From Lysobacter changpingensis (GTDB taxonomy: Bacteria; Pseudomonadota; Gammaproteobacteria; Xanthomonadales; Xanthomonadaceae), in the NCBI RefSeq assembly GCF_017308985.1, contig NZ_JADWPE010000003.1:1302001-1366000 (forward strand): 64,000 nucleotides of DNA, read 5' to 3'. The notes under the pieces were generated by a model that did no database searches, was not told where the DNA came from, and saw only the letters and a list, made by a program, of their open reading frames with translations. Within the stretch, counting starts at the first letter, position 1. Each line of letters opens with the position of its first letter. Below are positions 1 through 64,000 of this stretch, piece by piece. Position numbers and translations under genes: made by a program.

Positions 1-262
1 CGCCGGCGACGACGACGCATGCGAGGAAGAACGTCGCGACGTCGCGGCGTTCGTCGATGATCGACCAGACGAGGCCCGCGGCGAGGAAGCCGTTGTAGAG
101 GCCCTGGTTCGCGGCGAGCGTTCTGGTTGCTTCGGCTTTCTCGCGCGTGAGGCGGAAGACTTTCATGCCGGGTGGGCGCGTCCACAGGAACATCTCCAAC
201 GCGAGGAAGTACGCGTGCAGGAGCGCCACGAGGGCGATCAGGGTCAGCGTGAGGATGGACAT
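1..262 (-). CDS. DUF1304 family membrane protein (3' end outside window)
   Basis: The visible 87 residues begin MSILTLTLIALVALLHAYF and continue with ALEMFLWTRPPGMKVF, which resembles the small DUF1304 integral membrane family of about 120 residues. The first hydrophobic helix covers roughly residues 3-25. A second begins near residue 55 (GLYNGFLAAGLVW) and a third runs off the window edge. The conserved patch NQGLYNGFLA is present. The start codon is the ATG at 262, just upstream of the broken epimerase gene. The function of the family is not known, and the C-terminus cannot be seen. The family assignment is from memory of the motif, without a search. Confidence 0.75.
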   Translation of the reverse strand, partial: MSILTLTLIALVALLHAYFLALEMFLWTRPPGMKVFRLTREKAEATRTLAANQGLYNGFLAAGLVWSIIDERRDVATFFLACVVVAG

Positions 263-293
263 GCGTGCGGTCCCCCGGGCGATTCGACGATCG

Positions 294-680
294 CTACGCG
301 TCAACGTACCTGATCGGGTTCGAGGGCGTCATCCTGCAGCCCGTCGTCCGCCCCGTCATCCTGCAGCAGCCCGTCATCCCGGCGTGCATCCCATCGGCGC
401 TCGCCTTCCAGCGCCTTGAGGTCGGTCCTGCGGTCCTCGTGGAGGATCTCCACACCCTTGGCGCCAACGAACTTCGTCGGATTGGTCTTGCCGCGATTGA
501 ACAGCGTGAGCGTGTGGCCGTGCGCGCGCGCCGCCTCGACGAAATGCGGCCCGAGGAAACCGGTGCCGCCGAGCACCAGGCTCTGCAGCGGCTTGGCGGC
601 CTTCTCCGTGCGAACGCGGGAAGGCCCATCAGGGCGGCGCCGGCGAGCCCGGCCTGGAGGACATCGCGGCGGTGGGTCAT
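294..680 (-). pseudogene. Broken Tat-exported NAD-dependent epimerase/dehydratase-like gene
   Basis: The start at 680 gives MTHRRDVLQAGLAGAALMG, a twin-arginine-like signal. After about 20 codons, near base 620, the homologous reading continues in another frame as KPLQSLVLGGTGFLGPHF. This contains the Rossmann GGTGFxG motif of isoflavone-reductase-like epimerases and is followed by LFNRGKTNP and LKALEGERRWDA. The family is normally about 330-370 residues. Here recognisable similarity stops after some 110 codons and runs into a short repetitive tail near 340-390 made of a repeated CGTCATCC..GCAGC unit. The gene therefore has a frameshift and a lost 3' two-thirds. A sequencing error could explain the frameshift but not the truncation. 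Confidence 0.7.
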
Positions 681-762
681 GTCGATCCTTCGGAACCGGG
701 CGCGGGGAAGCCCAGGTTGCGGCAGCGTGCGCCGGCGGGTGCGCGCCGCCATCCGCCGGAGG

Positions 763-2097
763 TCACGGCGTGGCGGGCTGTGCCTGCGGCGGCGGTGCGG
801 CTTCGACGCGACGCGACAGGCGCCAGCCGATGGTCGCCGCGCTGAGCGCGGCCAACGCGCTGATGGCGGCGAAGCTGCCGGTGGTCACGCCCAGCGCGCG
901 CAGGGCGTTCATGCTCAGCGCGATGGCGGTGTCGCCGAACCGCCACACCGCCGTATCCACCGCGTTCTGGCCCTTGTAGCGGACGTTGCGCGGCACACGC
1001 GCATAGAGGCTGTGGCGCGCCGGTTCGGCCATGCCGTAGGCGAGGCCGCGGCTGACGATCAGCGCGATCGCCACCGCCGGCAAGCCCAGCGCGAGCGGCG
1101 CGTGCGGGTCGTTCGAGAACACCACCAGCGACAGCGCGAGCATGCTCACCACCGCCCACACCAGGATCACCGCGCCGGGCCCGCGGCGCGGCAGCAGCCA
1201 GCGCGTGAGGGTCAGCTGGGTGAGCACGGTCAGCACGTTCGACATCTGGTCGACGCGCGCGGCGAAGGCGGTGCGCGAAACCGCATCGGTGAAGGTCGCG
1301 CCCGAATAGTCGACCACCAGCGCGTAGTTCACCGTGCCGATGCCATCGGCGAGCAGCAGCAGGATCGCCATGTTGCGCATGAACGGATCGGTGAACACCT
1401 GCTTCAGGCCATCGAGCATGCCGCCGCCGACGGCCGCTTCGTGCGCGGCCTCGAAGCGGCGTTCGCCGTGCGTCCGCGCCCATCGCCCGAGCAGGACGAT
1501 GCACACCACCGCCCCTCCCAGCAGCGAGGCCGACACCAGCAGCAGGGGCGCCACGCCGATGATGTTCACCAGCGTGGCGGTGAGCGTCGGGCCGGCGAGC
1601 GCGCCGCAGGTGCCGGCCACCGCGATGATCGGGAACAGGCGCTTGGCCTGCTCCAGGGTCCAGATGTCGGACATGAAGATCCAGAACACCGACACCACGA
1701 ACAGGTTGAACACGCTCACCCAGACGAAGAACGTCATGCCCAGCGCGCGCGGCCCGATCAGCGACGGCTGGGCGAACAGCGGCACGAACGCGAACAGGCA
1801 GGCGATGAAGAACAGGTACACCAGCGGCACCACGATGCGCCGCGGATAGCGCGCGATCAGCCAGGCGAACACCGGTGTCAGCAGCAGCGTGCCGATGAAG
1901 GTGGCGCCGTAGAACCACGGCAGCTGGGTCGAACCCACCGCCGCGGTGAGCTGCTCGCGCAACGGGCGGATCACGTAGTACGCGGCCAGGACGCAGAAGA
2001 AGTAGGCGAACGACAGCCCCACCGCCGGCCATTCCCCGCCGCGCACGCGCCGGGTCGCCGGTTCGGAGGGAACGCGATCGTCGTGTGGCTGCGGCAT
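763..2097 (-). CDS. MFS-type transporter of the NTP/NDP exchanger-like family
   Basis: A 444-residue protein with about 12 hydrophobic segments. It begins after a short cytoplasmic leader (EWPAVGLSFAYFFCVLAAYY) and carries the YYVIRPLREQL segment typical of bacterial Npt/Tlc-like carriers related to ATP/ADP translocases. VFWIFMSDIWTLEQAKRLFP and FPIIAVAGTCGALAGP follow in the expected places. The C-terminal tail is proline- and alanine-rich. In obligate intracellular bacteria relatives import host ATP; free-living Xanthomonadaceae members of this group have no demonstrated substrate that I know of. It stands alone, divergent from the oxidoreductase gene. The start is the ATG at 2097; the family call is reasonably firm and the substrate unknown. 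Confidence 0.75.
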   Translation of the reverse strand: MPQPHDDRVPSEPATRRVRGGEWPAVGLSFAYFFCVLAAYYVIRPLREQLTAAVGSTQLPWFYGATFIGTLLLTPVFAWLIARYPRRIVVPLVYLFFIACLFAFVPLFAQPSLIGPRALGMTFFVWVSVFNLFVVSVFWIFMSDIWTLEQAKRLFPIIAVAGTCGALAGPTLTATLVNIIGVAPLLLVSASLLGGAVVCIVLLGRWARTHGERRFEAAHEAAVGGGMLDGLKQVFTDPFMRNMAILLLLADGIGTVNYALVVDYSGATFTDAVSRTAFAARVDQMSNVLTVLTQLTLTRWLLPRRGPGAVILVWAVVSMLALSLVVFSNDPHAPLALGLPAVAIALIVSRGLAYGMAEPARHSLYARVPRNVRYKGQNAVDTAVWRFGDTAIALSMNALRALGVTTGSFAAISALAALSAATIGWRLSRRVEAAPPPQAQPATP

Positions 2098-2298
2098 CGC
2101 GGTGCTGCTCCGGGCGAGGATGGCGCGAGTTTACCTGCGGCGCGTGGCGCGCTCGCAGTGCGGATTGCGGGTCCGCTTCGCGGCTCGAACCCGCTCCCTC
2201 CTCCCCCGAGGGAGCATTTGCTCTAATGGCCCCGCTTACGGTCGGCCGGCAACGTCGGCAGACCGGCACGACGAAAGCGGCGCAAGGGCAAGGCACAC

Positions 2299-3879
2299 GT
2301 GTACGACTACATCATCATCGGCGCCGGTTCGGCCGGCTGCGTGCTCGCCAACCGCCTCTCCGCCGATCCCGACGCGAAGGTGCTGCTGCTCGAGGCCGGT
2401 CCGCGCGACAGCCATCCCTTCATTCACATGCCGGCCGGTTTGGCCAAGCTGGTGCACAACCGCCGGGTGAACTGGAACTACCACACCGCGCCCGAGCCGG
2501 CGCTCGACGGCCGCACCCTGTGGTGGCCGCGCGGCAAGGTGCTCGGCGGCTCCAGTTCGATCAACGCCATGTGCTACACGCGCGGCGTGCCGGGCGACTA
2601 CGACGAATGGGCCGCCAGCGGCGCCACCGGCTGGGACTGGGATTCCGTGCTGCCCTGGTTCCGTCGCAGCGAACGCAACACGCGCGGCGGCGGCGCGCTG
2701 CACGGCGACGCGGGCCCGCTGTACGTCTCGGACCTGCGACACAGCAATCCGCTCTCGCACGCCTTCATCGAAGCCGGGCGCCAAGCCGGTTTCGCCGTCA
2801 ACGACGACTTCAACGGCCCGCGCCAGGAAGGCTTCGGCCTGTACCAGGTCACGCAGAAGAACGGCGCGCGATGCTCCAGCGCGGTGGCCTACCTCGATCC
2901 GGTGCGCGAGCGGCGCAACCTCACCATCGTCACCGGCGCGCAGGTCAACCGCATCACGTTCCGCAAGGGCCGCGCCGATGGCGTGATCTACACGACGAAG
3001 GGCCGCGCCTACCACGAGCCCGTCGCGCGCGAAGTGCTGCTGAGCGGCGGCGCGCTCAATTCGCCGCAGTTGCTGATGCTCTCCGGCATCGGCCCGGCGA
3101 TGCAGCTGCGCCGGCACGGCATCGACGTCGTCGTCGACGCACCGCAGGTCGGCGAGAACCTGCAGGACCATCTCGACATCTGCACGCTGCGCCATTGCCC
3201 GCAGCCGATCACCTACGACCGCCTGAGCGACGCGCGCATCGCCTTCGACTACTACCTTCGCGGTCGCACCGGCATCGGCACGAGCAACATCGCCGAGGCC
3301 GGCGGCTTCGTGCGTTCGCGTTTCGCGCCGGACGAACGGCCCGACATCCAGTTGCACTTCGTTCCGGCGATGCTCGACGATCACGGCCGCCATCGCCTGC
3401 CGGGCGACGGCTACACCGTGCATGCGTGCTTCCTTCGCCCGCGCAGCCGTGGTCGCGTCCGCCTGATGAGCGGCCACGCCGGCGACCAGGTGCGCATCGA
3501 GGCGAACTACCTCAGCGACGAGGAGGGCTTCGACCTGAAGATGATGGTCGAATGCGCGAAGCTCTCACGCGAACTGCTCGCGCAACCGGCCTTCGATGCA
3601 TATCGAGGCGCACCGATCTTCCCGGCCCGCGACGACCTGGACGACGACGACCTGGTCGCCTTCATCCGCGCCAAGGCCGAGACGATCTACCACCCGGTCG
3701 GTACCTGCCGGATGGGTTCGGATGCGCTGTCGGTGGTCGACCCGCAACTACGCGTGCGCGGGGTCGAAGGCCTGCGCGTGGTCGATGCCTCGGTGATGCC
3801 GACCCTCATCGGAGGCAACACCAACGCGCCGACGATGATGATCGCCGAGCGCGCGTCGGAGCTCACCCGCGCCGGCTGA
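2299..3879 (+). CDS. GMC-family FAD-dependent oxidoreductase (choline/alcohol dehydrogenase-like)
   Basis: A 526-residue protein, close to the usual length of 530-550. The N-terminal FAD-binding motif is IIIGAGSAGCVLANRLS followed by LLLEAGP. The GMC signature 1 (PRGKVLGGSSSINAM) lies near residue 80, and signature 2 (GGALNSPQLLMLSGIGP) near residue 250. The C-terminal region carries YHPVGTCRMG with the catalytic His and, further on, NTNAPTMMIAERAS. Enzymes of this family oxidise alcohols, choline or related substrates with FAD; the exact substrate cannot be read from the sequence. No betaine aldehyde dehydrogenase or betI gene lies beside it, so a betA role is not supported. The start codon is GTG, with only a weak upstream purine stretch. 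Confidence 0.85.
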   Translation: MYDYIIIGAGSAGCVLANRLSADPDAKVLLLEAGPRDSHPFIHMPAGLAKLVHNRRVNWNYHTAPEPALDGRTLWWPRGKVLGGSSSINAMCYTRGVPGDYDEWAASGATGWDWDSVLPWFRRSERNTRGGGALHGDAGPLYVSDLRHSNPLSHAFIEAGRQAGFAVNDDFNGPRQEGFGLYQVTQKNGARCSSAVAYLDPVRERRNLTIVTGAQVNRITFRKGRADGVIYTTKGRAYHEPVAREVLLSGGALNSPQLLMLSGIGPAMQLRRHGIDVVVDAPQVGENLQDHLDICTLRHCPQPITYDRLSDARIAFDYYLRGRTGIGTSNIAEAGGFVRSRFAPDERPDIQLHFVPAMLDDHGRHRLPGDGYTVHACFLRPRSRGRVRLMSGHAGDQVRIEANYLSDEEGFDLKMMVECAKLSRELLAQPAFDAYRGAPIFPARDDLDDDDLVAFIRAKAETIYHPVGTCRMGSDALSVVDPQLRVRGVEGLRVVDASVMPTLIGGNTNAPTMMIAERASELTRAG

Positions 3880-4081
3880 TTCGCGCAAGCGGGCGCGGCG
3901 AATTCGCGCAATCTTCACGGCCGTGCGCGCTTCGACAAAGGTGAATGCGAAAAACAGCGGCTGGAGAACTGCGACGCAGTCCGCTAAAGCCTGAAAAATC
4001 AGGGCCATGTTGCCGACTGTTGCCCTGCCCCCTGAGATTGGCGCTATGATCCCGCGAGATCGTGAAGCAGGGGCGAAGGCC

Positions 4082-5464
4082 ATGAAAAGCAATGTGAAAA
4101 AGCCTTCGCGCGCACTCCCGCGCCTCGCCGCCATCGCACTGCTCCTTCCGCTCACGCTCGGTTCCACCGCACAGACGCCGCAGCATTCCGGCTCGCCGTC
4201 GCTCGTCACCGCCAACGCCAAGTGGGTGACCAGCAAGCCGGCGCAGCCCGCTGCTCCGCTGCCGCCCTCGGTTCCGTTGCCCGCCGCGTTCGACGTGCGC
4301 CAGTTCGAATCGATGGCGCAGCAGCTCGTCGCCAACCAGCGCGTCCCCGGCCTTGCGATGGCGGTGGTGCATGGCGGACGCATCCTGAGCGCGCGCGGCT
4401 ACGGCATCACCGACACGAGCCACGCCACGCCGGTCGATTCGCACACGGTGTTCCGCCTCGCGTCGCTGTCCAAGAGCTTCGCCGGCACGATGACCGGCCT
4501 GCTGGTCAACGAAGGCTCGCTTCGCTGGGACAGCAAGCTGGTCGATTACATGCCGAGCTTCCGCCTGAGCGATCCGCTGGCCTCGCAGCAGCTGACCGTC
4601 GCCGACCTGCTCAGCCATCGCGTGGGCCTGACGCACAACGCGTTCGATCGCGACCTGGAGCAGTACGTCGATTACCGCACGCTGACGCAGAAGCTCGCCT
4701 ACGCGCCGCTGCAGTGCGCGCCGGGCACCTGCTACAGCTACCAGAACGTCGCCTTCAGCCTGGTCGGCGACATGGTCTTCGCCGCGACCGGCGATTTCTA
4801 CGCGCAGGAAGTGCAGCGCCGCATCTTCAAGCCGCTGGGCATGAACGATGCGAGCCTGGGACTGGAAGGCATCCAGGCCAGCCCGAGCTGGGCGCGTCCG
4901 CACGTGCGCGGCCGTGGCGGCTGGGTGTCGCTGATGCCCAAGACGACCTACTACCAGGTGCTGCCGGCCGCCGGCGTCAACGCCAGCGCGAGCGACATGG
5001 CGCAGTACCTGCTCGCCCACACCGGCCACCGTCCCGACGTGCTGCCGGCGCCGCTGCTCGCCACGCTGCACCAGCCGGTCGTCGATACGCCGAGCGAGAT
5101 CCGCGGATCGTCATGGCGCCGCACCCGCCTCACCAGCGCCGGCTACGCGCTGGGCTGGCGCACCTACGATTACGCCGGCCATCGCGTGGTCTTCCACGGC
5201 GGCGCGGTGCAGGGATATCGCGGGCTGATCGCGGTGGTGCCGGAACTCGACTTCGGCGTGGCGATGCTGTGGAACAGCGAAAGCTCGCTGCCCTCGGGCA
5301 TGCTGCCGACCATCCTCGACACCGCGCTGGGCCTGCCGCCCGGCCAGTGGCTGGACGACGAGATCGACCCGACGCTGTACGCCGAGTCGTCGGACGACGC
5401 CTCGCCCGATGCGCCGCACGCGCCGGGCACGCACGCTTCGGCTTCGACGGCGGCGCCGAATTAA
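4082..5464 (+). CDS. Exported serine beta-lactamase-family protein (class C / PBP-like hydrolase)
   Basis: From the ATG at 4082 the product is 460 residues with a signal peptide: a basic start (MKSNVKKPSR), then a hydrophobic LAAIALLLPLTLG, then TAQT. An in-frame ATG at 4007 would bury that signal, and 4082 also has purine-rich GGGGCGAAGG upstream. The active-site SxxK is SLSK (in FRLASLSKSF), the second motif is YQN in CYSYQNVAF, and the third is HGG in VVFHGGAVQGY. These make up the serine hydrolase triad of the Beta-lactamase domain. Such proteins include esterases, D-aminopeptidases and cell-wall peptidases as well as AmpC. The extended acidic C-terminal tail (DDASPDAPHAP) is unusual for a true AmpC, so peptidase or esterase activity is more likely. 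Confidence 0.8.
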   Translation: MKSNVKKPSRALPRLAAIALLLPLTLGSTAQTPQHSGSPSLVTANAKWVTSKPAQPAAPLPPSVPLPAAFDVRQFESMAQQLVANQRVPGLAMAVVHGGRILSARGYGITDTSHATPVDSHTVFRLASLSKSFAGTMTGLLVNEGSLRWDSKLVDYMPSFRLSDPLASQQLTVADLLSHRVGLTHNAFDRDLEQYVDYRTLTQKLAYAPLQCAPGTCYSYQNVAFSLVGDMVFAATGDFYAQEVQRRIFKPLGMNDASLGLEGIQASPSWARPHVRGRGGWVSLMPKTTYYQVLPAAGVNASASDMAQYLLAHTGHRPDVLPAPLLATLHQPVVDTPSEIRGSSWRRTRLTSAGYALGWRTYDYAGHRVVFHGGAVQGYRGLIAVVPELDFGVAMLWNSESSLPSGMLPTILDTALGLPPGQWLDDEIDPTLYAESSDDASPDAPHAPGTHASASTAAPN

Positions 5465-5503
5465 ACGGCGAAGCGCGGCGCTTCTTATGGGGCTGCTGGT
5501 CCG

Positions 5504-5575
5504 GTAGCCCGGGTAAGCAAAGCGCACCGGGGCCTGCCACGCTCACCCCGGGTGCGCTTCGCTTACCCGGGCTAC
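5504..5575. repeat. REP-type inverted pair (GTAGCCCGGG family)
   Basis: Two copies of a roughly 28-bp unit (core GTAGCCCGGGTAAG, ending in CGCACCGGGG) face each other about 14 bp apart and can form one long hairpin. The same unit recurs at 14.7-15.0, 41.6, 52.06, 52.46 and 62.1 kb. The left copy carries one base change (AAGCAAAG for AAGCGAAG). The arrangement is that of a REP doublet downstream of a gene on the plus strand. Confidence 0.85.
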
Positions 5576-5757
5576 GAGAGCGCCGGCGCGCAGACGAGTT
5601 CGCTCGCATCTCTCGCATGTGGAGCACGGCGACTGCGTAGGCGTCCTCGCTCGCGCGGTTCGTCCTTGCGAAGGCGGGAATCCACCGGCGTTTGAACCAC
5701 GCTCGTCGCCTCTGCGAGAGCGGGATCCCGCGAACTGAGCCGTCATCACTCCGTCGC

Positions 5758-5990
5758 GCCTCACCCCGTCCCCTCTCCCGGACGGCGAGGGGCTCAAAAG
5801 CTCCCTCGCCTGCGAAAGGCTCCCTCGCCTGCGAATGCAGCGGAGGGTTGGGGATGGGCGAAGTGCACGGCGCCATAACGCTGAAGAGCATGGCGGCGAC
5901 CGCGAACGCAAAGCGCACGCATCAACCGCATCACTGCATCGCACGCCCCTACCCTCACCCCAACCCCTCTCCCGAGGAAAGGGGCTAAGC
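5758..5990. repeat. Composite intergenic repeat, copy 1 of 3
   Basis: This stretch contains, in order, CCCCTCTCCCGGACGG-type sequence, a doubled CTCCCTCGCCTGCGAA unit, GGGCGAAGTGCACGGCGCC, then CCGCATCACTGCATCGCAC and CCCTCACCCCAACCCCTCTC. The same order of blocks is found at about 24.62-24.77 kb and, inverted, at 32.13-32.30 kb. No coding frame here looks real. The preceding bases 5580-5757 hold a degenerate piece of another repeat type (GCGAAGGCGGGAATCC) and nothing else I recognise. Confidence 0.6.
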
Positions 5991-6049
5991 GCGGCGCGCA
6001 CCATTCCGATCAAACGGAAACCACCCGCCGCAACCACAACCACCGGCGC

Positions 6050-6086
6050 AAAAAAAACTCTCCCCCCGCCTGGGCTGCGGGGAGAG
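6050..6086 (-). terminator. Rho-independent terminator of the H1-like gene
   Basis: On the minus strand an 8-bp stem (CTCTCCCC pairing with GGGGAGAG) is followed at once by a run of eight T. It lies 27 bases past the stop codon of the gene at 6114-6563. Confidence 0.85.
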
Positions 6087-6113
6087 AGCTCGATTACGGT
6101 CTTCGGGGCTTTC

Positions 6114-6563
6114 TTAGATCATCGGAGCCGGGGTGGCCGGCATCGCCGTCACGGACGCCTTCTTGGCGGTCTTCTTGCGGCTCGACTTCTTGGCGGCCTT
6201 CTTCGGGGCAGCCTTCTTGGTCGCCTTCTTGGCGGTCTTCTTGGCGCCAGCCTTGCGGGCGGTCTTCTTCGCGCCAGCCTTCTTGGTCGCCTTCTTCGCG
6301 GTCTTGCGGGCGCCGGTCTTCTTGGCGGCCTTCTTCGCGGTCTTCTTGGCGGTCTTCTTGGCGGCGGTCTTGCGGGTGGCCTTCTTCGCCGTCTTGCGGG
6401 CGCCGGTCTTCTTGGTGGCCTTCTTCGCAGCCTTCTTGGCCGGGCGCTTGGTCGCCTTCTTGGCGGCCTTCTTCACGGTCTTCTTGGCGCCAGCCTTCTT
6501 GGCAACCTTCTTGGTCGCCTTCTTGGCGGCGGTCTTTTTCTTCGCAGCTTTCTTCATGGCCAT
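6114..6563 (-). CDS. Histone H1-like Lys/Ala-repeat DNA-binding protein (AlgP/H1 type)
   Basis: The 149-residue product is built almost wholly of Lys and Ala, in repeats such as KKAAKKATKK, KKTAKKAAKK and KKTGARKTAKKA, with a short non-repetitive tail (SVTAMPATPAPMI). This is the composition of bacterial H1-like proteins (PAKKA/KAAKK repeats, as in AlgP or HctB relatives), which bind and compact DNA through basic disordered or helical tails. The start is the ATG at 6563, with GAGGAG seven bases upstream; a second ATG at 6557 is possible. It has its own terminator and is flanked by non-coding sequence, so it appears monocistronic. The repeats make copy-number variation between strains likely. 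The DNA-binding role is inferred from composition. Confidence 0.85.
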   Translation of the reverse strand: MAMKKAAKKKTAAKKATKKVAKKAGAKKTVKKAAKKATKRPAKKAAKKATKKTGARKTAKKATRKTAAKKTAKKTAKKAAKKTGARKTAKKATKKAGAKKTARKAGAKKTAKKATKKAAPKKAAKKSSRKKTAKKASVTAMPATPAPMI

Positions 6564-6717
6564 GGTATGGCTCCTCGTCAGTGGTTGATCAGCATTGATC
6601 AGTGGTCTTGCAGGTCTATCGCCCAGTAGAACCTCAAGCCGCGGGTATCGGACCCGCGAGCAGCCGCCGACGCGCGAACGCGTCGGAACGGATTTCGTGC
6701 CGCCCGCAACCGCGGGC

Positions 6718-6753
6718 AAACAAAAACCCGGCGCGCGATGTGCGGACCGGGTT
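6718..6753 (-). terminator. Rho-independent terminator of an unassigned minus-strand transcript
   Basis: On the minus strand AACCCGG pairs with CCGGGTT across a 15-base loop and is followed by TTTTGTTT. No convincing coding region ends just upstream of it, so it most likely ends the candidate RNA described next. Confidence 0.75.
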
Positions 6754-6907
6754 GGATGGAATGCCTGGCCTGCGTGTACACGGCGCGCGTTTTCGCGGGG
6801 GAAACGAACCCTGCGTCCACCGTTTCGACTGCCCGGTCGGAGGTCCGTTTTGTGCCGCGAGTTGTCGCGTTGTCTGTACTCACTCGCTTCCGCAGGAGAC
6901 GTCTGCT
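6718..6907 (-). ncRNA. Candidate small RNA of about 190 nt (own promoter and terminator)
   Basis: A good sigma70-type promoter on the minus strand (see 6914-6942) points into this interval, and a clear terminator ends it about 190 bases later. No reading frame inside has a ribosome-binding site and stays within the terminator. One predicted hairpin pairs GCGAGT with ACTCGC about 30-60 bases into the transcript. Length suggests 6S RNA, but the two ends are not complementary to each other, so I do not call it ssrS. Evidence is limited to promoter and terminator geometry. Confidence 0.45.
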
Positions 6908-6913
6908 GGGCGA

Positions 6914-6942
6914 AACCTAATCACGCTTTTTCGGACTGTCAA
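6914..6942 (-). promoter_or_regulatory. Sigma70-like promoter for the candidate small RNA
   Basis: Reading the minus strand, a perfect TTGACA (6942-6937) is followed after 17 bases by TAGGTT (6919-6914). The spacing is optimal and a start near 6907 is expected. Perfect -35 boxes are rare in such GC-rich DNA. Confidence 0.6.
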
Positions 6943-7490
6943 CAACTTCGCTCATTTTTTTTTCAGGCAGGTCGGCATGGCGTCGCCGTCGCCGGTGTTC
7001 GAAGCGCGGGGTCGAACGACGACGACGATCGCCGCGCGTTCGCCGACCCGCCAACGCGCATTTCGCAAATGGCTTTTTTTCAGGGGTTTGCGAATACGCA
7101 TCGACGTCCGGACGCATTCGATGGCGCGATCGCACCGGTGCATCGAAGCGTCGGGAAGCGGTCGTCGAAGGCATGCGAGGCACCCCGAAAAAATTTTCGG
7201 ACGACACCCCCGTTTCGCGTCGCACAAACCCGATTTGCGCGAAATTGCGCGAAGCCCGACGACCATCCGAAGCACTCGCACGCGGCGCATCGGCCGACGC
7301 GGCGACACCTTCGCGATGCACTCGATGCCGTTCGTCGTTCGTCCGCTTCGCGACGAACGCACCACCCGAGGAGGTTCGAACGATGGCGTCGAACGTGTCG
7401 GCCATCGCCATTCGAAGACCCGCGCATCGTCGATCGACGACGCCGCGCTCACCGGACCGTCACGTCCCGCAACACGCCCTGCGCCGAGCG
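6943..7490. other. 548-bp stretch with no gene assigned
   Basis: It lies between two minus-strand terminators. It is less GC-biased than its neighbours and contains two CCTGAAAAAAA tracts (minus strand) and a CCGAAAA/TTTTCGG palindrome near 7190. Open frames exist on both strands. The longest on the minus strand (7411-6917) is Arg-rich, has only about 60% G or C at third positions against more than 85% in real genes here, and lacks a ribosome-binding site. I see no recognisable protein. Confidence 0.4.
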
Positions 7491-7521
7491 AAAAAAAACC
7501 GGCCGCACGAGGCGGCCGGTT
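7491..7521 (-). terminator. Rho-independent terminator of gcvH
   Basis: AACCGGCCGC pairs with GCGGCCGGTT around a four-base loop, followed on the minus strand by eight T. It sits 45 bases after the gcvH stop codon. Confidence 0.9.
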
Positions 7522-7566
7522 CCGGTGAGGTGCGAAGCCGCGCGACGCGTGCCGCGCGCTCGTGGC

Positions 7567-7962
7567 TCAGTGGTCTTCTTCTTCCAGCAGCTCGGCGTAG
7601 TCGTCCGGAGCCAGCAGCTCGTTGAGCTGGTCGCCGTCCTCGATCTCGACGGTGAAGATCCAGCCTTCGCCGTAGGCGTCCTCATTGATGGTCTCGGGCT
7701 TGTCGGTCAGCGCGGCGTTGACCGCGACGACCTTGCCCGACACCGGCGCGTAGACGTCGGACGCGGCCTTCACCGACTCGACGACGGCGCAGGCGTTGCC
7801 GGCTTCGACGCGGTCGCCGACGTTCGGCAGTTCGACGTACACCAGGTCGCCGAGCAGGCCCTGTGCGTGGTCGGAGATGCCGACGGTGACCTTGCCGTCG
7901 CCATCGACGCGGGCCCACTCATGGGACTTCATGAACTTCAGATCGCCGGGAATTTCACTCAT
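7567..7962 (-). CDS. gcvH: Glycine cleavage system H protein
   Basis: The 131-residue protein is full length for GcvH. It carries the lipoyl attachment Lys in [17 protein letters not shown], near residue 65, plus [10 protein letters not shown] near the N-terminus and GEGWIF near residue 100. GcvH shuttles the aminomethyl group of glycine from the P protein to the T protein on its lipoyl arm. gcvT is encoded 740 bases upstream on the same strand with an unrelated isomerase between; gcvP is not in the window. A strong terminator follows. The acidic C-terminus (AELLEEEDH) is typical. Confidence 0.97.
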
Positions 7963-8061
7963 GACGGGAGCCTCGAAACGTTTGCGGGGGCGCGGAACAG
8001 CGGATGTCGGCGCCTAGTCTAACGGCGGCGACTGGAGCACGCGACAGGGGAATGATCGCGG

Positions 8062-8697
8062 TCAACGGAAGCCTTCGGAGGGACGGTACGGCGCACGCGG
8101 ATGCAGCAGGGCGTCGCGCAGCGCGTCGACGCGGTCCTGGCCCCAGAACGGTTCGCCATCGAGGACGTAACCCGGCAGTCCCGGCAGGTCCGCGTCGATC
8201 GCCGCGCGCGTGTTGTCGGCGTAACGACCGGCGACCGCGTCGGTGCCGGCCTGGCGCATCACCGTCGATGCGTCGAAGCCCTGCGATGCGAGCAGGGCTT
8301 CGATCACCGTCGGGTCGGCGAGGTCGCGGTCTTCCGACCACAGCGCGCGGAAGGCCGCGTCCATGTAGCCGGACGGATCGAGTCCGGCGTCGGCCAGCGC
8401 GATCGCGCAGCGGTCGGCCAGGGCGATGTCGACCGGGTAGAACTTCGGCGACAGGTTCAGGGGCAGGCCGCGTTGCGCGCGCCAGCGCTGCAGTTCGACC
8501 AGGCGGTAACGCTGGCGCGCCGGCGCGCGCTTGCCCAGCGGCAGGCCGCCGTTCGCATCGAACAGTTCGAAGATGCGCACCGGCCGGTAGCGCAGCGTGG
8601 CGCCGGTCTCGCGCGCCACCGCCAGCACCGCCGCATGCCCGAGCCAGGCATACGGCGAGAGCAGGCTGAAGTAGTAGTCGACGACGCGCGTGGCCAT
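8062..8697 (-). CDS. DsbA-family isomerase (2-hydroxychromene-2-carboxylate isomerase-like)
   Basis: A 211-residue thioredoxin-fold protein of the GST-kappa/HCCA isomerase type. The N-terminus reads VVDYYFSLLSPYAWLGH, with the Ser of SPYA in the position of the catalytic residue rather than a CxxC pair. Other family landmarks are PVRIFELFDANGG and, near the end, GLPGYVLDGEPFWGQDRVD, which holds the cis-Pro loop and the usual FxGxDR ending. The named enzyme isomerises an intermediate of naphthalene breakdown with glutathione, but most genomic members have unknown substrates. The start at 8697 lies five bases after the gcvT stop, so the two are probably co-transcribed. Confidence 0.85.
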   Translation of the reverse strand: MATRVVDYYFSLLSPYAWLGHAAVLAVARETGATLRYRPVRIFELFDANGGLPLGKRAPARQRYRLVELQRWRAQRGLPLNLSPKFYPVDIALADRCAIALADAGLDPSGYMDAAFRALWSEDRDLADPTVIEALLASQGFDASTVMRQAGTDAVAGRYADNTRAAIDADLPGLPGYVLDGEPFWGQDRVDALRDALLHPRAPYRPSEGFR

Positions 8698-8702
8698 GGC
8701 GA

Positions 8703-9824
8703 TCAGACCAGCACGCCGTCCTGCGGCTGCCCGTCGCGCACGAACGGGAACTTCACCACGCGCACCGGGACTTCCTTGCCGCGGATGTCGACGCGCACGT
8801 TGCCCGCCGAACCCAGCGCGATCTTGCCGGCCGGCACGCGGGCGAAGGCGATCGCCTTGCCGAGCGTCGGCGAGAACGTGCCCGACAGGATCTCGCCGTC
8901 GCCGTGTTCGGTGATCACTTTCTGGCCGTGGCGCAGCACGCCCTTTTCGTCCATCACCAGCGCGATCATCTGGCGCGGCGCGCCGGTGGCCTTCTGCTGC
9001 TCGAGCACGTCGCGGCCGATGAAGTCGCGGCCTTCGTCGAGCGCGACGGTCCAGGCAAGCGCGGCTTCGTACGGCGAGACGGTGTCGTCCATGTCCTGGC
9101 CGTAGAGGTTCATGCCCGCTTCCAGGCGCAGCGTGTCGCGCGCGCCGAGCCCGGCCGGCTTCACGCCCGCGGCGAGCAGCGAGTTCCAGAACGCGACCGT
9201 CTGCGCTTCCGGCACGACGACCTCGAAGCCGTCCTCGCCCGTGTAGCCGGTGCGCGCGACGAACACGTCGATGCCGTCGGCCGTCTTCGCCTCGCCGGCG
9301 GCGAACTTGCCGAGCTTGCCGATCGCGTCGCGGTCTTCCTCGCGCAGCAGGCCCAGCACCTTCGCGCGGGCATTCGGGCCCTGCACGGCGATCATGCCGA
9401 AGTCCGGGCGCTCGGTGACCTTCACGTCGAAGGCCTTCGCCTGTTCGGTGATCCACGCCAGGTCCTTCTCGCGCGTGGCGGCGTTGACCACCAGGCGGAA
9501 GAAGTCCTCGGCCCGGTAATAGATGATGAGGTCGTCGATCACCCCGCCCTGCGGGTTGAGCATGCAGGTGTACAGCGCCTTGCCCGGGACCTTGAGCTTG
9601 TCGACCGAGTTGGCGACCAGGCGGCGCAGGAAGTCGCGCACCTTCGCGCCGTTGAGGTCGACCACCGTCATATGGCTGACGTCGAACATGCCGGCGTCGC
9701 GGCGCACCTGGTGGTGTTCCTCGATCTGCGAACCGTAATGGATCGGCATGTCCCAGCCACCGAAGTCGACCATCTTGGCGCCGAGGTCGCGGTGGGTCTG
9801 GTTGAGGATGGTCTTCTGGGTCAT
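8703..9824 (-). CDS. gcvT: Glycine cleavage system T protein (aminomethyltransferase)
   Basis: At 373 residues it matches the normal length. Landmarks: [32 protein letters not shown], and the catalytic-region [15 protein letters not shown] near residue 190, followed by the C-terminal barrel domain ([17 protein letters not shown]). The enzyme transfers the one-carbon unit from aminomethyl-lipoyl GcvH to tetrahydrofolate, releasing ammonia. It begins a minus-strand group gcvT-isomerase-gcvH. The 110-base leader upstream does not show the conserved core of a glycine riboswitch. Confidence 0.97.
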
Positions 9825-9938
9825 GGCGCGGGAAACCTGTCTGCGGGAGCGAGCCCGCGATTATCCCAGAACCCGGCGCCGGAGGTTTCGGCACGCCCGC
9901 CTACGCCGGCGCATGGTCGTGCGACCTGTTCGCGTGGC

Positions 9939-10463
9939 CTATTCGCTGGAGCCTTCGTTGTAGCAGCGCACGCTCGAAGGCGGCACGCGCAGGAAGCGGC
10001 CGGTGCGACGGTCCAGCCGCACCGCCCAGCGCACGGCCGGGAGCATGTCGAGTTCCGAAGCCCCGTCCGCGCCCGTGTCGATGATCGCCACCACGCCGGT
10101 GTCGTCGACGCCGTTGCGCTGGCAGGTGGCGATGGCGACGAGTTCGTCGCGACGCAGCGCCGGATACGGCACCGAGTCGGTGACGCGCCAGCGAGGCTCG
10201 TCGCCGACGCGGTCGACGAACTGCGCGGCGAGCAGCTGGATCGTTCGATCCTCGGCATCGTCGAGCGTGGCGATGCTGCGCGCGCACAACTCGTCGATGC
10301 CGCTGCCGATGCCGACGCAGCTGCCGGTGTTCGACCGGAACCCGTCCGGATACGGCGGCACGATCCTGCCGACCAGTCTCGGATGCCCGTCCGCGCAGGC
10401 ATGGCCAACCACGGCGCAGAGCGCCGCCGCCAGCAGCCATCGCGCGACCGGGCGTCGGGTCAT
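9939..10463 (-). CDS. Secreted hypothetical protein
   Basis: A 174-residue product starting MTRRPVARWLLAAALCAVVG with a likely Sec signal cleaved after HACA (about residue 24). The mature part has several Cys residues (GSCVGIGSG, DELCARS, ATCQRN, VRCYNEG) that could form disulfides in the periplasm. I do not recognise a family. The start codon overlaps the stop codon of the NfeD gene (ATGA, 10460-10463), so it is translationally coupled to the NfeD-SPFH pair. Involvement in membrane quality control is only a guess from position. Confidence 0.7.
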   Translation of the reverse strand: MTRRPVARWLLAAALCAVVGHACADGHPRLVGRIVPPYPDGFRSNTGSCVGIGSGIDELCARSIATLDDAEDRTIQLLAAQFVDRVGDEPRWRVTDSVPYPALRRDELVAIATCQRNGVDDTGVVAIIDTGADGASELDMLPAVRWAVRLDRRTGRFLRVPPSSVRCYNEGSSE

Positions 10464-10900
10464 ACCGCCGGCTCGACCAGCAGGCTCATGCCGCGATGTC
10501 CGACGATGCGCACCACCGTGCCGGCCGGAAGCTCGGGACCGGTGACGTCCCAGAACGCATCGGCGATCTGCACGCGACCGAGGCCGTTGACGATGGCGCG
10601 TTCCAGCGGCACCACGCGGCCGATCAATGCATCGGCGCGACGGTTGAGCGTGGGCTTGTCGCTGCGCGGTTCGCGCCCGCGGAACCAACTGCGGTACACC
10701 TGGATCGACACGAAGCTGAGCACCACGAACGCCGCGATCTGCGCCAGCAACGGCACGTCGGGCACGAGCAGCACGATCGCGAACACCGCCGCAGCGGCGA
10801 AGCCCAGCCACAGCATGAAGGCGCCCGGCGCCATCGCCTCGGCGGCGAACAGCAGCAGCGCCACCACCGCCCAGGTCATCGTCTCGGTGTTCCACTGCAT
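10460..10900 (-). CDS. NfeD family membrane protein
   Basis: A 146-residue protein with two to three hydrophobic helices in the first 80 residues (VVALLLFAAEAMAPGAFMLW, and a second near residue 45) and a C-terminal OB-fold-like segment (GRVVPLERAIVNGLGRVQIAD). This is the short NfeD type. Such proteins pair with SPFH/stomatin proteins encoded next to them, and here the SPFH gene ends only three bases upstream. The pair is thought to organise membrane microdomains. The next gene starts inside its stop codon. Confidence 0.9.
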   Translation of the reverse strand: MQWNTETMTWAVVALLLFAAEAMAPGAFMLWLGFAAAAVFAIVLLVPDVPLLAQIAAFVVLSFVSIQVYRSWFRGREPRSDKPTLNRRADALIGRVVPLERAIVNGLGRVQIADAFWDVTGPELPAGTVVRIVGHRGMSLLVEPAV

Positions 10901-10903
10901 CGG

Positions 10904-11881
10904 TCAGCCTCCGGGACGCGGCGACGGCGGCGGCATCGTGCGCGCGGCGCCCTGGCGTTCCAGCGCCTCCGGGCCGAGCGCGTGCTTCGCCAGTTCGGCG
11001 ATGCCGGCGAGCGAGCCGATCACGCCGGTGGCTTCCATCGGCATCATCACGAACTTCTGGTTCGGCGCTTCGGCCAGCGCCTTGAACGCCTCGATGTACT
11101 TCTGCGCGACGAAGTAATTGATCGCGTTGACGTTGCCGCCGGCGATGGCGTCCGACACCAGCTGCGTCGCCTTCGCTTCGGCTTCGGCCAGGCGCTCGCG
11201 CGCCTCGGCTTCGCGGAACGCGGCCTCGCGCTTGCCTTCGGCTTCCAGGATCGCGGCCTGCTTCTCCCCCTCGGCGCGCAGGATTTCCGACTGCCGGTGG
11301 CCCTCGGCTTCCAGGATGTTGGCGCGCTTCTCGCGCTCGGCCTTCATCTGCCGCGCCATCGAATCGACCAGGTCGCGCGGCGGCTGGATGTCCTTGAGCT
11401 CGATGCGGTTGACCTTCACGCCCCACGGATGCGTCGCCTGGTCCACGGCGACCAGCACCTTGGCGTTGATCTCGTCGCGCTTGGACAGCGATTCGTCCAG
11501 GTCCATCGAACCGATCGCGGTGCGGATGTTGGTCATCACCAGGTTGAGGATGGCGATTTCCAGCGTGGCGACCTCGTAGGCGGCCTTGGCCGCGTCGAGC
11601 ACCTGGAAGTAGACGACGCCGTCGACCTTCACCACCGCGTTGTCCTTGGTGATCACGTCCTGGCTGGGGACGTCCATCACCTGTTCCATCATGTTGATCT
11701 TGCGGCCCACGCCGTAGACGATCGGGATCAGGAAGTGCAGCCCGGGCTCCATGGTGTGGGTGTAGCGGCCGAACCGCTCCACCGTCCATTCATACCCCTG
11801 CGGCACCATCCGCACGGCCTTCAGCACCAGGATGATGCCCGCGAACAGCAGGACGACGCTCAGCACCGCACTCAGTCCCAT
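10904..11881 (-). CDS. SPFH/Band 7 (stomatin-like, QmcA-type) membrane protein
   Basis: From the ATG at 11881, preceded by GGAGGGG, the product is 325 residues. There is one N-terminal helix (LSAVLSVVLLFAGIILVL), then the Band 7 domain (VPQGYEWTVERFGRYTHT to about residue 190, including PSQDVITKDNAVVKVDGVVY) and a long coiled coil rich in EA repeats (ILEAEGKREAAFREAEARE, about residues 190-250). It likely forms oligomeric scaffolds on the inner membrane and works with the adjacent NfeD protein. This SPFH-NfeD pairing is very widely conserved in bacteria. Confidence 0.93.
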   Translation of the reverse strand: MGLSAVLSVVLLFAGIILVLKAVRMVPQGYEWTVERFGRYTHTMEPGLHFLIPIVYGVGRKINMMEQVMDVPSQDVITKDNAVVKVDGVVYFQVLDAAKAAYEVATLEIAILNLVMTNIRTAIGSMDLDESLSKRDEINAKVLVAVDQATHPWGVKVNRIELKDIQPPRDLVDSMARQMKAEREKRANILEAEGHRQSEILRAEGEKQAAILEAEGKREAAFREAEARERLAEAEAKATQLVSDAIAGGNVNAINYFVAQKYIEAFKALAEAPNQKFVMMPMEATGVIGSLAGIAELAKHALGPEALERQGAARTMPPPSPRPGG

Positions 11882-11988
11882 GATCCCCTCCTTCGTGTCA
11901 GGGCGAGTATAGGCCGACCGCTGCGACGGTTTCGGCGGCCCCCGCATCCAGGGGAAGGACGATCCAAAAAAACGCAGGACGCGAGCCC

Positions 11989-12624
11989 TTGCCCACGCCC
12001 GTGCCACCCACCACCGACGCACCCCGCAGCAGCTTCGCCATCGACGTCCCCGAGGCGTTGCTGGCGCGCGTTCGCGCCGGCGAGCGGGCGGCGTTCGAGC
12101 AGATCTACCGCCGCTTCGAGCGGCCCGTGTTCAACCTGGCGCTGCGGATGCTCGGCGCCGGCCACGGCCCGGACGGCCGCGAGGAGGCAGCCGAGGTGCT
12201 GCAGGAAACCATGCTGAAGGTGTTCGACAAGATCGGCGATTTCCGCGGCGCCGCGGGGAGCGGCAACGGCAGCGGCGCCAGTCCGTTCTGGGGCTGGGTG
12301 CGGCAGATCGCCGTGAACGAAACGTTGATGCGCCTGCGCGGCCAGCGCCGGCACCAGCACGACGTGGCGCTGGAAGGCGACGAGTTCGCCGTCGACACCG
12401 GGCCGCTGCCGGCCGCAGCGGCCGATGCCGCCGCCCTGACGCGCGCGCTCGCCCGCCTACCCGCCGCGACCCGCAGCGTGCTGTGGCTGTACCACGCCGA
12501 GGGTTACACGCACGAGGAAATCGCGTCGCTGATGCAACGCACGCCGAGCTTCTCGAAATCCCAGCTCGCACGCGGCGGTCGCCGTTTGCGAGAGCTGCTC
12601 GAGCCGGAGAAGGCCCATGCCTGA
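11989..12624 (+). CDS. RNA polymerase ECF-type sigma factor
   Basis: A 211-residue protein with sigma region 2 near residues 28-110 (AFEQIYRRFERPVFNLALRM, then WVRQIAVNETLMRLR) and region 4 near 150-205 (LPAATRSVLWLYHAEGYTHE, then EEIASLMQRTPSFSKSQLAR). It directs transcription of a regulon, usually for envelope or stress functions. I chose the TTG at 11989, nine bases after AGGA; an in-frame GTG at 12001 is an alternative. Its stop overlaps the start of the next gene by eight bases. That gene has the layout of an anti-sigma factor, so the two probably regulate each other. Confidence 0.88.
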   Translation: MPTPVPPTTDAPRSSFAIDVPEALLARVRAGERAAFEQIYRRFERPVFNLALRMLGAGHGPDGREEAAEVLQETMLKVFDKIGDFRGAAGSGNGSGASPFWGWVRQIAVNETLMRLRGQRRHQHDVALEGDEFAVDTGPLPAAAADAAALTRALARLPAATRSVLWLYHAEGYTHEEIASLMQRTPSFSKSQLARGGRRLRELLEPEKAHA

Positions 12625-13390
12625 CACCGAACGCAACGATTCGCCCGCCGACTGGAGCGGCGCGTTCGCTTCATTGCCGATGGAAACGCCGCCGGCCGGA
12701 GGCTGGCAGCGCGTGGATCGCGCGCTCGACGCTCCCGCCGCGCGACAGCGACGGCATTGGCCGGTGTGGCTGGCTGCCGCCGCGATCGGCGCCGCTGCGA
12801 TAGGCACGGTCGCGCTCATGCCGGCACTGCATCGCTCCGGCGATGCCGATGCGCCGGGCGAATCGACCGAGCTGGCCGCGCGCAAGCGCACGCCGATCGA
12901 CACCTCGCGCCCACCGATCGCCTCCTCGAAGCGACCGGAAACGCGTGTGGCGGGCGAGGACGAACCTGCACCGCGCAGCACCGGGACGTCCCCGGTCGAA
13001 GACGCGACACCTCAGCCGCGTTCCGACGCCACGCCGCGCATCGCCAGCACGCCGGCGAACGACGCCGCACCCGATCCGCGCGCCGCCGAGCTGCGCGAAC
13101 GGGTCGCCGCGCTCCAGGCCGAGTCGGCGCAGCTGGAAGCGCTGCTCGCCATCGCGCGCGACGACCGCGTGGCCTCGGCCAGCGGCGCGGCGCTCGCGGT
13201 CGAGTTCGATCGTCGCATCGGCCGCATCGACGCCTCGCTCGTGCAGCCGGGCCTTGCCGACGCGGATCGCGCCGCGCTGTGGCAGGCGCGCGTCTCGACG
13301 ATGCGCGAACTCGCCGGCATCGAAACCACCCAACGCTGGCTGGTGTCCAGCGGCGAGCGCTACGACGGCGCGCTGGTCAGCGTCGATTGA
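12617..13390 (+). CDS. Single-pass membrane protein, probable anti-sigma factor
   Basis: A 257-residue protein: about 47 cytoplasmic residues, one transmembrane helix (WLAAAAIGAAAIGTVALM, about 51-68), a long Pro/Arg/Thr-rich linker, and a C-terminal helical part with a probable coiled coil (ERVAALQAESAQLEALLAI). I see no zinc-binding HxxxCxxC motif, so it is not a ZAS-type anti-sigma. The call rests on translational coupling with the upstream ECF sigma gene, on topology and on the short N-terminal domain. The next gene is 26 bases downstream, and the three form an operon-like group. Confidence 0.6.
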   Translation: MPDTERNDSPADWSGAFASLPMETPPAGGWQRVDRALDAPAARQRRHWPVWLAAAAIGAAAIGTVALMPALHRSGDADAPGESTELAARKRTPIDTSRPPIASSKRPETRVAGEDEPAPRSTGTSPVEDATPQPRSDATPRIASTPANDAAPDPRAAELRERVAALQAESAQLEALLAIARDDRVASASGAALAVEFDRRIGRIDASLVQPGLADADRAALWQARVSTMRELAGIETTQRWLVSSGERYDGALVSVD

Positions 13391-13416
13391 CCCCTCTCAC
13401 CCGCAGGACCCATGCC

Positions 13417-14586
13417 ATGACCCACCTCCGCAACACGACGCGACTGGCCGCGACGATCGCCCTGCTCCTCGCCGGCATGGCCGCCGGCGCGCAGACGCCG
13501 AAGGCCGATGCCGGGCGCGCGCGCGCCGACGCCACGCGGCAGGACGCCGAACGCACGCGGCAGATCGAAGCCGCGCGCGCCGACCTCAACCGCGCCGCAC
13601 GCCGATACGCCGAACTCACGCGCGAGAACGCGAACTTCGACCGCGCCCGTTTCGAGCGCGAGTTCGAGAAGCGCTTCGCCCGGCAGCCGGTGCTGGGCGT
13701 GGTGCTCTCGCCCGATCCGAGGGGCGGCGTGCGCATCGCGGCGGTCACCCCGGACAGCGCGGCGGCGAACGCCGGGCTGCGCGCCGGCGACGTCATCACC
13801 GCGATCGACGGCAACCGGCTCAACCAGCCGCAACCGGAGGAGCGCCTCGCCCAGGCCCGCCTGCGGCTGCGCGCGCTCGATACCGACAAGCCCGTCGCCC
13901 TCGCCTACACGCGCGGCGGCCGCGCCGCGACCACGCGCGCCACGCCGAAGCTCGGCGACCGCCTGCTGGTCGCGCGCGATGCGGACGGCAATCCGCTGGC
14001 CGCACCGATGCCGATCGTCGCACCGCAGGTGCGCAGCGAACTCATCCGCCTGGACTGCGACGACGACGAGGGCGATTGCCGCCTGCCGCTGCTGTCGGAG
14101 GCGTTCCGCTGGAACGGCCTGAACCTTGCGACGGTGGACGCGCAGCTCGGTCGTTATTTCGGCACCGATCGCGGCGTGCTCGTGCTCAGCACCGGGCCGG
14201 AATTGTCCGGGTTGCAGGCCGGGGACGTGATCCAGCGCATCGACAACAAGCCGGTGAATTCCCCACGCGAGGCGATGGCCGCGTTGCGCGACAAGCCGGA
14301 GCAGAGTCGCGTGGGCATCACCTACCTGCGCGACCGCAAGAGCGCGACGACGCAGATCACCGTGCCGAAGACCGCGATGTTGCGCATCCCGAAGCCGCCG
14401 GTTCCGCCATTGCCGCCGAAGGCACCGCCTGCGCCGGCGGCACCGGCGGCTCCTGCTGCGCCCGCCGCGCCCGCGGCACCGCCCCCGCCGCCCGCACCGA
14501 AGCCACCGCTGGCGATGACGCCGCCCGCGCCGCCGGCTCCACCGGAGCCGCCGGAGGGAATGATCGGATTCGTGATATCGCTCTGA
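13417..14586 (+). CDS. Exported double-PDZ-domain protein with Pro/Ala-rich tail
   Basis: A 389-residue protein with a signal peptide (AATIALLLAGMAAGAQT, cleavage near residue 27) and a charged, probably helical stretch to about residue 85. PDZ 1 follows (LGVVLSPDPRGGVRI, then PDSAAANAGLRAGDVITAID), and PDZ 2 lies at about residues 240-310 (GVLVLSTGPELSGLQAGDVI, then KPVNSPREAMAALR). The end is a Pro/Ala-rich segment of about 60 residues (PAAPAAPAAPAAP). There is no protease domain. PDZ domains bind exposed C-termini, so with the sigma/anti-sigma pair upstream this could be a periplasmic sensor arm of an envelope-stress circuit. That role is inference. Confidence 0.75.
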   Translation: MTHLRNTTRLAATIALLLAGMAAGAQTPKADAGRARADATRQDAERTRQIEAARADLNRAARRYAELTRENANFDRARFEREFEKRFARQPVLGVVLSPDPRGGVRIAAVTPDSAAANAGLRAGDVITAIDGNRLNQPQPEERLAQARLRLRALDTDKPVALAYTRGGRAATTRATPKLGDRLLVARDADGNPLAAPMPIVAPQVRSELIRLDCDDDEGDCRLPLLSEAFRWNGLNLATVDAQLGRYFGTDRGVLVLSTGPELSGLQAGDVIQRIDNKPVNSPREAMAALRDKPEQSRVGITYLRDRKSATTQITVPKTAMLRIPKPPVPPLPPKAPPAPAAPAAPAAPAAPAAPPPPPAPKPPLAMTPPAPPAPPEPPEGMIGFVISL

Positions 14587-14649
14587 CGACCAACGAAAGA
14601 GCCCCTCACCCGCAAGCACGGGAGAGGGGTTGGGGTGAGGGAGGGCGCC

Positions 14650-15069
14650 CTGCTCGCGTCGGCGAATCACCGTGCTGCCGAAAAGATTGACCCGGCTCTT
14701 GTAGCCCGGGTGAGCGAAGCACACCCGGGTTGTGCGTCGCGGCGACGTTGCCCCCGGGTGCGGCCTGCGGCCTTACCCGGGCACAAAAGCTGCTCGCGTC
14801 GGCGAGTCACCGTGCTGCCGAAAAGATTGACCCGGCTCTTGTAGCCCGGGTAAGCGAAGCGCACCCGGGTTGTGCGTCGCGGCGACATTGCCCCGGGTGC
14901 GGCCTGCGGCCTTACCCGGGCTACAAAAGCTGCTCGCGTCGGCGAATCACCGCGCTGCCGAAAAAGATTGATCAGCTCTCGTAGCCCGGGTAAGCGAAGC
15001 GCACCCGGGTTGTGCCTCGCGGCGACGTTGCCCCGGTGCGGCCTGCGGCCTTCCCCCGGGCTGCAAAAG
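14650..15069. repeat. Three exact-period 140-bp tandem repeats built on the REP unit
   Basis: Copies occupy 14650-14789, 14790-14929 and 14930-15069. Each starts CTGCTCGCGTCGGCGA, passes through CTGCCGAAAA and GATTGA, then holds a GTAGCCCGGG REP unit and an inverted partner ending in CCCGGG and ACAAAAG (GCAAAAG in copy 3). The copies differ by scattered substitutions and by single-base indels that cancel out. The bases just before (14600-14645) are a separate inverted repeat of the CCCCTCACCC/GGGGTGAGG kind. Frames across the repeats are not genes. Confidence 0.9.
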
Positions 15070-15105
15070 CTCTGCCGAGTCCGGCCGGTCAGTACGAAGC
15101 CGTGC

Positions 15106-16053
15106 TCACCGCCGCGCCGCCGCCTCCACCGGCGCGCGCTCGACCCACTTGTCGAACACCGCGTCGATCTGCGCGTCGCGCACCTTGCCGCCCTTCTCCA
15201 GCGAGCCGGCCTGCTCGAACAGCGGAATGATCATCGCCATCCCGTCGACCTTCGTCCTCAGGTGCACGCCCGGCGACTGGCCGAGGAAGCGCTCCCAGCG
15301 CGCGCGCACCTTCGCCCAGTAGTCCTTCGTCGCGTTCCAGTAGGCATAGGCCGGCTTGAAGTCGACCTCCGTGGTCTTCCGGTAATCGTTGAAGCCGAAC
15401 TCGCGCGCCAGTTCCACCTGCGTGCCGTCGGGCTTGCGCAGCACCTTGGTGTTGAACTGCTCGTGCGTCCAACCGTTGGGCGTGAGCGTGTGGCGGTTCA
15501 CCGCGCTGATGGCGTTGTAGTCGCTGCGCCTGGTGTACTCGCGACGCGGCAGCGGGCGCCAGCTCACGTCGCTGGTCCACGTGGGCACGTTGTTGTCGTA
15601 GGTCCATGGGCCCGTGCCGCAGTAACGCGGCGCGTCGCTCACCTCGTACACGCACTGCGTCCATGCGCCGCGCGTGCGATCGGCCGGGATCGCCCGCACC
15701 TGCCACGTCTGGTCGGCGCTGAACTCGAAGCGCGTCGGTGCCTCGAACGTCCAGTCCTGCCGCCAGTGCTTGGTCACGTGGCCGCTCTTCTCGTCCACGA
15801 GGATGTGCTGCAGGACGACCTTGGTCGGCGAATCCTCCACCACGATCACCGTCTCGTTGCCGCCGCTGCGCATCGCCGGATGGCGTTCGTAGCCGGGCTG
15901 CAGCAGCACGGTTTCATCGAAGGCGAAATCGACGATGTACTCGCCCTGCATGGCGAGGATCGACTCGCGATCGCGCGCAGCGTCGGCGAAGGCCGCCGGC
16001 GGGGCGGCGGCGAGAAGGAGGCCCATCGGAAGGGCGAGCGTGCGGAGCTTCAT
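15106..16053 (-). CDS. Exported DUF6607 family protein of the haem-uptake cluster
   Basis: A 315-residue protein with a signal peptide (MKLRTLALPMGLLLAAAPPA, cleaved near FADA). The body carries ILAMQGEYIVDFAFDETV, VVEDSPTKVVLQHILVD, VTKHWRQDWTFEAPTRFEF and the Trp-rich GTGPWTYDNNVPTWTSDVSW. It matches my memory of DUF6607 proteins, usually found beside TonB-dependent haem receptors. The function is unknown. It lies 41 bases downstream of the receptor gene on the same strand, so it is probably the last gene of the Fur-controlled hemP-receptor operon. A periplasmic role linked to haem or iron is inferred from context only. Confidence 0.7.
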   Translation of the reverse strand: MKLRTLALPMGLLLAAAPPAAFADAARDRESILAMQGEYIVDFAFDETVLLQPGYERHPAMRSGGNETVIVVEDSPTKVVLQHILVDEKSGHVTKHWRQDWTFEAPTRFEFSADQTWQVRAIPADRTRGAWTQCVYEVSDAPRYCGTGPWTYDNNVPTWTSDVSWRPLPRREYTRRSDYNAISAVNRHTLTPNGWTHEQFNTKVLRKPDGTQVELAREFGFNDYRKTTEVDFKPAYAYWNATKDYWAKVRARWERFLGQSPGVHLRTKVDGMAMIIPLFEQAGSLEKGGKVRDAQIDAVFDKWVERAPVEAAARR

Positions 16054-16094
16054 GGCTGGCTCGATGTTGAAGGTTGGAGAGAGGAACGTGAGCT

Positions 16095-18389
16095 TCACCA
16101 GCTCACCGACAGGCTGACGCCGACGCTGCGGCCCGGGCTGGTGTAGCGATCGACCACGCGGCTCGACGCGAGCGTGCCGGCGGGCACGTCGGCCGCGTCC
16201 CAGTACTTGCGGTCGGCGAGGTTGAACACGCCGGCGTCGAACACCGCGCCCGGCGCGAAGTTCCAGTGCGCGAGCAGGTCGAGCACGCCGTAGCCCGGCA
16301 CCTCGAACTGATTGTCCGCCGGCAGTTCGTCCTTGCGCCCGGCGAAACGGCCGGCGAGTTCGATGCCCCAGCCCTGCGCGTCGTACGCGACGCCGAGGGT
16401 CGCGCGCAGAGGATCGATCGACGGCAGCGGATCGTTCGTCGTGCGGTCCTCGCCCTTCGCCCACGACGCGGCGCCCCTGATCGACCAGCCGGCCAGCGCA
16501 TCGCTGATCGCCCGCAGGTCCACGCCGGCACGCGCCTCCACGCCGTGGATCTCCGCGTCCTCGATGTTCTGCGACTGGAACACGATCAGTTCAGATGCCG
16601 GCGGCGCGCTCACCTGCACCGACGATTCGATGAGATCGTCGTAGCGGTTGTAGTACGCCGAAACCTCCGCGTACACCGCTTCGTTGGAGAAGCGCAGGCC
16701 CAGTTCGACGCCGTCGCTCTTTTCCGGCTTCAGGTCGGGATTCGGAATCGCCGTGTAACCGAACTGCAGGTTGGTGAAGCCCAGGTTGACGTCGCTGTAC
16801 GGCGGTGCGCGGAAGCCGTGCTGGTAGCCGCCGAACAGCGACCAGTCCTCGCTGAAATGCCACACCGCGCCGAGTTTCGGCGACACGCTGGTTTCGCTCA
16901 GTTCCGCGACTTCGACGCCGGGGTTGTCCTCGGCGAAGATCGAATCGGGCTTGGGCTCGAGCTTGTAGTAATCCACGCGCACGGCCGGGATCAGCCGGAA
17001 CGCGCCTTCGGCGAACGACATCTCGTCCTGCACGAACAACGCCGCCTGCGTGGTTTCGCTCACCGGGAAATCGCGCACGGGGAAGGTGTCGGGCGAGATC
17101 ACGTTGGTCACCGTGCCGGTGAGCAGGCTGGTCGCGCGGCCGTCGCGCTTCTGCCGGAATTCGGTGCGCGTCAGCTCCACGCCGTAGGTGATGGCATGGT
17201 CGACGGCGCCGCCGGTGATGTCCTTGTGCAGCACGGCGTCCAAGCCGGTGAGGCGCTGGTCGAAGTTGAATTCGCGCTCGCGCAGCACCGGGTTGGCCGC
17301 GACGCCGCCGGCCAGCATGGCGCGCTCCTCGCGCGTGCGCTGCGTGGTTTCGCTGTCCTGGCGGTAGACCTGCCACTGCAGCGAATCGGCGAACGCCGCG
17401 CCCAGCGCATCGGCTTCATGCGCGAACGCGATGCGCGCGCGGGTCTGCGTGTCCTGGCCGGACTGCGAGGCCACGCGCACCGACGGCGACATGCCGGGCA
17501 TCATCGTGGTATCGCCCAGCGCGGTGAGCACGTCGGTGTCGACGTTGTCCTCGTTGCCTTCGACGGTGAGCTTGAAGCGCTGGTTCCCGTCCGGCTCGAA
17601 CACCAGCTTCGTCAACAGGCTGCGGCCGTCGTATTCCTGCGGGTTCGGCGCGGTGCGCGAGGAACCGGTGCCGCGGTTCCCGCCCATGTTCTCGCGTTCC
17701 TGCCCCTGGCGATGGCCGACCACGACCAGGCCCGACCAGCGATCGCCGCCGAACGCCGTGGTCGCGCCGCCGAACAGGCCGTTGTCCTCGCCGAAGTAGC
17801 CCAGCTTCATACCGAAGTAGGCGTCCTTGCCCTCCGCCAGGTAATCCGACGGGTCCTTGGTGACGAACGAGACCACGCCGCCGAGCGCGTCGGAGCCGTA
17901 CAGCGCGCTGCCCGGTCCGCGCACGACCTCGACGGCCTTCAGCGTGTCGAGGTCGACGAAGTTGCGGTTCGCATTCGAGAAGCTGCCGATCGAGAACGCG
18001 TCGGGCACGGCGATGCCGTCGGTTTCGATGCGCACGCGATTGCCGCCGAGGCCGCGGATGCGGATGTCGCCCAGGCCGCCGAAACGGCCGGAACCGCTCG
18101 ACACGCTGATGCCGGGCTCGTAGCGGAACAGGTCCTTCAGATCGCGCACGAGCTGGCGGTCCATCTCGTCGCGGTCGATCGCGGTGACGACGTTCGGCAC
18201 GTCGTCCAGCGCGCGCTGCGTCAGCGTGGCGGTGACGACGATGCGGTCGAATTCGTTCGCGGCGGCGACGCCGGTCGCGGCGGTGGTCAGGGAGGGGGCG
18301 CTGCCGTCGGGCGTGGCCTCGTTGGAGACGGCGACGGCCGGAATGGCGAGCAGCAGGGCAAGGGCCAGGGTGTTGCGGACAGGTTGCAT
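16095..18389 (-). CDS. TonB-dependent receptor of the haemoglobin/haem type
   Basis: The 764-residue product starts at the ATG at 18389 with a signal peptide (NTLALALLLAIPAVAVSNEA). A TonB-box-like FDRIVVTATLTQRAL is followed by a plug domain (LKDLFRYEPGISVSSGSGRF, GLGDIRIRGLGGNRVRIETD, VVRGPGSALYGSDALGGVVS). The barrel contains GYQHGFRAPPYSDVNLGF and PNPDLKPEKSDGVELG, hallmarks of the haemoglobin/transferrin/lactoferrin receptor subgroup, and it ends in SVSW with a terminal aromatic. The upstream hemP gene and Fur-like box support a haem or haemoprotein ligand. Energy comes from TonB-ExbBD, not encoded here. Confidence 0.88.
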   Translation of the reverse strand: MQPVRNTLALALLLAIPAVAVSNEATPDGSAPSLTTAATGVAAANEFDRIVVTATLTQRALDDVPNVVTAIDRDEMDRQLVRDLKDLFRYEPGISVSSGSGRFGGLGDIRIRGLGGNRVRIETDGIAVPDAFSIGSFSNANRNFVDLDTLKAVEVVRGPGSALYGSDALGGVVSFVTKDPSDYLAEGKDAYFGMKLGYFGEDNGLFGGATTAFGGDRWSGLVVVGHRQGQERENMGGNRGTGSSRTAPNPQEYDGRSLLTKLVFEPDGNQRFKLTVEGNEDNVDTDVLTALGDTTMMPGMSPSVRVASQSGQDTQTRARIAFAHEADALGAAFADSLQWQVYRQDSETTQRTREERAMLAGGVAANPVLREREFNFDQRLTGLDAVLHKDITGGAVDHAITYGVELTRTEFRQKRDGRATSLLTGTVTNVISPDTFPVRDFPVSETTQAALFVQDEMSFAEGAFRLIPAVRVDYYKLEPKPDSIFAEDNPGVEVAELSETSVSPKLGAVWHFSEDWSLFGGYQHGFRAPPYSDVNLGFTNLQFGYTAIPNPDLKPEKSDGVELGLRFSNEAVYAEVSAYYNRYDDLIESSVQVSAPPASELIVFQSQNIEDAEIHGVEARAGVDLRAISDALAGWSIRGAASWAKGEDRTTNDPLPSIDPLRATLGVAYDAQGWGIELAGRFAGRKDELPADNQFEVPGYGVLDLLAHWNFAPGAVFDAGVFNLADRKYWDAADVPAGTLASSRVVDRYTSPGRSVGVSLSVSW

Positions 18390-18570
18390 GCGCGGTCTCG
18401 GAGTGGATTCCGAGGCGGGCTGGCAGCCGTTGCCGGCAGGCTTGCTTGCCTTGGGAGAGAGAGGTTGTCGAAGGGAAGCCGCCATGTGCGGCCGTGCGCG
18501 GCGTCCTTCCCCAAGGGCGTCGCGCGTTCGGTGGATCACGGCGCCCGGAGGAGCCGCCGCGATCAGGGAA

Positions 18571-18819
18571 TCACTTGGTGAGGATCAGCTTGTCGTTGCG
18601 CGTGTGGCGCAGGCGGTAGACCTCGCCGCCGTGGCGGATCAGCACTTCGCGACCGCCCCGCAGCAGCTCGTCGCTGTCGAGGAGACCGTTGGCGAACGCC
18701 ATCGCGGAGGGCGTGGACATCGCCTGCGCGGGCATGGCCGGCGAGGAGACGGCGGCGATGGGCGGCGTCAGCCGTTCGGTGCGGGGCTTGAGCTGCAGCA
18801 GCGTGGGACGCGTCGACAT
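18571..18819 (-). CDS. hemP: Hemin uptake protein HemP
   Basis: An 82-residue protein ending SDELLRGGREVLIRHGGEVY then RLRHTRNDKLILTK, the conserved C-terminal signature of the HemP family. I place the start at the ATG at 18819. An in-frame ATG at 18864 would translate the Fur-type box itself as MRIIIIRG and is unlikely. The N-terminal half is Pro/Ala-rich and poorly conserved. HemP genes precede haem receptor genes and are strongly iron-repressed; in Burkholderia a homologue was reported to activate the receptor gene. The receptor gene starts about 180 bases downstream. Confidence 0.88.
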   Translation of the reverse strand: MSTRPTLLQLKPRTERLTPPIAAVSSPAMPAQAMSTPSAMAFANGLLDSDELLRGGREVLIRHGGEVYRLRHTRNDKLILTK

Positions 18820-18849
18820 GGGCGTGGCTCGTTGGGGCTCGCCACGGAT

Positions 18850-18868
18850 GATAATGATTCTCATTTGC
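18850..18868 (-). promoter_or_regulatory. Fur-type box upstream of hemP
   Basis: The 19-base sequence beginning GATAATGATTCTCATT matches the classical Fur consensus at 15 of 19 positions. It lies about 30 bases upstream of the chosen hemP start, in a position to overlap the promoter. Iron-replete repression of the hemP-receptor-DUF6607 group is the expected outcome. Confidence 0.8.
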
Positions 18869-18895
18869 TAGTCAACAGCCCACGCCACGAAGCCG

Positions 18896-19864
18896 CTATC
18901 CGACCGCGGCGTCCACGCGCTGCCAGTCGCCTTCCGACAGACGGTCGGCCAGCTCCAGCGCATCCAGGTTCTGGATCAGCTGCTCCGGGCGGCTCGCACC
19001 CAGGATCACGCTGGACACGTGCGGGTTGCGCAGGCACCAGGCGATCGCCAGCGGCGCCGGCGCCACGCCGAGTTCCTCGGCGATCGCGACGAAGCGGCGC
19101 GCGCGCTCCACGCGGGCGCCCTCCTCGCCGAGCACCGAACGCTGCAGCCATCCGAGGCCTTCGCGGCCGAGCCGGGCCTCGTCCGGCACGCCGGCGTTGT
19201 ACTTGCCGGTGAGCAGGCCCGACGCGAGCGGCGACCAGATCGTCGTGCCCAGGCCGTATTCGGCGTAGAGCGGCGCGTATTCGAGTTCGACGCGTTCGCG
19301 ATGCAGCAGGTTGTACTGCGGCTGCTCCATCGTCGGCGCATACCAGTTGCGCGCGTGCGCGATGCGGTGCGCGTCGCGGATCTGCGCGGCGGTCCATTCC
19401 GACGTGCCCCAGTAGAGCACCTTGCCCTGGCGGATCAGTGCGTCCATCGCGCCGACGGTTTCCTCGATCGGCGTGTCGGGATCAGGACGATGGCAGTAGT
19501 AGAGATCGAGTGTTTCCACGCGCAGCCGCTTGAGCGCGGCGTGGCAGGCATCGGTGACGTGCTTGCGCGAGAGGCCCCGCTGGGTCGGGCCCGGTTCGGC
19601 CACCGCACCGAAGAACACCTTGCTCGACACGCAGAAGCCGTCGCGCGGCAGGCGCAGGTCGGCGATCACGTCGCCCATCACCTTCTCCGCCTCGCCGTTC
19701 GCATAGGTCTCGGCGTTGTCGAAGAAGTTGATGCCGTTGTCCCAGGCGGCGGCGATGAGATCGCGCGCGGTGGAGCGCCCGATCTGGGCACCGAAGGTGA
19801 GCCAGGCGCCGAAGGACAGCGCCGAAAGCTGCAGGCCGGACGAACCAAGGCGACGGTATTGCAT
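18896..19864 (-). CDS. Aldo/keto reductase
   Basis: A 322-residue TIM-barrel protein. The catalytic Asp and Tyr sit in GINFFDNAETYANGEAEK, the Lys in FCVSSKVFFG, and the family pattern DLYYCHRPDPDTPIEE follows. The C-terminal NADPH-binding SSVILGASRPEQLIQNLDAL identifies the voltage-gated K-channel beta-subunit-like/AKR14 group. It probably reduces small carbonyls with NADPH; the physiological substrate cannot be inferred. It lies divergently next to the manganese-riboswitch gene and separately from the hemP operon. Confidence 0.9.
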   Translation of the reverse strand: MQYRRLGSSGLQLSALSFGAWLTFGAQIGRSTARDLIAAAWDNGINFFDNAETYANGEAEKVMGDVIADLRLPRDGFCVSSKVFFGAVAEPGPTQRGLSRKHVTDACHAALKRLRVETLDLYYCHRPDPDTPIEETVGAMDALIRQGKVLYWGTSEWTAAQIRDAHRIAHARNWYAPTMEQPQYNLLHRERVELEYAPLYAEYGLGTTIWSPLASGLLTGKYNAGVPDEARLGREGLGWLQRSVLGEEGARVERARRFVAIAEELGVAPAPLAIAWCLRNPHVSSVILGASRPEQLIQNLDALELADRLSEGDWQRVDAAVG

Positions 19865-19954
19865 GGGGACACTCCAAAAAAAGGGGATCTGGAAGCTGGC
19901 TCGTTCAGTTTAGCCCTGCCCCTGTGGCGGTCCGGTCGGTACAATGCGCGCACT

Positions 19955-20175
19955 TCCTCCTCCGGGGAGTAGCCCATCCGCCGCGACACGCAGCGGAGAC
20001 CCGCGTCAACACACTTGGCCCACAGGCCATGGCGCGGGAGCGGCAGCCAGCCGGCGACGGCCAGCCACCACGGGCAAGACCGAAGGCAGGCGTCATGCGA
20101 GCAACTGGCGAGAGCCGGGTCGGGCCGCGTGGCGGCTGCCTTTCGCGTCCACGCGAAAGCCCGACCCCCCGGAAC
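19955..20175 (+). promoter_or_regulatory. yybP-ykoY family manganese riboswitch
   Basis: The leader holds the conserved loop GGGGAGTAGCC (19964-19974), then CGTCAACA and, after two GC-rich helices, GGGCAAGACCGAAGGC. These are the two loops that form the Mn2+ site in this RNA class. Just before the start codon GGGTCGGGC (from about 20116) can pair with GCCCGACCC, enclosing TTTCGCG/CGCGAAA; this would mask the ribosome-binding region and is a plausible expression platform. A -10-like TACAAT lies at 19940-19945. The switch stands directly before a GDT1/UPF0016 gene, a known partner of this class. The exact boundaries are approximate. Confidence 0.85.
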
Positions 20176-20179
20176 GTCC

Positions 20180-20758
20180 ATGGACCACTTTCCCCTGATG
20201 ACCGCCGCGGTGTCCGCCGGCACCGTCGCGCTCGCCGAGATCGGCGACAAGACGCAGCTCCTCGCCCTGCTGCTGGCCGCGCGCTTCCGCAAGCCGTTGC
20301 CGATCATCGCCGGCATCCTCGTCGCCACGCTGCTCAACCACGCCCTCGCCGGCTGGTTCGGCACGCTGGTGGCGCAATGGCTGAGCCCGGACGTGCTGCG
20401 CTGGGTGGTCGCGGCGAGCTTCCTCGCGGTCGCGCTGTGGACGCTCAAGCCGGACACACTCGACGAAGGCGAGGAATCGCTGCCGGCGCGCGGCGCGTTC
20501 ATCGCCACGACGTTCGCGTTCTTCCTGGCCGAGATCGGCGACAAGACCCAGGTCGCGACCGTGCTGCTGGCCGCGAAGTACCCGCCGCTGTGGGAAGTGG
20601 TCGTGGGTACGACCGTCGGCATGCTGCTGGCGAACGTGCCGGTGGTGCTGCTGGGCAGCAAGCTCGCCGACCGCTTGCCGCTGAAGGCGGCGCGCTATAC
20701 GGCGGCGGTGGTGTTCCTGGTGCTGGCGGCGTGGGCGGCGGTGCGCGGGATTTCGTAA
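20180..20758 (+). CDS. TMEM165/GDT1 (UPF0016) family transporter, probable Mn2+ exporter
   Basis: A 192-residue membrane protein with six predicted helices in two repeats. Each repeat carries the family signature: VALAEIGDKTQLLALLLAAR near residue 16 and FFLAEIGDKTQVATVLLAAK near residue 115 (E-x-G-D-K-T twice). Bacterial members such as MneA of Vibrio export manganese. The yybP-ykoY riboswitch in its leader, which turns genes on at high Mn2+, fits that function well. The start ATG at 20180 follows the presumed sequestering hairpin at once. It is likely monocistronic. Confidence 0.92.
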   Translation: MDHFPLMTAAVSAGTVALAEIGDKTQLLALLLAARFRKPLPIIAGILVATLLNHALAGWFGTLVAQWLSPDVLRWVVAASFLAVALWTLKPDTLDEGEESLPARGAFIATTFAFFLAEIGDKTQVATVLLAAKYPPLWEVVVGTTVGMLLANVPVVLLGSKLADRLPLKAARYTAAVVFLVLAAWAAVRGIS

Positions 20759-20877
20759 GGGGGTATCGAACACTGCGCGTTCCTTCCATATGCCGAAAGG
20801 AGGGCGCCGCGCGGGGAACCGCCTTGGCGCGCTATGCTCGGCGCGGCCCCGGGAGGGCCGGCAAGCGGGGGAAGCGC

Positions 20878-22014
20878 ATGCTCGGAACCGGCGGTAGGGT
20901 CCGCGACGTCGTCGCCGCGCTGCTGGCGCGGCCGGATGAAATCATGTTGGAGATCGGCGCCGGCGGCGAGCTGATGGTCGCGCGCCTGCGCGTGGTCATC
21001 GCCGCGATGCTGCTGGTGCTGCCGGTGACGAACGCGCTCGGCGGCGGCAGCGTCAAGGACACGCTGATCGGGCTGGTCGGCGCGATCGTCGTCAACATCT
21101 TCGCGCACCTGTGGCTGGCGATGGCGCGGCGGCGGCGGCTGTTCCGCTGGCTGCCGTTCGCTTCTTCCGCGTTCGACGTCACCGCCACGACGGTGCTGCT
21201 GGTCATCCTCGCCGCCGACCACCTGCCGGCGGGCCTGAACAACCTCACCGCATGGTGCGGCTACGTGATTTCGATCGTGCTCACCGCACCGCGCAGCGAC
21301 GGGCGCATCGCGCTGTTCGCGGGCGCGCTGGCCATCGGCCAGTACAGCCTGCTGGTGCTGTGGGTGTTCGCGTCGGCGTCCTCGCCCGAGCAGCTGATTT
21401 CCAGCGATTACGGCGCCATCACCATGGGCGGCCAGGTCCAGCGCGTGCTGCTGCTGGTGGTGTTCACGCTGATCACCGCGATGGTGGTCTACCGCATGCA
21501 GCGGCTGGTGGAAATGTCCGGCACCGACGGCCTCACCCGCCTGCCGAACCGCACCTGGCTGCTGTACCGCGTGCCGCGCCTGTTCGACAGCGTGCGGCAT
21601 GACGGCGACAGCCTCACCTTGGCGCTGATCGACCTGGACCACTTCAAGCGCATCAACGACGCCCACGGCCACCACGCCGGTGACCGCGCGCTGCGGCACG
21701 TGGTCGCGGTGCTGCGCGAACTTGCCGAACCGGGCGAATGGCTGGTGCGGATCGGCGGCGAGGAATTCGTCCTGCTGCTGCGCAAGCCGATCGGCACCGC
21801 CTGGGAACGCGTGGACGCGATCCGCCGCGCGCTCGGCGAGCGGCCGTTCGAACCCGAGCGCGGCGCCGACACGGTCGCGCTGAGCTTCAGCGCCGGGCTG
21901 GCGGGCTTCCCGCACGAAGGTTCCGACCTGTCGAGGCTGCTGCGCCGCGCCGACGGGCGCCTGCAGCAGGCCAAGCTCCAGGGCCGCAACAAGGTCGTCG
22001 CGCGGGATACATGA
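20878..22014 (+). CDS. Membrane-bound diguanylate cyclase (GGDEF)
   Basis: A 378-residue protein with about six hydrophobic helices in the first 205 residues and no recognisable extracytoplasmic ligand domain, followed by a GGDEF domain. The domain shows DGLTRLPNRTWLLYR, ALIDLDHFKRINDAHGHHAG and the active-site RIGGEEFVLLL. All catalytic positions look intact, so synthesis of c-di-GMP from GTP is expected. The inhibitory RxxD site nine residues before the GG is absent (EPGEWLVRIGG), so feedback inhibition is probably missing. The start ATG at 20878 is preceded by GGGGGAAG. Confidence 0.9.
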   Translation: MLGTGGRVRDVVAALLARPDEIMLEIGAGGELMVARLRVVIAAMLLVLPVTNALGGGSVKDTLIGLVGAIVVNIFAHLWLAMARRRRLFRWLPFASSAFDVTATTVLLVILAADHLPAGLNNLTAWCGYVISIVLTAPRSDGRIALFAGALAIGQYSLLVLWVFASASSPEQLISSDYGAITMGGQVQRVLLLVVFTLITAMVVYRMQRLVEMSGTDGLTRLPNRTWLLYRVPRLFDSVRHDGDSLTLALIDLDHFKRINDAHGHHAGDRALRHVVAVLRELAEPGEWLVRIGGEEFVLLLRKPIGTAWERVDAIRRALGERPFEPERGADTVALSFSAGLAGFPHEGSDLSRLLRRADGRLQQAKLQGRNKVVARDT

Positions 22015-22230
22015 CGGCGCACTGATGGCTTGGCCCGATCCCTCGACGCGCACTTTTCCGACACCCGATCGCGGCGAGCCCTTCTGGACGCGCCCGCCGC
22101 CGCGCCCGCTCGGCCTCGTCGTAAACTACGCGCCGCCGCAGCCGTGACCCGCCCCTCGCAGGGGCCCAGGCCGCATCATTCCTGAACGACAACGACTCGC
22201 TGCCGGCCGCCGGTTGCAGGGGAGAACTGA

Positions 22231-23529
22231 GTGGAAGCCATTACCCGGGTGGCCTTTGGCCTGTTTGGTCTTGCCGTGCTGATCGGCATCGCCTGGCTGT
22301 TTTCGAACAACAAGCGCCGCGTGGACTGGAAGCTGGTCGCCACCGGCGTGAGCCTGCAGGTCGCCTTCGCCGCGCTGGTGCTGCTGGTCCCGGGCGGCAA
22401 GGACGTGTTCGACGCCATCGGCCACGGCTTCGTGAAGGTGCTCAGCTTCGTCAACGAAGGCTCGAAGTTCATCTTCGGCAGCCTGATGGACGTGAACACC
22501 TACGGCTTCATCTTCGCCTTCCAGGTGCTGCCGACCATCATCTTCTTCGCCGCGCTGATGGGCGTGCTCTACCATCTGGGCGTGATGCAGGCGGTGGTGC
22601 GCGCGATGGCATGGGTGATCACCAAGGTGATGCGCGTGTCCGGCGCGGAAACCACCAGCGTCTGCGCCAGCGTCTTCATCGGCCAGACCGAGGCACCGCT
22701 GACCGTGCGCCCGTACATCCCGAAGATGACCGAGTCGGAGCTGATCACCATGATGATCGGCGGCATGGCGCACATCGCCGGCGGCGTGCTCGCCGCGTAC
22801 GTGGGCATGCTCGGCGGCGGCGATCCGGAGCAGCAGGCGTTCTACGCCAAGCACCTGCTGGCCGCGTCGATCATGGCCGCGCCGGCCACGCTGGTCATCG
22901 CCAAGATCCTCGTGCCCGAAACCGGCGAGCCGCTCACGCGCGGCACGGTGAAGATGGAAGTGGAGAAGACCACCGCCAACGTCATCGATGCGGCGGCGGC
23001 TGGCGCCGGCGACGGCCTGCGTCTGGCGCTGAACATCGGCGCGATGCTGCTGGCCTTCATCGCGCTGATCGCGCTGATCAACTGGCCGCTCGCGTGGTTC
23101 GGCGAGGTCACCGGCATTTCCGCCGCGATCGGCAAGCCGTTCGACCTGGCGACCATCTTCGGCTATGTGCTCGCGCCGCTGGCGTGGGTGATCGGCACGC
23201 CGTGGCAGGACGCGCCGATCGTCGGCAGCCTGATCGGCCAGAAGATCGTCATCAACGAATTCGTGGCCTACCTGCAACTGGCCGACATCGTCAACGGCAA
23301 GGTCGCCGGCGTGACGCTGACCGACCAGGGCCGCCTGATCGCCACCTACGCGCTGTGCGGTTTCGCCAACTTCAGCTCGATCGCGATCCAGATCGGCGGC
23401 ATCGGCGGCCTCGCGCCGGAACGTCGCCAGGATCTCGCCCGCTTCGGCCTGCGCGCGGTGCTCGGCGGTTCGATCGCGACGTTCATGACGGCGACGATCG
23501 CGGGCGTGCTGACGTGGTTCGGCAGCTGA
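22231..23529 (+). CDS. Concentrative nucleoside transporter (CNT/NupC family)
   Basis: A 432-residue protein with many helices. Family signatures include FVFAFQVLP-type sequence (GFIFAFQVLPTIIFFAALMG), SVCASVFIGQTEAPLTVRPY and FVAYLQLADIVNGKVAGVTL, and near the end YALCGFANFSSIAIQIGGIG. These line the nucleoside and Na+/H+ sites in CNT proteins. The start is GTG at 22231 with GGGGAGA upstream. The next gene is a ribokinase-like sugar kinase, so the two could salvage nucleosides and their ribose, though a repeat-filled gap of about 80 bases separates them. Confidence 0.93.
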   Translation: MEAITRVAFGLFGLAVLIGIAWLFSNNKRRVDWKLVATGVSLQVAFAALVLLVPGGKDVFDAIGHGFVKVLSFVNEGSKFIFGSLMDVNTYGFIFAFQVLPTIIFFAALMGVLYHLGVMQAVVRAMAWVITKVMRVSGAETTSVCASVFIGQTEAPLTVRPYIPKMTESELITMMIGGMAHIAGGVLAAYVGMLGGGDPEQQAFYAKHLLAASIMAAPATLVIAKILVPETGEPLTRGTVKMEVEKTTANVIDAAAAGAGDGLRLALNIGAMLLAFIALIALINWPLAWFGEVTGISAAIGKPFDLATIFGYVLAPLAWVIGTPWQDAPIVGSLIGQKIVINEFVAYLQLADIVNGKVAGVTLTDQGRLIATYALCGFANFSSIAIQIGGIGGLAPERRQDLARFGLRAVLGGSIATFMTATIAGVLTWFGS

Positions 23530-23535
23530 AGATGC

Positions 23536-23657
23536 CGTGATTCGCGATTGGGGATTCGTGATTCGCACAGGCGGATCCCCGATCGGCCACAACCTTCGGC
23601 AGGCGTAGCGATGAGCGTTGCTTCAACGAATCACGAATCACGAATCACCCATCCCGG
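23536..23657. repeat. Inverted clusters of the 7-bp GTGATTC repeat
   Basis: The left arm has GTGATTCGCGATTGGGGATTC-like copies and the right arm, about 80 bases on, has inverted AATCACGAATCACGAATCAC. The right arm lies inside the start of the ribokinase reading frame and encodes the NHESRITH part of its N-terminus. The same arrangement occurs at 49953-50070 and a direct tandem form at 51920-51964. Confidence 0.75.
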
Positions 23658-24615
23658 CGCCATCGTCGTCGTCGGTTCGTTCAACGTCGACCACGTCTGG
23701 GCCGTCGCGACGCTGCCGCGGCCGGGCGAGACGCTCAGCGGGCAGTACCACACCGGCCCGGGCGGAAAGGGTTTCAACCAGGCCACCGCCGCGGCCCGCG
23801 CCGGCGCGACGACGACGTTCGTGTGCGCGCTGGGCCAGGACCTCGGCGGACAACTGGCGCGCGCACTGGCGGAAGCCGACGGCATCGAGCTGCGCGACCT
23901 CGTCAGCGAGGCGCCGACCGGCACCGCCGGCATCTATGTCGATCACGATGGCCGCAATTCGATCGTGATCGGACCGGGCGCGAACGCGGATCTCTCGGCC
24001 GCGTTCGTCGAATCCCAGCGCGAGCGCATCGCCGGCGCGCACGTGCTGCTGGCACAGCTGGAATCGCCGTTGGCGGCGATCGAAGCCGCCTTCGTCGCGG
24101 CGCGCGCGCATGGCGTTCCGACGGTGCTCAATCCCGCGCCGTCGGACGCGCAGTTGCCGGCGTCACTGCTCGCGCTGAGCGACGTCGTCACGCCCAACGA
24201 AACCGAATTCTGTTCGCAGGTCCGCCGGCACGTGGGCGAGGACCTCGATGCCTCCACTCTGACGACGCTGGGCGATGCGGCGCTGCACGGCTGGTGCCGC
24301 CGGCTGCTTCCACACGGGACGGTCGTGATCACGCTGGGCGCGGCGGGCTGTTTCGTCTCGCACGCGGACGGCGCGCTACGCGCGGATGCACGTTCGTACT
24401 ACCGCGTCGCCGGCACGAAGGTGCATCCGGTGGACACCACCGGCGCCGGCGATGCGTTCAACGGCGCGCTGGCGGCGTCGTGGGCGCTGCGACCGGACGC
24501 GGCGTTCGCCGATCATCTGCATTACGCGAACCGGTATGCGGCGCTTTCGACCGAGCGCGAGGGCGCGGCGTTGTCGATGCCGCGCGACGCGGATGTGCGC
24601 GCGCGCTTTGGTTGA
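23611..24615 (+). CDS. Ribokinase-like PfkB-family sugar kinase
   Basis: Starting at the ATG at 23611 the product is 334 residues. PfkB motif 1 is GGKGFNQATAAARAGA near residue 50, and motif 2 is DTTGAGDAFNGALAASWAL near residue 275 with the catalytic Asp in GAGD. GSFNVDHVWAVATLPRPGET and VTPNETEF are typical of ribokinases. It phosphorylates D-ribose or a related sugar with ATP. The first 15 residues (MSVASTNHESRITHPG) come from an intergenic repeat that has run into the gene; the true start may instead lie nearer the conserved VVVGSFNVD. Pairing with the nucleoside transporter suggests nucleoside salvage. Confidence 0.88.
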   Translation: MSVASTNHESRITHPGAIVVVGSFNVDHVWAVATLPRPGETLSGQYHTGPGGKGFNQATAAARAGATTTFVCALGQDLGGQLARALAEADGIELRDLVSEAPTGTAGIYVDHDGRNSIVIGPGANADLSAAFVESQRERIAGAHVLLAQLESPLAAIEAAFVAARAHGVPTVLNPAPSDAQLPASLLALSDVVTPNETEFCSQVRRHVGEDLDASTLTTLGDAALHGWCRRLLPHGTVVITLGAAGCFVSHADGALRADARSYYRVAGTKVHPVDTTGAGDAFNGALAASWALRPDAAFADHLHYANRYAALSTEREGAALSMPRDADVRARFG

Positions 24616-24616
24616 A

Positions 24617-24770
24617 CGCCCTCCCCTGCGAATGCAGGGAGGGGTGAAGCGCACAGCGCCGAAGCGCTGACGAAAGTCGCTTCGATCGGCTAAGCGCCGG
24701 CACCAACCGCATCACTACATCGCACGTCCCGCCCGCCACCCCGACCCCTCTCCCGGGGGGAGGGGCGCAG
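24617..24770. repeat. Composite intergenic repeat, copy 2 of 3
   Basis: Begins with the hairpin CTCCCCTGCGAATGCAGGGA and GGGGTGAAGCGCACAGCGCC, then CCGCATCACTACATCGCAC, then CCACCCCGACCCCTCTCCC. It has the same block order as 5758-5990 and the reverse complement of 32133-32296. It lies directly after the ribokinase stop codon. Confidence 0.65.
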
Positions 24771-24839
24771 GCATCGGGGCACGTCGTTGTACCGAACACC
24801 GTCCGCGCCAGCGCAACAAAACCCGCCGCCCTATCAAAT

Positions 24840-24858
24840 AAGAACCATTCGCATTACC
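24840..24858 (+). promoter_or_regulatory. Probable Fur box before the second TonB receptor
   Basis: The minus-strand reading GGTAATGCGAATGGTTCTT matches the 19-base Fur consensus at about 12 positions. It sits 32 bases upstream of the receptor start codon. The match is weaker than that at hemP, but the location before an iron-type receptor supports it. Confidence 0.55.
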
Positions 24859-24889
24859 ATGGCGGGCTTTCGACGTCCCGGAACCCACG

Positions 24890-27031
24890 ATGCTCCGCCG
24901 CCATGCCCTCGCCAGTGCCCTGCTGGCCGCCCTCGTCGCGCCTGTCGCCCACGCCGATGAGGCCACCGACATCGATCGCGTGACCGTTTCCGCCAGCACC
25001 AGCCGCATTCCCGATTCCGAGGCCGCGCTGCCGAACACGATCACCGTGATCGACCAGGCGCAGCTGCAGCAGCAGCTCGCGCTGACGCAGGACGTATCGC
25101 AAGTGCTGGCGAACCTGATTCCCTCCTTCGCGCCCTCGCGCCAGAAGCTCACCAACAGCGGCGAGACGCTGCGCGGACGCAAGCCGCTGTACCTCGTCGA
25201 CGGCGTGCCGCAGTCCACGCCGCTGCGCGACGGCGGTCGCGACGGCCACACCATCGATCCGTCGATGATCGAGCGCATCGAGGTCATCCACGGCGCGAAC
25301 GCGCTGCAGGGCCTGGGCGCGTCGGGCGGCATCATCAACATCATCACCAAGCGCGCGCCGCGCCAGGACGGCCAGGCCTTCCAGGACGTCTCGGTGTCCG
25401 CGTCCACCGCCGTGCCGCACGAGAGCGACAGCACCGGCTACCGCGCGTCCTACCTGTTCGGCACGCGCAGCGGCGCGTTCGACTTCGTCGGCGGCGCCTC
25501 GTACGCCAGCGAAGGCCTGTACTACGACGCCGACGGCGACTCGATCGCCGTCAACGACGTGCAGGGCGACCTGATGGACGCGGAGAGCTACAACCTCTTC
25601 GCCAAGGCCGGCTGGAACCTCGACGGGAACCGCCGTCTGCAGCTCAGCGCGAACCGCTACGAACTGCAGGGCAACAACAACTACCACGCGGTCGAAGGCG
25701 ATCCCGCCACCGGCGAGACGGCGACGTCCGCGCGCGGCGGCAGCATCGGCGAAGGCCCGCGCAACCGCTCCACCTCGCTGACGCTGGACTACACCGACAA
25801 GGCGCTCGCCGGCGGCTACTTCCAGGCGCAGCTGTACTGGGTCGATTTCGAGGCCCTGTACGGCGGCAGCTTCTGGGGCGATTTCTGGGGCGACGGCCGC
25901 GATCCGGACTGGTTCGACCAGTCGCAGAACGCGTCGGAAAAGCTCGGCGGCAAGTTCAGCTGGTCGCGTGGCGACCTGTTCGGCCTGCGCCTGCGCGCGA
26001 CCCTGGGCCTGGACATCGCGCGCGACACGACCTCGCAGGAACTCGTGCGCGCCGGCATGGATTGGGTGCCGGAAACCACCTACGAGTCGGTTTCGCCCTT
26101 CGTGCAGCTGGAATGGTGGGTGGCCGATTCGGTGATGCTGACCGGCGGCCTGCGCCACGAACGCGGCAAGCTGCAGGTCGACGACTACATCACCATTCCC
26201 GACCAGCGCCTCACGCCCGGCATCCATGGCACGCGCTACCTCGTCGAAGGCGGTTCGCCGGAAACCAGCGAGACCCTGCCGAACGTCGGCATCGTGTGGG
26301 AAGCCACCGACGCACTGAAGTTCTACGCGTCCTATTCGGAAGGCTACACGGTGGCCGACATCGGCCGCGTGCTGCGCGCGATCAACACGCCGGACCAGCG
26401 CGTGGACACGCTGGTCGACCTCCAGCCGGTCATCGCCGACAACCAGGAAATCGGCCTGGACTACGACGACGGCCGCTGGCTGGTGCACCTGGCGGCGTTC
26501 TGGTCGGATTCCGACCTGGGTTCGCGCCTGGCCTTCGACCAGGCCACGCAGTTCTACAAGGTCGTGCGCGAGCGCACCGAGATCGACGGTTTCGAAGGCA
26601 GCGTCGCCTACCAGTTCAGCGACGCCACGCGCGTCGGCCTGGCCTACGCGCAGACCGACGGCCGATACGACAGCAACGGCGACGATCGCGTGGACAGCGA
26701 CCTGCCGGGCGTCAACGTGAGCCCGGATCGCGCCACCGCCTTCTGGGAGCAGTCCTGGACGCCGGCGATCTCCACGCGCCTGCAGGCCAGCCACTCGCTC
26801 GACCGCGATTTCGACTATCGCGGCACGACGCTGCCGGACGAGTTCGAGGGTTACACGACGGTCGACCTGCAGGCGCGCTTCCAGCTGCCGGTCGGCGCGC
26901 TGAACGTGGGCGTGGAGAACCTGTTCGGTGAGCAGTACACGACGTATTACTCGCAGACCACGCCGCGCGCCGACACCTACACCGCCGGTCGCGGTCGCGT
27001 GCTGACGGTGGGCTGGTCGCACCGGTTCTGA
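24890..27031 (+). CDS. TonB-dependent siderophore-type receptor
   Basis: A 713-residue outer-membrane receptor with signal peptide (ALASALLAALVAPVAHADEA), TonB-box-like IDRVTVSAS and plug domain (TITVIDQAQLQQQLALTQD, GRKPLYLVDGVPQSTPLRDG, IERIEVIHGANALQGLGASG). It ends in a beta-barrel with terminal RVLTVGWSHRF, Phe last. The barrel includes LKFYASYSEGYTVADIGRVL and LNVGVENLFGEQY. Together with the Fur-like box and the following PepSY protein this points to import of a ferric siderophore. The ligand is not known and no siderophore biosynthesis genes are nearby. The next gene starts 12 bases downstream. Confidence 0.9.
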   Translation: MLRRHALASALLAALVAPVAHADEATDIDRVTVSASTSRIPDSEAALPNTITVIDQAQLQQQLALTQDVSQVLANLIPSFAPSRQKLTNSGETLRGRKPLYLVDGVPQSTPLRDGGRDGHTIDPSMIERIEVIHGANALQGLGASGGIINIITKRAPRQDGQAFQDVSVSASTAVPHESDSTGYRASYLFGTRSGAFDFVGGASYASEGLYYDADGDSIAVNDVQGDLMDAESYNLFAKAGWNLDGNRRLQLSANRYELQGNNNYHAVEGDPATGETATSARGGSIGEGPRNRSTSLTLDYTDKALAGGYFQAQLYWVDFEALYGGSFWGDFWGDGRDPDWFDQSQNASEKLGGKFSWSRGDLFGLRLRATLGLDIARDTTSQELVRAGMDWVPETTYESVSPFVQLEWWVADSVMLTGGLRHERGKLQVDDYITIPDQRLTPGIHGTRYLVEGGSPETSETLPNVGIVWEATDALKFYASYSEGYTVADIGRVLRAINTPDQRVDTLVDLQPVIADNQEIGLDYDDGRWLVHLAAFWSDSDLGSRLAFDQATQFYKVVRERTEIDGFEGSVAYQFSDATRVGLAYAQTDGRYDSNGDDRVDSDLPGVNVSPDRATAFWEQSWTPAISTRLQASHSLDRDFDYRGTTLPDEFEGYTTVDLQARFQLPVGALNVGVENLFGEQYTTYYSQTTPRADTYTAGRGRVLTVGWSHRF

Positions 27032-27043
27032 TAAACCACGCAG

Positions 27044-28132
27044 ATGGACATGGCCACCACCGTCGCCGCATCGAAGGCACCGCCCAGGCGGCGCCTGCGC
27101 GCGGCGCTGTCGTGGCTGCACCTGTGGACGGGGCTGACCGCGGGGCTGGTGTTCGCACTCGCCTCGCTGGCGGGCACGGTGCTGGTGTTCCATGTCGATC
27201 TGCTCAAACTGCAGCATCCGCAACTCGCGCAGCACGAACCCGTCGCAGACGGGCGCGTGCTCGCGCAACTCATCGAACGCTGGCGGCCGGAAGGCTTGCG
27301 CTCGCTCGATCTTCCGCGCGAGGAACTGCCGGTCTGGCAGGCGTATTTCGAGGACGGACATCGCCAGTACTTCGCGCCCGAGGACGGCGCGCTGCTGCTC
27401 TACCGCAGCCATCGCGACGACGTGCTGCTGTGGCTGCACGAGTGGCACGTGGACCTGCTCGGTGGAAAGACCGGTCGCGAAGTCTGGGGCGTGATCGGCT
27501 GGATCTCGCTGGCGATGATCCTGATCGGCCTGTATCTGTGGTGGCCGAAGGCGGGGCGCTATCTCGCGCAACTGAAGGTGCACGCGGGACCGCCAGTGCG
27601 GCGCTGGCTCACGTGGCATCGCAGCGCCGGCGTGATCCTGCTTCCGCTGCTGTTGCTCGGGACGGTGACCGGCGTCGGCATGGTGTATTCGAAAGGCTTC
27701 CAGAAGGCCCTGACGGGTGCGTTCGGCGGGAAGAACGTGGCGGCGCCGGAACTGCCCGCGAGCAGTGCGCCGATCGACTGGACGCACGCGATCGCGCAGG
27801 CGCGCATCGCGATTCCGGAGGCGCGGCTGGCACGCGTGTCGGTGCCCGATCCGGATGAAGGCGCGGTCTCGTTCCGCGCACAGGCCCACGGCGAATGGCA
27901 TCCGGTGGGACGCAGCACGATCGTGCTGACGCGCGACGGCCGGGTCGTCCAGGCCTTCGACGCGACGACGCACGGCCTCGGCATGCGCATGAGCCAGGCG
28001 TTCTATCCGTTGCACATCGGCGCGGTCGGCGGCAGCACGATGAAGTGGATCACCGCGTTCATCGGGCTGCTGCCGATGTTCCTGCTGGTGACGGGGTTCC
28101 TGTTCTGGCGGCGTCGACGCGGGAAGCGGTAA
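27044..28132 (+). CDS. PepSY-associated transmembrane protein (iron-uptake accessory)
   Basis: A 362-residue protein with four transmembrane helices: near residues 28-48 (GLVFALASLAGTVLVFHVDL), about 150-170 (VIGWISLAMILIGLYLWWPK), about 195-215 (SAGVILLPLLLLGTVTGVGM) and at the C-terminus (WITAFIGLLPMFLLVTGFLF). PepSY-type regions lie between them. WLHLWTGL near the N-terminus and the WWPK end of helix 2 are characteristic. The family, formerly called iron-regulated membrane proteins, is regularly encoded after siderophore receptors; some members act as reductases releasing iron from siderophores. It is probably co-transcribed with the receptor. Confidence 0.85.
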   Translation: MDMATTVAASKAPPRRRLRAALSWLHLWTGLTAGLVFALASLAGTVLVFHVDLLKLQHPQLAQHEPVADGRVLAQLIERWRPEGLRSLDLPREELPVWQAYFEDGHRQYFAPEDGALLLYRSHRDDVLLWLHEWHVDLLGGKTGREVWGVIGWISLAMILIGLYLWWPKAGRYLAQLKVHAGPPVRRWLTWHRSAGVILLPLLLLGTVTGVGMVYSKGFQKALTGAFGGKNVAAPELPASSAPIDWTHAIAQARIAIPEARLARVSVPDPDEGAVSFRAQAHGEWHPVGRSTIVLTRDGRVVQAFDATTHGLGMRMSQAFYPLHIGAVGGSTMKWITAFIGLLPMFLLVTGFLFWRRRRGKR

Positions 28133-28198
28133 GCCGGCGATCCGGGTGGCGTGATGGCCTCGCACGGGACAACGATATCCCGCCGCTACAATAAGGCC

Positions 28199-29209
28199 AT
28201 GTCCGCCCTCTCCTTCCGCATCGGTCCGCACGAGATCGCCCCGCGCGTCGTCCTGGCGCCGATGGCGGGCGTGACCGACAAGCCGTTCCGCATCCTGTGC
28301 AAGCGCATGGGTGCGGGGCTGTGCGTGTCGGAGATGACGACTTCGGACCCGCGTTTCTGGACCACGTCGAAGTCGCGCCACCGCATGGACCACGAAGGCG
28401 AGCCGGCGCCGATCAGCGTGCAGATCGCAGGCACCGTGCCGGAGGTGATGGCGGATGCCGCGCGCTACAACGTCGACCACGGCGCGCAGATCATCGACAT
28501 CAACATGGGCTGCCCGGCGAAAAAGGTCTGCAACGCCTGGGCCGGATCGGCGCTGATGCGCGAGCCGGAACTGGTCGCGCGCATCCTCGACGCCGTCGTG
28601 CGCGCGGTGGACGTGCCGGTCACGCTGAAGATCCGCACCGGCTGGGCCGCCGGGCAACGCAACGCGCTGGAGATCGCGCGCATCGCGGAACGTGCCGGCA
28701 TCGCCGCGCTCGCCGTGCACGGCCGCACGCGCGACCAGCAGTACACCGGCTTCGCCGAATACGACACGATCGCCGAAGTGAAGGCCGCGCTGTCGATTCC
28801 CGTGTTCGCCAACGGCGACATCGATTCCCCGCACAAGGCCGCGCAGGTGCTCGCGCACACCGGCTGCGATGCGGTGCTCGTCGGGCGCGCGGCGCAGGGC
28901 CGGCCGTGGATCTTCCGCGAGATCGCGCACTACCTGGAAACGGGCGAAACGCTCCCCGAACCCACGCTGGCGGAAGTGCGCGACGTGCTGCTCGGGCATC
29001 TGGAACACCTGCATGCGTTCTACGGCGAGGTCTCCGGCGTGCGTATCGCGCGCAAGCATCTGGGCTGGTACGCGAAGGACCGACCCGAGAACGCGGCGTT
29101 CCGCGCGGTGGTGAACCGGGCGGAGACGGCGGAGGCGCAGCTCTCGCTCACGCGCGACTACTTCGATGCGTTGATCGCGGGCGTGCAGCCGCTGGGTGTG
29201 GCGGCGTAA
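28199..29209 (+). CDS. dusB: tRNA-dihydrouridine synthase B
   Basis: The 336-residue product starts at the ATG at 28199; an in-frame ATG at 28151 lies upstream of a -10-like TACAAT and is rejected. Motifs: VVLAPMAGVTDKPFRILCKR, the catalytic-Cys loop INMGCPAKKVCNAWAGSALM with Cys in GCPAKKVCN, ALAVHGRTRDQQYTGFAEYD, and PVFANGDIDSPHKAAQVLAH. The enzyme reduces uridines in the D-loop of tRNA using FMN and NADPH. In many gammaproteobacteria dusB is followed by fis; that is not so here. Confidence 0.95.
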   Translation: MSALSFRIGPHEIAPRVVLAPMAGVTDKPFRILCKRMGAGLCVSEMTTSDPRFWTTSKSRHRMDHEGEPAPISVQIAGTVPEVMADAARYNVDHGAQIIDINMGCPAKKVCNAWAGSALMREPELVARILDAVVRAVDVPVTLKIRTGWAAGQRNALEIARIAERAGIAALAVHGRTRDQQYTGFAEYDTIAEVKAALSIPVFANGDIDSPHKAAQVLAHTGCDAVLVGRAAQGRPWIFREIAHYLETGETLPEPTLAEVRDVLLGHLEHLHAFYGEVSGVRIARKHLGWYAKDRPENAAFRAVVNRAETAEAQLSLTRDYFDALIAGVQPLGVAA

Positions 29210-29213
29210 CGAA

Positions 29214-29310
29214 CTTCCCGCGAAGTCGGGAAGCCATCCTTCGGGCGCATCAGCCATCCGGAAGACGGAATCGATGCGGACAGTCGGATCCCCGCCTTCG
29301 CGGGGATGAC
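29214..29310. repeat. Intergenic palindrome and GGGGATGACGG-type repeat
   Basis: A near-palindrome CTTCCCGCGAAGTCGGGAAG sits five bases after the dusB stop and may serve as its terminator, though no T-run follows. About 40 bases on comes GGATCCCCGCCTTCGCGGGG and ATGACGG, a second inverted repeat of a common dispersed kind. Related sequence (CGTCATCCCGGCGAAAGCCGG) occurs near 51990-52020. Confidence 0.55.
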
Positions 29311-29418
29311 GGTGATACTGGGAAAACGGGAATGGGACAGCACGTTCCTGCCGCGACGGCTGGTTCTTAACTTCCGCCATGCGAGCATCCCGGCATCCGA
29401 TACCGCACCGGTGCCGCC

Positions 29419-30255
29419 ATGCCTTCCAACCCGACGTCCTGCTCCGACTTCCCCTACCTGCACGGCTTCTCCGCGACCGAACAGGCGCGGCTGGTCAAGC
29501 AGGCGCGGCTGGCCGAATCGACGATCTTCCACAACATCGACTACAGCAGCGCGCAGCGGCTGCTGGAAGTGGGCAGCGGTGTCGGCGCGCAGACCGAAAT
29601 CCTGCTGCGCCGCTTCCCGGAACTGCACGCGACCTGCGTCGATCTCAACGAAGCGCAGCTCGACGCCGCGCGCGCCAACCTCGATGCGATGCCATGGCTG
29701 AAAGGCCGTTACGACCTGCACCAGGCCGACGCCACCAATCTGCCTTTCGAACCGCGCAGCTTCGATGCCGCCTTCCTGTGCTGGGTGCTCGAGCACGTGC
29801 CTTCGCCCTCGCGCGTGCTCAACGAAGTGCGCCGCGTGCTCGCGCCGGGATCGCCGGTGTACATCACCGAGGTGATGAACTCGTCCTTCCTGCTCGATCC
29901 GTATTCGCCGAACGTATGGCGCTACTGGATGGCGTTCAACGACTTCCAGTACGACAGCGGCGGCGATCCGTTCGTCGGCGCGAAGCTCGGCAACCTGCTG
30001 CTGGCCGGCGGCTTCCGGGACGTGACCACCGAAGTGAAGACGTTCTACTTCGACAACCGCGAACCGGCGCGGCGCAAGACGATGATCGCGTTCTGGGAGG
30101 AACTGCTGCTGTCCGCCGCCGACCAGCTGATCGAAGCGGGCAAGGTCACGCAGGACGTGGTCGACGGCATGCGCCGCGAGATGCACCAGGTGCAGAACGA
30201 TCCGAATGCGGTGTTCTTCTACGCGTTCGTGCAGGCGCGCGCGGTCGTTTATTGA
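29419..30255 (+). CDS. Class I SAM-dependent methyltransferase
   Basis: A 278-residue protein with the Rossmann methyltransferase motifs in order: I (LLEVGSGVGAQTEIL, near residue 52), post-I (ATCVDLNEAQL), II (FDAAFLCWVLEHVPSPSRVL) and III (RRVLAPGSPVYITEV). The N-terminal YLHGFSATEQARLVKQA is shared with a group of bacterial methyltransferases annotated only as methyltransferase type 11 or 12. The substrate is unknown. No neighbouring biosynthetic genes suggest a pathway. The start ATG at 29419 comes just after a repeat region. Confidence 0.85.
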   Translation: MPSNPTSCSDFPYLHGFSATEQARLVKQARLAESTIFHNIDYSSAQRLLEVGSGVGAQTEILLRRFPELHATCVDLNEAQLDAARANLDAMPWLKGRYDLHQADATNLPFEPRSFDAAFLCWVLEHVPSPSRVLNEVRRVLAPGSPVYITEVMNSSFLLDPYSPNVWRYWMAFNDFQYDSGGDPFVGAKLGNLLLAGGFRDVTTEVKTFYFDNREPARRKTMIAFWEELLLSAADQLIEAGKVTQDVVDGMRREMHQVQNDPNAVFFYAFVQARAVVY

Positions 30256-30270
30256 AACTGCTACCAGCGC

Positions 30271-30350
30271 AGGAACGAGAAACCAGGAACGGGAAACGGG
30301 TAACGCGTTGCATCACCTGCTCGTTTCCCGTTCCTCTCCACTCGTTCCCC
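30271..30350. repeat. Inverted repeat of GGAACGAGAAACC type
   Basis: The left arm contains AGGAACGAGAAACCAGGAAC and GGGAAACGGG. The right arm, about 20 bases on, reads CTCGTTTCCCGTTCCTCTCC and ACTCGTTCC, the inverted form. The design (short repeated units facing an inverted cluster in a gap) mirrors the GTGATTC clusters. The rest of 30351-30560 shows only the ribosome-binding site of the next gene. Confidence 0.65.
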
Positions 30351-30560
30351 GCTTTGGTGAGATACGTGAAGGCCTCGCATCGTTTTCGCATGTAACCTTC
30401 ATGCGCATGTGCCTGCATCGCGCTCGCGACGAACGGTGCAGGTCGAAAGTAACGCCCCCCTTCGGCCGATGTTTTTCCGCATCGCATGACCCAACCTGCG
30501 AGCGTCGGGGCGTCCCCTCTGCGGATCCACCGCAGCGCTCCGGCGGACCAGGAGGCCAAC

Positions 30561-30875
30561 ATGAAAGCCAAGCTTGCATTCATCGCCCTGGCAATGGCGG
30601 TGGCCCCGGCATGGGCCGCCGATCCGGTAGGCGATCTGTCGAAAGTCACCGGGCTGAGCGAGCGCAAGGTCACGATGCTCGTCGGCAACCGCACGGCGTT
30701 CGCGGAGTATCCGTACACCTACAATCGCGCGTACAAGAAGTTCGTTGCCGCCGTCGGCAAGGACAACTACGAGCGGTTGATGGATGGCGAAGCCATCGCG
30801 CTGCGCGACGCGCAGGGCAACGAGTACCTCGTGCAGCTCGACCGCGAGACGCTCTCGGAGCGCGATGCGCTGTAA
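30561..30875 (+). CDS. Small exported hypothetical protein
   Basis: A 104-residue protein with a clear Sec signal (MKAKLAFIALAMAVAPAWAA, cleaved after AWA). The start ATG at 30561 is preceded by a strong AGGAGG six bases away. The mature part of about 80 residues is charged and Tyr-rich (TAFAEYPYTYNRAYKKF, NYERLMDGEAIALRD) and has no Cys. I do not recognise a domain. It stands alone between an inverted repeat and a convergent gene. A hairpin (CCGCGTG/CACGCGG, 30971-30995) lies beyond its stop and may end both transcripts, but it lacks a T-run. Confidence 0.8.
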   Translation: MKAKLAFIALAMAVAPAWAADPVGDLSKVTGLSERKVTMLVGNRTAFAEYPYTYNRAYKKFVAAVGKDNYERLMDGEAIALRDAQGNEYLVQLDRETLSERDAL

Positions 30876-31025
30876 GTCCGGCCGGGGTGCGCGTCGTCGC
30901 GCGCTCCGGGCGGGCCGGTCCAACCGACGATCGGGTGCCTACGTGAACCGTTCAATGTCCATCTGAAGGGACCGCGTGCGCACGCCACGCGGCCCCGCAG
31001 GAGACGCCGGTTCCGGCACAGGGGA

Positions 31026-32099
31026 TCAATCCAGCGTGACGCCTTCCGCCGACGCGCGCGGCGTGCTTTCGCTTGCGCCCGCACTGGCGATGTCGCTCGC
31101 CGGCTCGTGCCAGATGCGATGCCACATCGCTTCCAGGCGTCGCCCCGCTTCCCACGGCCATTGCAGCTGGTGCGGCGGGATTTCCTTCCAGCCGCCGTCC
31201 TGGCGCGCGACCGCGAAACTGAAGCTGTAATCGGGCTCGGCGCCCATGCGCAGGTCCGACAGCACGAGTTCGCCATCGCGCACCTGGGCCTTCATGAATC
31301 CGCGGTTGAACCACTGCAGGCGCTGCACGGCCGGGAATTCCCGTACCTGCGACATCGCGGCGACGTCGGAGGGATGATGGCGGAACCGCATCAGCCCCTG
31401 GTCCGCGACCAGCGAGCGTTCGCCTTCGACGAAGCCGTCGGGCGTCATCGCGACCACGCGCCAGAGCAGGATGTTGAACGGCATCGGCACCGAGAATCGC
31501 GGCGCATCCGCCAGCCCCTGCGCTGCGAGCGCCTGCTCCGCCGCATGGTCGACCTGCCGCTTGGCGAGCAGCGACAGGCCGAGGTAAAGCGAACTCACCG
31601 ACAGCCCGGCGACGAGCATGGCGTGCGCGATGCGCCGCTCCCGCGCGAACCACGCGATGACGCACGCCAGCAGCAGCCATACGGTATAGAGCGGATCGAT
31701 GATGAACACGCTCGACCACATCGTCGGGCGAACCGGCAGGGGCCACAGCAGCTGCGTGCCGTACACGGTGAACGCGTCGAGCAGCGGATGCGTCACCAGC
31801 GCGCCCTGCATCGCCCAGAACCAGCGCTTGGGCGATTGCGCGACACGGCCGCCACGCGAGCGGAACCACGCCCAGATCGCCCACGCGACGAAGGGCAGCA
31901 CCAGCAGCGAATGGCTGAAGCTGCGATGCCAGGTCATGCGCGCGACCGGGTCGTCGGTGATCAGGTTGATGGGAAGGACGTCGAGGTCGGGCAGCGTGCC
32001 GAGCGCCGCGCCGGCGAGCAGTGCGGCGCGCCGATGCTGCGGCGGTGCGATGGCGGCGGCGACGGCGGCGCCGAGGACGATCTGGGTGAAGGAATCCAT
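31026..32099 (-). CDS. Inner-membrane metal-dependent hydrolase (YdjM/DUF457 type)
   Basis: A 357-residue protein. The N-terminus has MDSFTQIVLGAAVAAAIAPP, then GAALGTLPDLDVLPIN and the conserved His/Asp site WHRSFSHSLLVLPFVAWAIW, which is the signature of the YdjM-like family (PDxD and HRxxxHS). Further helices include AMQGALVTHPLLDAFTVYGT. The C-terminal 150 residues form a soluble region unlike short YdjM proteins (about 200 residues), so this belongs to the longer subgroup. Hydrolase activity is assumed from the metal-ligand pattern; the substrate is unknown. YdjM of E. coli is LexA-controlled; I see no LexA box here. Confidence 0.82.
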   Translation of the reverse strand: MDSFTQIVLGAAVAAAIAPPQHRRAALLAGAALGTLPDLDVLPINLITDDPVARMTWHRSFSHSLLVLPFVAWAIWAWFRSRGGRVAQSPKRWFWAMQGALVTHPLLDAFTVYGTQLLWPLPVRPTMWSSVFIIDPLYTVWLLLACVIAWFARERRIAHAMLVAGLSVSSLYLGLSLLAKRQVDHAAEQALAAQGLADAPRFSVPMPFNILLWRVVAMTPDGFVEGERSLVADQGLMRFRHHPSDVAAMSQVREFPAVQRLQWFNRGFMKAQVRDGELVLSDLRMGAEPDYSFSFAVARQDGGWKEIPPHQLQWPWEAGRRLEAMWHRIWHEPASDIASAGASESTPRASAEGVTLD

Positions 32100-32132
32100 G
32101 CCCGGATGCTAGCGGGTTCGCGTGGTTGGGTG

Positions 32133-32296
32133 TTTGAACCCCTCTCCCTTCCGGAGAGGGGTCGGGGTGAGGGTCAGGGCGTGCGGTGCGGTGATGCGGC
32201 CGAAGCATGCGCGGCATTCAAGTCCGCGGCGCCCTTCGTCGGCGCAACGGTGCTGCACTTCACCCCTCCCCCACCCTCCTGCAGTCGCGGGGGAGT
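32133..32296. repeat. Composite intergenic repeat, copy 3 of 3 (inverted)
   Basis: On the minus strand the blocks run GGGGGAGGGGTGAAGTGCAG, then GGCCGCATCACCGCACCGCA and CCCTCACCCCGACCCCTCTC, the same order as the copies at 5758-5990 and 24617-24770. It fills the gap between the stop codon of the phosphoesterase gene (32297) and the start of the YdjM-like gene. Confidence 0.65.
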
Positions 32297-33139
32297 TCAG
32301 GCCGCTTGCGGTTCCGCCACTGGCTGCTGCTCCGCGTCGGTGCTCTCGTCGCGCCGCGAAGGCCCGATCACCCCCCGCGTCTCCCCCGTATGCGTCAGCA
32401 ACCGCAGCATCCCGTCCGGGTCCTCCGCGATCGCACTGAGGCTTTCGACCCAGTCGCCGTCGTTCGCATAGATCAGGCCGTCGCGTTCGATCAGCGACGC
32501 GCGATGGATGTGCCCGCAGACGATGCCGTCGAGTCCGCGGCGCCGCGCATCGTCCAGTCCGGCCTGCACGAACCGCGCGATGTAGCGCTCGGCCGCGCCG
32601 CTGCGGCGCTTGAGGAATTCCGACAACGACCAGTAGCGCCGGCCGGACAACCGGCGGATGCGGTTGAGCCACTGGTTGCCGGTGAGGATGCGGTAGTACA
32701 GCCAGTCGCCGAATCGTTCCTGCAGGCCGCCGAAATGGGTGACGCCGTCGTAGTCGTCGCCATGCGTGACCAGCAGGCGACGGCCGTCGGCGGTGACGTG
32801 CACCATGCGGCGGCGCACCCGCATGCGCGGCAGCGCGAGGCCGCAGAAGCGGCGGATCGGGCGATCGTGGTTGCCCGGCACGTAGATCAGTTCGGTGCCG
32901 GCGCGACGCAGCGCATGCAGTGCCTCGACCACGCGGTTGTGGTGTGCGCCCCAGCGCGCGCGCCGTTGCGCCATCCACCACAGATCGACGATGTCGCCGA
33001 CGAGGTAAAGACGATCGCAGCGCAGCCCGGCGAGGAAATCGGCCAGTTCGGCCGCGTGGCAGTGCTTGGAACCCAGATGGACGTCGGACACGAAGACCGC
33101 GCGTCGGCGCGGCGGCAACACGGTCGGCATCGACGTCAT
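32297..33139 (-). CDS. LpxH-like metallophosphoesterase (UDP-2,3-diacylglucosamine diphosphatase family)
   Basis: A 280-residue calcineurin-like phosphoesterase with the five metal motifs: SDVHLGSKH, GDIVDLWWM, GNHDRPIRR, THGDDYD and CGHIHRAS. The spacing and WW after the second motif resemble the LpxH family, which cleaves UDP-diacylglucosamine in lipid A synthesis. Many Xanthomonadaceae carry a canonical LpxH elsewhere, so this could be a paralogue acting on another phospho-lipid. The start (33139) overlaps the stop of the upstream acyltransferase gene as ATGA, so the two products are made together. The C-terminal 35 residues are polar and not conserved. Confidence 0.8.
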   Translation of the reverse strand: MTSMPTVLPPRRRAVFVSDVHLGSKHCHAAELADFLAGLRCDRLYLVGDIVDLWWMAQRRARWGAHHNRVVEALHALRRAGTELIYVPGNHDRPIRRFCGLALPRMRVRRRMVHVTADGRRLLVTHGDDYDGVTHFGGLQERFGDWLYYRILTGNQWLNRIRRLSGRRYWSLSEFLKRRSGAAERYIARFVQAGLDDARRRGLDGIVCGHIHRASLIERDGLIYANDGDWVESLSAIAEDPDGMLRLLTHTGETRGVIGPSRRDESTDAEQQPVAEPQAA

Positions 33140-34881
33140 CCGGCGGTCTCCAGGCACGGTTGGCTGGGCACGGCGCCGAGGTAGCGCTCGCGCTTCTTCG
33201 GGCGAAGCTTTTCCAGGTCGACCTCGATCAGCCCGTCGACCGCATCGCTGAACGCCGGATCCACGCCGAACGCGAGGAATCGCGCGCCACCCGGTTCGCA
33301 CAGCTCGGTGTACTGCTTGTAGAGCATCGGCAGCGTGGCGCCGAGCGCGTCGAGGTTGTTCTTCAGCACGCGGAACGCGGTGGCCGCGTCCACTTCGCCG
33401 AATTGCGGCGGCGCGGCCTGGTAGACGAACGGCTGGCGCGAGACCGCACTGTGCGCCTCGCTGCCGTAGTAGCGCGCGTAGTAGGCGACGATCTGCTCGC
33501 GCGCGGCGGCCGGCAGCGCGGCGCTGATCGACACCGGCCCGAACAGGTAACGCACGTTCGGATGCGCCGCCAGGTACGCGCCGATGCCCTGCCACAGGTA
33601 ATCGATGCTGCGGCTGCCCCAGTAATCGGGTGCGACGAAGCTGCGCCCCAGTTCCATGCCCTGCGCGATGCGCGGCACCGCGTCGTCGGCGTAGGCGAAC
33701 AGCGACGCGGTGTAGAACCCGGCCAGGCCGCGTTCGGCAAGCACGCTGGCACCGCGCGCGATGCGATACGCGCCGGCGATCTTCGCCGCCTGCGCATCCC
33801 ACAGCACGATGTGTTCGTACCAGCTGTCGTAGACATCGACATCCAACCGCTGGCCGGTGCCCTCGCCCACCGCGCGGAAGGTGAGTTCGCGCAGGCGGCC
33901 GATTTCCTGCAGCAGCGGCGAACCGGCGGCGAGCCTTCCGACGCGGATCTGCTTGCCGTCGAAGGTCTGGCCGAGCAGCGTCATCGCGTCGACCCCTTCA
34001 CGCACCTGCGCCGGATCGAGCGGATCGATGAGCGGCGCGACCAGCGGCGCGGCGGGCTCGGCCGCGATGGAGGTGGCCGAATCGCCGCGACGGCGACCGA
34101 GCGAGAACAGCTCGCGACGCACATCGCGCAGCACGCGCTGCGGGTTTCCATCGGCCGGCAACACCAGCGGCGTGCCGATGCGCAGGGCGATGCGGTGCGC
34201 GCGGCGGGCGAACATCTCGCGCGCCAGCAGCGCGGTACCGGCCGGCTTGAACAACACCGAGGCGCCGTAGAACAGCGCTGAATTGCGTGCTTCGATCCGC
34301 ACCGGCAGCACCGGCGCGCCACTCGCGCGGGCGAAGCGCAGGAAGCCGCGCCGCCAGCGCCCGTCGGTCACGCCGCGCAGGCCGAGCCGCGCGACTTCGC
34401 CGGCGGGAAAGACGATCACGCACTCGTCGGCGGCCAGCGCGGCATCGATGGCGGCCAGGCTTTGCGGGCTCGGTCGCCCGCCGAGGATGCGCACCGGCAG
34501 CAGCAGGCCCTCGAGCGGTTCCAGCGCGCCGAGCAGGTCGTTGGCGACGATCCGCACGTCCCGGCGCACGCGGCCGACGGCGTCGAGCAGGGCGAGCGCA
34601 TCGAGCGCGCCCGACGGGTGGTTGGCGACGATCAGCAGCCGGCCCGTGGCGGGGATGCGCCCGAGTTCGTCCGCATCGACGGTGTAGCGCGCCTGCAGGT
34701 GGTCGAGCCCCGCGGCGACGAAGTCGAAATCGCGCAGGTGGCCGTTGGCATGCAGGAATTCCTCGACCTGGTCGAATCGCGACCAGCGGCCGATCGTGCG
34801 CAGCAGCGGCCGGGCGACGCTCGCGCGGCGGCCCCGGAACCAGTGCGGAAAGCGTTCTTGCAGGCGGCGTTCGAGTGGCAT
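33136..34881 (-). CDS. Fused PlsC-type acyltransferase and OlsB-like GNAT acyltransferase
   Basis: A 581-residue two-domain protein. The N-terminal half is a lysophospholipid-type acyltransferase: the catalytic HxxxxD is in LLIVANHPSGALDALALLD, with VIVFPAGEVARLG and PVLPVRIEARNSALFYG following. The C-terminal half, from about residue 310, resembles the GNAT-like hemolysin/OlsB N-acyltransferases: LRELTFRAVGEGTGQRLDVD, YDSWYEHIVLWDAQAAKIAG, and GMELGRSFVAPDYWGS, then LWQGIGAYL. Together these suggest two-step acylation, as in ornithine-type aminolipid synthesis. The start at 34881 is preferred; ATG at 34896 is possible. It is coupled to the phosphoesterase gene, supporting a lipid pathway. 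The exact product is inferred. Confidence 0.82.
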   Translation of the reverse strand: MPLERRLQERFPHWFRGRRASVARPLLRTIGRWSRFDQVEEFLHANGHLRDFDFVAAGLDHLQARYTVDADELGRIPATGRLLIVANHPSGALDALALLDAVGRVRRDVRIVANDLLGALEPLEGLLLPVRILGGRPSPQSLAAIDAALAADECVIVFPAGEVARLGLRGVTDGRWRRGFLRFARASGAPVLPVRIEARNSALFYGASVLFKPAGTALLAREMFARRAHRIALRIGTPLVLPADGNPQRVLRDVRRELFSLGRRRGDSATSIAAEPAAPLVAPLIDPLDPAQVREGVDAMTLLGQTFDGKQIRVGRLAAGSPLLQEIGRLRELTFRAVGEGTGQRLDVDVYDSWYEHIVLWDAQAAKIAGAYRIARGASVLAERGLAGFYTASLFAYADDAVPRIAQGMELGRSFVAPDYWGSRSIDYLWQGIGAYLAAHPNVRYLFGPVSISAALPAAAREQIVAYYARYYGSEAHSAVSRQPFVYQAAPPQFGEVDAATAFRVLKNNLDALGATLPMLYKQYTELCEPGGARFLAFGVDPAFSDAVDGLIEVDLEKLRPKKRERYLGAVPSQPCLETAG

Positions 34882-35147
34882 GCAGCGTGCGCGCATCGCC
34901 CCGGCGGGGCGTTCGCCGCGGAAGGTTGGGCGCGCATGGCGACAGGGAGGTGGCGGTTTGGGGACAGGAACGTGACAGCCCGGCGATTGGGCGGTTCCAG
35001 GGCGTTGTTCAGCCGGCGCGGCGCCCGCGAACGCCCTGCAGCGCTTAACCAGCGCGCAACATCTCCATGGCGCACAATGCGCCGACCCGGCCGAGCCTGT
35101 ATCATGCGCGGCCATCCTTTCATCCGAATCAAGGGATATTGACCTCG

Positions 35148-36368
35148 ATGTCCAGCTACCTGTTCACCTCCGAATCCGTCTCCGAAGGCCATCCGGACAA
35201 GATCGCCGACCAGATCTCCGATGCCGTCCTGGACGCGATCCTGGCCCAGGACAAGCGCGCACGCGTGGCCTGCGAGACGCTGGTGAAGACGGGCGCCGCG
35301 ATCGTCGCCGGCGAAGTCACCACGACCGCGTGGGTCGACATCGAGTCGCTGGCGCGCCGCGTGATCAACGAGATCGGCTACAACAATTCCGACGTCGGCT
35401 TCGACGGCCACACCTGCGCGATCATCAACATGCTCGGCAAGCAGTCGCCGGACATCGCCGCGGGCGTGGACCGCAAGAAGCCGGAAGAACAGGGCGCGGG
35501 CGACCAGGGCCTGATGTTCGGCTACGCCTGCAACGAGGCGCCGGAATTCATGCCGGCCCCGATCTACTACTCGCACCGCCTGGTCGAGCAGCAGGCCAAG
35601 ATCCGCAAGAAGAAGAACTCGCCGCTGCCGTGGCTGCGTCCGGACGCGAAGTCGCAGGTCACGCTGCGCTATGACGCCAACCACAACGTCGCCGGCCTCG
35701 ACGCCGTCGTGCTGTCCACGCAGCACGATCCGGGCATCAAGCAGAAGGACCTGGTCGAAGGCGTGTACGAGAACATCCTGCGCCCGGTGCTTCCGAAGAA
35801 GTGGCTCGAGTCGCTGCCGAAGAACAAGATCCACATCAACCCGACCGGCATCTTCGTGATCGGCGGCCCGGTGGGCGACTGCGGCCTGACCGGCCGCAAG
35901 ATCATCGTCGACAGCTACGGCGGCATGGCCCGTCACGGCGGCGGTGCGTTCTCGGGCAAGGATCCGTCGAAGGTCGACCGTTCGGCCGCCTACGCCGCGC
36001 GCTACGTCGCCAAGAACATCGTCGCCGCCGGCCTGGCCGACCGCTGCGAAGTGCAGGTGTCCTACGCCATCGGCGTGGCCGAGCCGACCTCGATTTCGGT
36101 CACCACCTTCGGCACCGGCAAGATCCCGGACGAGAAGATCGAGAAGCTGATCCGCAAGCACTTCGACCTGCGTCCGTACGGCATCGTGAAGATGCTCGAC
36201 CTGATCCACCCGGTCTACCAGGACACCGCCGCCTACGGCCACTTCGGTCGCAAGCCGAAGGAAGTGTCCTACGTCGACGGCGCCGGCAAGAAGCAGACCG
36301 CCACGGCCTTCTCGTGGGAGAAGACCGACCGCGCCGATGCCCTGCGCGCCGATGCGAAGCTGAAGTAA
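35148..36368 (+). CDS. metK: S-adenosylmethionine synthetase
   Basis: The 406-residue enzyme starts [20 protein letters not shown] and shows the ATP and phosphate motifs [16 protein letters not shown] and [20 protein letters not shown]. It makes S-adenosylmethionine from methionine and ATP. The length is slightly above the 384 of E. coli MetK because of short insertions around [20 protein letters not shown]. An in-frame ATG at 35067 is upstream of a -10-like TATCAT and is rejected. It is followed by a strong terminator, then by ahcY with its own riboswitch and by metF, so the methyl cycle is clustered but separately controlled. I found no SAM riboswitch in its leader. Confidence 0.98.
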
Positions 36369-36423
36369 GGCATCGCCACCCCAAAGCTCCTCCCGCTCGT
36401 CCGGAAGGGGCCGGGGAGAAAGG

Positions 36424-36449
36424 AAAAAGGCCGCGAAAGCGGCCTTTTT
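36424..36449 (+). terminator. Rho-independent terminator of metK
   Basis: GGCCGC and GCGGCC pair around a GAAA tetraloop, flanked by AAAAA and TTTTT, 60 bases after the metK stop. It could act in both directions. Confidence 0.92.
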
Positions 36450-36510
36450 CATGCCTGCGCGACGACGCCCGGGACCGCGCCGGGTTCACTCATCCGGGGC
36501 CATGAACGGC

Positions 36511-36613
36511 TAGAATGCGCGTTCCCGCCGAGGGGCGCTGCAAGTCCGGAACCTCCATCTCCTGGAGGCACGGAATCAGGCTCGGCAGGACCGAACACGA
36601 ACAACGGCGCCCG
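36511..36613 (+). promoter_or_regulatory. SAH riboswitch with promoter -10, upstream of ahcY
   Basis: The core CCGAGGGGCGCTGCAA starts at 36528. A variable hairpin (CCTCCATCTCCTGGAGG) follows, then CAGGCTCGGCAGGACCGAAC and AACGGCGCCC, ending at 36613. This order (CCGAGG-GCGCTGCAA, CAGGCTCGG, AACGGCGC) is the S-adenosylhomocysteine riboswitch. A TAGAAT -10 box at 36511-36516 would start the RNA a few bases before the switch. SAH binding is expected to raise expression of ahcY, which destroys SAH. Between the switch and the gene (36620-36675) lies a CCCTCACCCC-type repeat fragment. Confidence 0.93.
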
Positions 36614-36693
36614 GTTTGGCAGGCCTCCACGGCCGGCCCTCACCCCACCCTCTCCCGCGAGCGGGAGAACGGGACACAAACCGGAGCAATCTG

Positions 36694-38154
<1,461 letters not shown>

Positions 38155-38184
38155 TCCACGGCGGTATCGCTCCGCGATGCACGG

Positions 38185-38213
38185 AAACGGGCGCTTCGGC
38201 GCCCGTTTCTTTT
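38185..38213 (+). terminator. Rho-independent terminator of ahcY
   Basis: AAACGGGCGC pairs with GCGCCCGTTT around a TTCG tetraloop and is followed by CTTTT, 30 bases after the stop codon. Confidence 0.93.
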
Positions 38214-38297
38214 GGACGACCGTCCACGCCGCCAAAGTCCGTTCAATTCATCGCGATGAAGAGATAAACTCTCCCGAACCCTCTGCGAGCGGCCCGC

Positions 38298-39125
38298 ATG
38301 CCCACGCCCATCAGCTTCGAGTTCTATCCGCCCAAGACCGACGAGCAGCGCGCGCAGCTCGACAAGACAGCGGCGAAGCTCAAGTCGCACAAGCCCGAGT
38401 ACGTCTCGTGCACCTTCGGCGCGGGCGGTTCGACGCTGAGCTACACGCCCGAGACAGTCGAGCGCCTGCACCGGGAACACGGGCTGGATGCAGCGCCGCA
38501 CCTGTCCTGTGTCGGCGGCACGCGCGCGGAACTGGGCGAACTGCTGGAACGCTACAAGGCCATGGGCTGCCACCGCATCGTCGCGCTGCGCGGCGACCTG
38601 CCCTCGGGCATGGGCCACACCGGCGATTTCCGCTACGCGACCGAACTGGTCGAGTTCATCCGCCGCGAGCACGACGGTTATTTCCACATCGAGGTCGGCT
38701 GTTATCCGGAATGCCATCCGCAGTCCGACGACGCGCTCGCCGACCTGCGCCACTTCAAGGCGAAGGTGGATGCCGGCGCGAACGGCGCGATCACGCAGTA
38801 CTTCTACAACGCGGATGCGTATTTCCGTTTCGTCGACGATGCGCGCCGGCTCGGCGTGGACGTTCCGATCGTGCCGGGCATCATGCCGATCTCGAACTTT
38901 TCGCAGCTTCGCCGTTTCTCCGATGCGTGCGGCGCGGAGATCCCGCGCTGGATCGGCAAGCGCATGCAGGCCTACGGCGACGACGTGGAATCGATCCGCG
39001 AGTTCGCCGCCGATTTCGTCGCGGACATGTGCCGTCGCCTGGTCGAGGGCGGCGCTCCGGGCCTGCATTTCTACACGCTGAACCTGACCAAACCGACGCT
39101 GTCCGTGCTCGCGCGCATGGGCTGA
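38298..39125 (+). CDS. metF: Methylenetetrahydrofolate reductase
   Basis: A 275-residue TIM-barrel enzyme, the standard bacterial size. It shows SFEFYPPKTDEQRAQLDKTA with the conserved catalytic Glu in FEFYPP, YVSCTFGAGGSTLSYT, RIVALRGDLPSGMG, QYFYNADAYFRFVDDARRLG and PIVPGIMPISNFSQLRRFSD. It uses FAD and NADH to make 5-methyltetrahydrofolate for methionine synthesis, closing the cycle with metK and ahcY upstream. It has its own start region after the ahcY terminator. Confidence 0.97.
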   Translation: MPTPISFEFYPPKTDEQRAQLDKTAAKLKSHKPEYVSCTFGAGGSTLSYTPETVERLHREHGLDAAPHLSCVGGTRAELGELLERYKAMGCHRIVALRGDLPSGMGHTGDFRYATELVEFIRREHDGYFHIEVGCYPECHPQSDDALADLRHFKAKVDAGANGAITQYFYNADAYFRFVDDARRLGVDVPIVPGIMPISNFSQLRRFSDACGAEIPRWIGKRMQAYGDDVESIREFAADFVADMCRRLVEGGAPGLHFYTLNLTKPTLSVLARMG

Positions 39126-39204
39126 CGAAGCGGCGATCTCACACGCGGTATTGACGGTTCCGGGCGGACGATGAGCGCACCCGCCCCCCCCCCCGGGAAC
39201 CGAC

Positions 39205-39780
39205 ATGAAACCGCCGCGTTCGATTGCGGCGTGGAGTGCGATCCTCGCGTTGTCGTGCGCGCTTGCCCCCGCGCATGCCGCAGGCGCCCTCCACCGTTGC
39301 GAGACTTCCGACGGCTCGGCCGTCTACACCGACAGCGCCTGCGCCGCGTTCGACGCGAAGCCTTCGCCGATGTCGAGCGAACTGATCAGCCGTCTTGCGA
39401 TGGACGATGCGGCGTTCGCCACCGATTCCGCGCGCACGCGTTCGCTCTCCAACGCGATCCGCACCCGCCGCGCACCGCAGGCCGGCTGCGCACGCAGCCC
39501 CACCCAACTGTCGATCGACCTGCTCGCGTCCTTCGCCATGGGCGATGTGAACCGCATCGCCGAAAGCGTGCACTGGCCCGGCCTTCGCCATCGGCAGGCG
39601 CACGTGGTGATGAACCGGCTGCAGCAACTGGCGCGGCAGTCGCTCATCGACGCCAGCTTCTGGCCGGGTTTCGCCGGCGGTGGGGGCAGCGGCGCGATGC
39701 AGCTGACCTTCGCCCGGCCGCAACGCGTGATGGAAGTCGGCGTGGAGCGGTACGCCGGCTGCTACTTCGTGCGCTTCTGA
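39205..39780 (+). CDS. Exported hypothetical protein with DUF4124-like N-terminus (paralogue 1)
   Basis: A 191-residue protein with a signal peptide (SAILALSCALAPAHAAGA). Immediately after it comes LHRCETSDGSAVYTDSACAA, the short Cys-containing pattern of DUF4124-like domains. The remainder includes CARSPTQLSIDLLASFAMGD, VHWPGLRHRQAHVVMNRLQQ and a C-terminal RYAGCYFVRF. The same blocks appear in the next gene, so the two are diverged tandem duplicates. Eleven consecutive C bases end ten bases upstream of the start codon (39184-39194), within the expected ribosome-binding region. Function unknown; the location is probably periplasmic. Confidence 0.75.
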   Translation: MKPPRSIAAWSAILALSCALAPAHAAGALHRCETSDGSAVYTDSACAAFDAKPSPMSSELISRLAMDDAAFATDSARTRSLSNAIRTRRAPQAGCARSPTQLSIDLLASFAMGDVNRIAESVHWPGLRHRQAHVVMNRLQQLARQSLIDASFWPGFAGGGGSGAMQLTFARPQRVMEVGVERYAGCYFVRF

Positions 39781-39857
39781 ATGCCGCCCCGAACACCGCG
39801 CGCGGATGTGCGATGCACGCACTGTGCGACGGCGATCCGCCCCGCTAGTCTGCGCCG

Positions 39858-40466
39858 ATGCCCGTGCCCGCCCGCCCGTTCCTCGTCGTCTCCGCCTTGT
39901 TGTCCCTGGCGTGGTCCGCGCCGGCCCCCGCGCAGGTGCGGCACTGCGTGCTGCCCGATGGGCAGAGCGTGTTCACCGATCGCGGCTGCGAGGAAGTCGG
40001 CGGCGTCGAACAGGTGCAGCAGGGTCCGCCGGTCGTCGGCAATGTCGAGAAGAAGCGCGGCGGCGGCTGCGCCCGCAATATCGACGACCTGCTGTTCGAG
40101 ATGAACACCGCCTTCGGCGCGCACGACGCCAACCGCCTCGCCGGCGTCTACCACTGGGCCGGCATGTCCGGCAGCAGCGCGTACCGGGTAATGGAGCGGC
40201 TGGATGCGATCGTGCAGCGACCGCTGGTGGACATCGTGCCGGTAATGCCCGAGGACGAGCCAGCACTGGTGGCCGAGCCGGCACCGTCCTACTCCGCCTT
40301 CGCAGACGCCGAACTCCACGCCGTCACCGCCGAAGCACCCACGGCCCCGCCGCCGCGAGTGCCGGTCGCCGTGCGCGTGGAGCAGACGCAGGAGAACGGC
40401 ATCACCCCGTCGCGGACCGTGTTCGGCCTGCAGAAGCATTTCGGCTGCTGGTGGATCAAGGGCTGA
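39858..40466 (+). CDS. Exported hypothetical protein with DUF4124-like N-terminus (paralogue 2)
   Basis: A 202-residue protein, signal peptide LVVSALLSLAWSAPAPAQ, then VRHCVLPDGQSVFTDRGCEE. The middle CARNIDDLLFEMNTAFGAHD and VYHWAGMSGSSAYRVMERLD align with the preceding protein, as does the end FGLQKHFGCWWIKG. Between them it has an added Pro/Ala/Val-rich linker of about 40 residues. The Cys pattern and the HW motif are kept in both copies, which suggests a common fold. It lies 77 bases downstream of paralogue 1. A short hairpin, GACCGG/CCGGTC, follows the stop. Confidence 0.75.
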   Translation: MPVPARPFLVVSALLSLAWSAPAPAQVRHCVLPDGQSVFTDRGCEEVGGVEQVQQGPPVVGNVEKKRGGGCARNIDDLLFEMNTAFGAHDANRLAGVYHWAGMSGSSAYRVMERLDAIVQRPLVDIVPVMPEDEPALVAEPAPSYSAFADAELHAVTAEAPTAPPPRVPVAVRVEQTQENGITPSRTVFGLQKHFGCWWIKG

Positions 40467-40549
40467 AGCGCCGCGACCGGCAAGCCCGGTCGTTTGGGAA
40501 GCCGGCGCGACGCGGGCACAATAGCGGTTTCCCCTGACGGAATGCCGCG

Positions 40550-41461
40550 ATGCAATACCCCGACTGGATCTGGCACAACGGCGCGATCAAGCGCTGGGCC
40601 GACGCCACCACGCACGTGATGTCGCACGCGCTGCATTACGGCTCGTCCGTCTTCGAAGGCATCCGCTGCTACCAGACGCCCGGCGGCCCGGTGATCTTCC
40701 GCCTCACCGACCACAACACCCGCCTGTTCGCCTCGGCGAAGATCTACGACATGGCGATGCCGTACTCGCTGGAGCAGATCAACGCGGCCTGCCGCGAGGT
40801 CATCCGCGCGAACGAGAACACCACCGACTACCTGCGCCCGGTCGCCTACCGCGGCCTGGGCGGCTTCGGCCTGTCGGCCGACACGCCGACCGACGTCGCC
40901 GTCGCCACGTGGAAGATGGGCCAGTACCTGGGCGCGAGCGTGCTCGAACAGGGCATCGACGCCTGCGTGTCGAGCTGGCAGCGATTCGCCCCGAACACCC
41001 TGCCGGCCGGCGCGAAGGCGGGCGGCAATTACCTCTCCGGCCAGCTGGTCGCGCGCGAGGCGCGTCGCCTCGGCTTCGGCGAAGGCATCGCGCTGGCGTC
41101 GACCGGCCTGTTGTCGGAAGGCGCCGGCGAGAACCTGTTCCTCGTCTTCGACGGCGCGCTGCACACGACGCCGGTGAGCGCGGCGCTGCTCAACGGCATC
41201 ACGCGCAACACGATCATCACCCTCGCCCGCGACGCCGGCATCGAAGTGGTCGAACGCGACCTGCCGCGCGAGTACCTGTACCTGTGCGACGAGTTGTTCA
41301 TGTGCGGCACCGCGGCCGAGATCACCCCGATCCGTTCGGTCGATGGCCGACAGGTCGGCGCCGGCAAGCCGGGCCCGCTGACGCGGCGCATCCAGGATCT
41401 GTTCTTCGGCCTGTTCGACGGCAAGACGCCGGACAAGTACGGCTGGTTGGAAGCGCTGTAA
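40550..41461 (+). CDS. ilvE: Branched-chain amino acid aminotransferase
   Basis: A 303-residue fold-type IV PLP enzyme. Landmarks: MSHALHYGSSVFEGIRCYQT, AYRGLGGFGLS, the PLP Lys in PAGAKAGGNYLSGQLVAREA, LSEGAGENLFLV, LLNGITRNTIITLARD and MCGTAAEITPIRSVDGRQVG. It interconverts valine, leucine and isoleucine with their keto acids using 2-oxoglutarate/glutamate. The length and EGIR motif are those of the bacterial IlvE subgroup rather than D-amino acid transaminase or PabC. The gene stands alone, and a terminator follows after 22 bases. Confidence 0.95.
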   Translation: MQYPDWIWHNGAIKRWADATTHVMSHALHYGSSVFEGIRCYQTPGGPVIFRLTDHNTRLFASAKIYDMAMPYSLEQINAACREVIRANENTTDYLRPVAYRGLGGFGLSADTPTDVAVATWKMGQYLGASVLEQGIDACVSSWQRFAPNTLPAGAKAGGNYLSGQLVAREARRLGFGEGIALASTGLLSEGAGENLFLVFDGALHTTPVSAALLNGITRNTIITLARDAGIEVVERDLPREYLYLCDELFMCGTAAEITPIRSVDGRQVGAGKPGPLTRRIQDLFFGLFDGKTPDKYGWLEAL

Positions 41462-41483
41462 GCGAGCGCATTGTCGTGGATGG

Positions 41484-41507
41484 AAAAGGCGCCGGGAGGC
41501 GCCTTTT
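41484..41507 (+). terminator. Rho-independent terminator of ilvE
   Basis: AAAAGGCGCC pairs with GGCGCCTTTT around a four-base loop, followed by CTGTT. Symmetry of the A and T ends means it could also end transcripts from the other side. Confidence 0.88.
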
Positions 41508-41579
41508 CTGTTGGTGCGGTCGATGGCGTGCTTGCGGGTGCGTGTGGGCGTGCGTGTCGCACCATCACCCGTTGTTCTT

Positions 41580-41654
41580 GTAGCCCGGTAAGCGAAGCGC
41601 ACCCGGGGCCCGGCCGCCTCGCCTACCCGGGTGCGCTTCGCTTACCCGGGCTAC
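41580..41654. repeat. REP-type inverted pair (GTAGCCCGGG family)
   Basis: Two facing copies (GTAGCCCGGTAAGCGAAGCG and its inverse ending CGCTTACCCGGGCTAC) about 18 bp apart. It lies between the convergent ilvE and sensor-kinase genes. The left copy has lost one G of the CCCGGG core. Confidence 0.88.
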
Positions 41655-41709
41655 ACGAGCAGCACCACCTTCCCGAGAAGATCGCCCTTCCGAGAAGGGC
41701 AAACGCCTC

Positions 41710-43095
41710 TCACCCCACCGGAATCGAAATCACCGGCGAATCGAACGTCAGCGTCGCGATGACCCCGCGCGGTCCGCCCGGCCGCACCTGCACGTCCCAT
41801 GCGTAGAGCGTGCACAGCCGACGCACGATCGACAGGCCGATGCCACCGCCCTGCGAATGCCCCGCATGCGTGCCGCGATACCCACGCTGGAACAGCTTCG
41901 CCGCATCTTCCTCGCTGAGTCCCGGCCCCGAATCGACCACGTCCACCGAACGCCTGCCGATGCGCACCACGACCTCGCCTTCGGTCGTGTACTTCACCGC
42001 GTTGCCGATGAGGTTGCCCAGCGCCACCGACACCGCCGCTTCCGGCGCATCGACGATCAGGCTCGGTTCGCCTTCCACGCGCAGGTCCAGCGGCTTGCCG
42101 CCGAGCTGCGCCCGATGCGCATCGAGCAGTTGTTCGGCGACCCTCGCCACGTCGGTCGCGCCGTGCCCGCGCTCGTTGCGCGAGAGCAGCAGCAGCGCAC
42201 TGATCAGGTCCGTGCACTGCTGCTCGGCGCGCTGGATGCGCAGCAGGCGGTTGCGCGTCTTCTCGTCCACGTCGGGACGCGAAAGCAGCAGTTCGACCGC
42301 GCCCTTGATCACCGCCAGCGGCGTGCGCAGTTCATGGCTCACGTCGGCGTTGAACTCGCGGTCGCGCTGCACCACTTCGGTGAGCCGCTCGGCGTAATCG
42401 TCCAGCGCTTCGGCCAGCTGGCCGACTTCGTCGCTGGGGAAATGCGAGGCGAGGTTTTCCGGCTCCGCGCTACGGCCCGACTGCTTGAGACGCTTGGCGA
42501 GTTCGGTCACCGGGCTCATCACGCGCGAGGCCGACCACCAGCCCACCAGCAGCGAGAGCAGCGTGAACACGAACACCGACGCCCAGATCGCCCGCTGGAA
42601 CTGCGCTTCGCCACGCGAGGCCTGCGACATGTCGTAGGCGAGGAAGAACCATGCCTTGGGCGTCTTGCGCACGGCGAGCTTGTACGCGAATGGCTCGCCG
42701 TTGGCGACGCCGGTCATGCCGTAGATGCCGTCGCCCAGCTCGTACCATTCGGGCCAGTTCACCCGGACCGAATCGATCTTGTCGATCGGATAGACGTAGG
42801 CGCGGATCTGGTCGACGGCGAACTGCGGGTTCTCCGGATCCAGCTCGAACTGGCGCGCGGCCATTTCGATGTTCCGGTTCATCACGTCCTCGACCAGCTG
42901 GTTCTCCACGCGGTTGCGCGTCCAGTTGGTCGCCCACGCGAACAGCGCCGTCAGGCCGAAGCCCAGCAGCACGAACGCGAGGATGATGCGGCTGCGAAGC
43001 TGCCGCCGGAAACGGGTGCGCCTTCGCGGCGGTGCGGTTTCCTCGGCCACCCGGTCAGCCGTTGTCGGGCGCGGCGATGCGGTAACCGATGCCAT
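41710..43095 (-). CDS. Two-component sensor histidine kinase
   Basis: A 461-residue inner-membrane kinase. Helix 1 is at about residues 34-56 (IILAFVLLGFGLTALFAWA), a periplasmic sensor of about 115 residues follows (QFELDPENPQFAVDQIRAYV), and helix 2 is near 170-190 (ASVFVFTLLSLLVGWWSA) with HAMP. The H-box Asp-Val-Ser-His is in FNADVSHELRTPLAVIKGAV. The ATP domain includes NLIGNAVKYTTEGEVVVRIG (N-box), DSGPGLSEEDA (G1) and GGGIGLSIVRRLC (G2). It phosphorylates the response regulator encoded just upstream, with which it overlaps by 41 bases. The signal is unknown. Confidence 0.93.
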   Translation of the reverse strand: MASVTASPRPTTADRVAEETAPPRRRTRFRRQLRSRIILAFVLLGFGLTALFAWATNWTRNRVENQLVEDVMNRNIEMAARQFELDPENPQFAVDQIRAYVYPIDKIDSVRVNWPEWYELGDGIYGMTGVANGEPFAYKLAVRKTPKAWFFLAYDMSQASRGEAQFQRAIWASVFVFTLLSLLVGWWSASRVMSPVTELAKRLKQSGRSAEPENLASHFPSDEVGQLAEALDDYAERLTEVVQRDREFNADVSHELRTPLAVIKGAVELLLSRPDVDEKTRNRLLRIQRAEQQCTDLISALLLLSRNERGHGATDVARVAEQLLDAHRAQLGGKPLDLRVEGEPSLIVDAPEAAVSVALGNLIGNAVKYTTEGEVVVRIGRRSVDVVDSGPGLSEEDAAKLFQRGYRGTHAGHSQGGGIGLSIVRRLCTLYAWDVQVRPGGPRGVIATLTFDSPVISIPVG

Positions 43096-43735
43096 GGCGG
43101 GTCTGGATCAGCGGCACGTCGAAGGGCTTGTCGACCACCGCGCGCAGGCCGTGGATGTGCACGCGCAGGCTATCGGAATCGGGCAGTTCCTCGCCCCAGA
43201 CGCGCGTTTCCAGTTCCTGGCGCGTGACCACGGCCGGCGAGGCTTCCATCAGCGCCTGCAGGATCTTCAACGCGGTCGGATTGAGCTGCAGCAGCTTGCC
43301 CTGGCGGCGCACTTCGAGCGTGTCGAGGTTGTATTCCAGGTCGGCGACGTTGAGCACGCGCGTCTGCACGCCGCGACCGCGACGCGAGAGCGCGTTGAGC
43401 CGCACTTCCACTTCCTGCAGCGCGAAGGGCTTGATGAGGTAGTCGTCGGCGCCGGAATCGAAGCCGGCCAGCTTGTTCTCCAGCGAGTCGCGCGCGGTGA
43501 GCATCAGCACCGGCGTCTGCTTGCGCGCTTCGTTGCGCAGCTTGCGGCAGACCTCCAGGCCGTCGAGGCCCGGCAGGTTGAGGTCGAGGACGATCGCGTC
43601 GAAGTCGTGGACCACCGCCAGGTGCAGGCCGGTGACGCCGTCGGCGGCGAAGTCGACGGTATGACCGCGGTCCTCGAGGAAATCGCCGAGGTTGGCCGCG
43701 ATGTCCTGGTTGTCTTCGATGACGAGAATGCGCAT
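43055..43735 (-). CDS. OmpR/PhoB-family response regulator
   Basis: A 226-residue regulator starting at ATG 43735 (MRILVIEDNQDIAANLGDFL). The receiver has acidic ED at residues 7-8, the phospho-acceptor Asp in DAIVLDLNLPGLDGLEV, the Thr in VLMLTARDS and the Lys in DDYLIKPFAL. The C-terminal winged helix shows LNPTALKILQALMEASPAVV and SLRVHIHGLRAVVDKPFDVP, then TRHGIGYRI. It binds DNA as a phosphorylated dimer. It is transcribed first, with the kinase gene overlapping its end. Confidence 0.95.
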   Translation of the reverse strand: MRILVIEDNQDIAANLGDFLEDRGHTVDFAADGVTGLHLAVVHDFDAIVLDLNLPGLDGLEVCRKLRNEARKQTPVLMLTARDSLENKLAGFDSGADDYLIKPFALQEVEVRLNALSRRGRGVQTRVLNVADLEYNLDTLEVRRQGKLLQLNPTALKILQALMEASPAVVTRQELETRVWGEELPDSDSLRVHIHGLRAVVDKPFDVPLIQTRHGIGYRIAAPDNG

Positions 43736-43930
43736 GTGACCTTTCCTGGGTAATGGGCCTTCGACCGGCGCGAGCCGCTGCGGTTCCGCATCGTCTGAAT
43801 GCGCGCGCGACGTTGCCGGGGAGCTTAACGATATTGCCAGAGCCGCCGAAGTGCGCCGATCACCGTGCGCTGACGTCGCAACGCACGTTCGCGATCGCCG
43901 CGCGCCGGACCGGAGCCGACGGCACCGCCC

Positions 43931-43968
43931 AAACAAAGGCCCAGACACGGGGCCACCGTGCCTGGGCC
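43931..43968 (-). terminator. Rho-independent terminator downstream of rimK
   Basis: On the minus strand GGCCCAGGCACGG pairs with CCGTGTCTGGGCC (one mismatch) across a short loop and is followed by TTTGTTT. It lies 220 bases beyond the rimK stop codon, so it either ends a long rimK 3' region or a separate small RNA. Confidence 0.8.
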
Positions 43969-44185
43969 AAAAAGGTATTGCCCCGATTACCGTAACCTGC
44001 ATCGACCAGGTACTGACTTGGAAGAGCGGCAGTGCTGCGGTAGGCACAGGCTACGCCGATTTCGATTAAACCGTCGTTAAAAACAGGCGTTAAATCCGCG
44101 TTATTCAGCGTTGAAAATGGCCGCTGAACGCGGCTTGATCGCAGAACTTCGGCGAACGCGCACGCATCCGCCGCGAACGCCGGAC
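43969..44185. other. Untranslated gap between rimK and its terminator
   Basis: The 217 bases are AT-richer than their surroundings around 44060-44120 (repeated GTTAAA, GCGTTAAAT) and contain GGCCGC/GCGGC near 44120. No reading frame here looks coding. A minus-strand small RNA starting in the AT-rich part and ending at the 43931-43968 terminator is possible but unproven. Bases 43736-43930 hold the upstream region of the response regulator; I see no clear promoter. Confidence 0.35.
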
Positions 44186-45091
44186 TCAGCGCGCGGCGGC
44201 CCGTTTCACCGCCTTCCGCCGTACGCGCTCGGCCAGATACGTGACGATCTCCCCGGCCACGTCCACGCCGCTGGCGTCCTCGATGCCTTCCAGTCCGGGC
44301 GACGCGTTGACTTCGAGCACCAGCGGACCGCGCTGCGAACGGATCAGGTCCACGCCGGCGATGCCGAGCCCCAGCACGCGCGAGGCGCGGATTGCGACAT
44401 CTTCTTCCGCCGCGCTGGCGCGCACGCCCTTGGCGGTGCCGCCGCGATGCAGGTTCGAACGGAAGTCGCCCTTTGGCGCCTGCCGCTTCATCGCCGCCAC
44501 CACGCGGCCGCCCACCACGAAGCAGCGCAGGTCGGCGCCGCGCGCTTCCTCGATGAACTCCTGCACCAGGAAATTGGCGTACAGGCCGCGCAGCGCCTCG
44601 ATCACGCCCTGCGAGGCGGACAACTTCTCGGTGAGCATCACGCCGGCGCCCTGCGTGCCCTCGTTGAGCTTGATGACGTGCGGCGGCGCGCCGAGCATCG
44701 ACAGCAGGTCGTGCGTGTCGTCCGGGTTGTCGCCGAACACCGTCGTCGGCAGGCCGATGTGTTCGGCCGCGAGCAGCTGGTGGCAGCGCAGCTTGTCCCG
44801 CGCGCGCAGCACGGCGTCGGAGGAATTGGGCGTGAGGGTGCCCATCAGTTCGAACTGGCGCAGCACCGCCGAGCCGTAGCGCGTGATCGAGGCGCCGATG
44901 CGCGGGATCACCGCCTGGTAGCCGGAGATCGGCTTGCCCTTGTAGCGCATGCTGAATCCGTCGCTGGCGATGCGCATGTAGCAGCGCAACGGGTCGAGCA
45001 CGCGCACGCTGTGGCCCTGGTCGCGCGCGGCTTCCACCAGGCGGCGGGTGGAGTACAGCTTGCTGTTGCGCGAGAGGATCGCCAGTTTCAT
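44186..45091 (-). CDS. rimK: RimK: ATP-grasp glutamate ligase (ribosomal protein S6 modification)
   Basis: The 301-residue protein has the RimK start [20 protein letters not shown] and ATP-grasp segments [59 protein letters not shown] and the metal-binding [21 protein letters not shown]. coli RimK adds glutamates to the C-terminus of ribosomal protein S6; related enzymes also make poly-glutamate. Its start overlaps the stop of the protease-like gene upstream (ATGA at 45088-45091), so the two are translationally coupled, a pairing seen widely in proteobacteria. Confidence 0.94.
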
Positions 45092-45609
45092 GAAGGGCGG
45101 CGGTGCGGGGGCGAGGTCGGGAAGGGAACCGCCTCGCCGGGCGCGGCGGGGCGGGATACGGCGACGACACCCGGCTCGCGCCGGGCATGTCGTCCGTGCA
45201 GGAACGAGCGCCCAGGATCGACCGTGAACGCGCGCGCCAGCGCGGTACGCCCGAGCAGCATCGGGAACAGCATCCCGCGCCGATCGGACAGATTGATTTC
45301 AATCTCGCGTTCGATGCCCGCCAGCGCCAGCGTCGTGCGGACGAACACGCGACGCGTGCAGTGTCCGCCCGAATCGGTGACCTCGCGTTCGTCGAACACC
45401 GGCGCCACGGCTTCGATCATCGGCGCGCCGTGGCCGGGGCTCAGGCAGAAGCCGACCCACGGACCACCGCGCTCGTGGAACCGCCATTGCGAATCCACGT
45501 GCAGCGCCGAACTTCGCGCGCCGCTGTCCACCTTCGCCCGCAACCGCCCAATGCCGAGTTCCGGCAGGGCGATCCATTCACGCCAGCCGAGCACGATCCT
45601 GCTTGCCAT
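45088..45609 (-). CDS. Retropepsin-like aspartic protease family (RimK-associated, PF05618)
   Basis: A 173-residue protein starting at ATG 45609. The Asp-Ser-Gly active-site motif is in [20 protein letters not shown], and [20 protein letters not shown] matches the conserved second half of the family once called ATP-dependent zinc protease. Pseudomonas homologues in rimABK-type operons are reported to influence RimK activity. The C-terminal 25 residues ([15 protein letters not shown]) are not conserved. It is coupled to rimK by an overlapping stop/start. The upstream tRNA-Gly has its own terminator, so this pair likely has its own promoter. Confidence 0.85.
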
Positions 45610-45633
45610 CGCGCCTCCAGACATCGTCTGAAA

Positions 45634-45669
45634 GACAAAAACGGCGGCCACTGTAAAGCAGGCCGCCGT
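45634..45669 (-). terminator. Rho-independent terminator of tRNA-Gly
   Basis: On the minus strand ACGGCGGCC pairs with GGCCGCCGT across an 11-base loop, followed by TTTTGTC. It begins 11 bases past the 3' CCA of the tRNA. Confidence 0.9.
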
Positions 45670-45679
45670 CGCAATTGTT

Positions 45680-45753
45680 TGGAGCGGGTGATGGGAATCG
45701 AACCCACGCTAGCAGCTTGGGAAGCTGCAGTTCTACCATTGAACTACACCCGC
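45680..45753 (-). tRNA. tRNA-Gly (anticodon CCC)
   Basis: The 74-nt minus-strand sequence starts GCGGGTGTAGTTCAATGGTA and ends TCACCCGCTCCA with CCA encoded. The acceptor stem GCGGGTG pairs with CACCCGC. The anticodon stem GCAGC/GCTGC encloses the loop TTCCCAA, so the anticodon is CCC, reading GGG. The T-arm GTGGGTTCGATTCCCAT is standard. Confidence 0.97.
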
Positions 45754-45846
45754 ACGCGATGAAGTCTATGCCCCCGCGTGGAGGCTTGGCAACGCGGCGC
45801 CGGGAGATCGTTTCGCGGGCGCCGCGTGCCGGTTCAGCCTACCCGG

Positions 45847-47682
45847 TCAGAACCCGCCGCCGAAGCTGACGAACACCGTCGCGTCGTTGCCGCCCTTCTG
45901 GCCGACCGTGACGTTGGCGCCGATGTCGGTGCGCAGGCCGAACAGCTCCGTGCGCGCGCCCATCACCAGCGTGCCGTAGTCCTGGTCGTACTCCAGGCCG
46001 CGCACCGCGTAGGCGCCCACGCCCGGCAGCGAACGCAGCGCGGCGGTGGCCTCGTTCGGGGCGTCCTCGAACTCGTGGTCGTAGGTCAGCTTCGCGTACG
46101 GCTGCAGGTGCTCGTTGATGGTGTAGTTCACCTGCCAGCCGAGGCTGCCGATCAGCGAGTCGAATTCCTGGTCGCCATACGACAGCGCGGTGGATTCGTC
46201 GCTGTTCTCATCGAAGCCGTCGACCTCGATCGTCTGCGAGACCAGTTGCATCAGCGGACCGTGCTTGAGCGAGCCCTCGCCGAAGTTCCAGCCCGCGGCG
46301 ATCGCGGCGGTCAGGTTGGTGCCGTCGGTCGAGCCGCTATGCACGCGGTAGGTCGGACCGAGGTTCACGCGACGGTCGATGTCGTACGACACCCAGGTGT
46401 AGCTCAGCTGGCCGTTCACCCATGCCGAACCGCTCGCCCAGGCGAGGTAGCCGCCGAGGCTCGCGTCGTCCTGGTCGAACTCGCCGCGGTTGCGGCCCCA
46501 GTCCATCTTCTGCTGGCCGTAGCCGGCGAAACCGCCGTACACCAGGTTGCCACTGGCCCAGTCGAGGCCGAAGCTCAGCGTCGGGCCGATGCCGTCGTAG
46601 TCGTCGCCGCCGCCGTAACGCTGCGAATCGGCGCGCACGTCCGCCCACCAGCGCATGCCGTCCACGTCCGGACGCGTCGCCGCCTGCGCGCCGACGCGCT
46701 CGGCGCGGGCGCGGCCGACCATCGCTTCGGAGTGCGGCAGCACCGCGATCTGGCGCGGCGCGTCGAGCAGCGACAGCGTGTAGTCGGCGAGGATCTCGTG
46801 CGCCTTGCTCGACGGATGCACGCCGTCGGCGAAGACGTAGGTGTTCGGGGCGTCCGGCGAGACCATGCTGCCCGGAGTCACCGGGTTGCAGGTGATCGAC
46901 TGCGCCGTGATCTGCGGATTGCAGGCCGTGCCGGTGGTGTTGGTGATGCCGTACGGCGTCGGGTTGGCGACGATTTCCTGCAGCAGGTGGAAGGTGTCGA
47001 CCGGGATGAAACGCGCGCCGACCGAGGCCAGGCCCGCGTACAGCGCGTTGTTGTAGCCGGTCGCCAGCGCGGTGCCGGCGGCCGAAGCGGCGGCGCCCTG
47101 CGAGCGGAACTGCGGCGTGATGCCCAGGTCGGGCACGTTCGGCACCAGGATGTACTGCGCGCCGGCGTTCTGCAGCGCCATGACGTTGCCGACCTGCCCG
47201 GCCGCCGCGGCGCCGACGATCGCCTGCGCCTGCGCGGGCGCAGCCGCCGCGGCGAACAGGTCGTTCGCACCGCCCCACACCGTGTAGAGCGCGTCCGGAT
47301 CGGCGGCACCGCCGTTCGCGGTCAGATAGGTGGCGATCTGCGAACGCAGCGAGAGCGTCGGCAGCTGCGGCGTCAGGCCGGCGCGGTCGGTGGTGACCAT
47401 CGCGCCGCCGATGGCGTAGTTGGTGCCGCCGGCGTTGAACGCGTTGGCGTTCGTGCCCAGCTCGGTCGCCACGTGCTCGGCCCACACCAGGCCCGGGTTG
47501 GTGGTGAAGCGGCCCAGGATCGCGCCCGCGGGGCCGGCCTGGGCGATGATCGCCGGCCGGAAGTAGCCCGCGTCGGTCAGGCTGTCGCCGAAGAACACGG
47601 TCTGCGAATAGTCCTGCGCGAAGGCCGGCGCGGTCGCCAGCGCGAGGGCGGCGGCGAGCACGGAGCGGACGGGTTTCATCAT
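45847..47682 (-). CDS. Autotransporter GDSL esterase/lipase (EstA type)
   Basis: A 611-residue protein. The signal peptide is VLAAALALATAPAFAQ. The GDSL passenger has the nucleophile in QTVFFGDSLTDAGYF, the block III Asn in YTVWGGANDLFAAA and the catalytic Asp-His in YVFADGVHPSSKAHEIL. From about residue 345 the C-terminal autotransporter beta-barrel follows (WWADVRADSQRYGGGDDYDG) and ends in VFVSFGGGF with a terminal Phe. Such esterases stay anchored in the outer membrane facing outside and cleave ester substrates; EstA of Pseudomonas affects rhamnolipid production and motility. ATG at 47682 follows AAGGA; the next codon is also ATG. Confidence 0.92.
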   Translation of the reverse strand: MMKPVRSVLAAALALATAPAFAQDYSQTVFFGDSLTDAGYFRPAIIAQAGPAGAILGRFTTNPGLVWAEHVATELGTNANAFNAGGTNYAIGGAMVTTDRAGLTPQLPTLSLRSQIATYLTANGGAADPDALYTVWGGANDLFAAAAAPAQAQAIVGAAAAGQVGNVMALQNAGAQYILVPNVPDLGITPQFRSQGAAASAAGTALATGYNNALYAGLASVGARFIPVDTFHLLQEIVANPTPYGITNTTGTACNPQITAQSITCNPVTPGSMVSPDAPNTYVFADGVHPSSKAHEILADYTLSLLDAPRQIAVLPHSEAMVGRARAERVGAQAATRPDVDGMRWWADVRADSQRYGGGDDYDGIGPTLSFGLDWASGNLVYGGFAGYGQQKMDWGRNRGEFDQDDASLGGYLAWASGSAWVNGQLSYTWVSYDIDRRVNLGPTYRVHSGSTDGTNLTAAIAAGWNFGEGSLKHGPLMQLVSQTIEVDGFDENSDESTALSYGDQEFDSLIGSLGWQVNYTINEHLQPYAKLTYDHEFEDAPNEATAALRSLPGVGAYAVRGLEYDQDYGTLVMGARTELFGLRTDIGANVTVGQKGGNDATVFVSFGGGF

Positions 47683-47855
47683 CTTTCGATTCCTTGTTGG
47701 ATGTTCTTGGCTGGAGCCGGTTCGGGCTGGATCCGGGAATACATACGCCCGCGGATGGCCGAATCGAACCATGCGGCGCCAGCGCACTCACGCCGCACTG
47801 CGTCAAAAACCGTGCCGACTGGCCGGCCGCCGCGGCGAGGGGCGACAATACGCGA

Positions 47856-48056
47856 ATGCAGATCCTTTTGAACGGCGAGCCGCGCGCGATCGCGGCGCAG
47901 ACCACCGTGCTGCAGCTCGTGCAGGCCGAAGGCCTGGGCGAGCGCCGCGTCGCGGTGGAGGTCAATGGCGAGATCGTCCCGCGCGGGCGGCATGGCGAGC
48001 ATGCGCTGGGCGAAGGGGATCGCGTCGAGATCGTGCACGCGCTGGGCGGTGGGTGA
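47856..48056 (+). CDS. thiS: Thiamine sulfur-carrier protein ThiS
   Basis: A 66-residue ubiquitin-fold protein: MQILLNGEPRAIAAQTTVLQ, VAVEVNGEIVPRGRHGEHAL, DRVEIVHALGGG. The C-terminal Gly-Gly, needed for adenylation and thiocarboxylate formation, is present. It gives sulfur to ThiG for the thiamine thiazole ring. thiG follows after a 214-base gap containing one arm of a direct repeat. A TPP riboswitch is not visible upstream. Confidence 0.95.
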   Translation: MQILLNGEPRAIAAQTTVLQLVQAEGLGERRVAVEVNGEIVPRGRHGEHALGEGDRVEIVHALGGG

Positions 48057-48057
48057 G

Positions 48058-48171
48058 GTAAGGCCGCTTGCGCGGCACTGCCGCGTGGCGTGCCGAACGC
48101 CCGTCCATGGATCGGCGGGCCGGGCGATCCGGAGCCCGCAACGTCCCGCCCGGGATGGCAGCCATGGCCGA
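48058..48171. repeat. Direct repeat left of thiG
   Basis: Contains GGCCGCTTGCGCGGCACTGC, then GAACGCCCGTCCATGGAT and GGAGCCCGCAACG. A diverged copy of about the same length and order lies right of thiG at 49078-49187. Within it CCCGTCCATGGATCGGCGGG forms a short imperfect palindrome. Confidence 0.75.
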
Positions 48172-48270
48172 ACGGAGTCCGTGCAACACGGCGCGCAGAA
48201 CATCGCCGGGCTCAACCAAAAGGCCGCTGAACGCGAAAGAGCCGCCGCGACGCGCTGCTAAACTAGCGCG

Positions 48271-49077
48271 ATGACCGCTCCGCACTCCCCCACGTTCCCG
48301 GCCGATCCGCTCGTGATCGCCGGCAAGGCCTACGCGTCGCGCCTGCTCACCGGCACCGGCAAGTTCACCGACCTCGAACAGACCCGCCTGGCCACCGAAG
48401 CCGCCGGCGCGCAGATCGTCACCGTCGCGATCCGCCGCACCAACATCGGCCAGAATCCCGGCGAGCCGAACCTGCTCGACGTCCTTCCGCCCGATCGCTA
48501 CACGATCCTGCCCAACACCGCCGGCTGCTACACCGCCGACGATGCCGTGCGCACCTGCCGCCTCGCGCGCGAGCTGCTCGACGGCCACTCGCTGGTGAAG
48601 CTGGAAGTCCTCGGCGACCAGAAAACCCTCTACCCCGACGTCGTGCAGACGCTGGCTGCCGCCGAGCTGCTGGTGAAGGACGGCTTCGACGTGATGGTCT
48701 ACACCTCGGACGATCCGATCCTGGCCAAGCGCCTGGAAGAGATCGGCTGCGTCGCGGTGATGCCGCTGGCCGCGCCGATCGGCTCGGGCTTGGGCGTGCA
48801 GAACAAGTACAACCTGCTGGAAATCGTCGAGAACGCCAAGGTGCCGATCATCGTCGACGCCGGCGTGGGCACCGCGTCCGATGCCGCCATCGCGATGGAA
48901 CTGGGCTGCGACGGCGTGCTGATGAACACCGCCATTGCCGGCGCGAAGGATCCGGTGCTGATGGCGCACGCGATGAAGCTCGCCGTCGAAGCCGGTCGCG
49001 CCGCGTTCAAGGCCGGCCGCATTCCGCGCAAGCGTTTCGCGTCGGCGTCGAGCCCGGTCGACGGACTCATCGGGTGA
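48271..49077 (+). CDS. thiG: Thiazole synthase ThiG
   Basis: A 268-residue TIM-barrel protein. [20 protein letters not shown] and [20 protein letters not shown] open the barrel. The catalytic Lys is in [16 protein letters not shown], and the phosphate-binding [20 protein letters not shown] and [20 protein letters not shown] follow, then [20 protein letters not shown]. It builds the thiazole phosphate of thiamine from deoxyxylulose phosphate, dehydroglycine and the ThiS thiocarboxylate. thiS lies just upstream; direct repeats flank thiG on both sides. Confidence 0.97.
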
Positions 49078-49187
49078 GGCAGGCCGCTTGCGCGGCACCG
49101 CCGCGCGGCCTGTCGAACGCCCGTCCATGGATGGACGGGCCGGGCTCTCCGCAGCCCGCCACGTTCGGCCACGGATGGCCGCGTTAG
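49078..49187. repeat. Direct repeat right of thiG
   Basis: GGCCGCTTGCGCGGCACCGC, then GAACGCCCGTCCATGGATGG and GCAGCCCGCCACG. It matches the copy at 48058-48171 in block order with scattered differences. Its central CCCGTCCATGGATGGACGGG is a perfect palindrome. Confidence 0.75.
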
Positions 49188-49223
49188 CGCACATCGCACC
49201 AAAGCCCAACAAGAAGAACCCGC

Positions 49224-49955
49224 TTGTCCGACTCGCCTTTCAATCGAAAGCTTCCCCCCAAGCCTTTCACCCTGGAGGAAGGCCGCCGCCAGGTCCGCAG
49301 CTTCGTGCTGCGCCAGGGCCGTTTCACCGAAGCGCAGCAGCGCGCGTTCGACACGCTGTGGCCGCGCTACGGGCTGGACTACACCGGGCAGCCGCGCGAC
49401 TTCGACGCCGTGTTCGGCCGCAGCGCGCCGCGCGTGCTGGAGATCGGCTTCGGCAACGGCGAGGCGCTGCGTTACGCCGCGCAGCACGACAAGACCCGCG
49501 ACCTGATCGGCATCGAAGTGCACGCGCCCGGCGTCGGCCGGCTGCTCAACGCGCTGGCGCAGGACGAGGCGGAACACGTCCGCCTGTACCATCACGACGC
49601 CGTGGAAGTGCTGCGCAACGAGATCGCCGACGGCACGCTCGACGAGATCCGCATCTACTTCCCCGATCCCTGGCACAAGAAGCGCCACAACAAGCGGCGC
49701 CTGGTCCAGCCGGAGTTCGCGAACCTGATCGTGGCCAAACTGGCGCCGACCGGCCGCTTGCACCTCGCCACCGATTGGCAGGACTATGCCGAGCAGATGT
49801 GGGACGTGCTCGATGCCACGCCCGGCCTGGTCAATCGCGCCGGTCCGCGCGGCAGCGTGGAACGGCCGCAATGGCGACCGCAGACCCATTTCGAAACCCG
49901 CGGCCAGAAGCTCGGCCACGGCGTGTGGGACCTGTTGTACGACAAAGCGCCGTGA
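49224..49955 (+). CDS. trmB: tRNA (guanine-N7-)-methyltransferase
   Basis: A 243-residue protein with the TrmB signatures: [20 protein letters not shown] for SAM binding, [40 protein letters not shown] and [19 protein letters not shown]. It methylates G46 of tRNA. The start is TTG at 49224; the next Met is far inside, so the weak start is accepted. The gene is followed by a repeat cluster and then by a transporter. Confidence 0.95.
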
Positions 49956-50070
49956 TTCGTGATTCCGGATTCGTGATTCGCAAAACAGGCGCCAGCGCCT
50001 GCCACGATGCACCGGATTGGTCGAGTGACGGTTCTTCCGAATCACCAATCACGAATCACAAATCACGGAT
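49953..50070. repeat. Inverted clusters of the GTGATTC repeat
   Basis: The left arm is CGTGATTCGTGATTCC and GGATTCGTGATTCG. The right arm, about 60 bases on, is CGAATCACCAATCACGAATC and ACAAATCACGG. It occupies all of the gap between trmB and the transporter gene, whose start is three bases beyond. It is the same kind of element as 23536-23657. Confidence 0.8.
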
Positions 50071-50073
50071 CTG

Positions 50074-51915
50074 ATGGACACCGCGCTGACGCTCACCACC
50101 GACATGAAGCTCGTGCTCGGGCTGGTGGGCTTCACGATGGTGATGTTCCTGTTCGAACGCATCCGCGCCGACGTCGTCGCACTGGTCGTGCTGGTGCTGC
50201 TGGGCCTGTCGGGGCTGGTCGAACCCGACGAACTGTTCAACGGTTTCTCCGGTAACGCGGTCATCAGCATCGTGGCGACGATGATCCTCGGCGCCGGCCT
50301 GGACCGCACCGGCGCGCTGAACCGCCTCGCCGGCTGGCTGCTGCGCCGCGCGAAAGGCATGGAGCAGCGGCTGCTGCTGCTCACCACCGCGGTGGCGGGC
50401 GTCAATTCCTCGGTGATGCAGAACCCGTCGGTGCTGGCGCTCTACATGCCGGTCGCCGCGCGCCTGTCCTCGCGCACCGGCATCGCGCTGCCGCGCCTGC
50501 TGCTGCCGCTCGCCGCGGCCATCGTGATGGGCGGCGGCCTGACGATGGTCGGCAACTCGCCGCTGATCCTGCTCAACGACCTGCTGATCGCCGCCAACAG
50601 CAACCTGCCCTCGGGCGCGGCGACGCTGGAACCGCTGAAGATGTTCGCGCCGCTGCCGATCGGCATCGCGCTGCTCGCCGCGTCGCTGGCGTACTTCCAT
50701 TTCTTCGGCGACAAGCGCCTGCGCCACGACGACGACGGCACCGGCGCGACGCCCGCGCGCACGCAGAGCTATTTCGCCAAGGCCTACGGCATCGAAGGCG
50801 ACGTGTACGAACTCACCGTCACCGCCGACAGTCCGCTGGTGGGCATGTCGCTGGGCGAAGCCGAGGCGCTGCACAACGCGCCGCTGCTGCTGGCGCTCAA
50901 GAGCGACGGCGAGGCGCGGCTGGCACCGCCGGCGGACACGCGCATCTGGGTCGGCAGCGTGCTCGGCGCGATGGGCCCCAGGCAACAGGTCGCGGACTTC
51001 GCGCAGAACCATTTCCTGCGCCTGTCCTCGCGCCTGCGCAACTTCGGCGATCTGTTCAATCCCAGCCGCGCGGGCATTTCCGAAGCGGTGGTGCCGGCCA
51101 CGTCGAAGTTCATCGGCAAGAACGGCCGCGACCTGCAACTGCGCAAGCAGATGGGCCTGAGCCTGCTGGCGATCAACCGCGACAAGAACGTGCTGCGCGA
51201 GAACGTGCGCGACGTGAACCTGCGCGCGGGCGACATGCTGGTGTTCCACAGCATCTGGACCGACCTGGGCGAAGCCGCCGCGAGCAAGGACCTGGTCGTC
51301 GTCACCGACTACCCCAAGGGCGAGCAGCGTCCGCACAAGTTCAAGATCGCCATGGCGATCTTCGCCGTCGCGATGCTGCTGGCACTGTCCTCGCGCCTGC
51401 CGGTGTCGATCGCGCTGATGACCGGCGTGGCCGGCATGCTCATCGCGGGCGTGATCCACATCGACGAGGCGTACGCGGCGATCAACTGGCGCACCGTCTT
51501 CCTGATGGCCTGCCTGATCCCGCTGGGCTGGGCGATGGATTCCAGCGGCGCGGCGGCGTGGGTCGCGGGACACACGATCGAGCGGTTACCCACCGGCACA
51601 CCGGTCTGGCTGCTGGAAATCCTCGTCGGTCTGTTCACCACCCTGTTCTCGCTGGTGATCAGCCACGTCGGCGCGACCATCGTGACGGTGCCGCTGGCGA
51701 TCAACCTCGCCCTCGCCGCCGGCGGCAACCCGACCGCGTTCGCGCTGATCGTCGCGCTGTCGGCATCGAACAACTTCATGACCGCGTCGAACCCGGTCAT
51801 CTCGATGATCACCGGCCCGGCAGGCTACACCGGCAAGGAGCTGTGGAAGATCGGCGGCCCGCTGTCGCTGATCTATACGGCGGTGGCGGTGGCGATGGTG
51901 AATCTGTTGTATTGA
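50074..51915 (+). CDS. SLC13/DASS-type permease with RCK_C (TrkA-C) domains
   Basis: A 613-residue membrane protein. The first half has helices including LVGFTMVMFLFERIRADVVA and VVALVVLVLLGLSGLVEPDE, then FSGNAVISIVATMILGAGLD. From about residue 230 to 390 it has soluble sequence with two TrkA-C-like parts (DVYELTVTADSPLVGMSLGE, RLRNFGDLFNPSRAGISEAV to NLRAGDMLVFHSIWTDLGEA). The second half repeats the permease signature (NFMTASNPVISMITGPAGYT, FSLVISHVGATIVTVPLAIN). This architecture is that of YfbS/SAC1-like transporters for sulfate or dicarboxylates. Substrate not assigned; RCK domains usually sense small ligands. Confidence 0.88.
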   Translation: MDTALTLTTDMKLVLGLVGFTMVMFLFERIRADVVALVVLVLLGLSGLVEPDELFNGFSGNAVISIVATMILGAGLDRTGALNRLAGWLLRRAKGMEQRLLLLTTAVAGVNSSVMQNPSVLALYMPVAARLSSRTGIALPRLLLPLAAAIVMGGGLTMVGNSPLILLNDLLIAANSNLPSGAATLEPLKMFAPLPIGIALLAASLAYFHFFGDKRLRHDDDGTGATPARTQSYFAKAYGIEGDVYELTVTADSPLVGMSLGEAEALHNAPLLLALKSDGEARLAPPADTRIWVGSVLGAMGPRQQVADFAQNHFLRLSSRLRNFGDLFNPSRAGISEAVVPATSKFIGKNGRDLQLRKQMGLSLLAINRDKNVLRENVRDVNLRAGDMLVFHSIWTDLGEAAASKDLVVVTDYPKGEQRPHKFKIAMAIFAVAMLLALSSRLPVSIALMTGVAGMLIAGVIHIDEAYAAINWRTVFLMACLIPLGWAMDSSGAAAWVAGHTIERLPTGTPVWLLEILVGLFTTLFSLVISHVGATIVTVPLAINLALAAGGNPTAFALIVALSASNNFMTASNPVISMITGPAGYTGKELWKIGGPLSLIYTAVAVAMVNLLY

Positions 51916-51919
51916 TTCT

Positions 51920-51964
51920 TCGTGATTCGTGATTCGTGATTCGTGATTCGTGATTCGTGATTCG
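51920..51964. repeat. Six tandem copies of a 7-bp unit (CGTGATT)
   Basis: Immediately after the transporter stop codon, CGTGATT is repeated six times without interruption. The bases that follow (51970-52050) include CGTCATCCCGGCGAAAGCCG, a different dispersed palindrome. Such a short perfect array is prone to slippage. Confidence 0.92.
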
Positions 51965-52057
51965 AAACAGCAGATCACGCATCGCCTTGCTGATCCGTCA
52001 TCCCGGCGAAAGCCGGAATCAAGGCCCCACCGCCCCACCTCGCAATGCCCGCTCTTG

Positions 52058-52085
52058 TAGCCCGGGTAAGCGAAGCGCACCCGGG
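52058..52085 (+). repeat. REP unit left of the SymE-like gene
   Basis: A single forward copy (GTAGCCCGGGTAAGCGAAGC to CACCCGGG). Its inverted partner is 370 bp away at 52457-52485, so here the usual closely spaced pair encloses a gene. Confidence 0.9.
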
Positions 52086-52220
52086 AACCGACGCGGCAAC
52101 GTGCATTGCCCAATGCGGCACCCACGCGTTACCCATCGCGAGAGGTGCTGAACACACCTTCATCTGTCGGCGGACCGATCGCATCCGGAAGCCGCGGTCT
52201 CCTCGAGCCAGGAGTTCCCA

Positions 52221-52262
52221 ATGACTTCCCGTTGTCAGTCTTCGAACCCCGCCGCCTCATGA
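52221..52262 (+). CDS. Putative 13-codon leader peptide coupled to the SymE-like gene
   Basis: The mini-frame MTSRCQSSNPAAS has AGGAG seven bases before its ATG, the best ribosome-binding site in this area. Its TGA stop overlaps the ATG of the SymE-like frame (ATGA at 52259-52262). This would couple toxin translation to the leader. It is too short to judge by composition; the case rests on the ribosome-binding site and the exact overlap. Confidence 0.4.
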   Translation: MTSRCQSSNPAAS

Positions 52263-52435
52263 TCAGCCGGAGTCGCTACGCGAATCGACGGTATGCACGC
52301 CCCGCGCAACCCGCCGCCCCCCACATCCGCCTGCGCGGATACCGGCTCGCCGAAGCCGGCTTCGCCGCAGGCGCGCAGGTGAAGGTGATCGTGGCCGAAC
52401 GCGCCATCACACTCGTTCCCGACGCTTCGAGATGA
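52259..52435 (+). CDS. SymE-like type I toxin family protein
   Basis: A 58-residue basic protein whose C-terminal half, IRLRGYRLAEAGFAAG then AQVKVIVAERAITLVPD, matches the AbrB-like fold motif of SymE (P-x-I-R-L-x-G-x-W/Y-L-x-x-A-G-F). E. coli SymE (113 residues) is an SOS-induced toxin held down by the antisense RNA SymR. This protein is about half that length, lacks an obvious LexA box, and starts inside the stop of a mini-frame with the only good ribosome-binding site. A longer in-frame version from 52106 is possible but has no site for ribosomes. Inverted REP copies flank the gene. The family call is good; toxicity is inferred. Confidence 0.7.
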   Translation: MISRSRYANRRYARPAQPAAPHIRLRGYRLAEAGFAAGAQVKVIVAERAITLVPDASR

Positions 52436-52456
52436 CCGATGACCGAAGCGCGCGAT

Positions 52457-52485
52457 CCCGGGTGCGCTTCGCTTACCCGGCCTGC
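52457..52485 (-). repeat. REP unit right of the SymE-like gene
   Basis: An inverted copy (CCCGGGTGCGCTTCGCTTAC then CCGGCCTGC), 22 bases after the SymE-like stop. The last bases (GCCTGC for GGCTAC) are altered because the unit overlaps the 3' end of the MAPEG gene on the opposite strand. Confidence 0.88.
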
Positions 52486-52916
52486 AAAGGCGTCGCTTGT
52501 GTGGCGAACGCGTTCGCCACCACCACCGCCCACATTCCAAGCACCGCGAGGAAGTTGACGGTGAACACCACGCCACGCAGGCGCACGTTCCCGGTAGGGA
52601 TCTGCACCAGGCTGTGCAGCACGCGCCCGGCGACGAAGGTCCACGCCAACGACCGCGCGAGGCCGCCGCCGTCGTTGCCCACGATCAGCAACACGCAGGC
52701 GACGTGGAAGAACAGCGGCCATTCGAACTGGTTCGACAGGTTGGCGCTGATGCGCGGCTCGACCTTCGACCACGGATTGCTTCCATCGGCGCGACGGCCG
52801 ACGCCCCACACGGCAGGCGCACGCGCAACGGTCAGCAGCACATAAAGGAATGCGGCCCACGCGACATGCGCCCCCATCGGCACCATCAAGGGATGCGACA
52901 CGACGCCTCCATGCAA
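52473..52916 (-). CDS. MAPEG family membrane protein
   Basis: A 147-residue protein with four helices: VAWAAFLYVLLTVARAPAVW, then NQFEWPLFFHVACVLLIVGN, then LARSLAWTFVAGRVLHSLVQ and VVFTVNFLAVLGMWAVVVAN. NQFEWP and AGRVLHS are hallmarks of the MAPEG family (membrane-associated proteins in eicosanoid and glutathione metabolism). Bacterial members are mostly uncharacterised; some have glutathione transferase activity. The final residues (ATQATPLQAG) are encoded by the flanking REP unit, so the repeat has replaced or extended the natural C-terminus. Confidence 0.88.
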   Translation of the reverse strand: MHGGVVSHPLMVPMGAHVAWAAFLYVLLTVARAPAVWGVGRRADGSNPWSKVEPRISANLSNQFEWPLFFHVACVLLIVGNDGGGLARSLAWTFVAGRVLHSLVQIPTGNVRLRGVVFTVNFLAVLGMWAVVVANAFATQATPLQAG

Positions 52917-52944
52917 CGGTGGCGATGTGCCTCAGGCACGCGCA

Positions 52945-53334
52945 TCAGCGCGCGTCGCCCAGCCACACCGCCCCATCGCGAACGCTGACATCCACCGCCC
53001 GCAGCGACTCCCCGCGGCACGGACCCGCCACGCATTCGCCGCCGGCGAGTTCGAAACTCGCGCCGTGCGCGGCGCACACGAGGTGCCCGTCCCTGCTCTT
53101 GAGGAACTGGCCCGGCGCCCAGTCGAGGCGCCGGCCGGCGTGGGGGCAGATGTTGAGCCAGGCTCGGACGTGATCGCCGTCACGATACAGAATCAGGCTT
53201 TCCGCATCCCCGTCGAGGACCGCTTCGACCTCGGCGAAAGCCCCGTCCTGCAAGCGTTCCAGCGCCAGGAGCGGGTCCGCCGCCGCGTCCCCTTCATGCG
53301 AAATGCTTAACGAAGTTCTCACACCCTCGCTCAT
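52945..53334 (-). CDS. Rieske [2Fe-2S] domain protein
   Basis: A 129-residue stand-alone Rieske protein. The cluster ligands are in the two motifs CPHAGRRLDW (C-x-H) near residue 63 and CAAHGASFEL (C-x-x-H) near residue 87, with the correct spacing of about 20 residues. There is no transmembrane segment. Small soluble Rieske proteins serve as electron-transfer partners of oxygenases or nitrite reductases; no such partner is encoded nearby. Start is the ATG at 53334. It lies 28 bases upstream of the MAPEG gene on the same strand. Confidence 0.93.
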   Translation of the reverse strand: MSEGVRTSLSISHEGDAAADPLLALERLQDGAFAEVEAVLDGDAESLILYRDGDHVRAWLNICPHAGRRLDWAPGQFLKSRDGHLVCAAHGASFELAGGECVAGPCRGESLRAVDVSVRDGAVWLGDAR

Positions 53335-53376
53335 GGCTGGCCCGATACTCGCCTCCCCGGCGCTTGTTGCCGCATT

Positions 53377-53709
53377 GTGTCACGACGCAATCCGATGTTC
53401 GCCCAGACCTTCCGCTTCGGTACTTCCCACTTCCATTCGCGCGTGCGTTCGGCCTTCGAGCCGCGCAAGCCGCGTCATCGCCTGCTGCGTTTCGCGCTCG
53501 GCGTGGTCGGCCTGGGCGTGCTCGCGGTACTGGTGGCGTTCTCGGTGGCGCTGGGCGCGGCGATGATCGCTGCCGGCATGCTCTACAAGCTGTGGAAGCA
53601 GCGCGGCAAGCGCATCGCGCGCTCGCAGGATGCGCGCATCGTCGAAGGCGAATTCCGCGTCGTCGGCCAGCCGGCGATCGACCGTTCCCGCCCGCACACC
53701 ACCCTGTAA
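53377..53709 (+). CDS. Small single-helix membrane protein, unknown function
   Basis: A 110-residue protein from GTG at 53377, or 104 residues from ATG at 53395 (MFAQTFRFGTSHF). It has a basic N-terminal stretch (RKPRHRLLRFALG), one long hydrophobic segment (VVGLGVLAVLVAFSVALGAA, about residues 43-66) and a basic C-terminal part ending RIVEGEFRVVGQPAIDRSR. I do not recognise a family beyond small proteins of this kind in Xanthomonadaceae. It precedes the FAH-family gene by six bases and is probably co-transcribed with it and mscL. Confidence 0.75.
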   Translation: MSRRNPMFAQTFRFGTSHFHSRVRSAFEPRKPRHRLLRFALGVVGLGVLAVLVAFSVALGAAMIAAGMLYKLWKQRGKRIARSQDARIVEGEFRVVGQPAIDRSRPHTTL

Positions 53710-53715
53710 GCCCGC

Positions 53716-54435
53716 ATGAGCGACGTGATCGCGGCCCCGCCGCAGCCGCGCGTCCCGGTCCGTGGCACGGACCAGACCTTTCCCGTACACCGCATCTACT
53801 GCGTCGGCCGCAACTTCGCCGACCACGCGCGCGAAATGGGCGCGGCGGTTCCGGCTTCGCGCGCCGATCGCGGCACGCCGGTGTTTTTCCTCAAGCCGGC
53901 CGATGCGATCGCGCTGCAATCCGACGTGCCCTACCCGCCCGGCACGAACGACCTGCACCACGAAGTCGAACTCGTCGTCGCGCTCGGCAAGGACGCGCCG
54001 GTCGGCGTGCTCGATCCCGCCGATGCGATGAGCCTCGTCTACGGTTACGCCGTCGGCCTCGACCTCACCCGCCGCGACCTGCAGGGCGCCGCAAAGGCCA
54101 AGGGCCTGCCGTGGGACACCGGCAAGGCGTTCGACCATGCCGCGCCGATCAGCGCGATCGTGCCGGCGAGCGTCGCCGGCGAACTCGGCGAACGCGTGCT
54201 CACCCTGACCATCAACGGCCAGACGAAGCAGCACGGCTCGCTCGCGGACCTGATCTGGACGGTGCCGGACATCCTGCACGAGCTGTCGAAGCTCTACGCG
54301 CTGCGCGCCGGCGACCTGGTCTTCATGGGCACGCCCGCCGGCGTCGGCCCGCTGCAGCCGGGCGACCGCTTCCACGCGGTGCTCGAGGGCATCGCCGAGC
54401 ATTCCGGGACGATCGTCGCCGCCCCGACGGTATAG
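53716..54435 (+). CDS. Fumarylacetoacetate hydrolase family protein
   Basis: A 239-residue FAH-fold protein. Metal and active-site motifs are IYCVGRNFADHAREMG, FFLKPADAI, LHHEVELVVALGK (Glu ligands), YGYAVGLDLTRRDLQ and TPAGVGPLQPGDRF. The short single-domain form suits fumarylpyruvate hydrolase, acylpyruvase or oxaloacetate decarboxylase activity; these cannot be separated from the sequence. It lies between a small membrane protein gene and mscL. Confidence 0.9.
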   Translation: MSDVIAAPPQPRVPVRGTDQTFPVHRIYCVGRNFADHAREMGAAVPASRADRGTPVFFLKPADAIALQSDVPYPPGTNDLHHEVELVVALGKDAPVGVLDPADAMSLVYGYAVGLDLTRRDLQGAAKAKGLPWDTGKAFDHAAPISAIVPASVAGELGERVLTLTINGQTKQHGSLADLIWTVPDILHELSKLYALRAGDLVFMGTPAGVGPLQPGDRFHAVLEGIAEHSGTIVAAPTV

Positions 54436-54485
54436 TCGCAACGCCGGGGACCGCCCCCAATGTCAACGCTGGAGACCACGACGCC

Positions 54486-54887
54486 ATGGGCCTGATCACC
54501 GAGTTCAAGGAATTTGTTTCGCGCGGCAACGTCGTCGACCTCGCCGTCGGTGTCGTGATCGGTGCGGCGTTCGGCAAGATCGTCACGGCACTGGTGGACG
54601 GCATCGTGATGCCGACGATCGGTGCGTTCACCAAGGGCGTGAGCGTCAGCGACTGGAAATACGTCATCAAGCCCTCGCAGCTGGATTCGGCGGGCAAGGA
54701 AGTGGCGGCCGAACTGGCGATCCGCTACGGCATGTTCCTGCAGACGATCATCGATTTCCTGCTGATCGCACTGGTGATCTTCCTGTTCCTGAAGGCGTAC
54801 AACCGCGTGCGCGCGCCGGCCGCCGCTGCGGCGACGCCGGAAGACATCCTGCTACTGCGGGAAATCCGCGACGAATTGAAGAAGTAA
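54486..54887 (+). CDS. mscL: Large-conductance mechanosensitive channel
   Basis: A 133-residue MscL: GLITEFKEFVSRGNVVDLAV, VIGAAFGKIVTALVDGIVMP (TM1 pore), then a periplasmic loop (SDWKYVIKPSQLDSAGKEV), TM2 (GMFLQTIIDFLLIALVIFLF) and the C-terminal helix with EDILLLREIRDELKK. The pentamer opens under membrane tension at hypo-osmotic shock. It is the last canonical gene of the run starting at 53377. Confidence 0.97.
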   Translation: MGLITEFKEFVSRGNVVDLAVGVVIGAAFGKIVTALVDGIVMPTIGAFTKGVSVSDWKYVIKPSQLDSAGKEVAAELAIRYGMFLQTIIDFLLIALVIFLFLKAYNRVRAPAAAAATPEDILLLREIRDELKK

Positions 54888-54916
54888 GCGCGATCGCGCG
54901 CCGTGCTCGACCCCCA

Positions 54917-55123
54917 CTGTGGTCGTGGGCCGGCTCGCATCTGCTGTTCGGGCTGGCGTGTACGGCGGTGGGCGTCATCGTGGTCGCCCCCTTGCTGCCC
55001 AGCCATCGTTTCCGGCGCTGGTTCGCGCGCGGCGATATCGATCTGGAATACGTCGGGCCCGGTGTTCTGATCCTGGTGGTGCTGTGCATCGGCGTGTCGA
55101 ATTACGTGCGCGGCCCCGCGTAG
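54917..55123 (+). CDS. Possible unannotated 68-residue two-helix membrane protein (CTG start)
   Basis: A frame downstream of mscL translates LWSWAGSHLLFGLACTAVGV, then IVVAPLLPSHRFRRWFARGD, then IDLEYVGPGVLILVVLCIGV and SNYVRGPA. It has two good transmembrane helices around a basic cytoplasmic loop, and third positions are G or C in most codons, as in real genes here. No ATG, GTG or TTG opens the frame; CTG at 54917 is the only start-like codon near its beginning. A sequencing error, a non-standard start or a decayed gene are all possible. Apart from this frame, 54888-55257 shows nothing. Confidence 0.4.
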   Translation: MWSWAGSHLLFGLACTAVGVIVVAPLLPSHRFRRWFARGDIDLEYVGPGVLILVVLCIGVSNYVRGPA

Positions 55124-55257
55124 CCGCGCTTCGCGCGAAGCGACCGATCCCGCAAACTCCAGCGCGTGACTGACGACACCCTGCCTTCCGGCCGCGAGTT
55201 GCTACGCTCGCGTTCTCGTCGTTTCTTTTCGACACCGTCTTCCAGGGGAGTTGTTCG

Positions 55258-56679
55258 ATGCGCGCAATGCTGTCGGTGGCCATCGCCACCTGTCTGTTCG
55301 CCGCCACCGCAAGCGGTATCGCCGCCGAACGCGAAACGCGCATTCCCGACAACGCCATCGCCACCGCCGCGCAACTGCGCGAGACCGCGCTGAAGAGCGA
55401 CCTGGGCTACCGCATCACCGAATCGCTGACCACCGAAGTCGGACCGCGTCTGGCCGGCAGCGAAGCCGATGCGCGCGCCGTCGCATGGGCCGTGGCCAAG
55501 TTCAAGGAGCTGGGCTTCGACAAGGTCTGGACCGAGCCGGTCACCTTCCCGAAATGGGAACGCCGCAGCGAGTCGGCGCATGTCGTCGGCGATAACGCGC
55601 AGCCGCTGCACCTCACCGCGCTGGGCGGCAGTCCGGCGGGCGTGGTCCAGGCCGAAGTCGTGCGCTTCGCCGACCTGGCCGCGCTGGAAGCCGCACCGGC
55701 CGGCTCGCTTGCCGGCAAGATCGCCTTCATCGATTACAGGATGGAACGCGCCCGTGATGGCGCCGGCTACGGCCCGGGCTCGCGCGTGCGCAGCCGCGGC
55801 CCGTCGGCGGCGATCCGCGCTGGCGCAATCGGCTATCTGATGCGTTCGGCCGGCACCGATTCGCACCGCAATCCGCACACCGGCATCACCCGTTTCGACG
55901 AAGGCCTGACGCCGATTCCCTCCGCCGCGCTCGCCGTGCCCGACGCCGACCAGCTCGGCCGCCTGCTCGCGCGCGGCAAGCCGGTCACGGTGAAGCTGGC
56001 GCTGGATTGCGGCTGGGACGGCACGTACACCTCGCAGAATGTGATCGGCGAGATCCGTGGTTCGAAAAAGCCGGACGAGGTCGTCGTCATCGGCGGCCAC
56101 CTGGATTCGTGGGACCTCGGCACCGGCGCAATCGACGACGGCGCCGGCGTCGGCCTGACCATGGCCGCGGCCAAGCTGATCGGCGATCTCAAGCAGCATC
56201 CGGCGCGCACGATCCGCGTGGTCGCGTTCGCCAACGAGGAACAGGGCCTGCACGGCGGCAAGGCGTACGCGGCCGAGCACATGAAGGACGTCCTCAAGCA
56301 CCAGATCGGCGCCGAGAGCGACTTCGGCGCGGGCCGCATCTACGCCTATTCCAGCTCCGCGCCGGCGCACGCGAAGGCCGCCGACGCGCAGATCGCGCAG
56401 GCGCTGGCGCCGCTGGGCATCGAGTACGTGCCGGGCCAGGGCGGTCCGGGCCCGGACATCGGCCCGTCGGCCGAGAAGGGCATGGCCTGGGCGCGACTGG
56501 CGCAGGACGGCACCGACTACTTCGATCTTCATCACACCCCCGACGACACGTTCGATAAAATCGACCCGCAGGCGCTGGCGCAGAATGTCGCGGCCTATGC
56601 GGTATTCGCCTACCTGGCGGCGTCCGCGGAGGGCGACTTCGGCAGCAAGCCCGCGACTCCCCAGGCAGCGACGAAGTAA
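55258..56679 (+). CDS. Exported M28-family zinc aminopeptidase
   Basis: A 473-residue protein with signal peptide (SVAIATCLFAATASGIAAE). A PA-like insert spans about residues 140-250 (LAGKIAFIDYRMERARDGAG). The catalytic domain holds the zinc ligands: VIGGHLDSWDLGTGAIDDGA (His, Asp), FANEEQGLHGGKAY (catalytic and ligand Glu) and FDLHHTPDDTFDKID (His). It likely removes N-terminal residues from peptides in the periplasm or outside the cell, in keeping with a protein-degrading lifestyle. It stands 370 bases beyond mscL, and the next gene starts 11 bases downstream. Confidence 0.92.
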   Translation: MRAMLSVAIATCLFAATASGIAAERETRIPDNAIATAAQLRETALKSDLGYRITESLTTEVGPRLAGSEADARAVAWAVAKFKELGFDKVWTEPVTFPKWERRSESAHVVGDNAQPLHLTALGGSPAGVVQAEVVRFADLAALEAAPAGSLAGKIAFIDYRMERARDGAGYGPGSRVRSRGPSAAIRAGAIGYLMRSAGTDSHRNPHTGITRFDEGLTPIPSAALAVPDADQLGRLLARGKPVTVKLALDCGWDGTYTSQNVIGEIRGSKKPDEVVVIGGHLDSWDLGTGAIDDGAGVGLTMAAAKLIGDLKQHPARTIRVVAFANEEQGLHGGKAYAAEHMKDVLKHQIGAESDFGAGRIYAYSSSAPAHAKAADAQIAQALAPLGIEYVPGQGGPGPDIGPSAEKGMAWARLAQDGTDYFDLHHTPDDTFDKIDPQALAQNVAAYAVFAYLAASAEGDFGSKPATPQAATK

Positions 56680-56690
56680 CCAGGAAGGCA

Positions 56691-58424
56691 ATGGCGCAGC
56701 GGTACGACGACAAAGTTGATACCGCGGTCGATCCGATCACGGGACTGCACCGCCTCGGGGCCAACGGCCCCAGCCTGGCGACGGCCATCGCGGTCGCGGG
56801 CGCGACGCGGCGGCGCATCGCGCTGCTGCACATCGACGTGGACATGTTCCGCTCGATCAACACCAACATGGGCTCGGCGACCGGCGACCAGGCACTGGCC
56901 GCCATCGCCCAGCGGCTGCGCCGCGCGGTGCCGCGCGACGGCTGGATCTGGCGCCTGGCCAGCGACGAGTTCGTCATCGGCGTGGGATATCGCGAAGGCG
57001 AACTCGATGGCGCCGGCCTCGCGGAAAGATTGCGCGATGCGTTCGAAACGCCGCTGTCGATTCCGCCCTACACGCTGCCGGTGACGCTCTCCATCGGCAT
57101 CGCCGTGTTCCCCGACCATGCGCCCAACGCCGCGACGCTGCTGTCGAAGGCCGAGGAAGCGCTGCGCCGGGTGAAGCAGGAAGGTCTGAACAACGTCGGC
57201 CTGTATTCGGCGGCGGAAGATCGCGGCGCGCCGAACGACGGCTTCGCGCAGCGCTTCGTGGAGGCGCTCGATCGCGGCGAGTTCCGCCTGTACTACCAGC
57301 CGCAGGTCGCCGCGCACGATGGCGGCGTCACCGGGTTCGCCGCGCTGCTGCGCTGGCAGACCGATCGCGGACTGCTGCGTCCGAGCCAGTTCCTCGAACC
57401 GATCAACCGCGTCGGTCTCGCCGCGCGCCTGGGCGCGTGGGTCGTGGAATCGGCGATCGCGCAGCTCGCGCAATGGCGCGCCGAAGGGCTGGATTACCTG
57501 TCGATGTCGGTGCACCTGTCCGGCCCGCTGCTGGTGCAGCGCGATTGCCTGGACCGCATCGGCGCGCTGCTGCATCGTTACGGCCTGCCCGGCAACGCGC
57601 TGGAATTCGAGATTCCCGAAAGCGTGCTGGTCACCGACAGCCATCGCGTGCACGACACGCTCACCGGCCTGCGCGCGATGGGCGCGACGCTGACGGTGCA
57701 GGACTTCGGCCTCGGCGGGCTGTCCTTCGCCGCACTCGGCCAGTACCCGCTGGACCGCATCAAGATCGACCGCAGCTTCATCCGCAACGTCGCCAGCGAT
57801 CCGCGCAGCGCGGCGATCGTGCGCGGCATCATCGCGATGGGCCACCAGCTGGGCATGAAGGTGATCGCCAAGGGCGTGGAAAGCGAGGCCGAACTCGGCT
57901 TCCTGCGCCGCAACCATTGCGATTTCTTCCAGGGCTACCTGTTCAGTCCGTCGGCGCCGGCGGACCAGCTCGGCGAAGTGGTGCGCAAGCGCTTCCTGCT
58001 GCCCGGCGCGTTCGCCGCCACGCGCCCGGAGCGCACGCTGCTGCTGCTGGACGACGAGGAAAACGTGCTGCGCTCGCTGGTGCGTCTGTTCCGCCGCGAC
58101 GGCTACCAGATCCTCACCGCATCGAGCGTCCGCGAGGCGTTCGACCTGCTCGCTAGCAACACCGCGCAGGTGATCCTCTCCGACCAGCGCATGGCCGACA
58201 TGAGCGGCACCGAGTTCCTCACGCGCGTGCGCGATCTCTACCCCGACACGATCCGGATGGTGCTGTCGGGCTACACCGACCTTGCGACGATCACCGAGGC
58301 GATCAACCGCGGCGCGATCTACCGCTTCCTCACCAAGCCGTGGAACGACGAGGAACTGCGCGAGCACATCCTCGACGCCTTCCGCGCGCACGAGCGCCGC
58401 GCCGCCGGCGAATCGGTGTACTGA
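56691..58424 (+). CDS. Degenerate GGDEF-EAL protein with C-terminal receiver domain
   Basis: A 577-residue cytoplasmic protein. The GGDEF-like domain (about 10-175) keeps LLHIDVDMFRSINTNMG but has RLASDEFVIG in place of R-x-GGDEF. The EAL-like domain (about 185-435) has FAALLRWQ for FEALLRW, SVHLS for SVNLS, VQDFGLGGLSF for DDFGTGYSS and IAKGVE for IAEGVE, though LEFEIPES, IKIDRSFI and FQGYLFSP remain. Four catalytic or metal positions are thus changed. A receiver domain (about 447-565) follows: LLLLDDEEN, phospho-acceptor Asp in VILSDQRMADMSG, Lys in FLTKPWND, close to RpfG-like receivers. Probably a non-enzymatic c-di-GMP-pathway or scaffolding protein. Confidence 0.9.
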   Translation: MAQRYDDKVDTAVDPITGLHRLGANGPSLATAIAVAGATRRRIALLHIDVDMFRSINTNMGSATGDQALAAIAQRLRRAVPRDGWIWRLASDEFVIGVGYREGELDGAGLAERLRDAFETPLSIPPYTLPVTLSIGIAVFPDHAPNAATLLSKAEEALRRVKQEGLNNVGLYSAAEDRGAPNDGFAQRFVEALDRGEFRLYYQPQVAAHDGGVTGFAALLRWQTDRGLLRPSQFLEPINRVGLAARLGAWVVESAIAQLAQWRAEGLDYLSMSVHLSGPLLVQRDCLDRIGALLHRYGLPGNALEFEIPESVLVTDSHRVHDTLTGLRAMGATLTVQDFGLGGLSFAALGQYPLDRIKIDRSFIRNVASDPRSAAIVRGIIAMGHQLGMKVIAKGVESEAELGFLRRNHCDFFQGYLFSPSAPADQLGEVVRKRFLLPGAFAATRPERTLLLLDDEENVLRSLVRLFRRDGYQILTASSVREAFDLLASNTAQVILSDQRMADMSGTEFLTRVRDLYPDTIRMVLSGYTDLATITEAINRGAIYRFLTKPWNDEELREHILDAFRAHERRAAGESVY

Positions 58425-58428
58425 CGCG

Positions 58429-59316
58429 TCAGTACGCGAGCTGTACGCCGCGCAGCGGCTGCACGGACAACGCCGGCTCGTCGATGCGGCGGCCCGCGGC
58501 GAATTCGAACTCCACCGGATCGTGCGAGCAGAAGATCCGCACGTGCGCGCCATCGCGCGCGTGCAGCGCACGCAGCCGCGCCTGGTTCGCGAGCCGCGAC
58601 CGGCGGTCCTTCTCCATCATCCACTGGTAGAAGCGCAATCCCGGCGTGCACGAGGGATCGGCCTCCATCTCGTGATGGCAGAAATACGCGTCCCCTGCGA
58701 GCAGTTTCCAGCCATCGTCCGCGTCGATCGCCACGCCCGTGTGCCCGTGCGTGTGGCCGGACAGCGGCACCAGCAGGATCTCCGGCGGCACGCCCGGCAG
58801 GTCGCGCACGCATTCGAAGCCGAGCCAGTCGTCGCCCGCCTGCGGCGAGTACACCGTCCAGCGATCGCGCGTGGACCATTGCTGCGGACGGAAGCGCTGG
58901 CGATCGAGCCAGGTCTTCTGCTGCATCGCGTAACCGCGCTCGGTCGCCACCAGGTGCACGCGCGCGCGCGGGAAATCGTCGAGCCCGCCCGCGTGGTCGA
59001 AATCCAGGTGCGTCAGCACGATGTGCCCCACGTCGCGCGGGTCGAAACCCATCGCCTCGATCTGCCGCACCGCCGTCATCGATTCGCGGAAGTCCGGGCT
59101 GAGCAGCGCGAGGAAGAACGCGCTGAGCCGGCCGCGTGGATCGGCGACATCGCGCAGCCCGAGGCCGGTATCGACCAGCACGAGCTCGTTGCGCGATTCC
59201 ACCAGCACGCAATGGCAGGCGAGCCGGCCGCGTTCGAGGATGCCGCGCGTGCGCCCGTCCATCAGCCGTCCGCCGAGCGGACAGGTCGAGATGCAGTTGA
59301 GATGATGGATGCGCAT
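58429..59316 (-). CDS. Metallo-beta-lactamase-fold hydrolase (AHL lactonase-like)
   Basis: A 295-residue protein with the zinc motif THLDFDHAGGLDDF (H-x-D-x-D-H; the first His of HxHxDH is retained as TH), LVDTGLGLRD upstream, SGHTHGHTGVAID and LLAGDAYFCHHEMEADPS downstream, and FCSHDPVEFE at the end. This spacing resembles quorum-quenching N-acyl-homoserine lactonases and related hydrolases (AttM/AiiA superfamily), but the family also includes enzymes with other lactone substrates. The N-terminal HHLNCISTCPLGG is a feature of this subgroup. No signal peptide; the S9 peptidase gene lies upstream on the same strand. Confidence 0.82.
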   Translation of the reverse strand: MRIHHLNCISTCPLGGRLMDGRTRGILERGRLACHCVLVESRNELVLVDTGLGLRDVADPRGRLSAFFLALLSPDFRESMTAVRQIEAMGFDPRDVGHIVLTHLDFDHAGGLDDFPRARVHLVATERGYAMQQKTWLDRQRFRPQQWSTRDRWTVYSPQAGDDWLGFECVRDLPGVPPEILLVPLSGHTHGHTGVAIDADDGWKLLAGDAYFCHHEMEADPSCTPGLRFYQWMMEKDRRSRLANQARLRALHARDGAHVRIFCSHDPVEFEFAAGRRIDEPALSVQPLRGVQLAY

Positions 59317-59346
59317 GTCGCCTCCTCGTCGCGTCGTCGCGAAGCG

Positions 59347-61347
59347 CTACGACGTCGCGGCGTCCGCGCGCTCCGTTTCGCCCGCCGAAACCCGCTTCGA
59401 TGCGCCGCGCGCTTCGCCGGCGTGGCGCACGATCCAGTCCACCAGTCGCCGGTGATAGTCGGCGCGATGGCTTGGACGACCGCTGCTCGCCAGCGCGTGG
59501 CTGGCGCGGGGATACACGACCATGCCCAGCGATCGGCGCGAGAAGCGCACCAGGCTCGCGAACAGCGCCTCGGCCTGGCCGAGCGGGCAGCGTTCGTCGT
59601 CCTGTCCCTGCAGGATCAGCACGGCCGAGTCCACGTCGGTGCAGTACTCGATCGGCGACAGACGGTGGTAGCGATCGCGCGCTTCGTCGATCTCGCCGCC
59701 CATCGCGTACGGCGTGACGTAGAAGCCGGTGTCGGACGTGCCGGCGTGCGCTTCCACGTCGGTGATCGGCGCGCACACCACCGCCGCGCGGAACGCCTCC
59801 GAACGCCCGATCGCCCACGCACTCAGGAAGCCGCCGTACGACTTGCCGGTGCAGGCGACGCGATCGTCGATCAGGCCGTCATGACGAAGCCGATCGAGGA
59901 TCGCCCGGTATTGCGGCAGGTCGAGTTCGCCCCAGCGGCCGATCAAGCGTTTGGCGAACGAAGAACCATAGCCCGCCGAACCGACCGTGTTCGGCGCGAG
60001 GATCATCCAGCCGCGCGCGAGGAGCTCGTACCAGTAGACGTGGCTCGGGTAATCCACCAGCACCGCGCTCTGCGGCCCACCGTGCATGTCCACCAGCACC
60101 GGGAACGGACCCTTTCCCTGCGGACGGAGCAGCCACGCGTCCACGCGCTCGGTGCCGCCGTCGCCATCGGGCACGTCGAAGCGTCGCACCGTGACGCGCG
60201 GCTGCGCGCGCTGGCGGTTCCAGCGGCGGTTGACGTCGGTGTGGCGCCGTTCCGATCCGCCGTCCCAGTCGCAGCTGTGGATCTCCTCCGGCCTGCGCAT
60301 CGTCGCGACAGCGAACAGCAGTCGTCCATCCCCCTGCGCCACCTGCAGCACGTGTCGCAGGCGACGCGGGAAATGACGCACGCGGTTGCGTTCGCTGTCG
60401 ATCACGCACAGCTCCTGCATGCCGCGCACTGCCGCGACCGTCGCGATGCGCGCGCCGTCCTCGTGCCAGACGAACTGGTCGCCTTCCAGGTGCAGGTCGG
60501 CGTCGCCCAGTTCGGTGAGCCTGCCGTCGTCGATGTGCAGCAGCCAGGGATGATCGAGCGAATCGCCCGTCGTCCGATTGCCGCCGAACACGATGCGCGT
60601 GGCGTCCGGCGACCATTCCACGCCGGTGACGGAGGCGAGCGTGCGCGTGGCCCGCGACGCGTTGCGGCCGTCGGCATCGGCGATCCACAGGTCCATGGTG
60701 TGACGCTGCCTTTCCTCGCGCGTGCGCACGAACGCCAGCCGCTTCCCGTCCGGCGACCAGCGCGCTTCCCTCACGTCGAAGTCGCCACGCGTGATCGGCG
60801 TCGCCTCGCCAGTGGCGACCTCGATGCGGAACAGATGCGTGCGCCGGCCCACCGTCGGACCGCTGCCATCCATCTTGTACGGAAGGTGCCGGACCACGAA
60901 TGGACGATCGCCCTCCGCGAGGTTCGTGTCGTCGAATTCGTCCTCCGCCCACGGCACCGACGCGCTGGCGAGCAGCCATGCGCCGTCGGCGGACCAGCCG
61001 TCGATGCTTTCCAGCGGATGTTTCATCGAAGTGAGACGGGCCGCTTCGCCGCCGGACATCGGTAACAGATAGATCTGCGTGCCAATCTTGCCGAGGCGGC
61101 GCGTCAGGAACGCGAGCGTTTTTCCGTCCGGCGAAAGGCGCGCCGAGCGCGCGTTGGATTCGCTGGCTGTGAGTTGCCGTGGCGCGCCGTCGCCGCGCAG
61201 GTCCACGCACCACGCGGCGGCACGATAGCCGTCGCGCTTGCGCGAAGGTTGCGACTGCACGAAGACCGCGAGCGAATGCCGGGGCGAACCTTGCAGCGTC
61301 TGCAGGGTGGAATGCAGGTAGAGATCGTCGACATCGAACGACTTCAT
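59347..61347 (-). CDS. S9-family (prolyl oligopeptidase/acylaminoacyl-type) serine peptidase
   Basis: A 666-residue protein with an N-terminal beta-propeller (repeats such as ARLSPDGKTLAFLTRR, REARWSPDGKRLAFVRTRE, VEWSPDATRIVFGGN) and a C-terminal alpha/beta hydrolase domain. The catalytic Ser is in ACTGKSYGGFLSAWA, the Asp in LILQGQDDERCPLGQ and the His in YPRASHALASSG. PVLVDMHGGPQSAVLVDYPS and NTVGSAGYGSSFAKR are typical of this group. There is no signal peptide, so it acts in the cytoplasm on short peptides. The start is the ATG at 61347; the MBL gene follows 30 bases after its stop. Confidence 0.93.
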   Translation of the reverse strand: MKSFDVDDLYLHSTLQTLQGSPRHSLAVFVQSQPSRKRDGYRAAAWCVDLRGDGAPRQLTASESNARSARLSPDGKTLAFLTRRLGKIGTQIYLLPMSGGEAARLTSMKHPLESIDGWSADGAWLLASASVPWAEDEFDDTNLAEGDRPFVVRHLPYKMDGSGPTVGRRTHLFRIEVATGEATPITRGDFDVREARWSPDGKRLAFVRTREERQRHTMDLWIADADGRNASRATRTLASVTGVEWSPDATRIVFGGNRTTGDSLDHPWLLHIDDGRLTELGDADLHLEGDQFVWHEDGARIATVAAVRGMQELCVIDSERNRVRHFPRRLRHVLQVAQGDGRLLFAVATMRRPEEIHSCDWDGGSERRHTDVNRRWNRQRAQPRVTVRRFDVPDGDGGTERVDAWLLRPQGKGPFPVLVDMHGGPQSAVLVDYPSHVYWYELLARGWMILAPNTVGSAGYGSSFAKRLIGRWGELDLPQYRAILDRLRHDGLIDDRVACTGKSYGGFLSAWAIGRSEAFRAAVVCAPITDVEAHAGTSDTGFYVTPYAMGGEIDEARDRYHRLSPIEYCTDVDSAVLILQGQDDERCPLGQAEALFASLVRFSRRSLGMVVYPRASHALASSGRPSHRADYHRRLVDWIVRHAGEARGASKRVSAGETERADAATS

Positions 61348-61380
61348 CCGGGCTCCTTGTCGTTGGCGGCATCACGCGAA

Positions 61381-61404
61381 GCGCCCGGAATCCGCTCCGG
61401 GCGC
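61381..61404 (-). terminator. Strong hairpin after the Gly/Gln-rich gene
   Basis: GCGCCCGGA pairs with TCCGGGCGC around a six-base loop. It lies between the stop of the Gly/Gln-rich gene and the start of the peptidase gene. No T-run follows, so it is only a probable terminator or an mRNA-stabilising element. Confidence 0.5.
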
Positions 61405-61436
61405 CATTCGTTTCGCGTATCGCGAAAGTGCGTGGA

Positions 61437-61718
61437 TCAGCGACGCTGGCCGCCGCCCCTTTCCTCGTCACGGCGATTGCCGCCGCGGCCGCCTTCCTCA
61501 TCGCGCTGGCTGCCGCCACGTTCCTGGCGTCCGCCCTGACCCTGGCCCTGCATGCCGCCCTGGCCGCCACGATCCTGGCCCTGACCCTGCATGCCACCGC
61601 CCTGGCCGCCGCGATCCTGGCCCTGGCCCTGCATGCCGCCCTGGCCCTGACCCTGGCCCTGGCCCTGACCCTGCTTCTGGCCGCCCTGGTTCTGATCACG
61701 CTGGTTGCTGTTGCCCAT
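61437..61718 (-). CDS. Gly/Gln-rich disordered small protein
   Basis: A 93-residue protein starting at ATG 61718 with GGAG upstream. It begins MGNSNQRDQNQGGQKQGQGQ and consists of GQ and GGQGGMQGQGQDR repeats, then a charged tail of RRDEE/GG repeats ending GGGQRR. It has no hydrophobic core, no Cys and no aromatic residues, so it must be unfolded on its own. The composition resembles hydrophilins and glycine-rich stress proteins, but I cannot place it in a family. Antisense frames here are shadows of the repeat. Its length will probably vary among strains. Confidence 0.75.
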   Translation of the reverse strand: MGNSNQRDQNQGGQKQGQGQGQGQGQGGMQGQGQDRGGQGGGMQGQGQDRGGQGGMQGQGQGGRQERGGSQRDEEGGRGGNRRDEERGGGQRR

Positions 61719-62062
61719 TACTGCTTCTCCGATGTGCAGGCGGTATTGCCTGACAAGGGAGATGTCGCAAGCGCCGTGCCATCGCATGCGCAGCGGGTTT
61801 TCCGCACACGCGGTCGCGTCCGCTGCGCATTCAGTTTGAGCGATGTCGAAAGCGAGTCGCGGTGGCACATCCGTGGTCCAACCACGGTGAAGGACGCGAT
61901 GCGCGCAAACGCCGGAAGAATGTGCAAGCAGGGGGAAACACGTGCGGACCCGGCCGCACGCGGATGAATCGCGCGCATGTGCGCTTCGTGCACGCGATCG
62001 TTCAGCCGGTCACGCGTTGGTGAGGCGCGGCAACACCAAGACACACAGCGGGTGCCGCTCTT
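61719..62062. other. Intergenic region upstream of the Gly/Gln-rich gene
   Basis: About 340 bases with no convincing gene. It must hold the minus-strand promoter of the Gly/Gln-rich gene, but I see no clear -35/-10 pair. GC content is high and no repeat is evident until the REP pair at 62063. Confidence 0.4.
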
Positions 62063-62134
62063 GTAGCCCGGATAAGCGAAGCGCACCCGGGAGAGGCGCC
62101 GTGAACCCGGGTGCGCTTCGCTTGCCCGGGCTAC
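62063..62134. repeat. REP-type inverted pair (GTAGCCCGG family)
   Basis: Forward copy GTAGCCCGGATAAGCGAAGC (one change from the core) and an inverted copy ending CGCTTGCCCGGGCTAC, about 15 bp apart. It lies 34 bases downstream of the GH3 gene stop. Confidence 0.87.
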
Positions 62135-62167
62135 CACGGCTCCACTTCCTACTCCTGCATCACCCGC

Positions 62168-64000
62168 TCACCGCTTGCATGGCAACACATGCTCCGCTTC
62201 GTTCGAAGCGCCCAGCCTCACGCGCGACACCGACAGCTGCAGCTTGCCCGCGCTTTGCAGCGCCAGCACCGAATCGAGCTTGCGCATGTCCGCGCCCGCG
62301 GCGGCGAGGCACTGCAACGGCACGCCGAACGTCGTCCACTGGTTCTTTGGCAACTGCGCGAGTGCGTCGCGTGCGGGCAGGCTTCCGCCCTTGCAGCCGC
62401 TGCCGCAGGTCACGCCCACCATCACGTCGCCCGTCGGCGCCTCTTCCACGCGCATCGTCAGCACGAGCATCACCTCGCCGTTGGTTTCGCGCATCAAGGT
62501 CATCGGCTTGTCGGTGAGGATCGATGCCGTCGCCGGCTGCGCACCCGACCACGCGAAGCGCCGCGCGTCCTCCTGCGCCTGGTGATCCACCGCGCTGACC
62601 GACAGGCTTCCGTCGGGAAGCTTCGCCGGCAGCGTCGTCACATCCACGTTCTGCCCGGCGGCGTTGTGCAGGCGCAGGCGCAGGCCGTCGGCGAGCGTGC
62701 CGCGCGCGTAGAACGTGCCCGCCGCGGTCTGCCCGCCCTTCACGCCGGATTCCTCCGGCAGCGGCGCGAGGTTGCCGTCGTCGGCGTACGTCAGGCCGAA
62801 GCCGAACGCGAACTGCGGGTCGTAGTCCTTCTGCCCGACGTTGTTCGCCACCTGCATCGCGTTGCGCGGCCAGCTGAAAGCCAGCTTGCCCTTGAAGTCG
62901 TTCTGCACGCCGCCATCGGCCTTTCGCAGCAGCACGTCGGCGACGCCGCCGCCTTCCGAACCCGGCAGCCATGCGGCGACGAACGCATCGCTCGCGTTGA
63001 TCTCGCGATTCACCCACAACGGGCGGCCGCTGAGGAACACCGACACCACCGGAATGCCCGCCGCCTTCAGCCGCTTGATCAGTTCCAGGTCCGCATCGTC
63101 GCCGGGCCGGTAGAGCAGGTTGGGAATGTCGCCCTGGAATTCCGCGTACGGATCCTCGCCGAACACGACGATCGCGACGTCCGGCTTCGCGGTGAACGTG
63201 CCGTCCACCGACAGCGTCGCCTCGCCGCCGGCCGCCTTCGCCTGCTGCGCGATGCCTTCGAAGATCGTGTCGGCGTTCGGATAATCCTCGCGCTTCGTCC
63301 CCGTGCCTTGCCAGTTGAGCGTCCAGCCGCCGACCTGCTTGCCCATGTCGTCGGCGCCGCGGCCGGCGACGAGGAGGCGCTTGCGCGGATCCACCGGCAG
63401 CACGCCGCCCTGGTTCTTCAACAGCACCAGCGATTCGCGCACGGCTTGTCTTGCGACGGCGCGATGTTCCGGCGCGCCGAGCAGTTCGAACCTGCCGCCA
63501 ACCTCACGCTGCGAGGGCTTGTCCGCTTCGAACAGGCCGAGGCGGAACTTCACGCGCAGGATGCGGCGCACCGCGTCGTCGAGCCGCTCCTGCGGGAGCG
63601 TGCCGGCCTTCGCCGCCGCGAGCGCGGTGTCGTAGAAGCCCTTCCAGCTGTCGGGCGCCATCGCCATGTCGAGCCCGGCATTGATCGTCGCCGGGCAATC
63701 GGTGTTCGTGCAGCCCTCGACCTGGCCGTGGCCGTTCCAGTCGCCGACGACGAAACCGCCGAAGTTCATCCGGCCTTTCAGCGCGTCGGTGAGCAACGGC
63801 TTGTTGCCGTGCATCTTCACGCCGTTGACGCTGTTGAACGAGGCCATCACCGACTGCGCGCCGGCGGCGATCGCCGGCGGATAACCCGCCGCGTGGATGC
63901 GCACGAGTTCGGCTTCGCCGAGTTTGGTGTCGCCCTGGTCCTGGCCGTTGGCCGTGCCGCCGTCGCCGAGGAAATGCTTCACCGACGAGATCACGTGCCG
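62168..64000 (-). CDS. Glycoside hydrolase family 3 exo-beta-glucosidase (5' end outside window)
   Basis: The visible 610 residues cover the end of the GH3 N-terminal barrel (VKHFLGDGGTANGQDQGDTK), the nucleophile region (GGFVVGDWNGHGQVEGCTNT with Asp in VGDW), the second domain with the acid/base region (VAAWLPGSEGGGVADVLLRK) and the FGFGLTYAD end. An extra C-terminal domain of about 180 residues, probably a carbohydrate-binding beta-sandwich, follows (LQSAGKLQLSVSRVRLGASN to VLPCKR). This domain order is that of bacterial exo-1,4-beta-glucosidases such as ExoP. It releases glucose from beta-glucan oligosaccharides, likely in the periplasm. The start and any signal peptide are beyond 64000. 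Confidence 0.93.
   Translation of the reverse strand, partial: RHVISSVKHFLGDGGTANGQDQGDTKLGEAELVRIHAAGYPPAIAAGAQSVMASFNSVNGVKMHGNKPLLTDALKGRMNFGGFVVGDWNGHGQVEGCTNTDCPATINAGLDMAMAPDSWKGFYDTALAAAKAGTLPQERLDDAVRRILRVKFRLGLFEADKPSQREVGGRFELLGAPEHRAVARQAVRESLVLLKNQGGVLPVDPRKRLLVAGRGADDMGKQVGGWTLNWQGTGTKREDYPNADTIFEGIAQQAKAAGGEATLSVDGTFTAKPDVAIVVFGEDPYAEFQGDIPNLLYRPGDDADLELIKRLKAAGIPVVSVFLSGRPLWVNREINASDAFVAAWLPGSEGGGVADVLLRKADGGVQNDFKGKLAFSWPRNAMQVANNVGQKDYDPQFAFGFGLTYADDGNLAPLPEESGVKGGQTAAGTFYARGTLADGLRLRLHNAAGQNVDVTTLPAKLPDGSLSVSAVDHQAQEDARRFAWSGAQPATASILTDKPMTLMRETNGEVMLVLTMRVEEAPTGDVMVGVTCGSGCKGGSLPARDALAQLPKNQWTTFGVPLQCLAAAGADMRKLDSVLALQSAGKLQLSVSRVRLGASNEAEHVLPCKR

Follow-up and report, generated by a model that had tools for sequence, protein, structure and literature searches.

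A Lysobacter-clade orthologue of the flagella-linked response regulator RavR/PdeR with a replaced phosphodiesterase site

Background

Can a response regulator whose site for hydrolysing cyclic diguanylate (c-di-GMP) has been replaced still serve the signalling circuit to which it belongs? The question is raised by a gene with GGDEF, EAL and receiver domains in the window, a stretch of 64,000 nucleotides of Lysobacter changpingensis (contig NZ_JADWPE010000003.1, positions 1,302,001 to 1,366,000). The initial annotation of this gene, made from the letters alone, described two degenerate c-di-GMP domains joined to an intact receiver. The RavA/RavS/RavR system and its tie to flagella were absent from that account and were found here by orthology.

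RavR of Xanthomonas campestris (XCC1958) is described in the available parts of PMC6707612 as having two functions, that of a phosphate sink and that of a hydrolytic counter-arm: its receiver acts as the sink for RavS and needs D496, RavA acts on the same regulator, and the EAL domain, whose activity requires the E-A-L motif, removes c-di-GMP and counters the sink. Deletion of the EAL domain is reported to have lowered swimming in X. campestris. For Stenotrophomonas maltophilia, the excerpts at hand describe RavR and the flagellar regulator FsnR as rivals for phosphate from RavS, and the EAL domain of PdeR of X. oryzae is said, in the accessible text of PMC6637768, to bind the regulator TriP. 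PMC8463545 names RavR in its reference list only. A whole clade in which the hydrolytic site is replaced and the receiver kept is a natural experiment that could separate the sink and hydrolysis roles, which matters because, in the accounts available, losing ravR is reported to shift swimming one way in X. campestris and the other way in S. maltophilia.

Identity and domain organization

The gene at 56691-58424 on the forward strand is an ORF of 577 residues with an ATG start (ORF list and translation). It encodes a GGDEF domain (residues 12-167, 56724..57191, +; Pfam 2.7e-25), an EAL domain (residues 188-420, 57252..57950, +; Pfam 2.5e-65) and a receiver domain (Response_reg, residues 451-560, 58041..58370, +; Pfam 2.5e-20). 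All of the substitutions listed in the initial annotation are present, in the motifs ASDEF (90-94), AALLRW (217-222), SVHLS (273-277), QDFG (337-340) and AKGVE (393-397), and its description of a full receiver with Asp and Lys was borne out: D454, D498, S526 and K549 are found in this protein and in 96 of 96 orthologues. The codon of D498 (58182..58184, +), the predicted phospho-acceptor, corresponds to D496 of X. campestris RavR by alignment and literature. Searched alone, the receiver has 2rjn, the receiver of an HD-domain regulator, as its best PDB sequence match and NosR as its top-scoring NCBIfam model.

By orthology the gene is RavR/PdeR, known from Xanthomonas and Stenotrophomonas, in its Lysobacter-clade form. 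Among 59 relatives searched, full-length GGDEF-EAL-receiver matches extend down to 37% identity; the named loci assign the close group to Lysobacter, Vulcaniibacterium, Luteimonas and a Thermomonas bin; Xanthomonas supplies two matches at 53%. Full-length matches occur in ten of twelve same-genus genomes, and 96 of 197 genomes of the bacterial family possess a RavR orthologue, each as a single full-length match; one tree holds them all. This identity agrees with the order of the domains, with the GSDEM motif carried by some Xanthomonas-type sequences, and with neighbours that match what the accessible portions of PMC6707612 and PMC6637768 describe for X. campestris and X. oryzae. RavR of X. 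campestris and PdeR of X. oryzae share with the window protein the three domains, the matching phospho-acceptor, a degenerate GGDEF motif (GSDEM in X. campestris), a nearby RavA-type kinase gene and flagellar genes in the vicinity. The C-terminal receiver, which had been thought unusual, is the rule within RavR/PdeR. More distant relatives (L031-L036 and L038) have N-terminal extensions that by eye resemble receiver and PAS segments.

Replacement of the phosphodiesterase site in one clade

Eight EAL positions (E, N, E, D, D, K, E and Q in canonical enzymes) were read in the 96 orthologues. The window protein reads AHEQDKKQ, an incomplete set, and the complete canonical set is found in 13 of 96. 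Thirty-six orthologues, including that of the window, form one side of a single tree branch (SH-aLRT 100), and three positions divide them from the rest: Glu217, Asn275 and Asp337 are present in 60 of 60 orthologues outside the clade and in none of the 36 within it. The window codons are A217 (57339..57341, +), H275 (57513..57515, +) and Q337 (57699..57701, +; the first Asp of DDFG elsewhere). Across the clade, position 217 is S in 21, A in eight, G in five and N in two; position 275 is H in 32, P in three and Q in one; and position 337 is Q in 29, G, M and A in two each, and R in one. At position 394 (57870..57872, +), the Glu of EGVE in canonical enzymes, Lys is found in all 36. One change of state of the EAL Glu accounts for the split on the tree, which is of a quick kind without bootstraps, includes the catalytic columns and is unrooted; the change is taken as a loss rather than a gain because other EAL proteins (L026-L030) have the Glu. 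The substitutions recur in nine same-genus orthologues (L002-L010) and so are not due to chance or sequencing error. Restored canonical residues in close orthologues, which the initial annotation had named as evidence against its own proposal, were looked for and are absent at these positions in 36 of 36 clade members.

By motif, positions 217, 275 and 337 correspond to Glu39, Asn98 and Asp160, which are among the metal-1 ligands of the active EAL enzyme PA3825 in the accessible text of PMC5301497. The fourth metal-1 ligand position, E307 by motif order, is kept, and three of four are therefore replaced. Elsewhere in the pocket, Q203, R221, E307 and D338 are present in 36 of 36 clade members, E397 in 35, K358 and D360 in 33, and Q414 in 31. 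Judged from these residues, a set chosen after the motifs had been seen, the pocket looks like one that has lost catalysis, unlike one in general decay. The proposal of a phosphorylation-controlled, non-enzymatic protein thus stands as a sound inference from site loss in 36 of 36, one change on the tree and a receiver kept in 96 of 96, with the inactivity itself read from the residues; this support does not extend to the further idea of a signalling hub. The papers listed by a literature search yielded no experimental work on any clade member.

Missing motifs are not in themselves proof of inactivity, because RavR/PdeR is reported, in the sources as available, to be active although the Xanthomonas type lacks two canonical residues. 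The 41 Xanthomonas-type sequences (L014, L016-L018, L066, L067 and others) are without the second Asp of DDFG and the Glu of EGVE, reading ENEDNKNQ in 40 and ENEDSKNQ in one, and so run against the usual residue rules; other near-complete strings are ENEDDKHQ (five) and ENEDDKQQ (one). XOC_2393 is described as having every key EAL residue in the part of PMC4823724 available, at odds with DNFG and ANGVE in 14 of 14 GSDEM-bearing sequences here. The Xanthomonas type, and likewise RavR of S. maltophilia, keeps the EAL Glu, Asn and first Asp, whereas the window protein has all three replaced and Lys for the Glu of EGVE. The genome of the window encodes eight EAL domains, of which six are canonical in most of the residues examined; the remaining two are that of the window and a FimX-like domain (L217; best match 4f3h, 7e-80).

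The GGDEF change is mild and family-wide, the EAL change severe and clade-specific, as the aligned residues have it. The ASDEF motif of the window protein departs from the GG(D/E)EF of canonical diguanylate cyclases, and it does not recur in same-genus orthologues, which have TSDEF (eight) or GSDEF (L010). None of the 96 orthologues has the GGDEF motif proper: the second position is Ser in 78, GSDEF is commonest (34), and three begin with GGD (GGDRF, GGDAF and GGDTF). No RxxD inhibitory site was found in the GGDEF domain of the window protein, which reads VPRDGWIWR at the place expected from the position of this site in PleD. The GSDEM domain of X. campestris RavR is described as having no cyclase activity in the text available from PMC6707612. 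Six sequences (L023 and L205-L209) have undergone the opposite kind of decay, with the GGDEF motif wholly lost (RGACL) and the EAL set complete.

Selection and fold model

The ravR gene of the window is under purifying selection. Whole-gene dN/dS was estimated against eight same-genus orthologues (L007 was left out): seven give values of 0.044-0.088 and the remaining one, L010, gives 0.176. Against L051 of Vulcaniibacterium it is 0.190. The receiver, the part predicted to face the partner kinases, is the most constrained by sequence comparison: identity to six Xanthomonas-type orthologues is 82-84% in the receiver and 37-48% in GGDEF and EAL, and against L010 and L051 dN/dS is 0.28 and 0.24 in the EAL domain and 0.08 in the receiver. 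An AlphaFold model (mean pLDDT 84.2, pTM 0.51) is credible for the individual predicted domains and not for their arrangement. The best structural match of its EAL domain is BifA (Z 34.9), followed by MucR (33.6) and others that lie within about one Z unit of it; the EAL domains of FimX and LapD score 30.1 and 27.1.

Gene neighbourhood and co-occurrence with flagella

A gene for an M28 peptidase (55258..56679, +; ORF, Pfam) ends 11 bases upstream of ravR and is a frequent neighbour in the clade; of 22 named loci checked, 18 have a relative of it immediately before ravR, the exceptions being L064-L067. On the other side, 4 bases separate the end of ravR from a convergent gene with a metallo-beta-lactamase fold (58429..59316, -; ORF, Pfam). 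Flagellar neighbours were examined at this locus and a handful of others. From 14 kb downstream of ravR, the genome of the window has a kinase and relatives of FlgN, CheV, flgB and flgC. At the Lysobacter-type locus L054, a convergent kinase and FlgN (both by Pfam) come after ravR, then genes that by eye resemble flgB-flgD, in the same order as at the L066 locus. In X. chitinilytica (L066), a PAS-domain kinase of 722 residues (RavS-like) precedes ravR, and a convergent kinase of 434 residues (RavA-like), a CheV-type gene and flgB-flgD-like genes (by eye) follow it. The names RavA and RavS are assigned here by position and domains, not by a named reference sequence.

The RavA-like kinase gene of the window genome lies beyond the window at G000:C3:1374547-1375770, 14 kb past ravR. 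The intervening stretch of about 14 kb (G000:C3 1360422-1374546, from window position 58422 to about 8.5 kb beyond the window end) contains the metallo-beta-lactamase-fold gene, an S9 peptidase gene and others. Five same-genus genomes (G000, G001, G003, G004 and G009) have 9-14 kb between ravR and the kinase gene; the distance is shorter in G008 (1.8 kb) and G006 (about 0.5 kb). A RavA-like kinase was found in 97 of 197 family genomes, including 96 of 96 with RavR; it is encoded within 1 kb of ravR in 76 of these, further off on the same contig in 15 and on another contig in five.

The distribution of RavS is different. RavS-like matches at E<=1e-60 occur in 66 of 197 family genomes, and ravS lies within 500 bases of ravR at all 41 Xanthomonas-type loci. 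In the clade of the window ravS is beside ravR in none of 36; 25 members have a RavS-like match elsewhere at E<=1e-60 (44-62% identity over the matched part in a one-way search) and 11 have none at that threshold. The other 19 genomes with RavR have neither ravS beside ravR nor a RavS match at E<=1e-60. Judged by gene order and sequence matches, adjacency of ravS thus appears to characterize the Xanthomonas type and not all orthologues; S. maltophilia shares it. A joint loss of RavS and phosphodiesterase activity was considered and rejected, because Glu, Asn and Asp persist in the 19 genomes that belong to neither group and have no RavS match at E<=1e-60, and because a RavS-like match is still present elsewhere in 25 of the 36 clade genomes.

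Of the 197 family genomes, 94 possess both RavR and flagellin and 91 neither; two have RavR only and ten flagellin only (96 with RavR and 104 with flagellin in all). Among the sequences listed, contrasts within a genus agree with this pattern in g1 (G007 neither), g3 (G013 neither, G115 both), g6 (G016 neither, G091 both), g52 (G067 neither, G106 both) and g58 (G073 neither, G108 and G134 both). They disagree where flagellin occurs without RavR in G027 (g17), G152 (g23) and G184 (g10), congeners of which have both, and where RavR occurs without flagellin in G196 (g70). The remaining mismatches, eight in number, are G015, G090, G117 and G142 (g5), G068, G107 and G133 (g53), and G087. The co-occurrence partly reflects ancestry and gene neighbourhood; Fisher's p takes no account of shared descent and was set aside.

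Proposed function and alternatives

The gene belongs to a known family in an unusual state, that of a clade-wide conserved, flagella-linked response regulator with a replaced phosphodiesterase site. From the observed orthology, gene neighbourhood, co-occurrence, single clade of altered sites and conservation, we infer phosphotransfer, absence of activity and an effect on flagella: Lysobacter-clade RavR probably still takes phosphate in a flagellar circuit and no longer hydrolyses c-di-GMP. The RavA-like kinase, and perhaps also the RavS-like kinase encoded elsewhere, would pass phosphate to D498 of the receiver, and the receiver would thereby drain or relay phosphate in a circuit that sets flagellar gene expression. 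With most of the metal-1 site gone, the EAL domain would no longer hydrolyse c-di-GMP; it would be kept as a folded, selected domain, most likely positioning or regulating the receiver and possibly binding nucleotide. The clade would thus have retained the receiver and the RavA-like kinase and replaced the counter-arm site. Confidence in this reading is lowered because the sink role was shown with RavS, and partnership with RavS may be special to the Xanthomonas type, since ravS is adjacent only there.

What the EAL domain now does admits several answers. It may, tentatively, have become a metal-free c-di-GMP receptor like FimX and LapD, whose ligand tunes phosphotransfer so that the phosphate sink is gated by c-di-GMP; both proteins bind c-di-GMP without metal according to the accessible text of PMC5301497, PMC3032553 and PMC3527489, and both are structural matches of the modelled domain. 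The eight conserved pocket positions together with K394 have a mean conservation of 0.963, against 0.774 for random EAL positions (2 of 2000 draws), and 0.912 against 0.775 (13 of 2000) when the three replaced ligand positions are added, but the set was chosen after seeing the motifs and conservation driven by the fold would look alike. Moreover, subclades have lost some residues of the pocket (K358Q and D360G in three, Q414L in five of 36), the model is closer to active phosphodiesterases such as BifA, and FimX differs at the same sites (EQFG, AEFV). A bolder version, which we regard as distinctly unlikely, is that one ancestor rebuilt a phosphodiesterase regulator into a metal-free nucleotide sensor in which Lys394 and His275 replace the catalytic metals, and c-di-GMP on RavR, not RavS, gates the drain of phosphate from flagellar kinases. 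It is rather doubtful that EAL and GGDEF have become solely a scaffold or protein-binding surface that holds no nucleotide: the binding of TriP by the EAL domain of PdeR and the faster evolution of EAL than receiver in the two more diverged comparisons would fit, but Lys394 is fixed and the polar residues of the pocket are for the most part retained, which would be needless in a pure scaffold.

Residual hydrolysis, with the replacement residues compensating for the lost ligands, is very improbable. The reported activity of Xanthomonas-type RavR despite two substitutions, and the conservation of two replacements (Lys394 in 36 of 36 and His275 in 32 of 36), speak for it, but the replaced metal-1 positions include the motif Glu required in X. 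campestris RavR. That the gene is a decaying relic without function is scarcely credible: catalytic residues are lost, but the low dN/dS of most same-genus comparisons, the full length and the receiver residues kept in every orthologue argue otherwise.

FimX and LapD were also considered as orthologues and rejected, the domain order being neither REC-PAS-GGDEF-EAL nor HAMP-GGDEF-EAL and the genome having a separate FimX-like EAL domain; they are at most analogues that illustrate a possible way of working. The receiver and PAS domains of FimX are N-terminal, and LapD presumably has no receiver domain. FimX of Pseudomonas and Xanthomonas has a degenerate GGDEF-EAL pair with metal-free c-di-GMP binding, as the accessible accounts describe it, but serves type IV pili. 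LapD of Pseudomonas is, in those accounts, a c-di-GMP receptor with GGDEF-EAL in which the EAL Glu is lost (KVL), but it is a membrane receptor with HAMP and periplasmic output.

Two further genes of the window genome are candidate members of the predicted flagellar circuit of RavR. One encodes the RavS-like kinase at G000:C4:53140; the other, at G000:C4:5092, has a GerE domain and lies about 4 kb away from the flagellin gene (C4:469-882). At L152 in G087, a genome in which no flagellin was found, RavR, RavA-like, RavS-like and LuxR-type-looking genes lie side by side.
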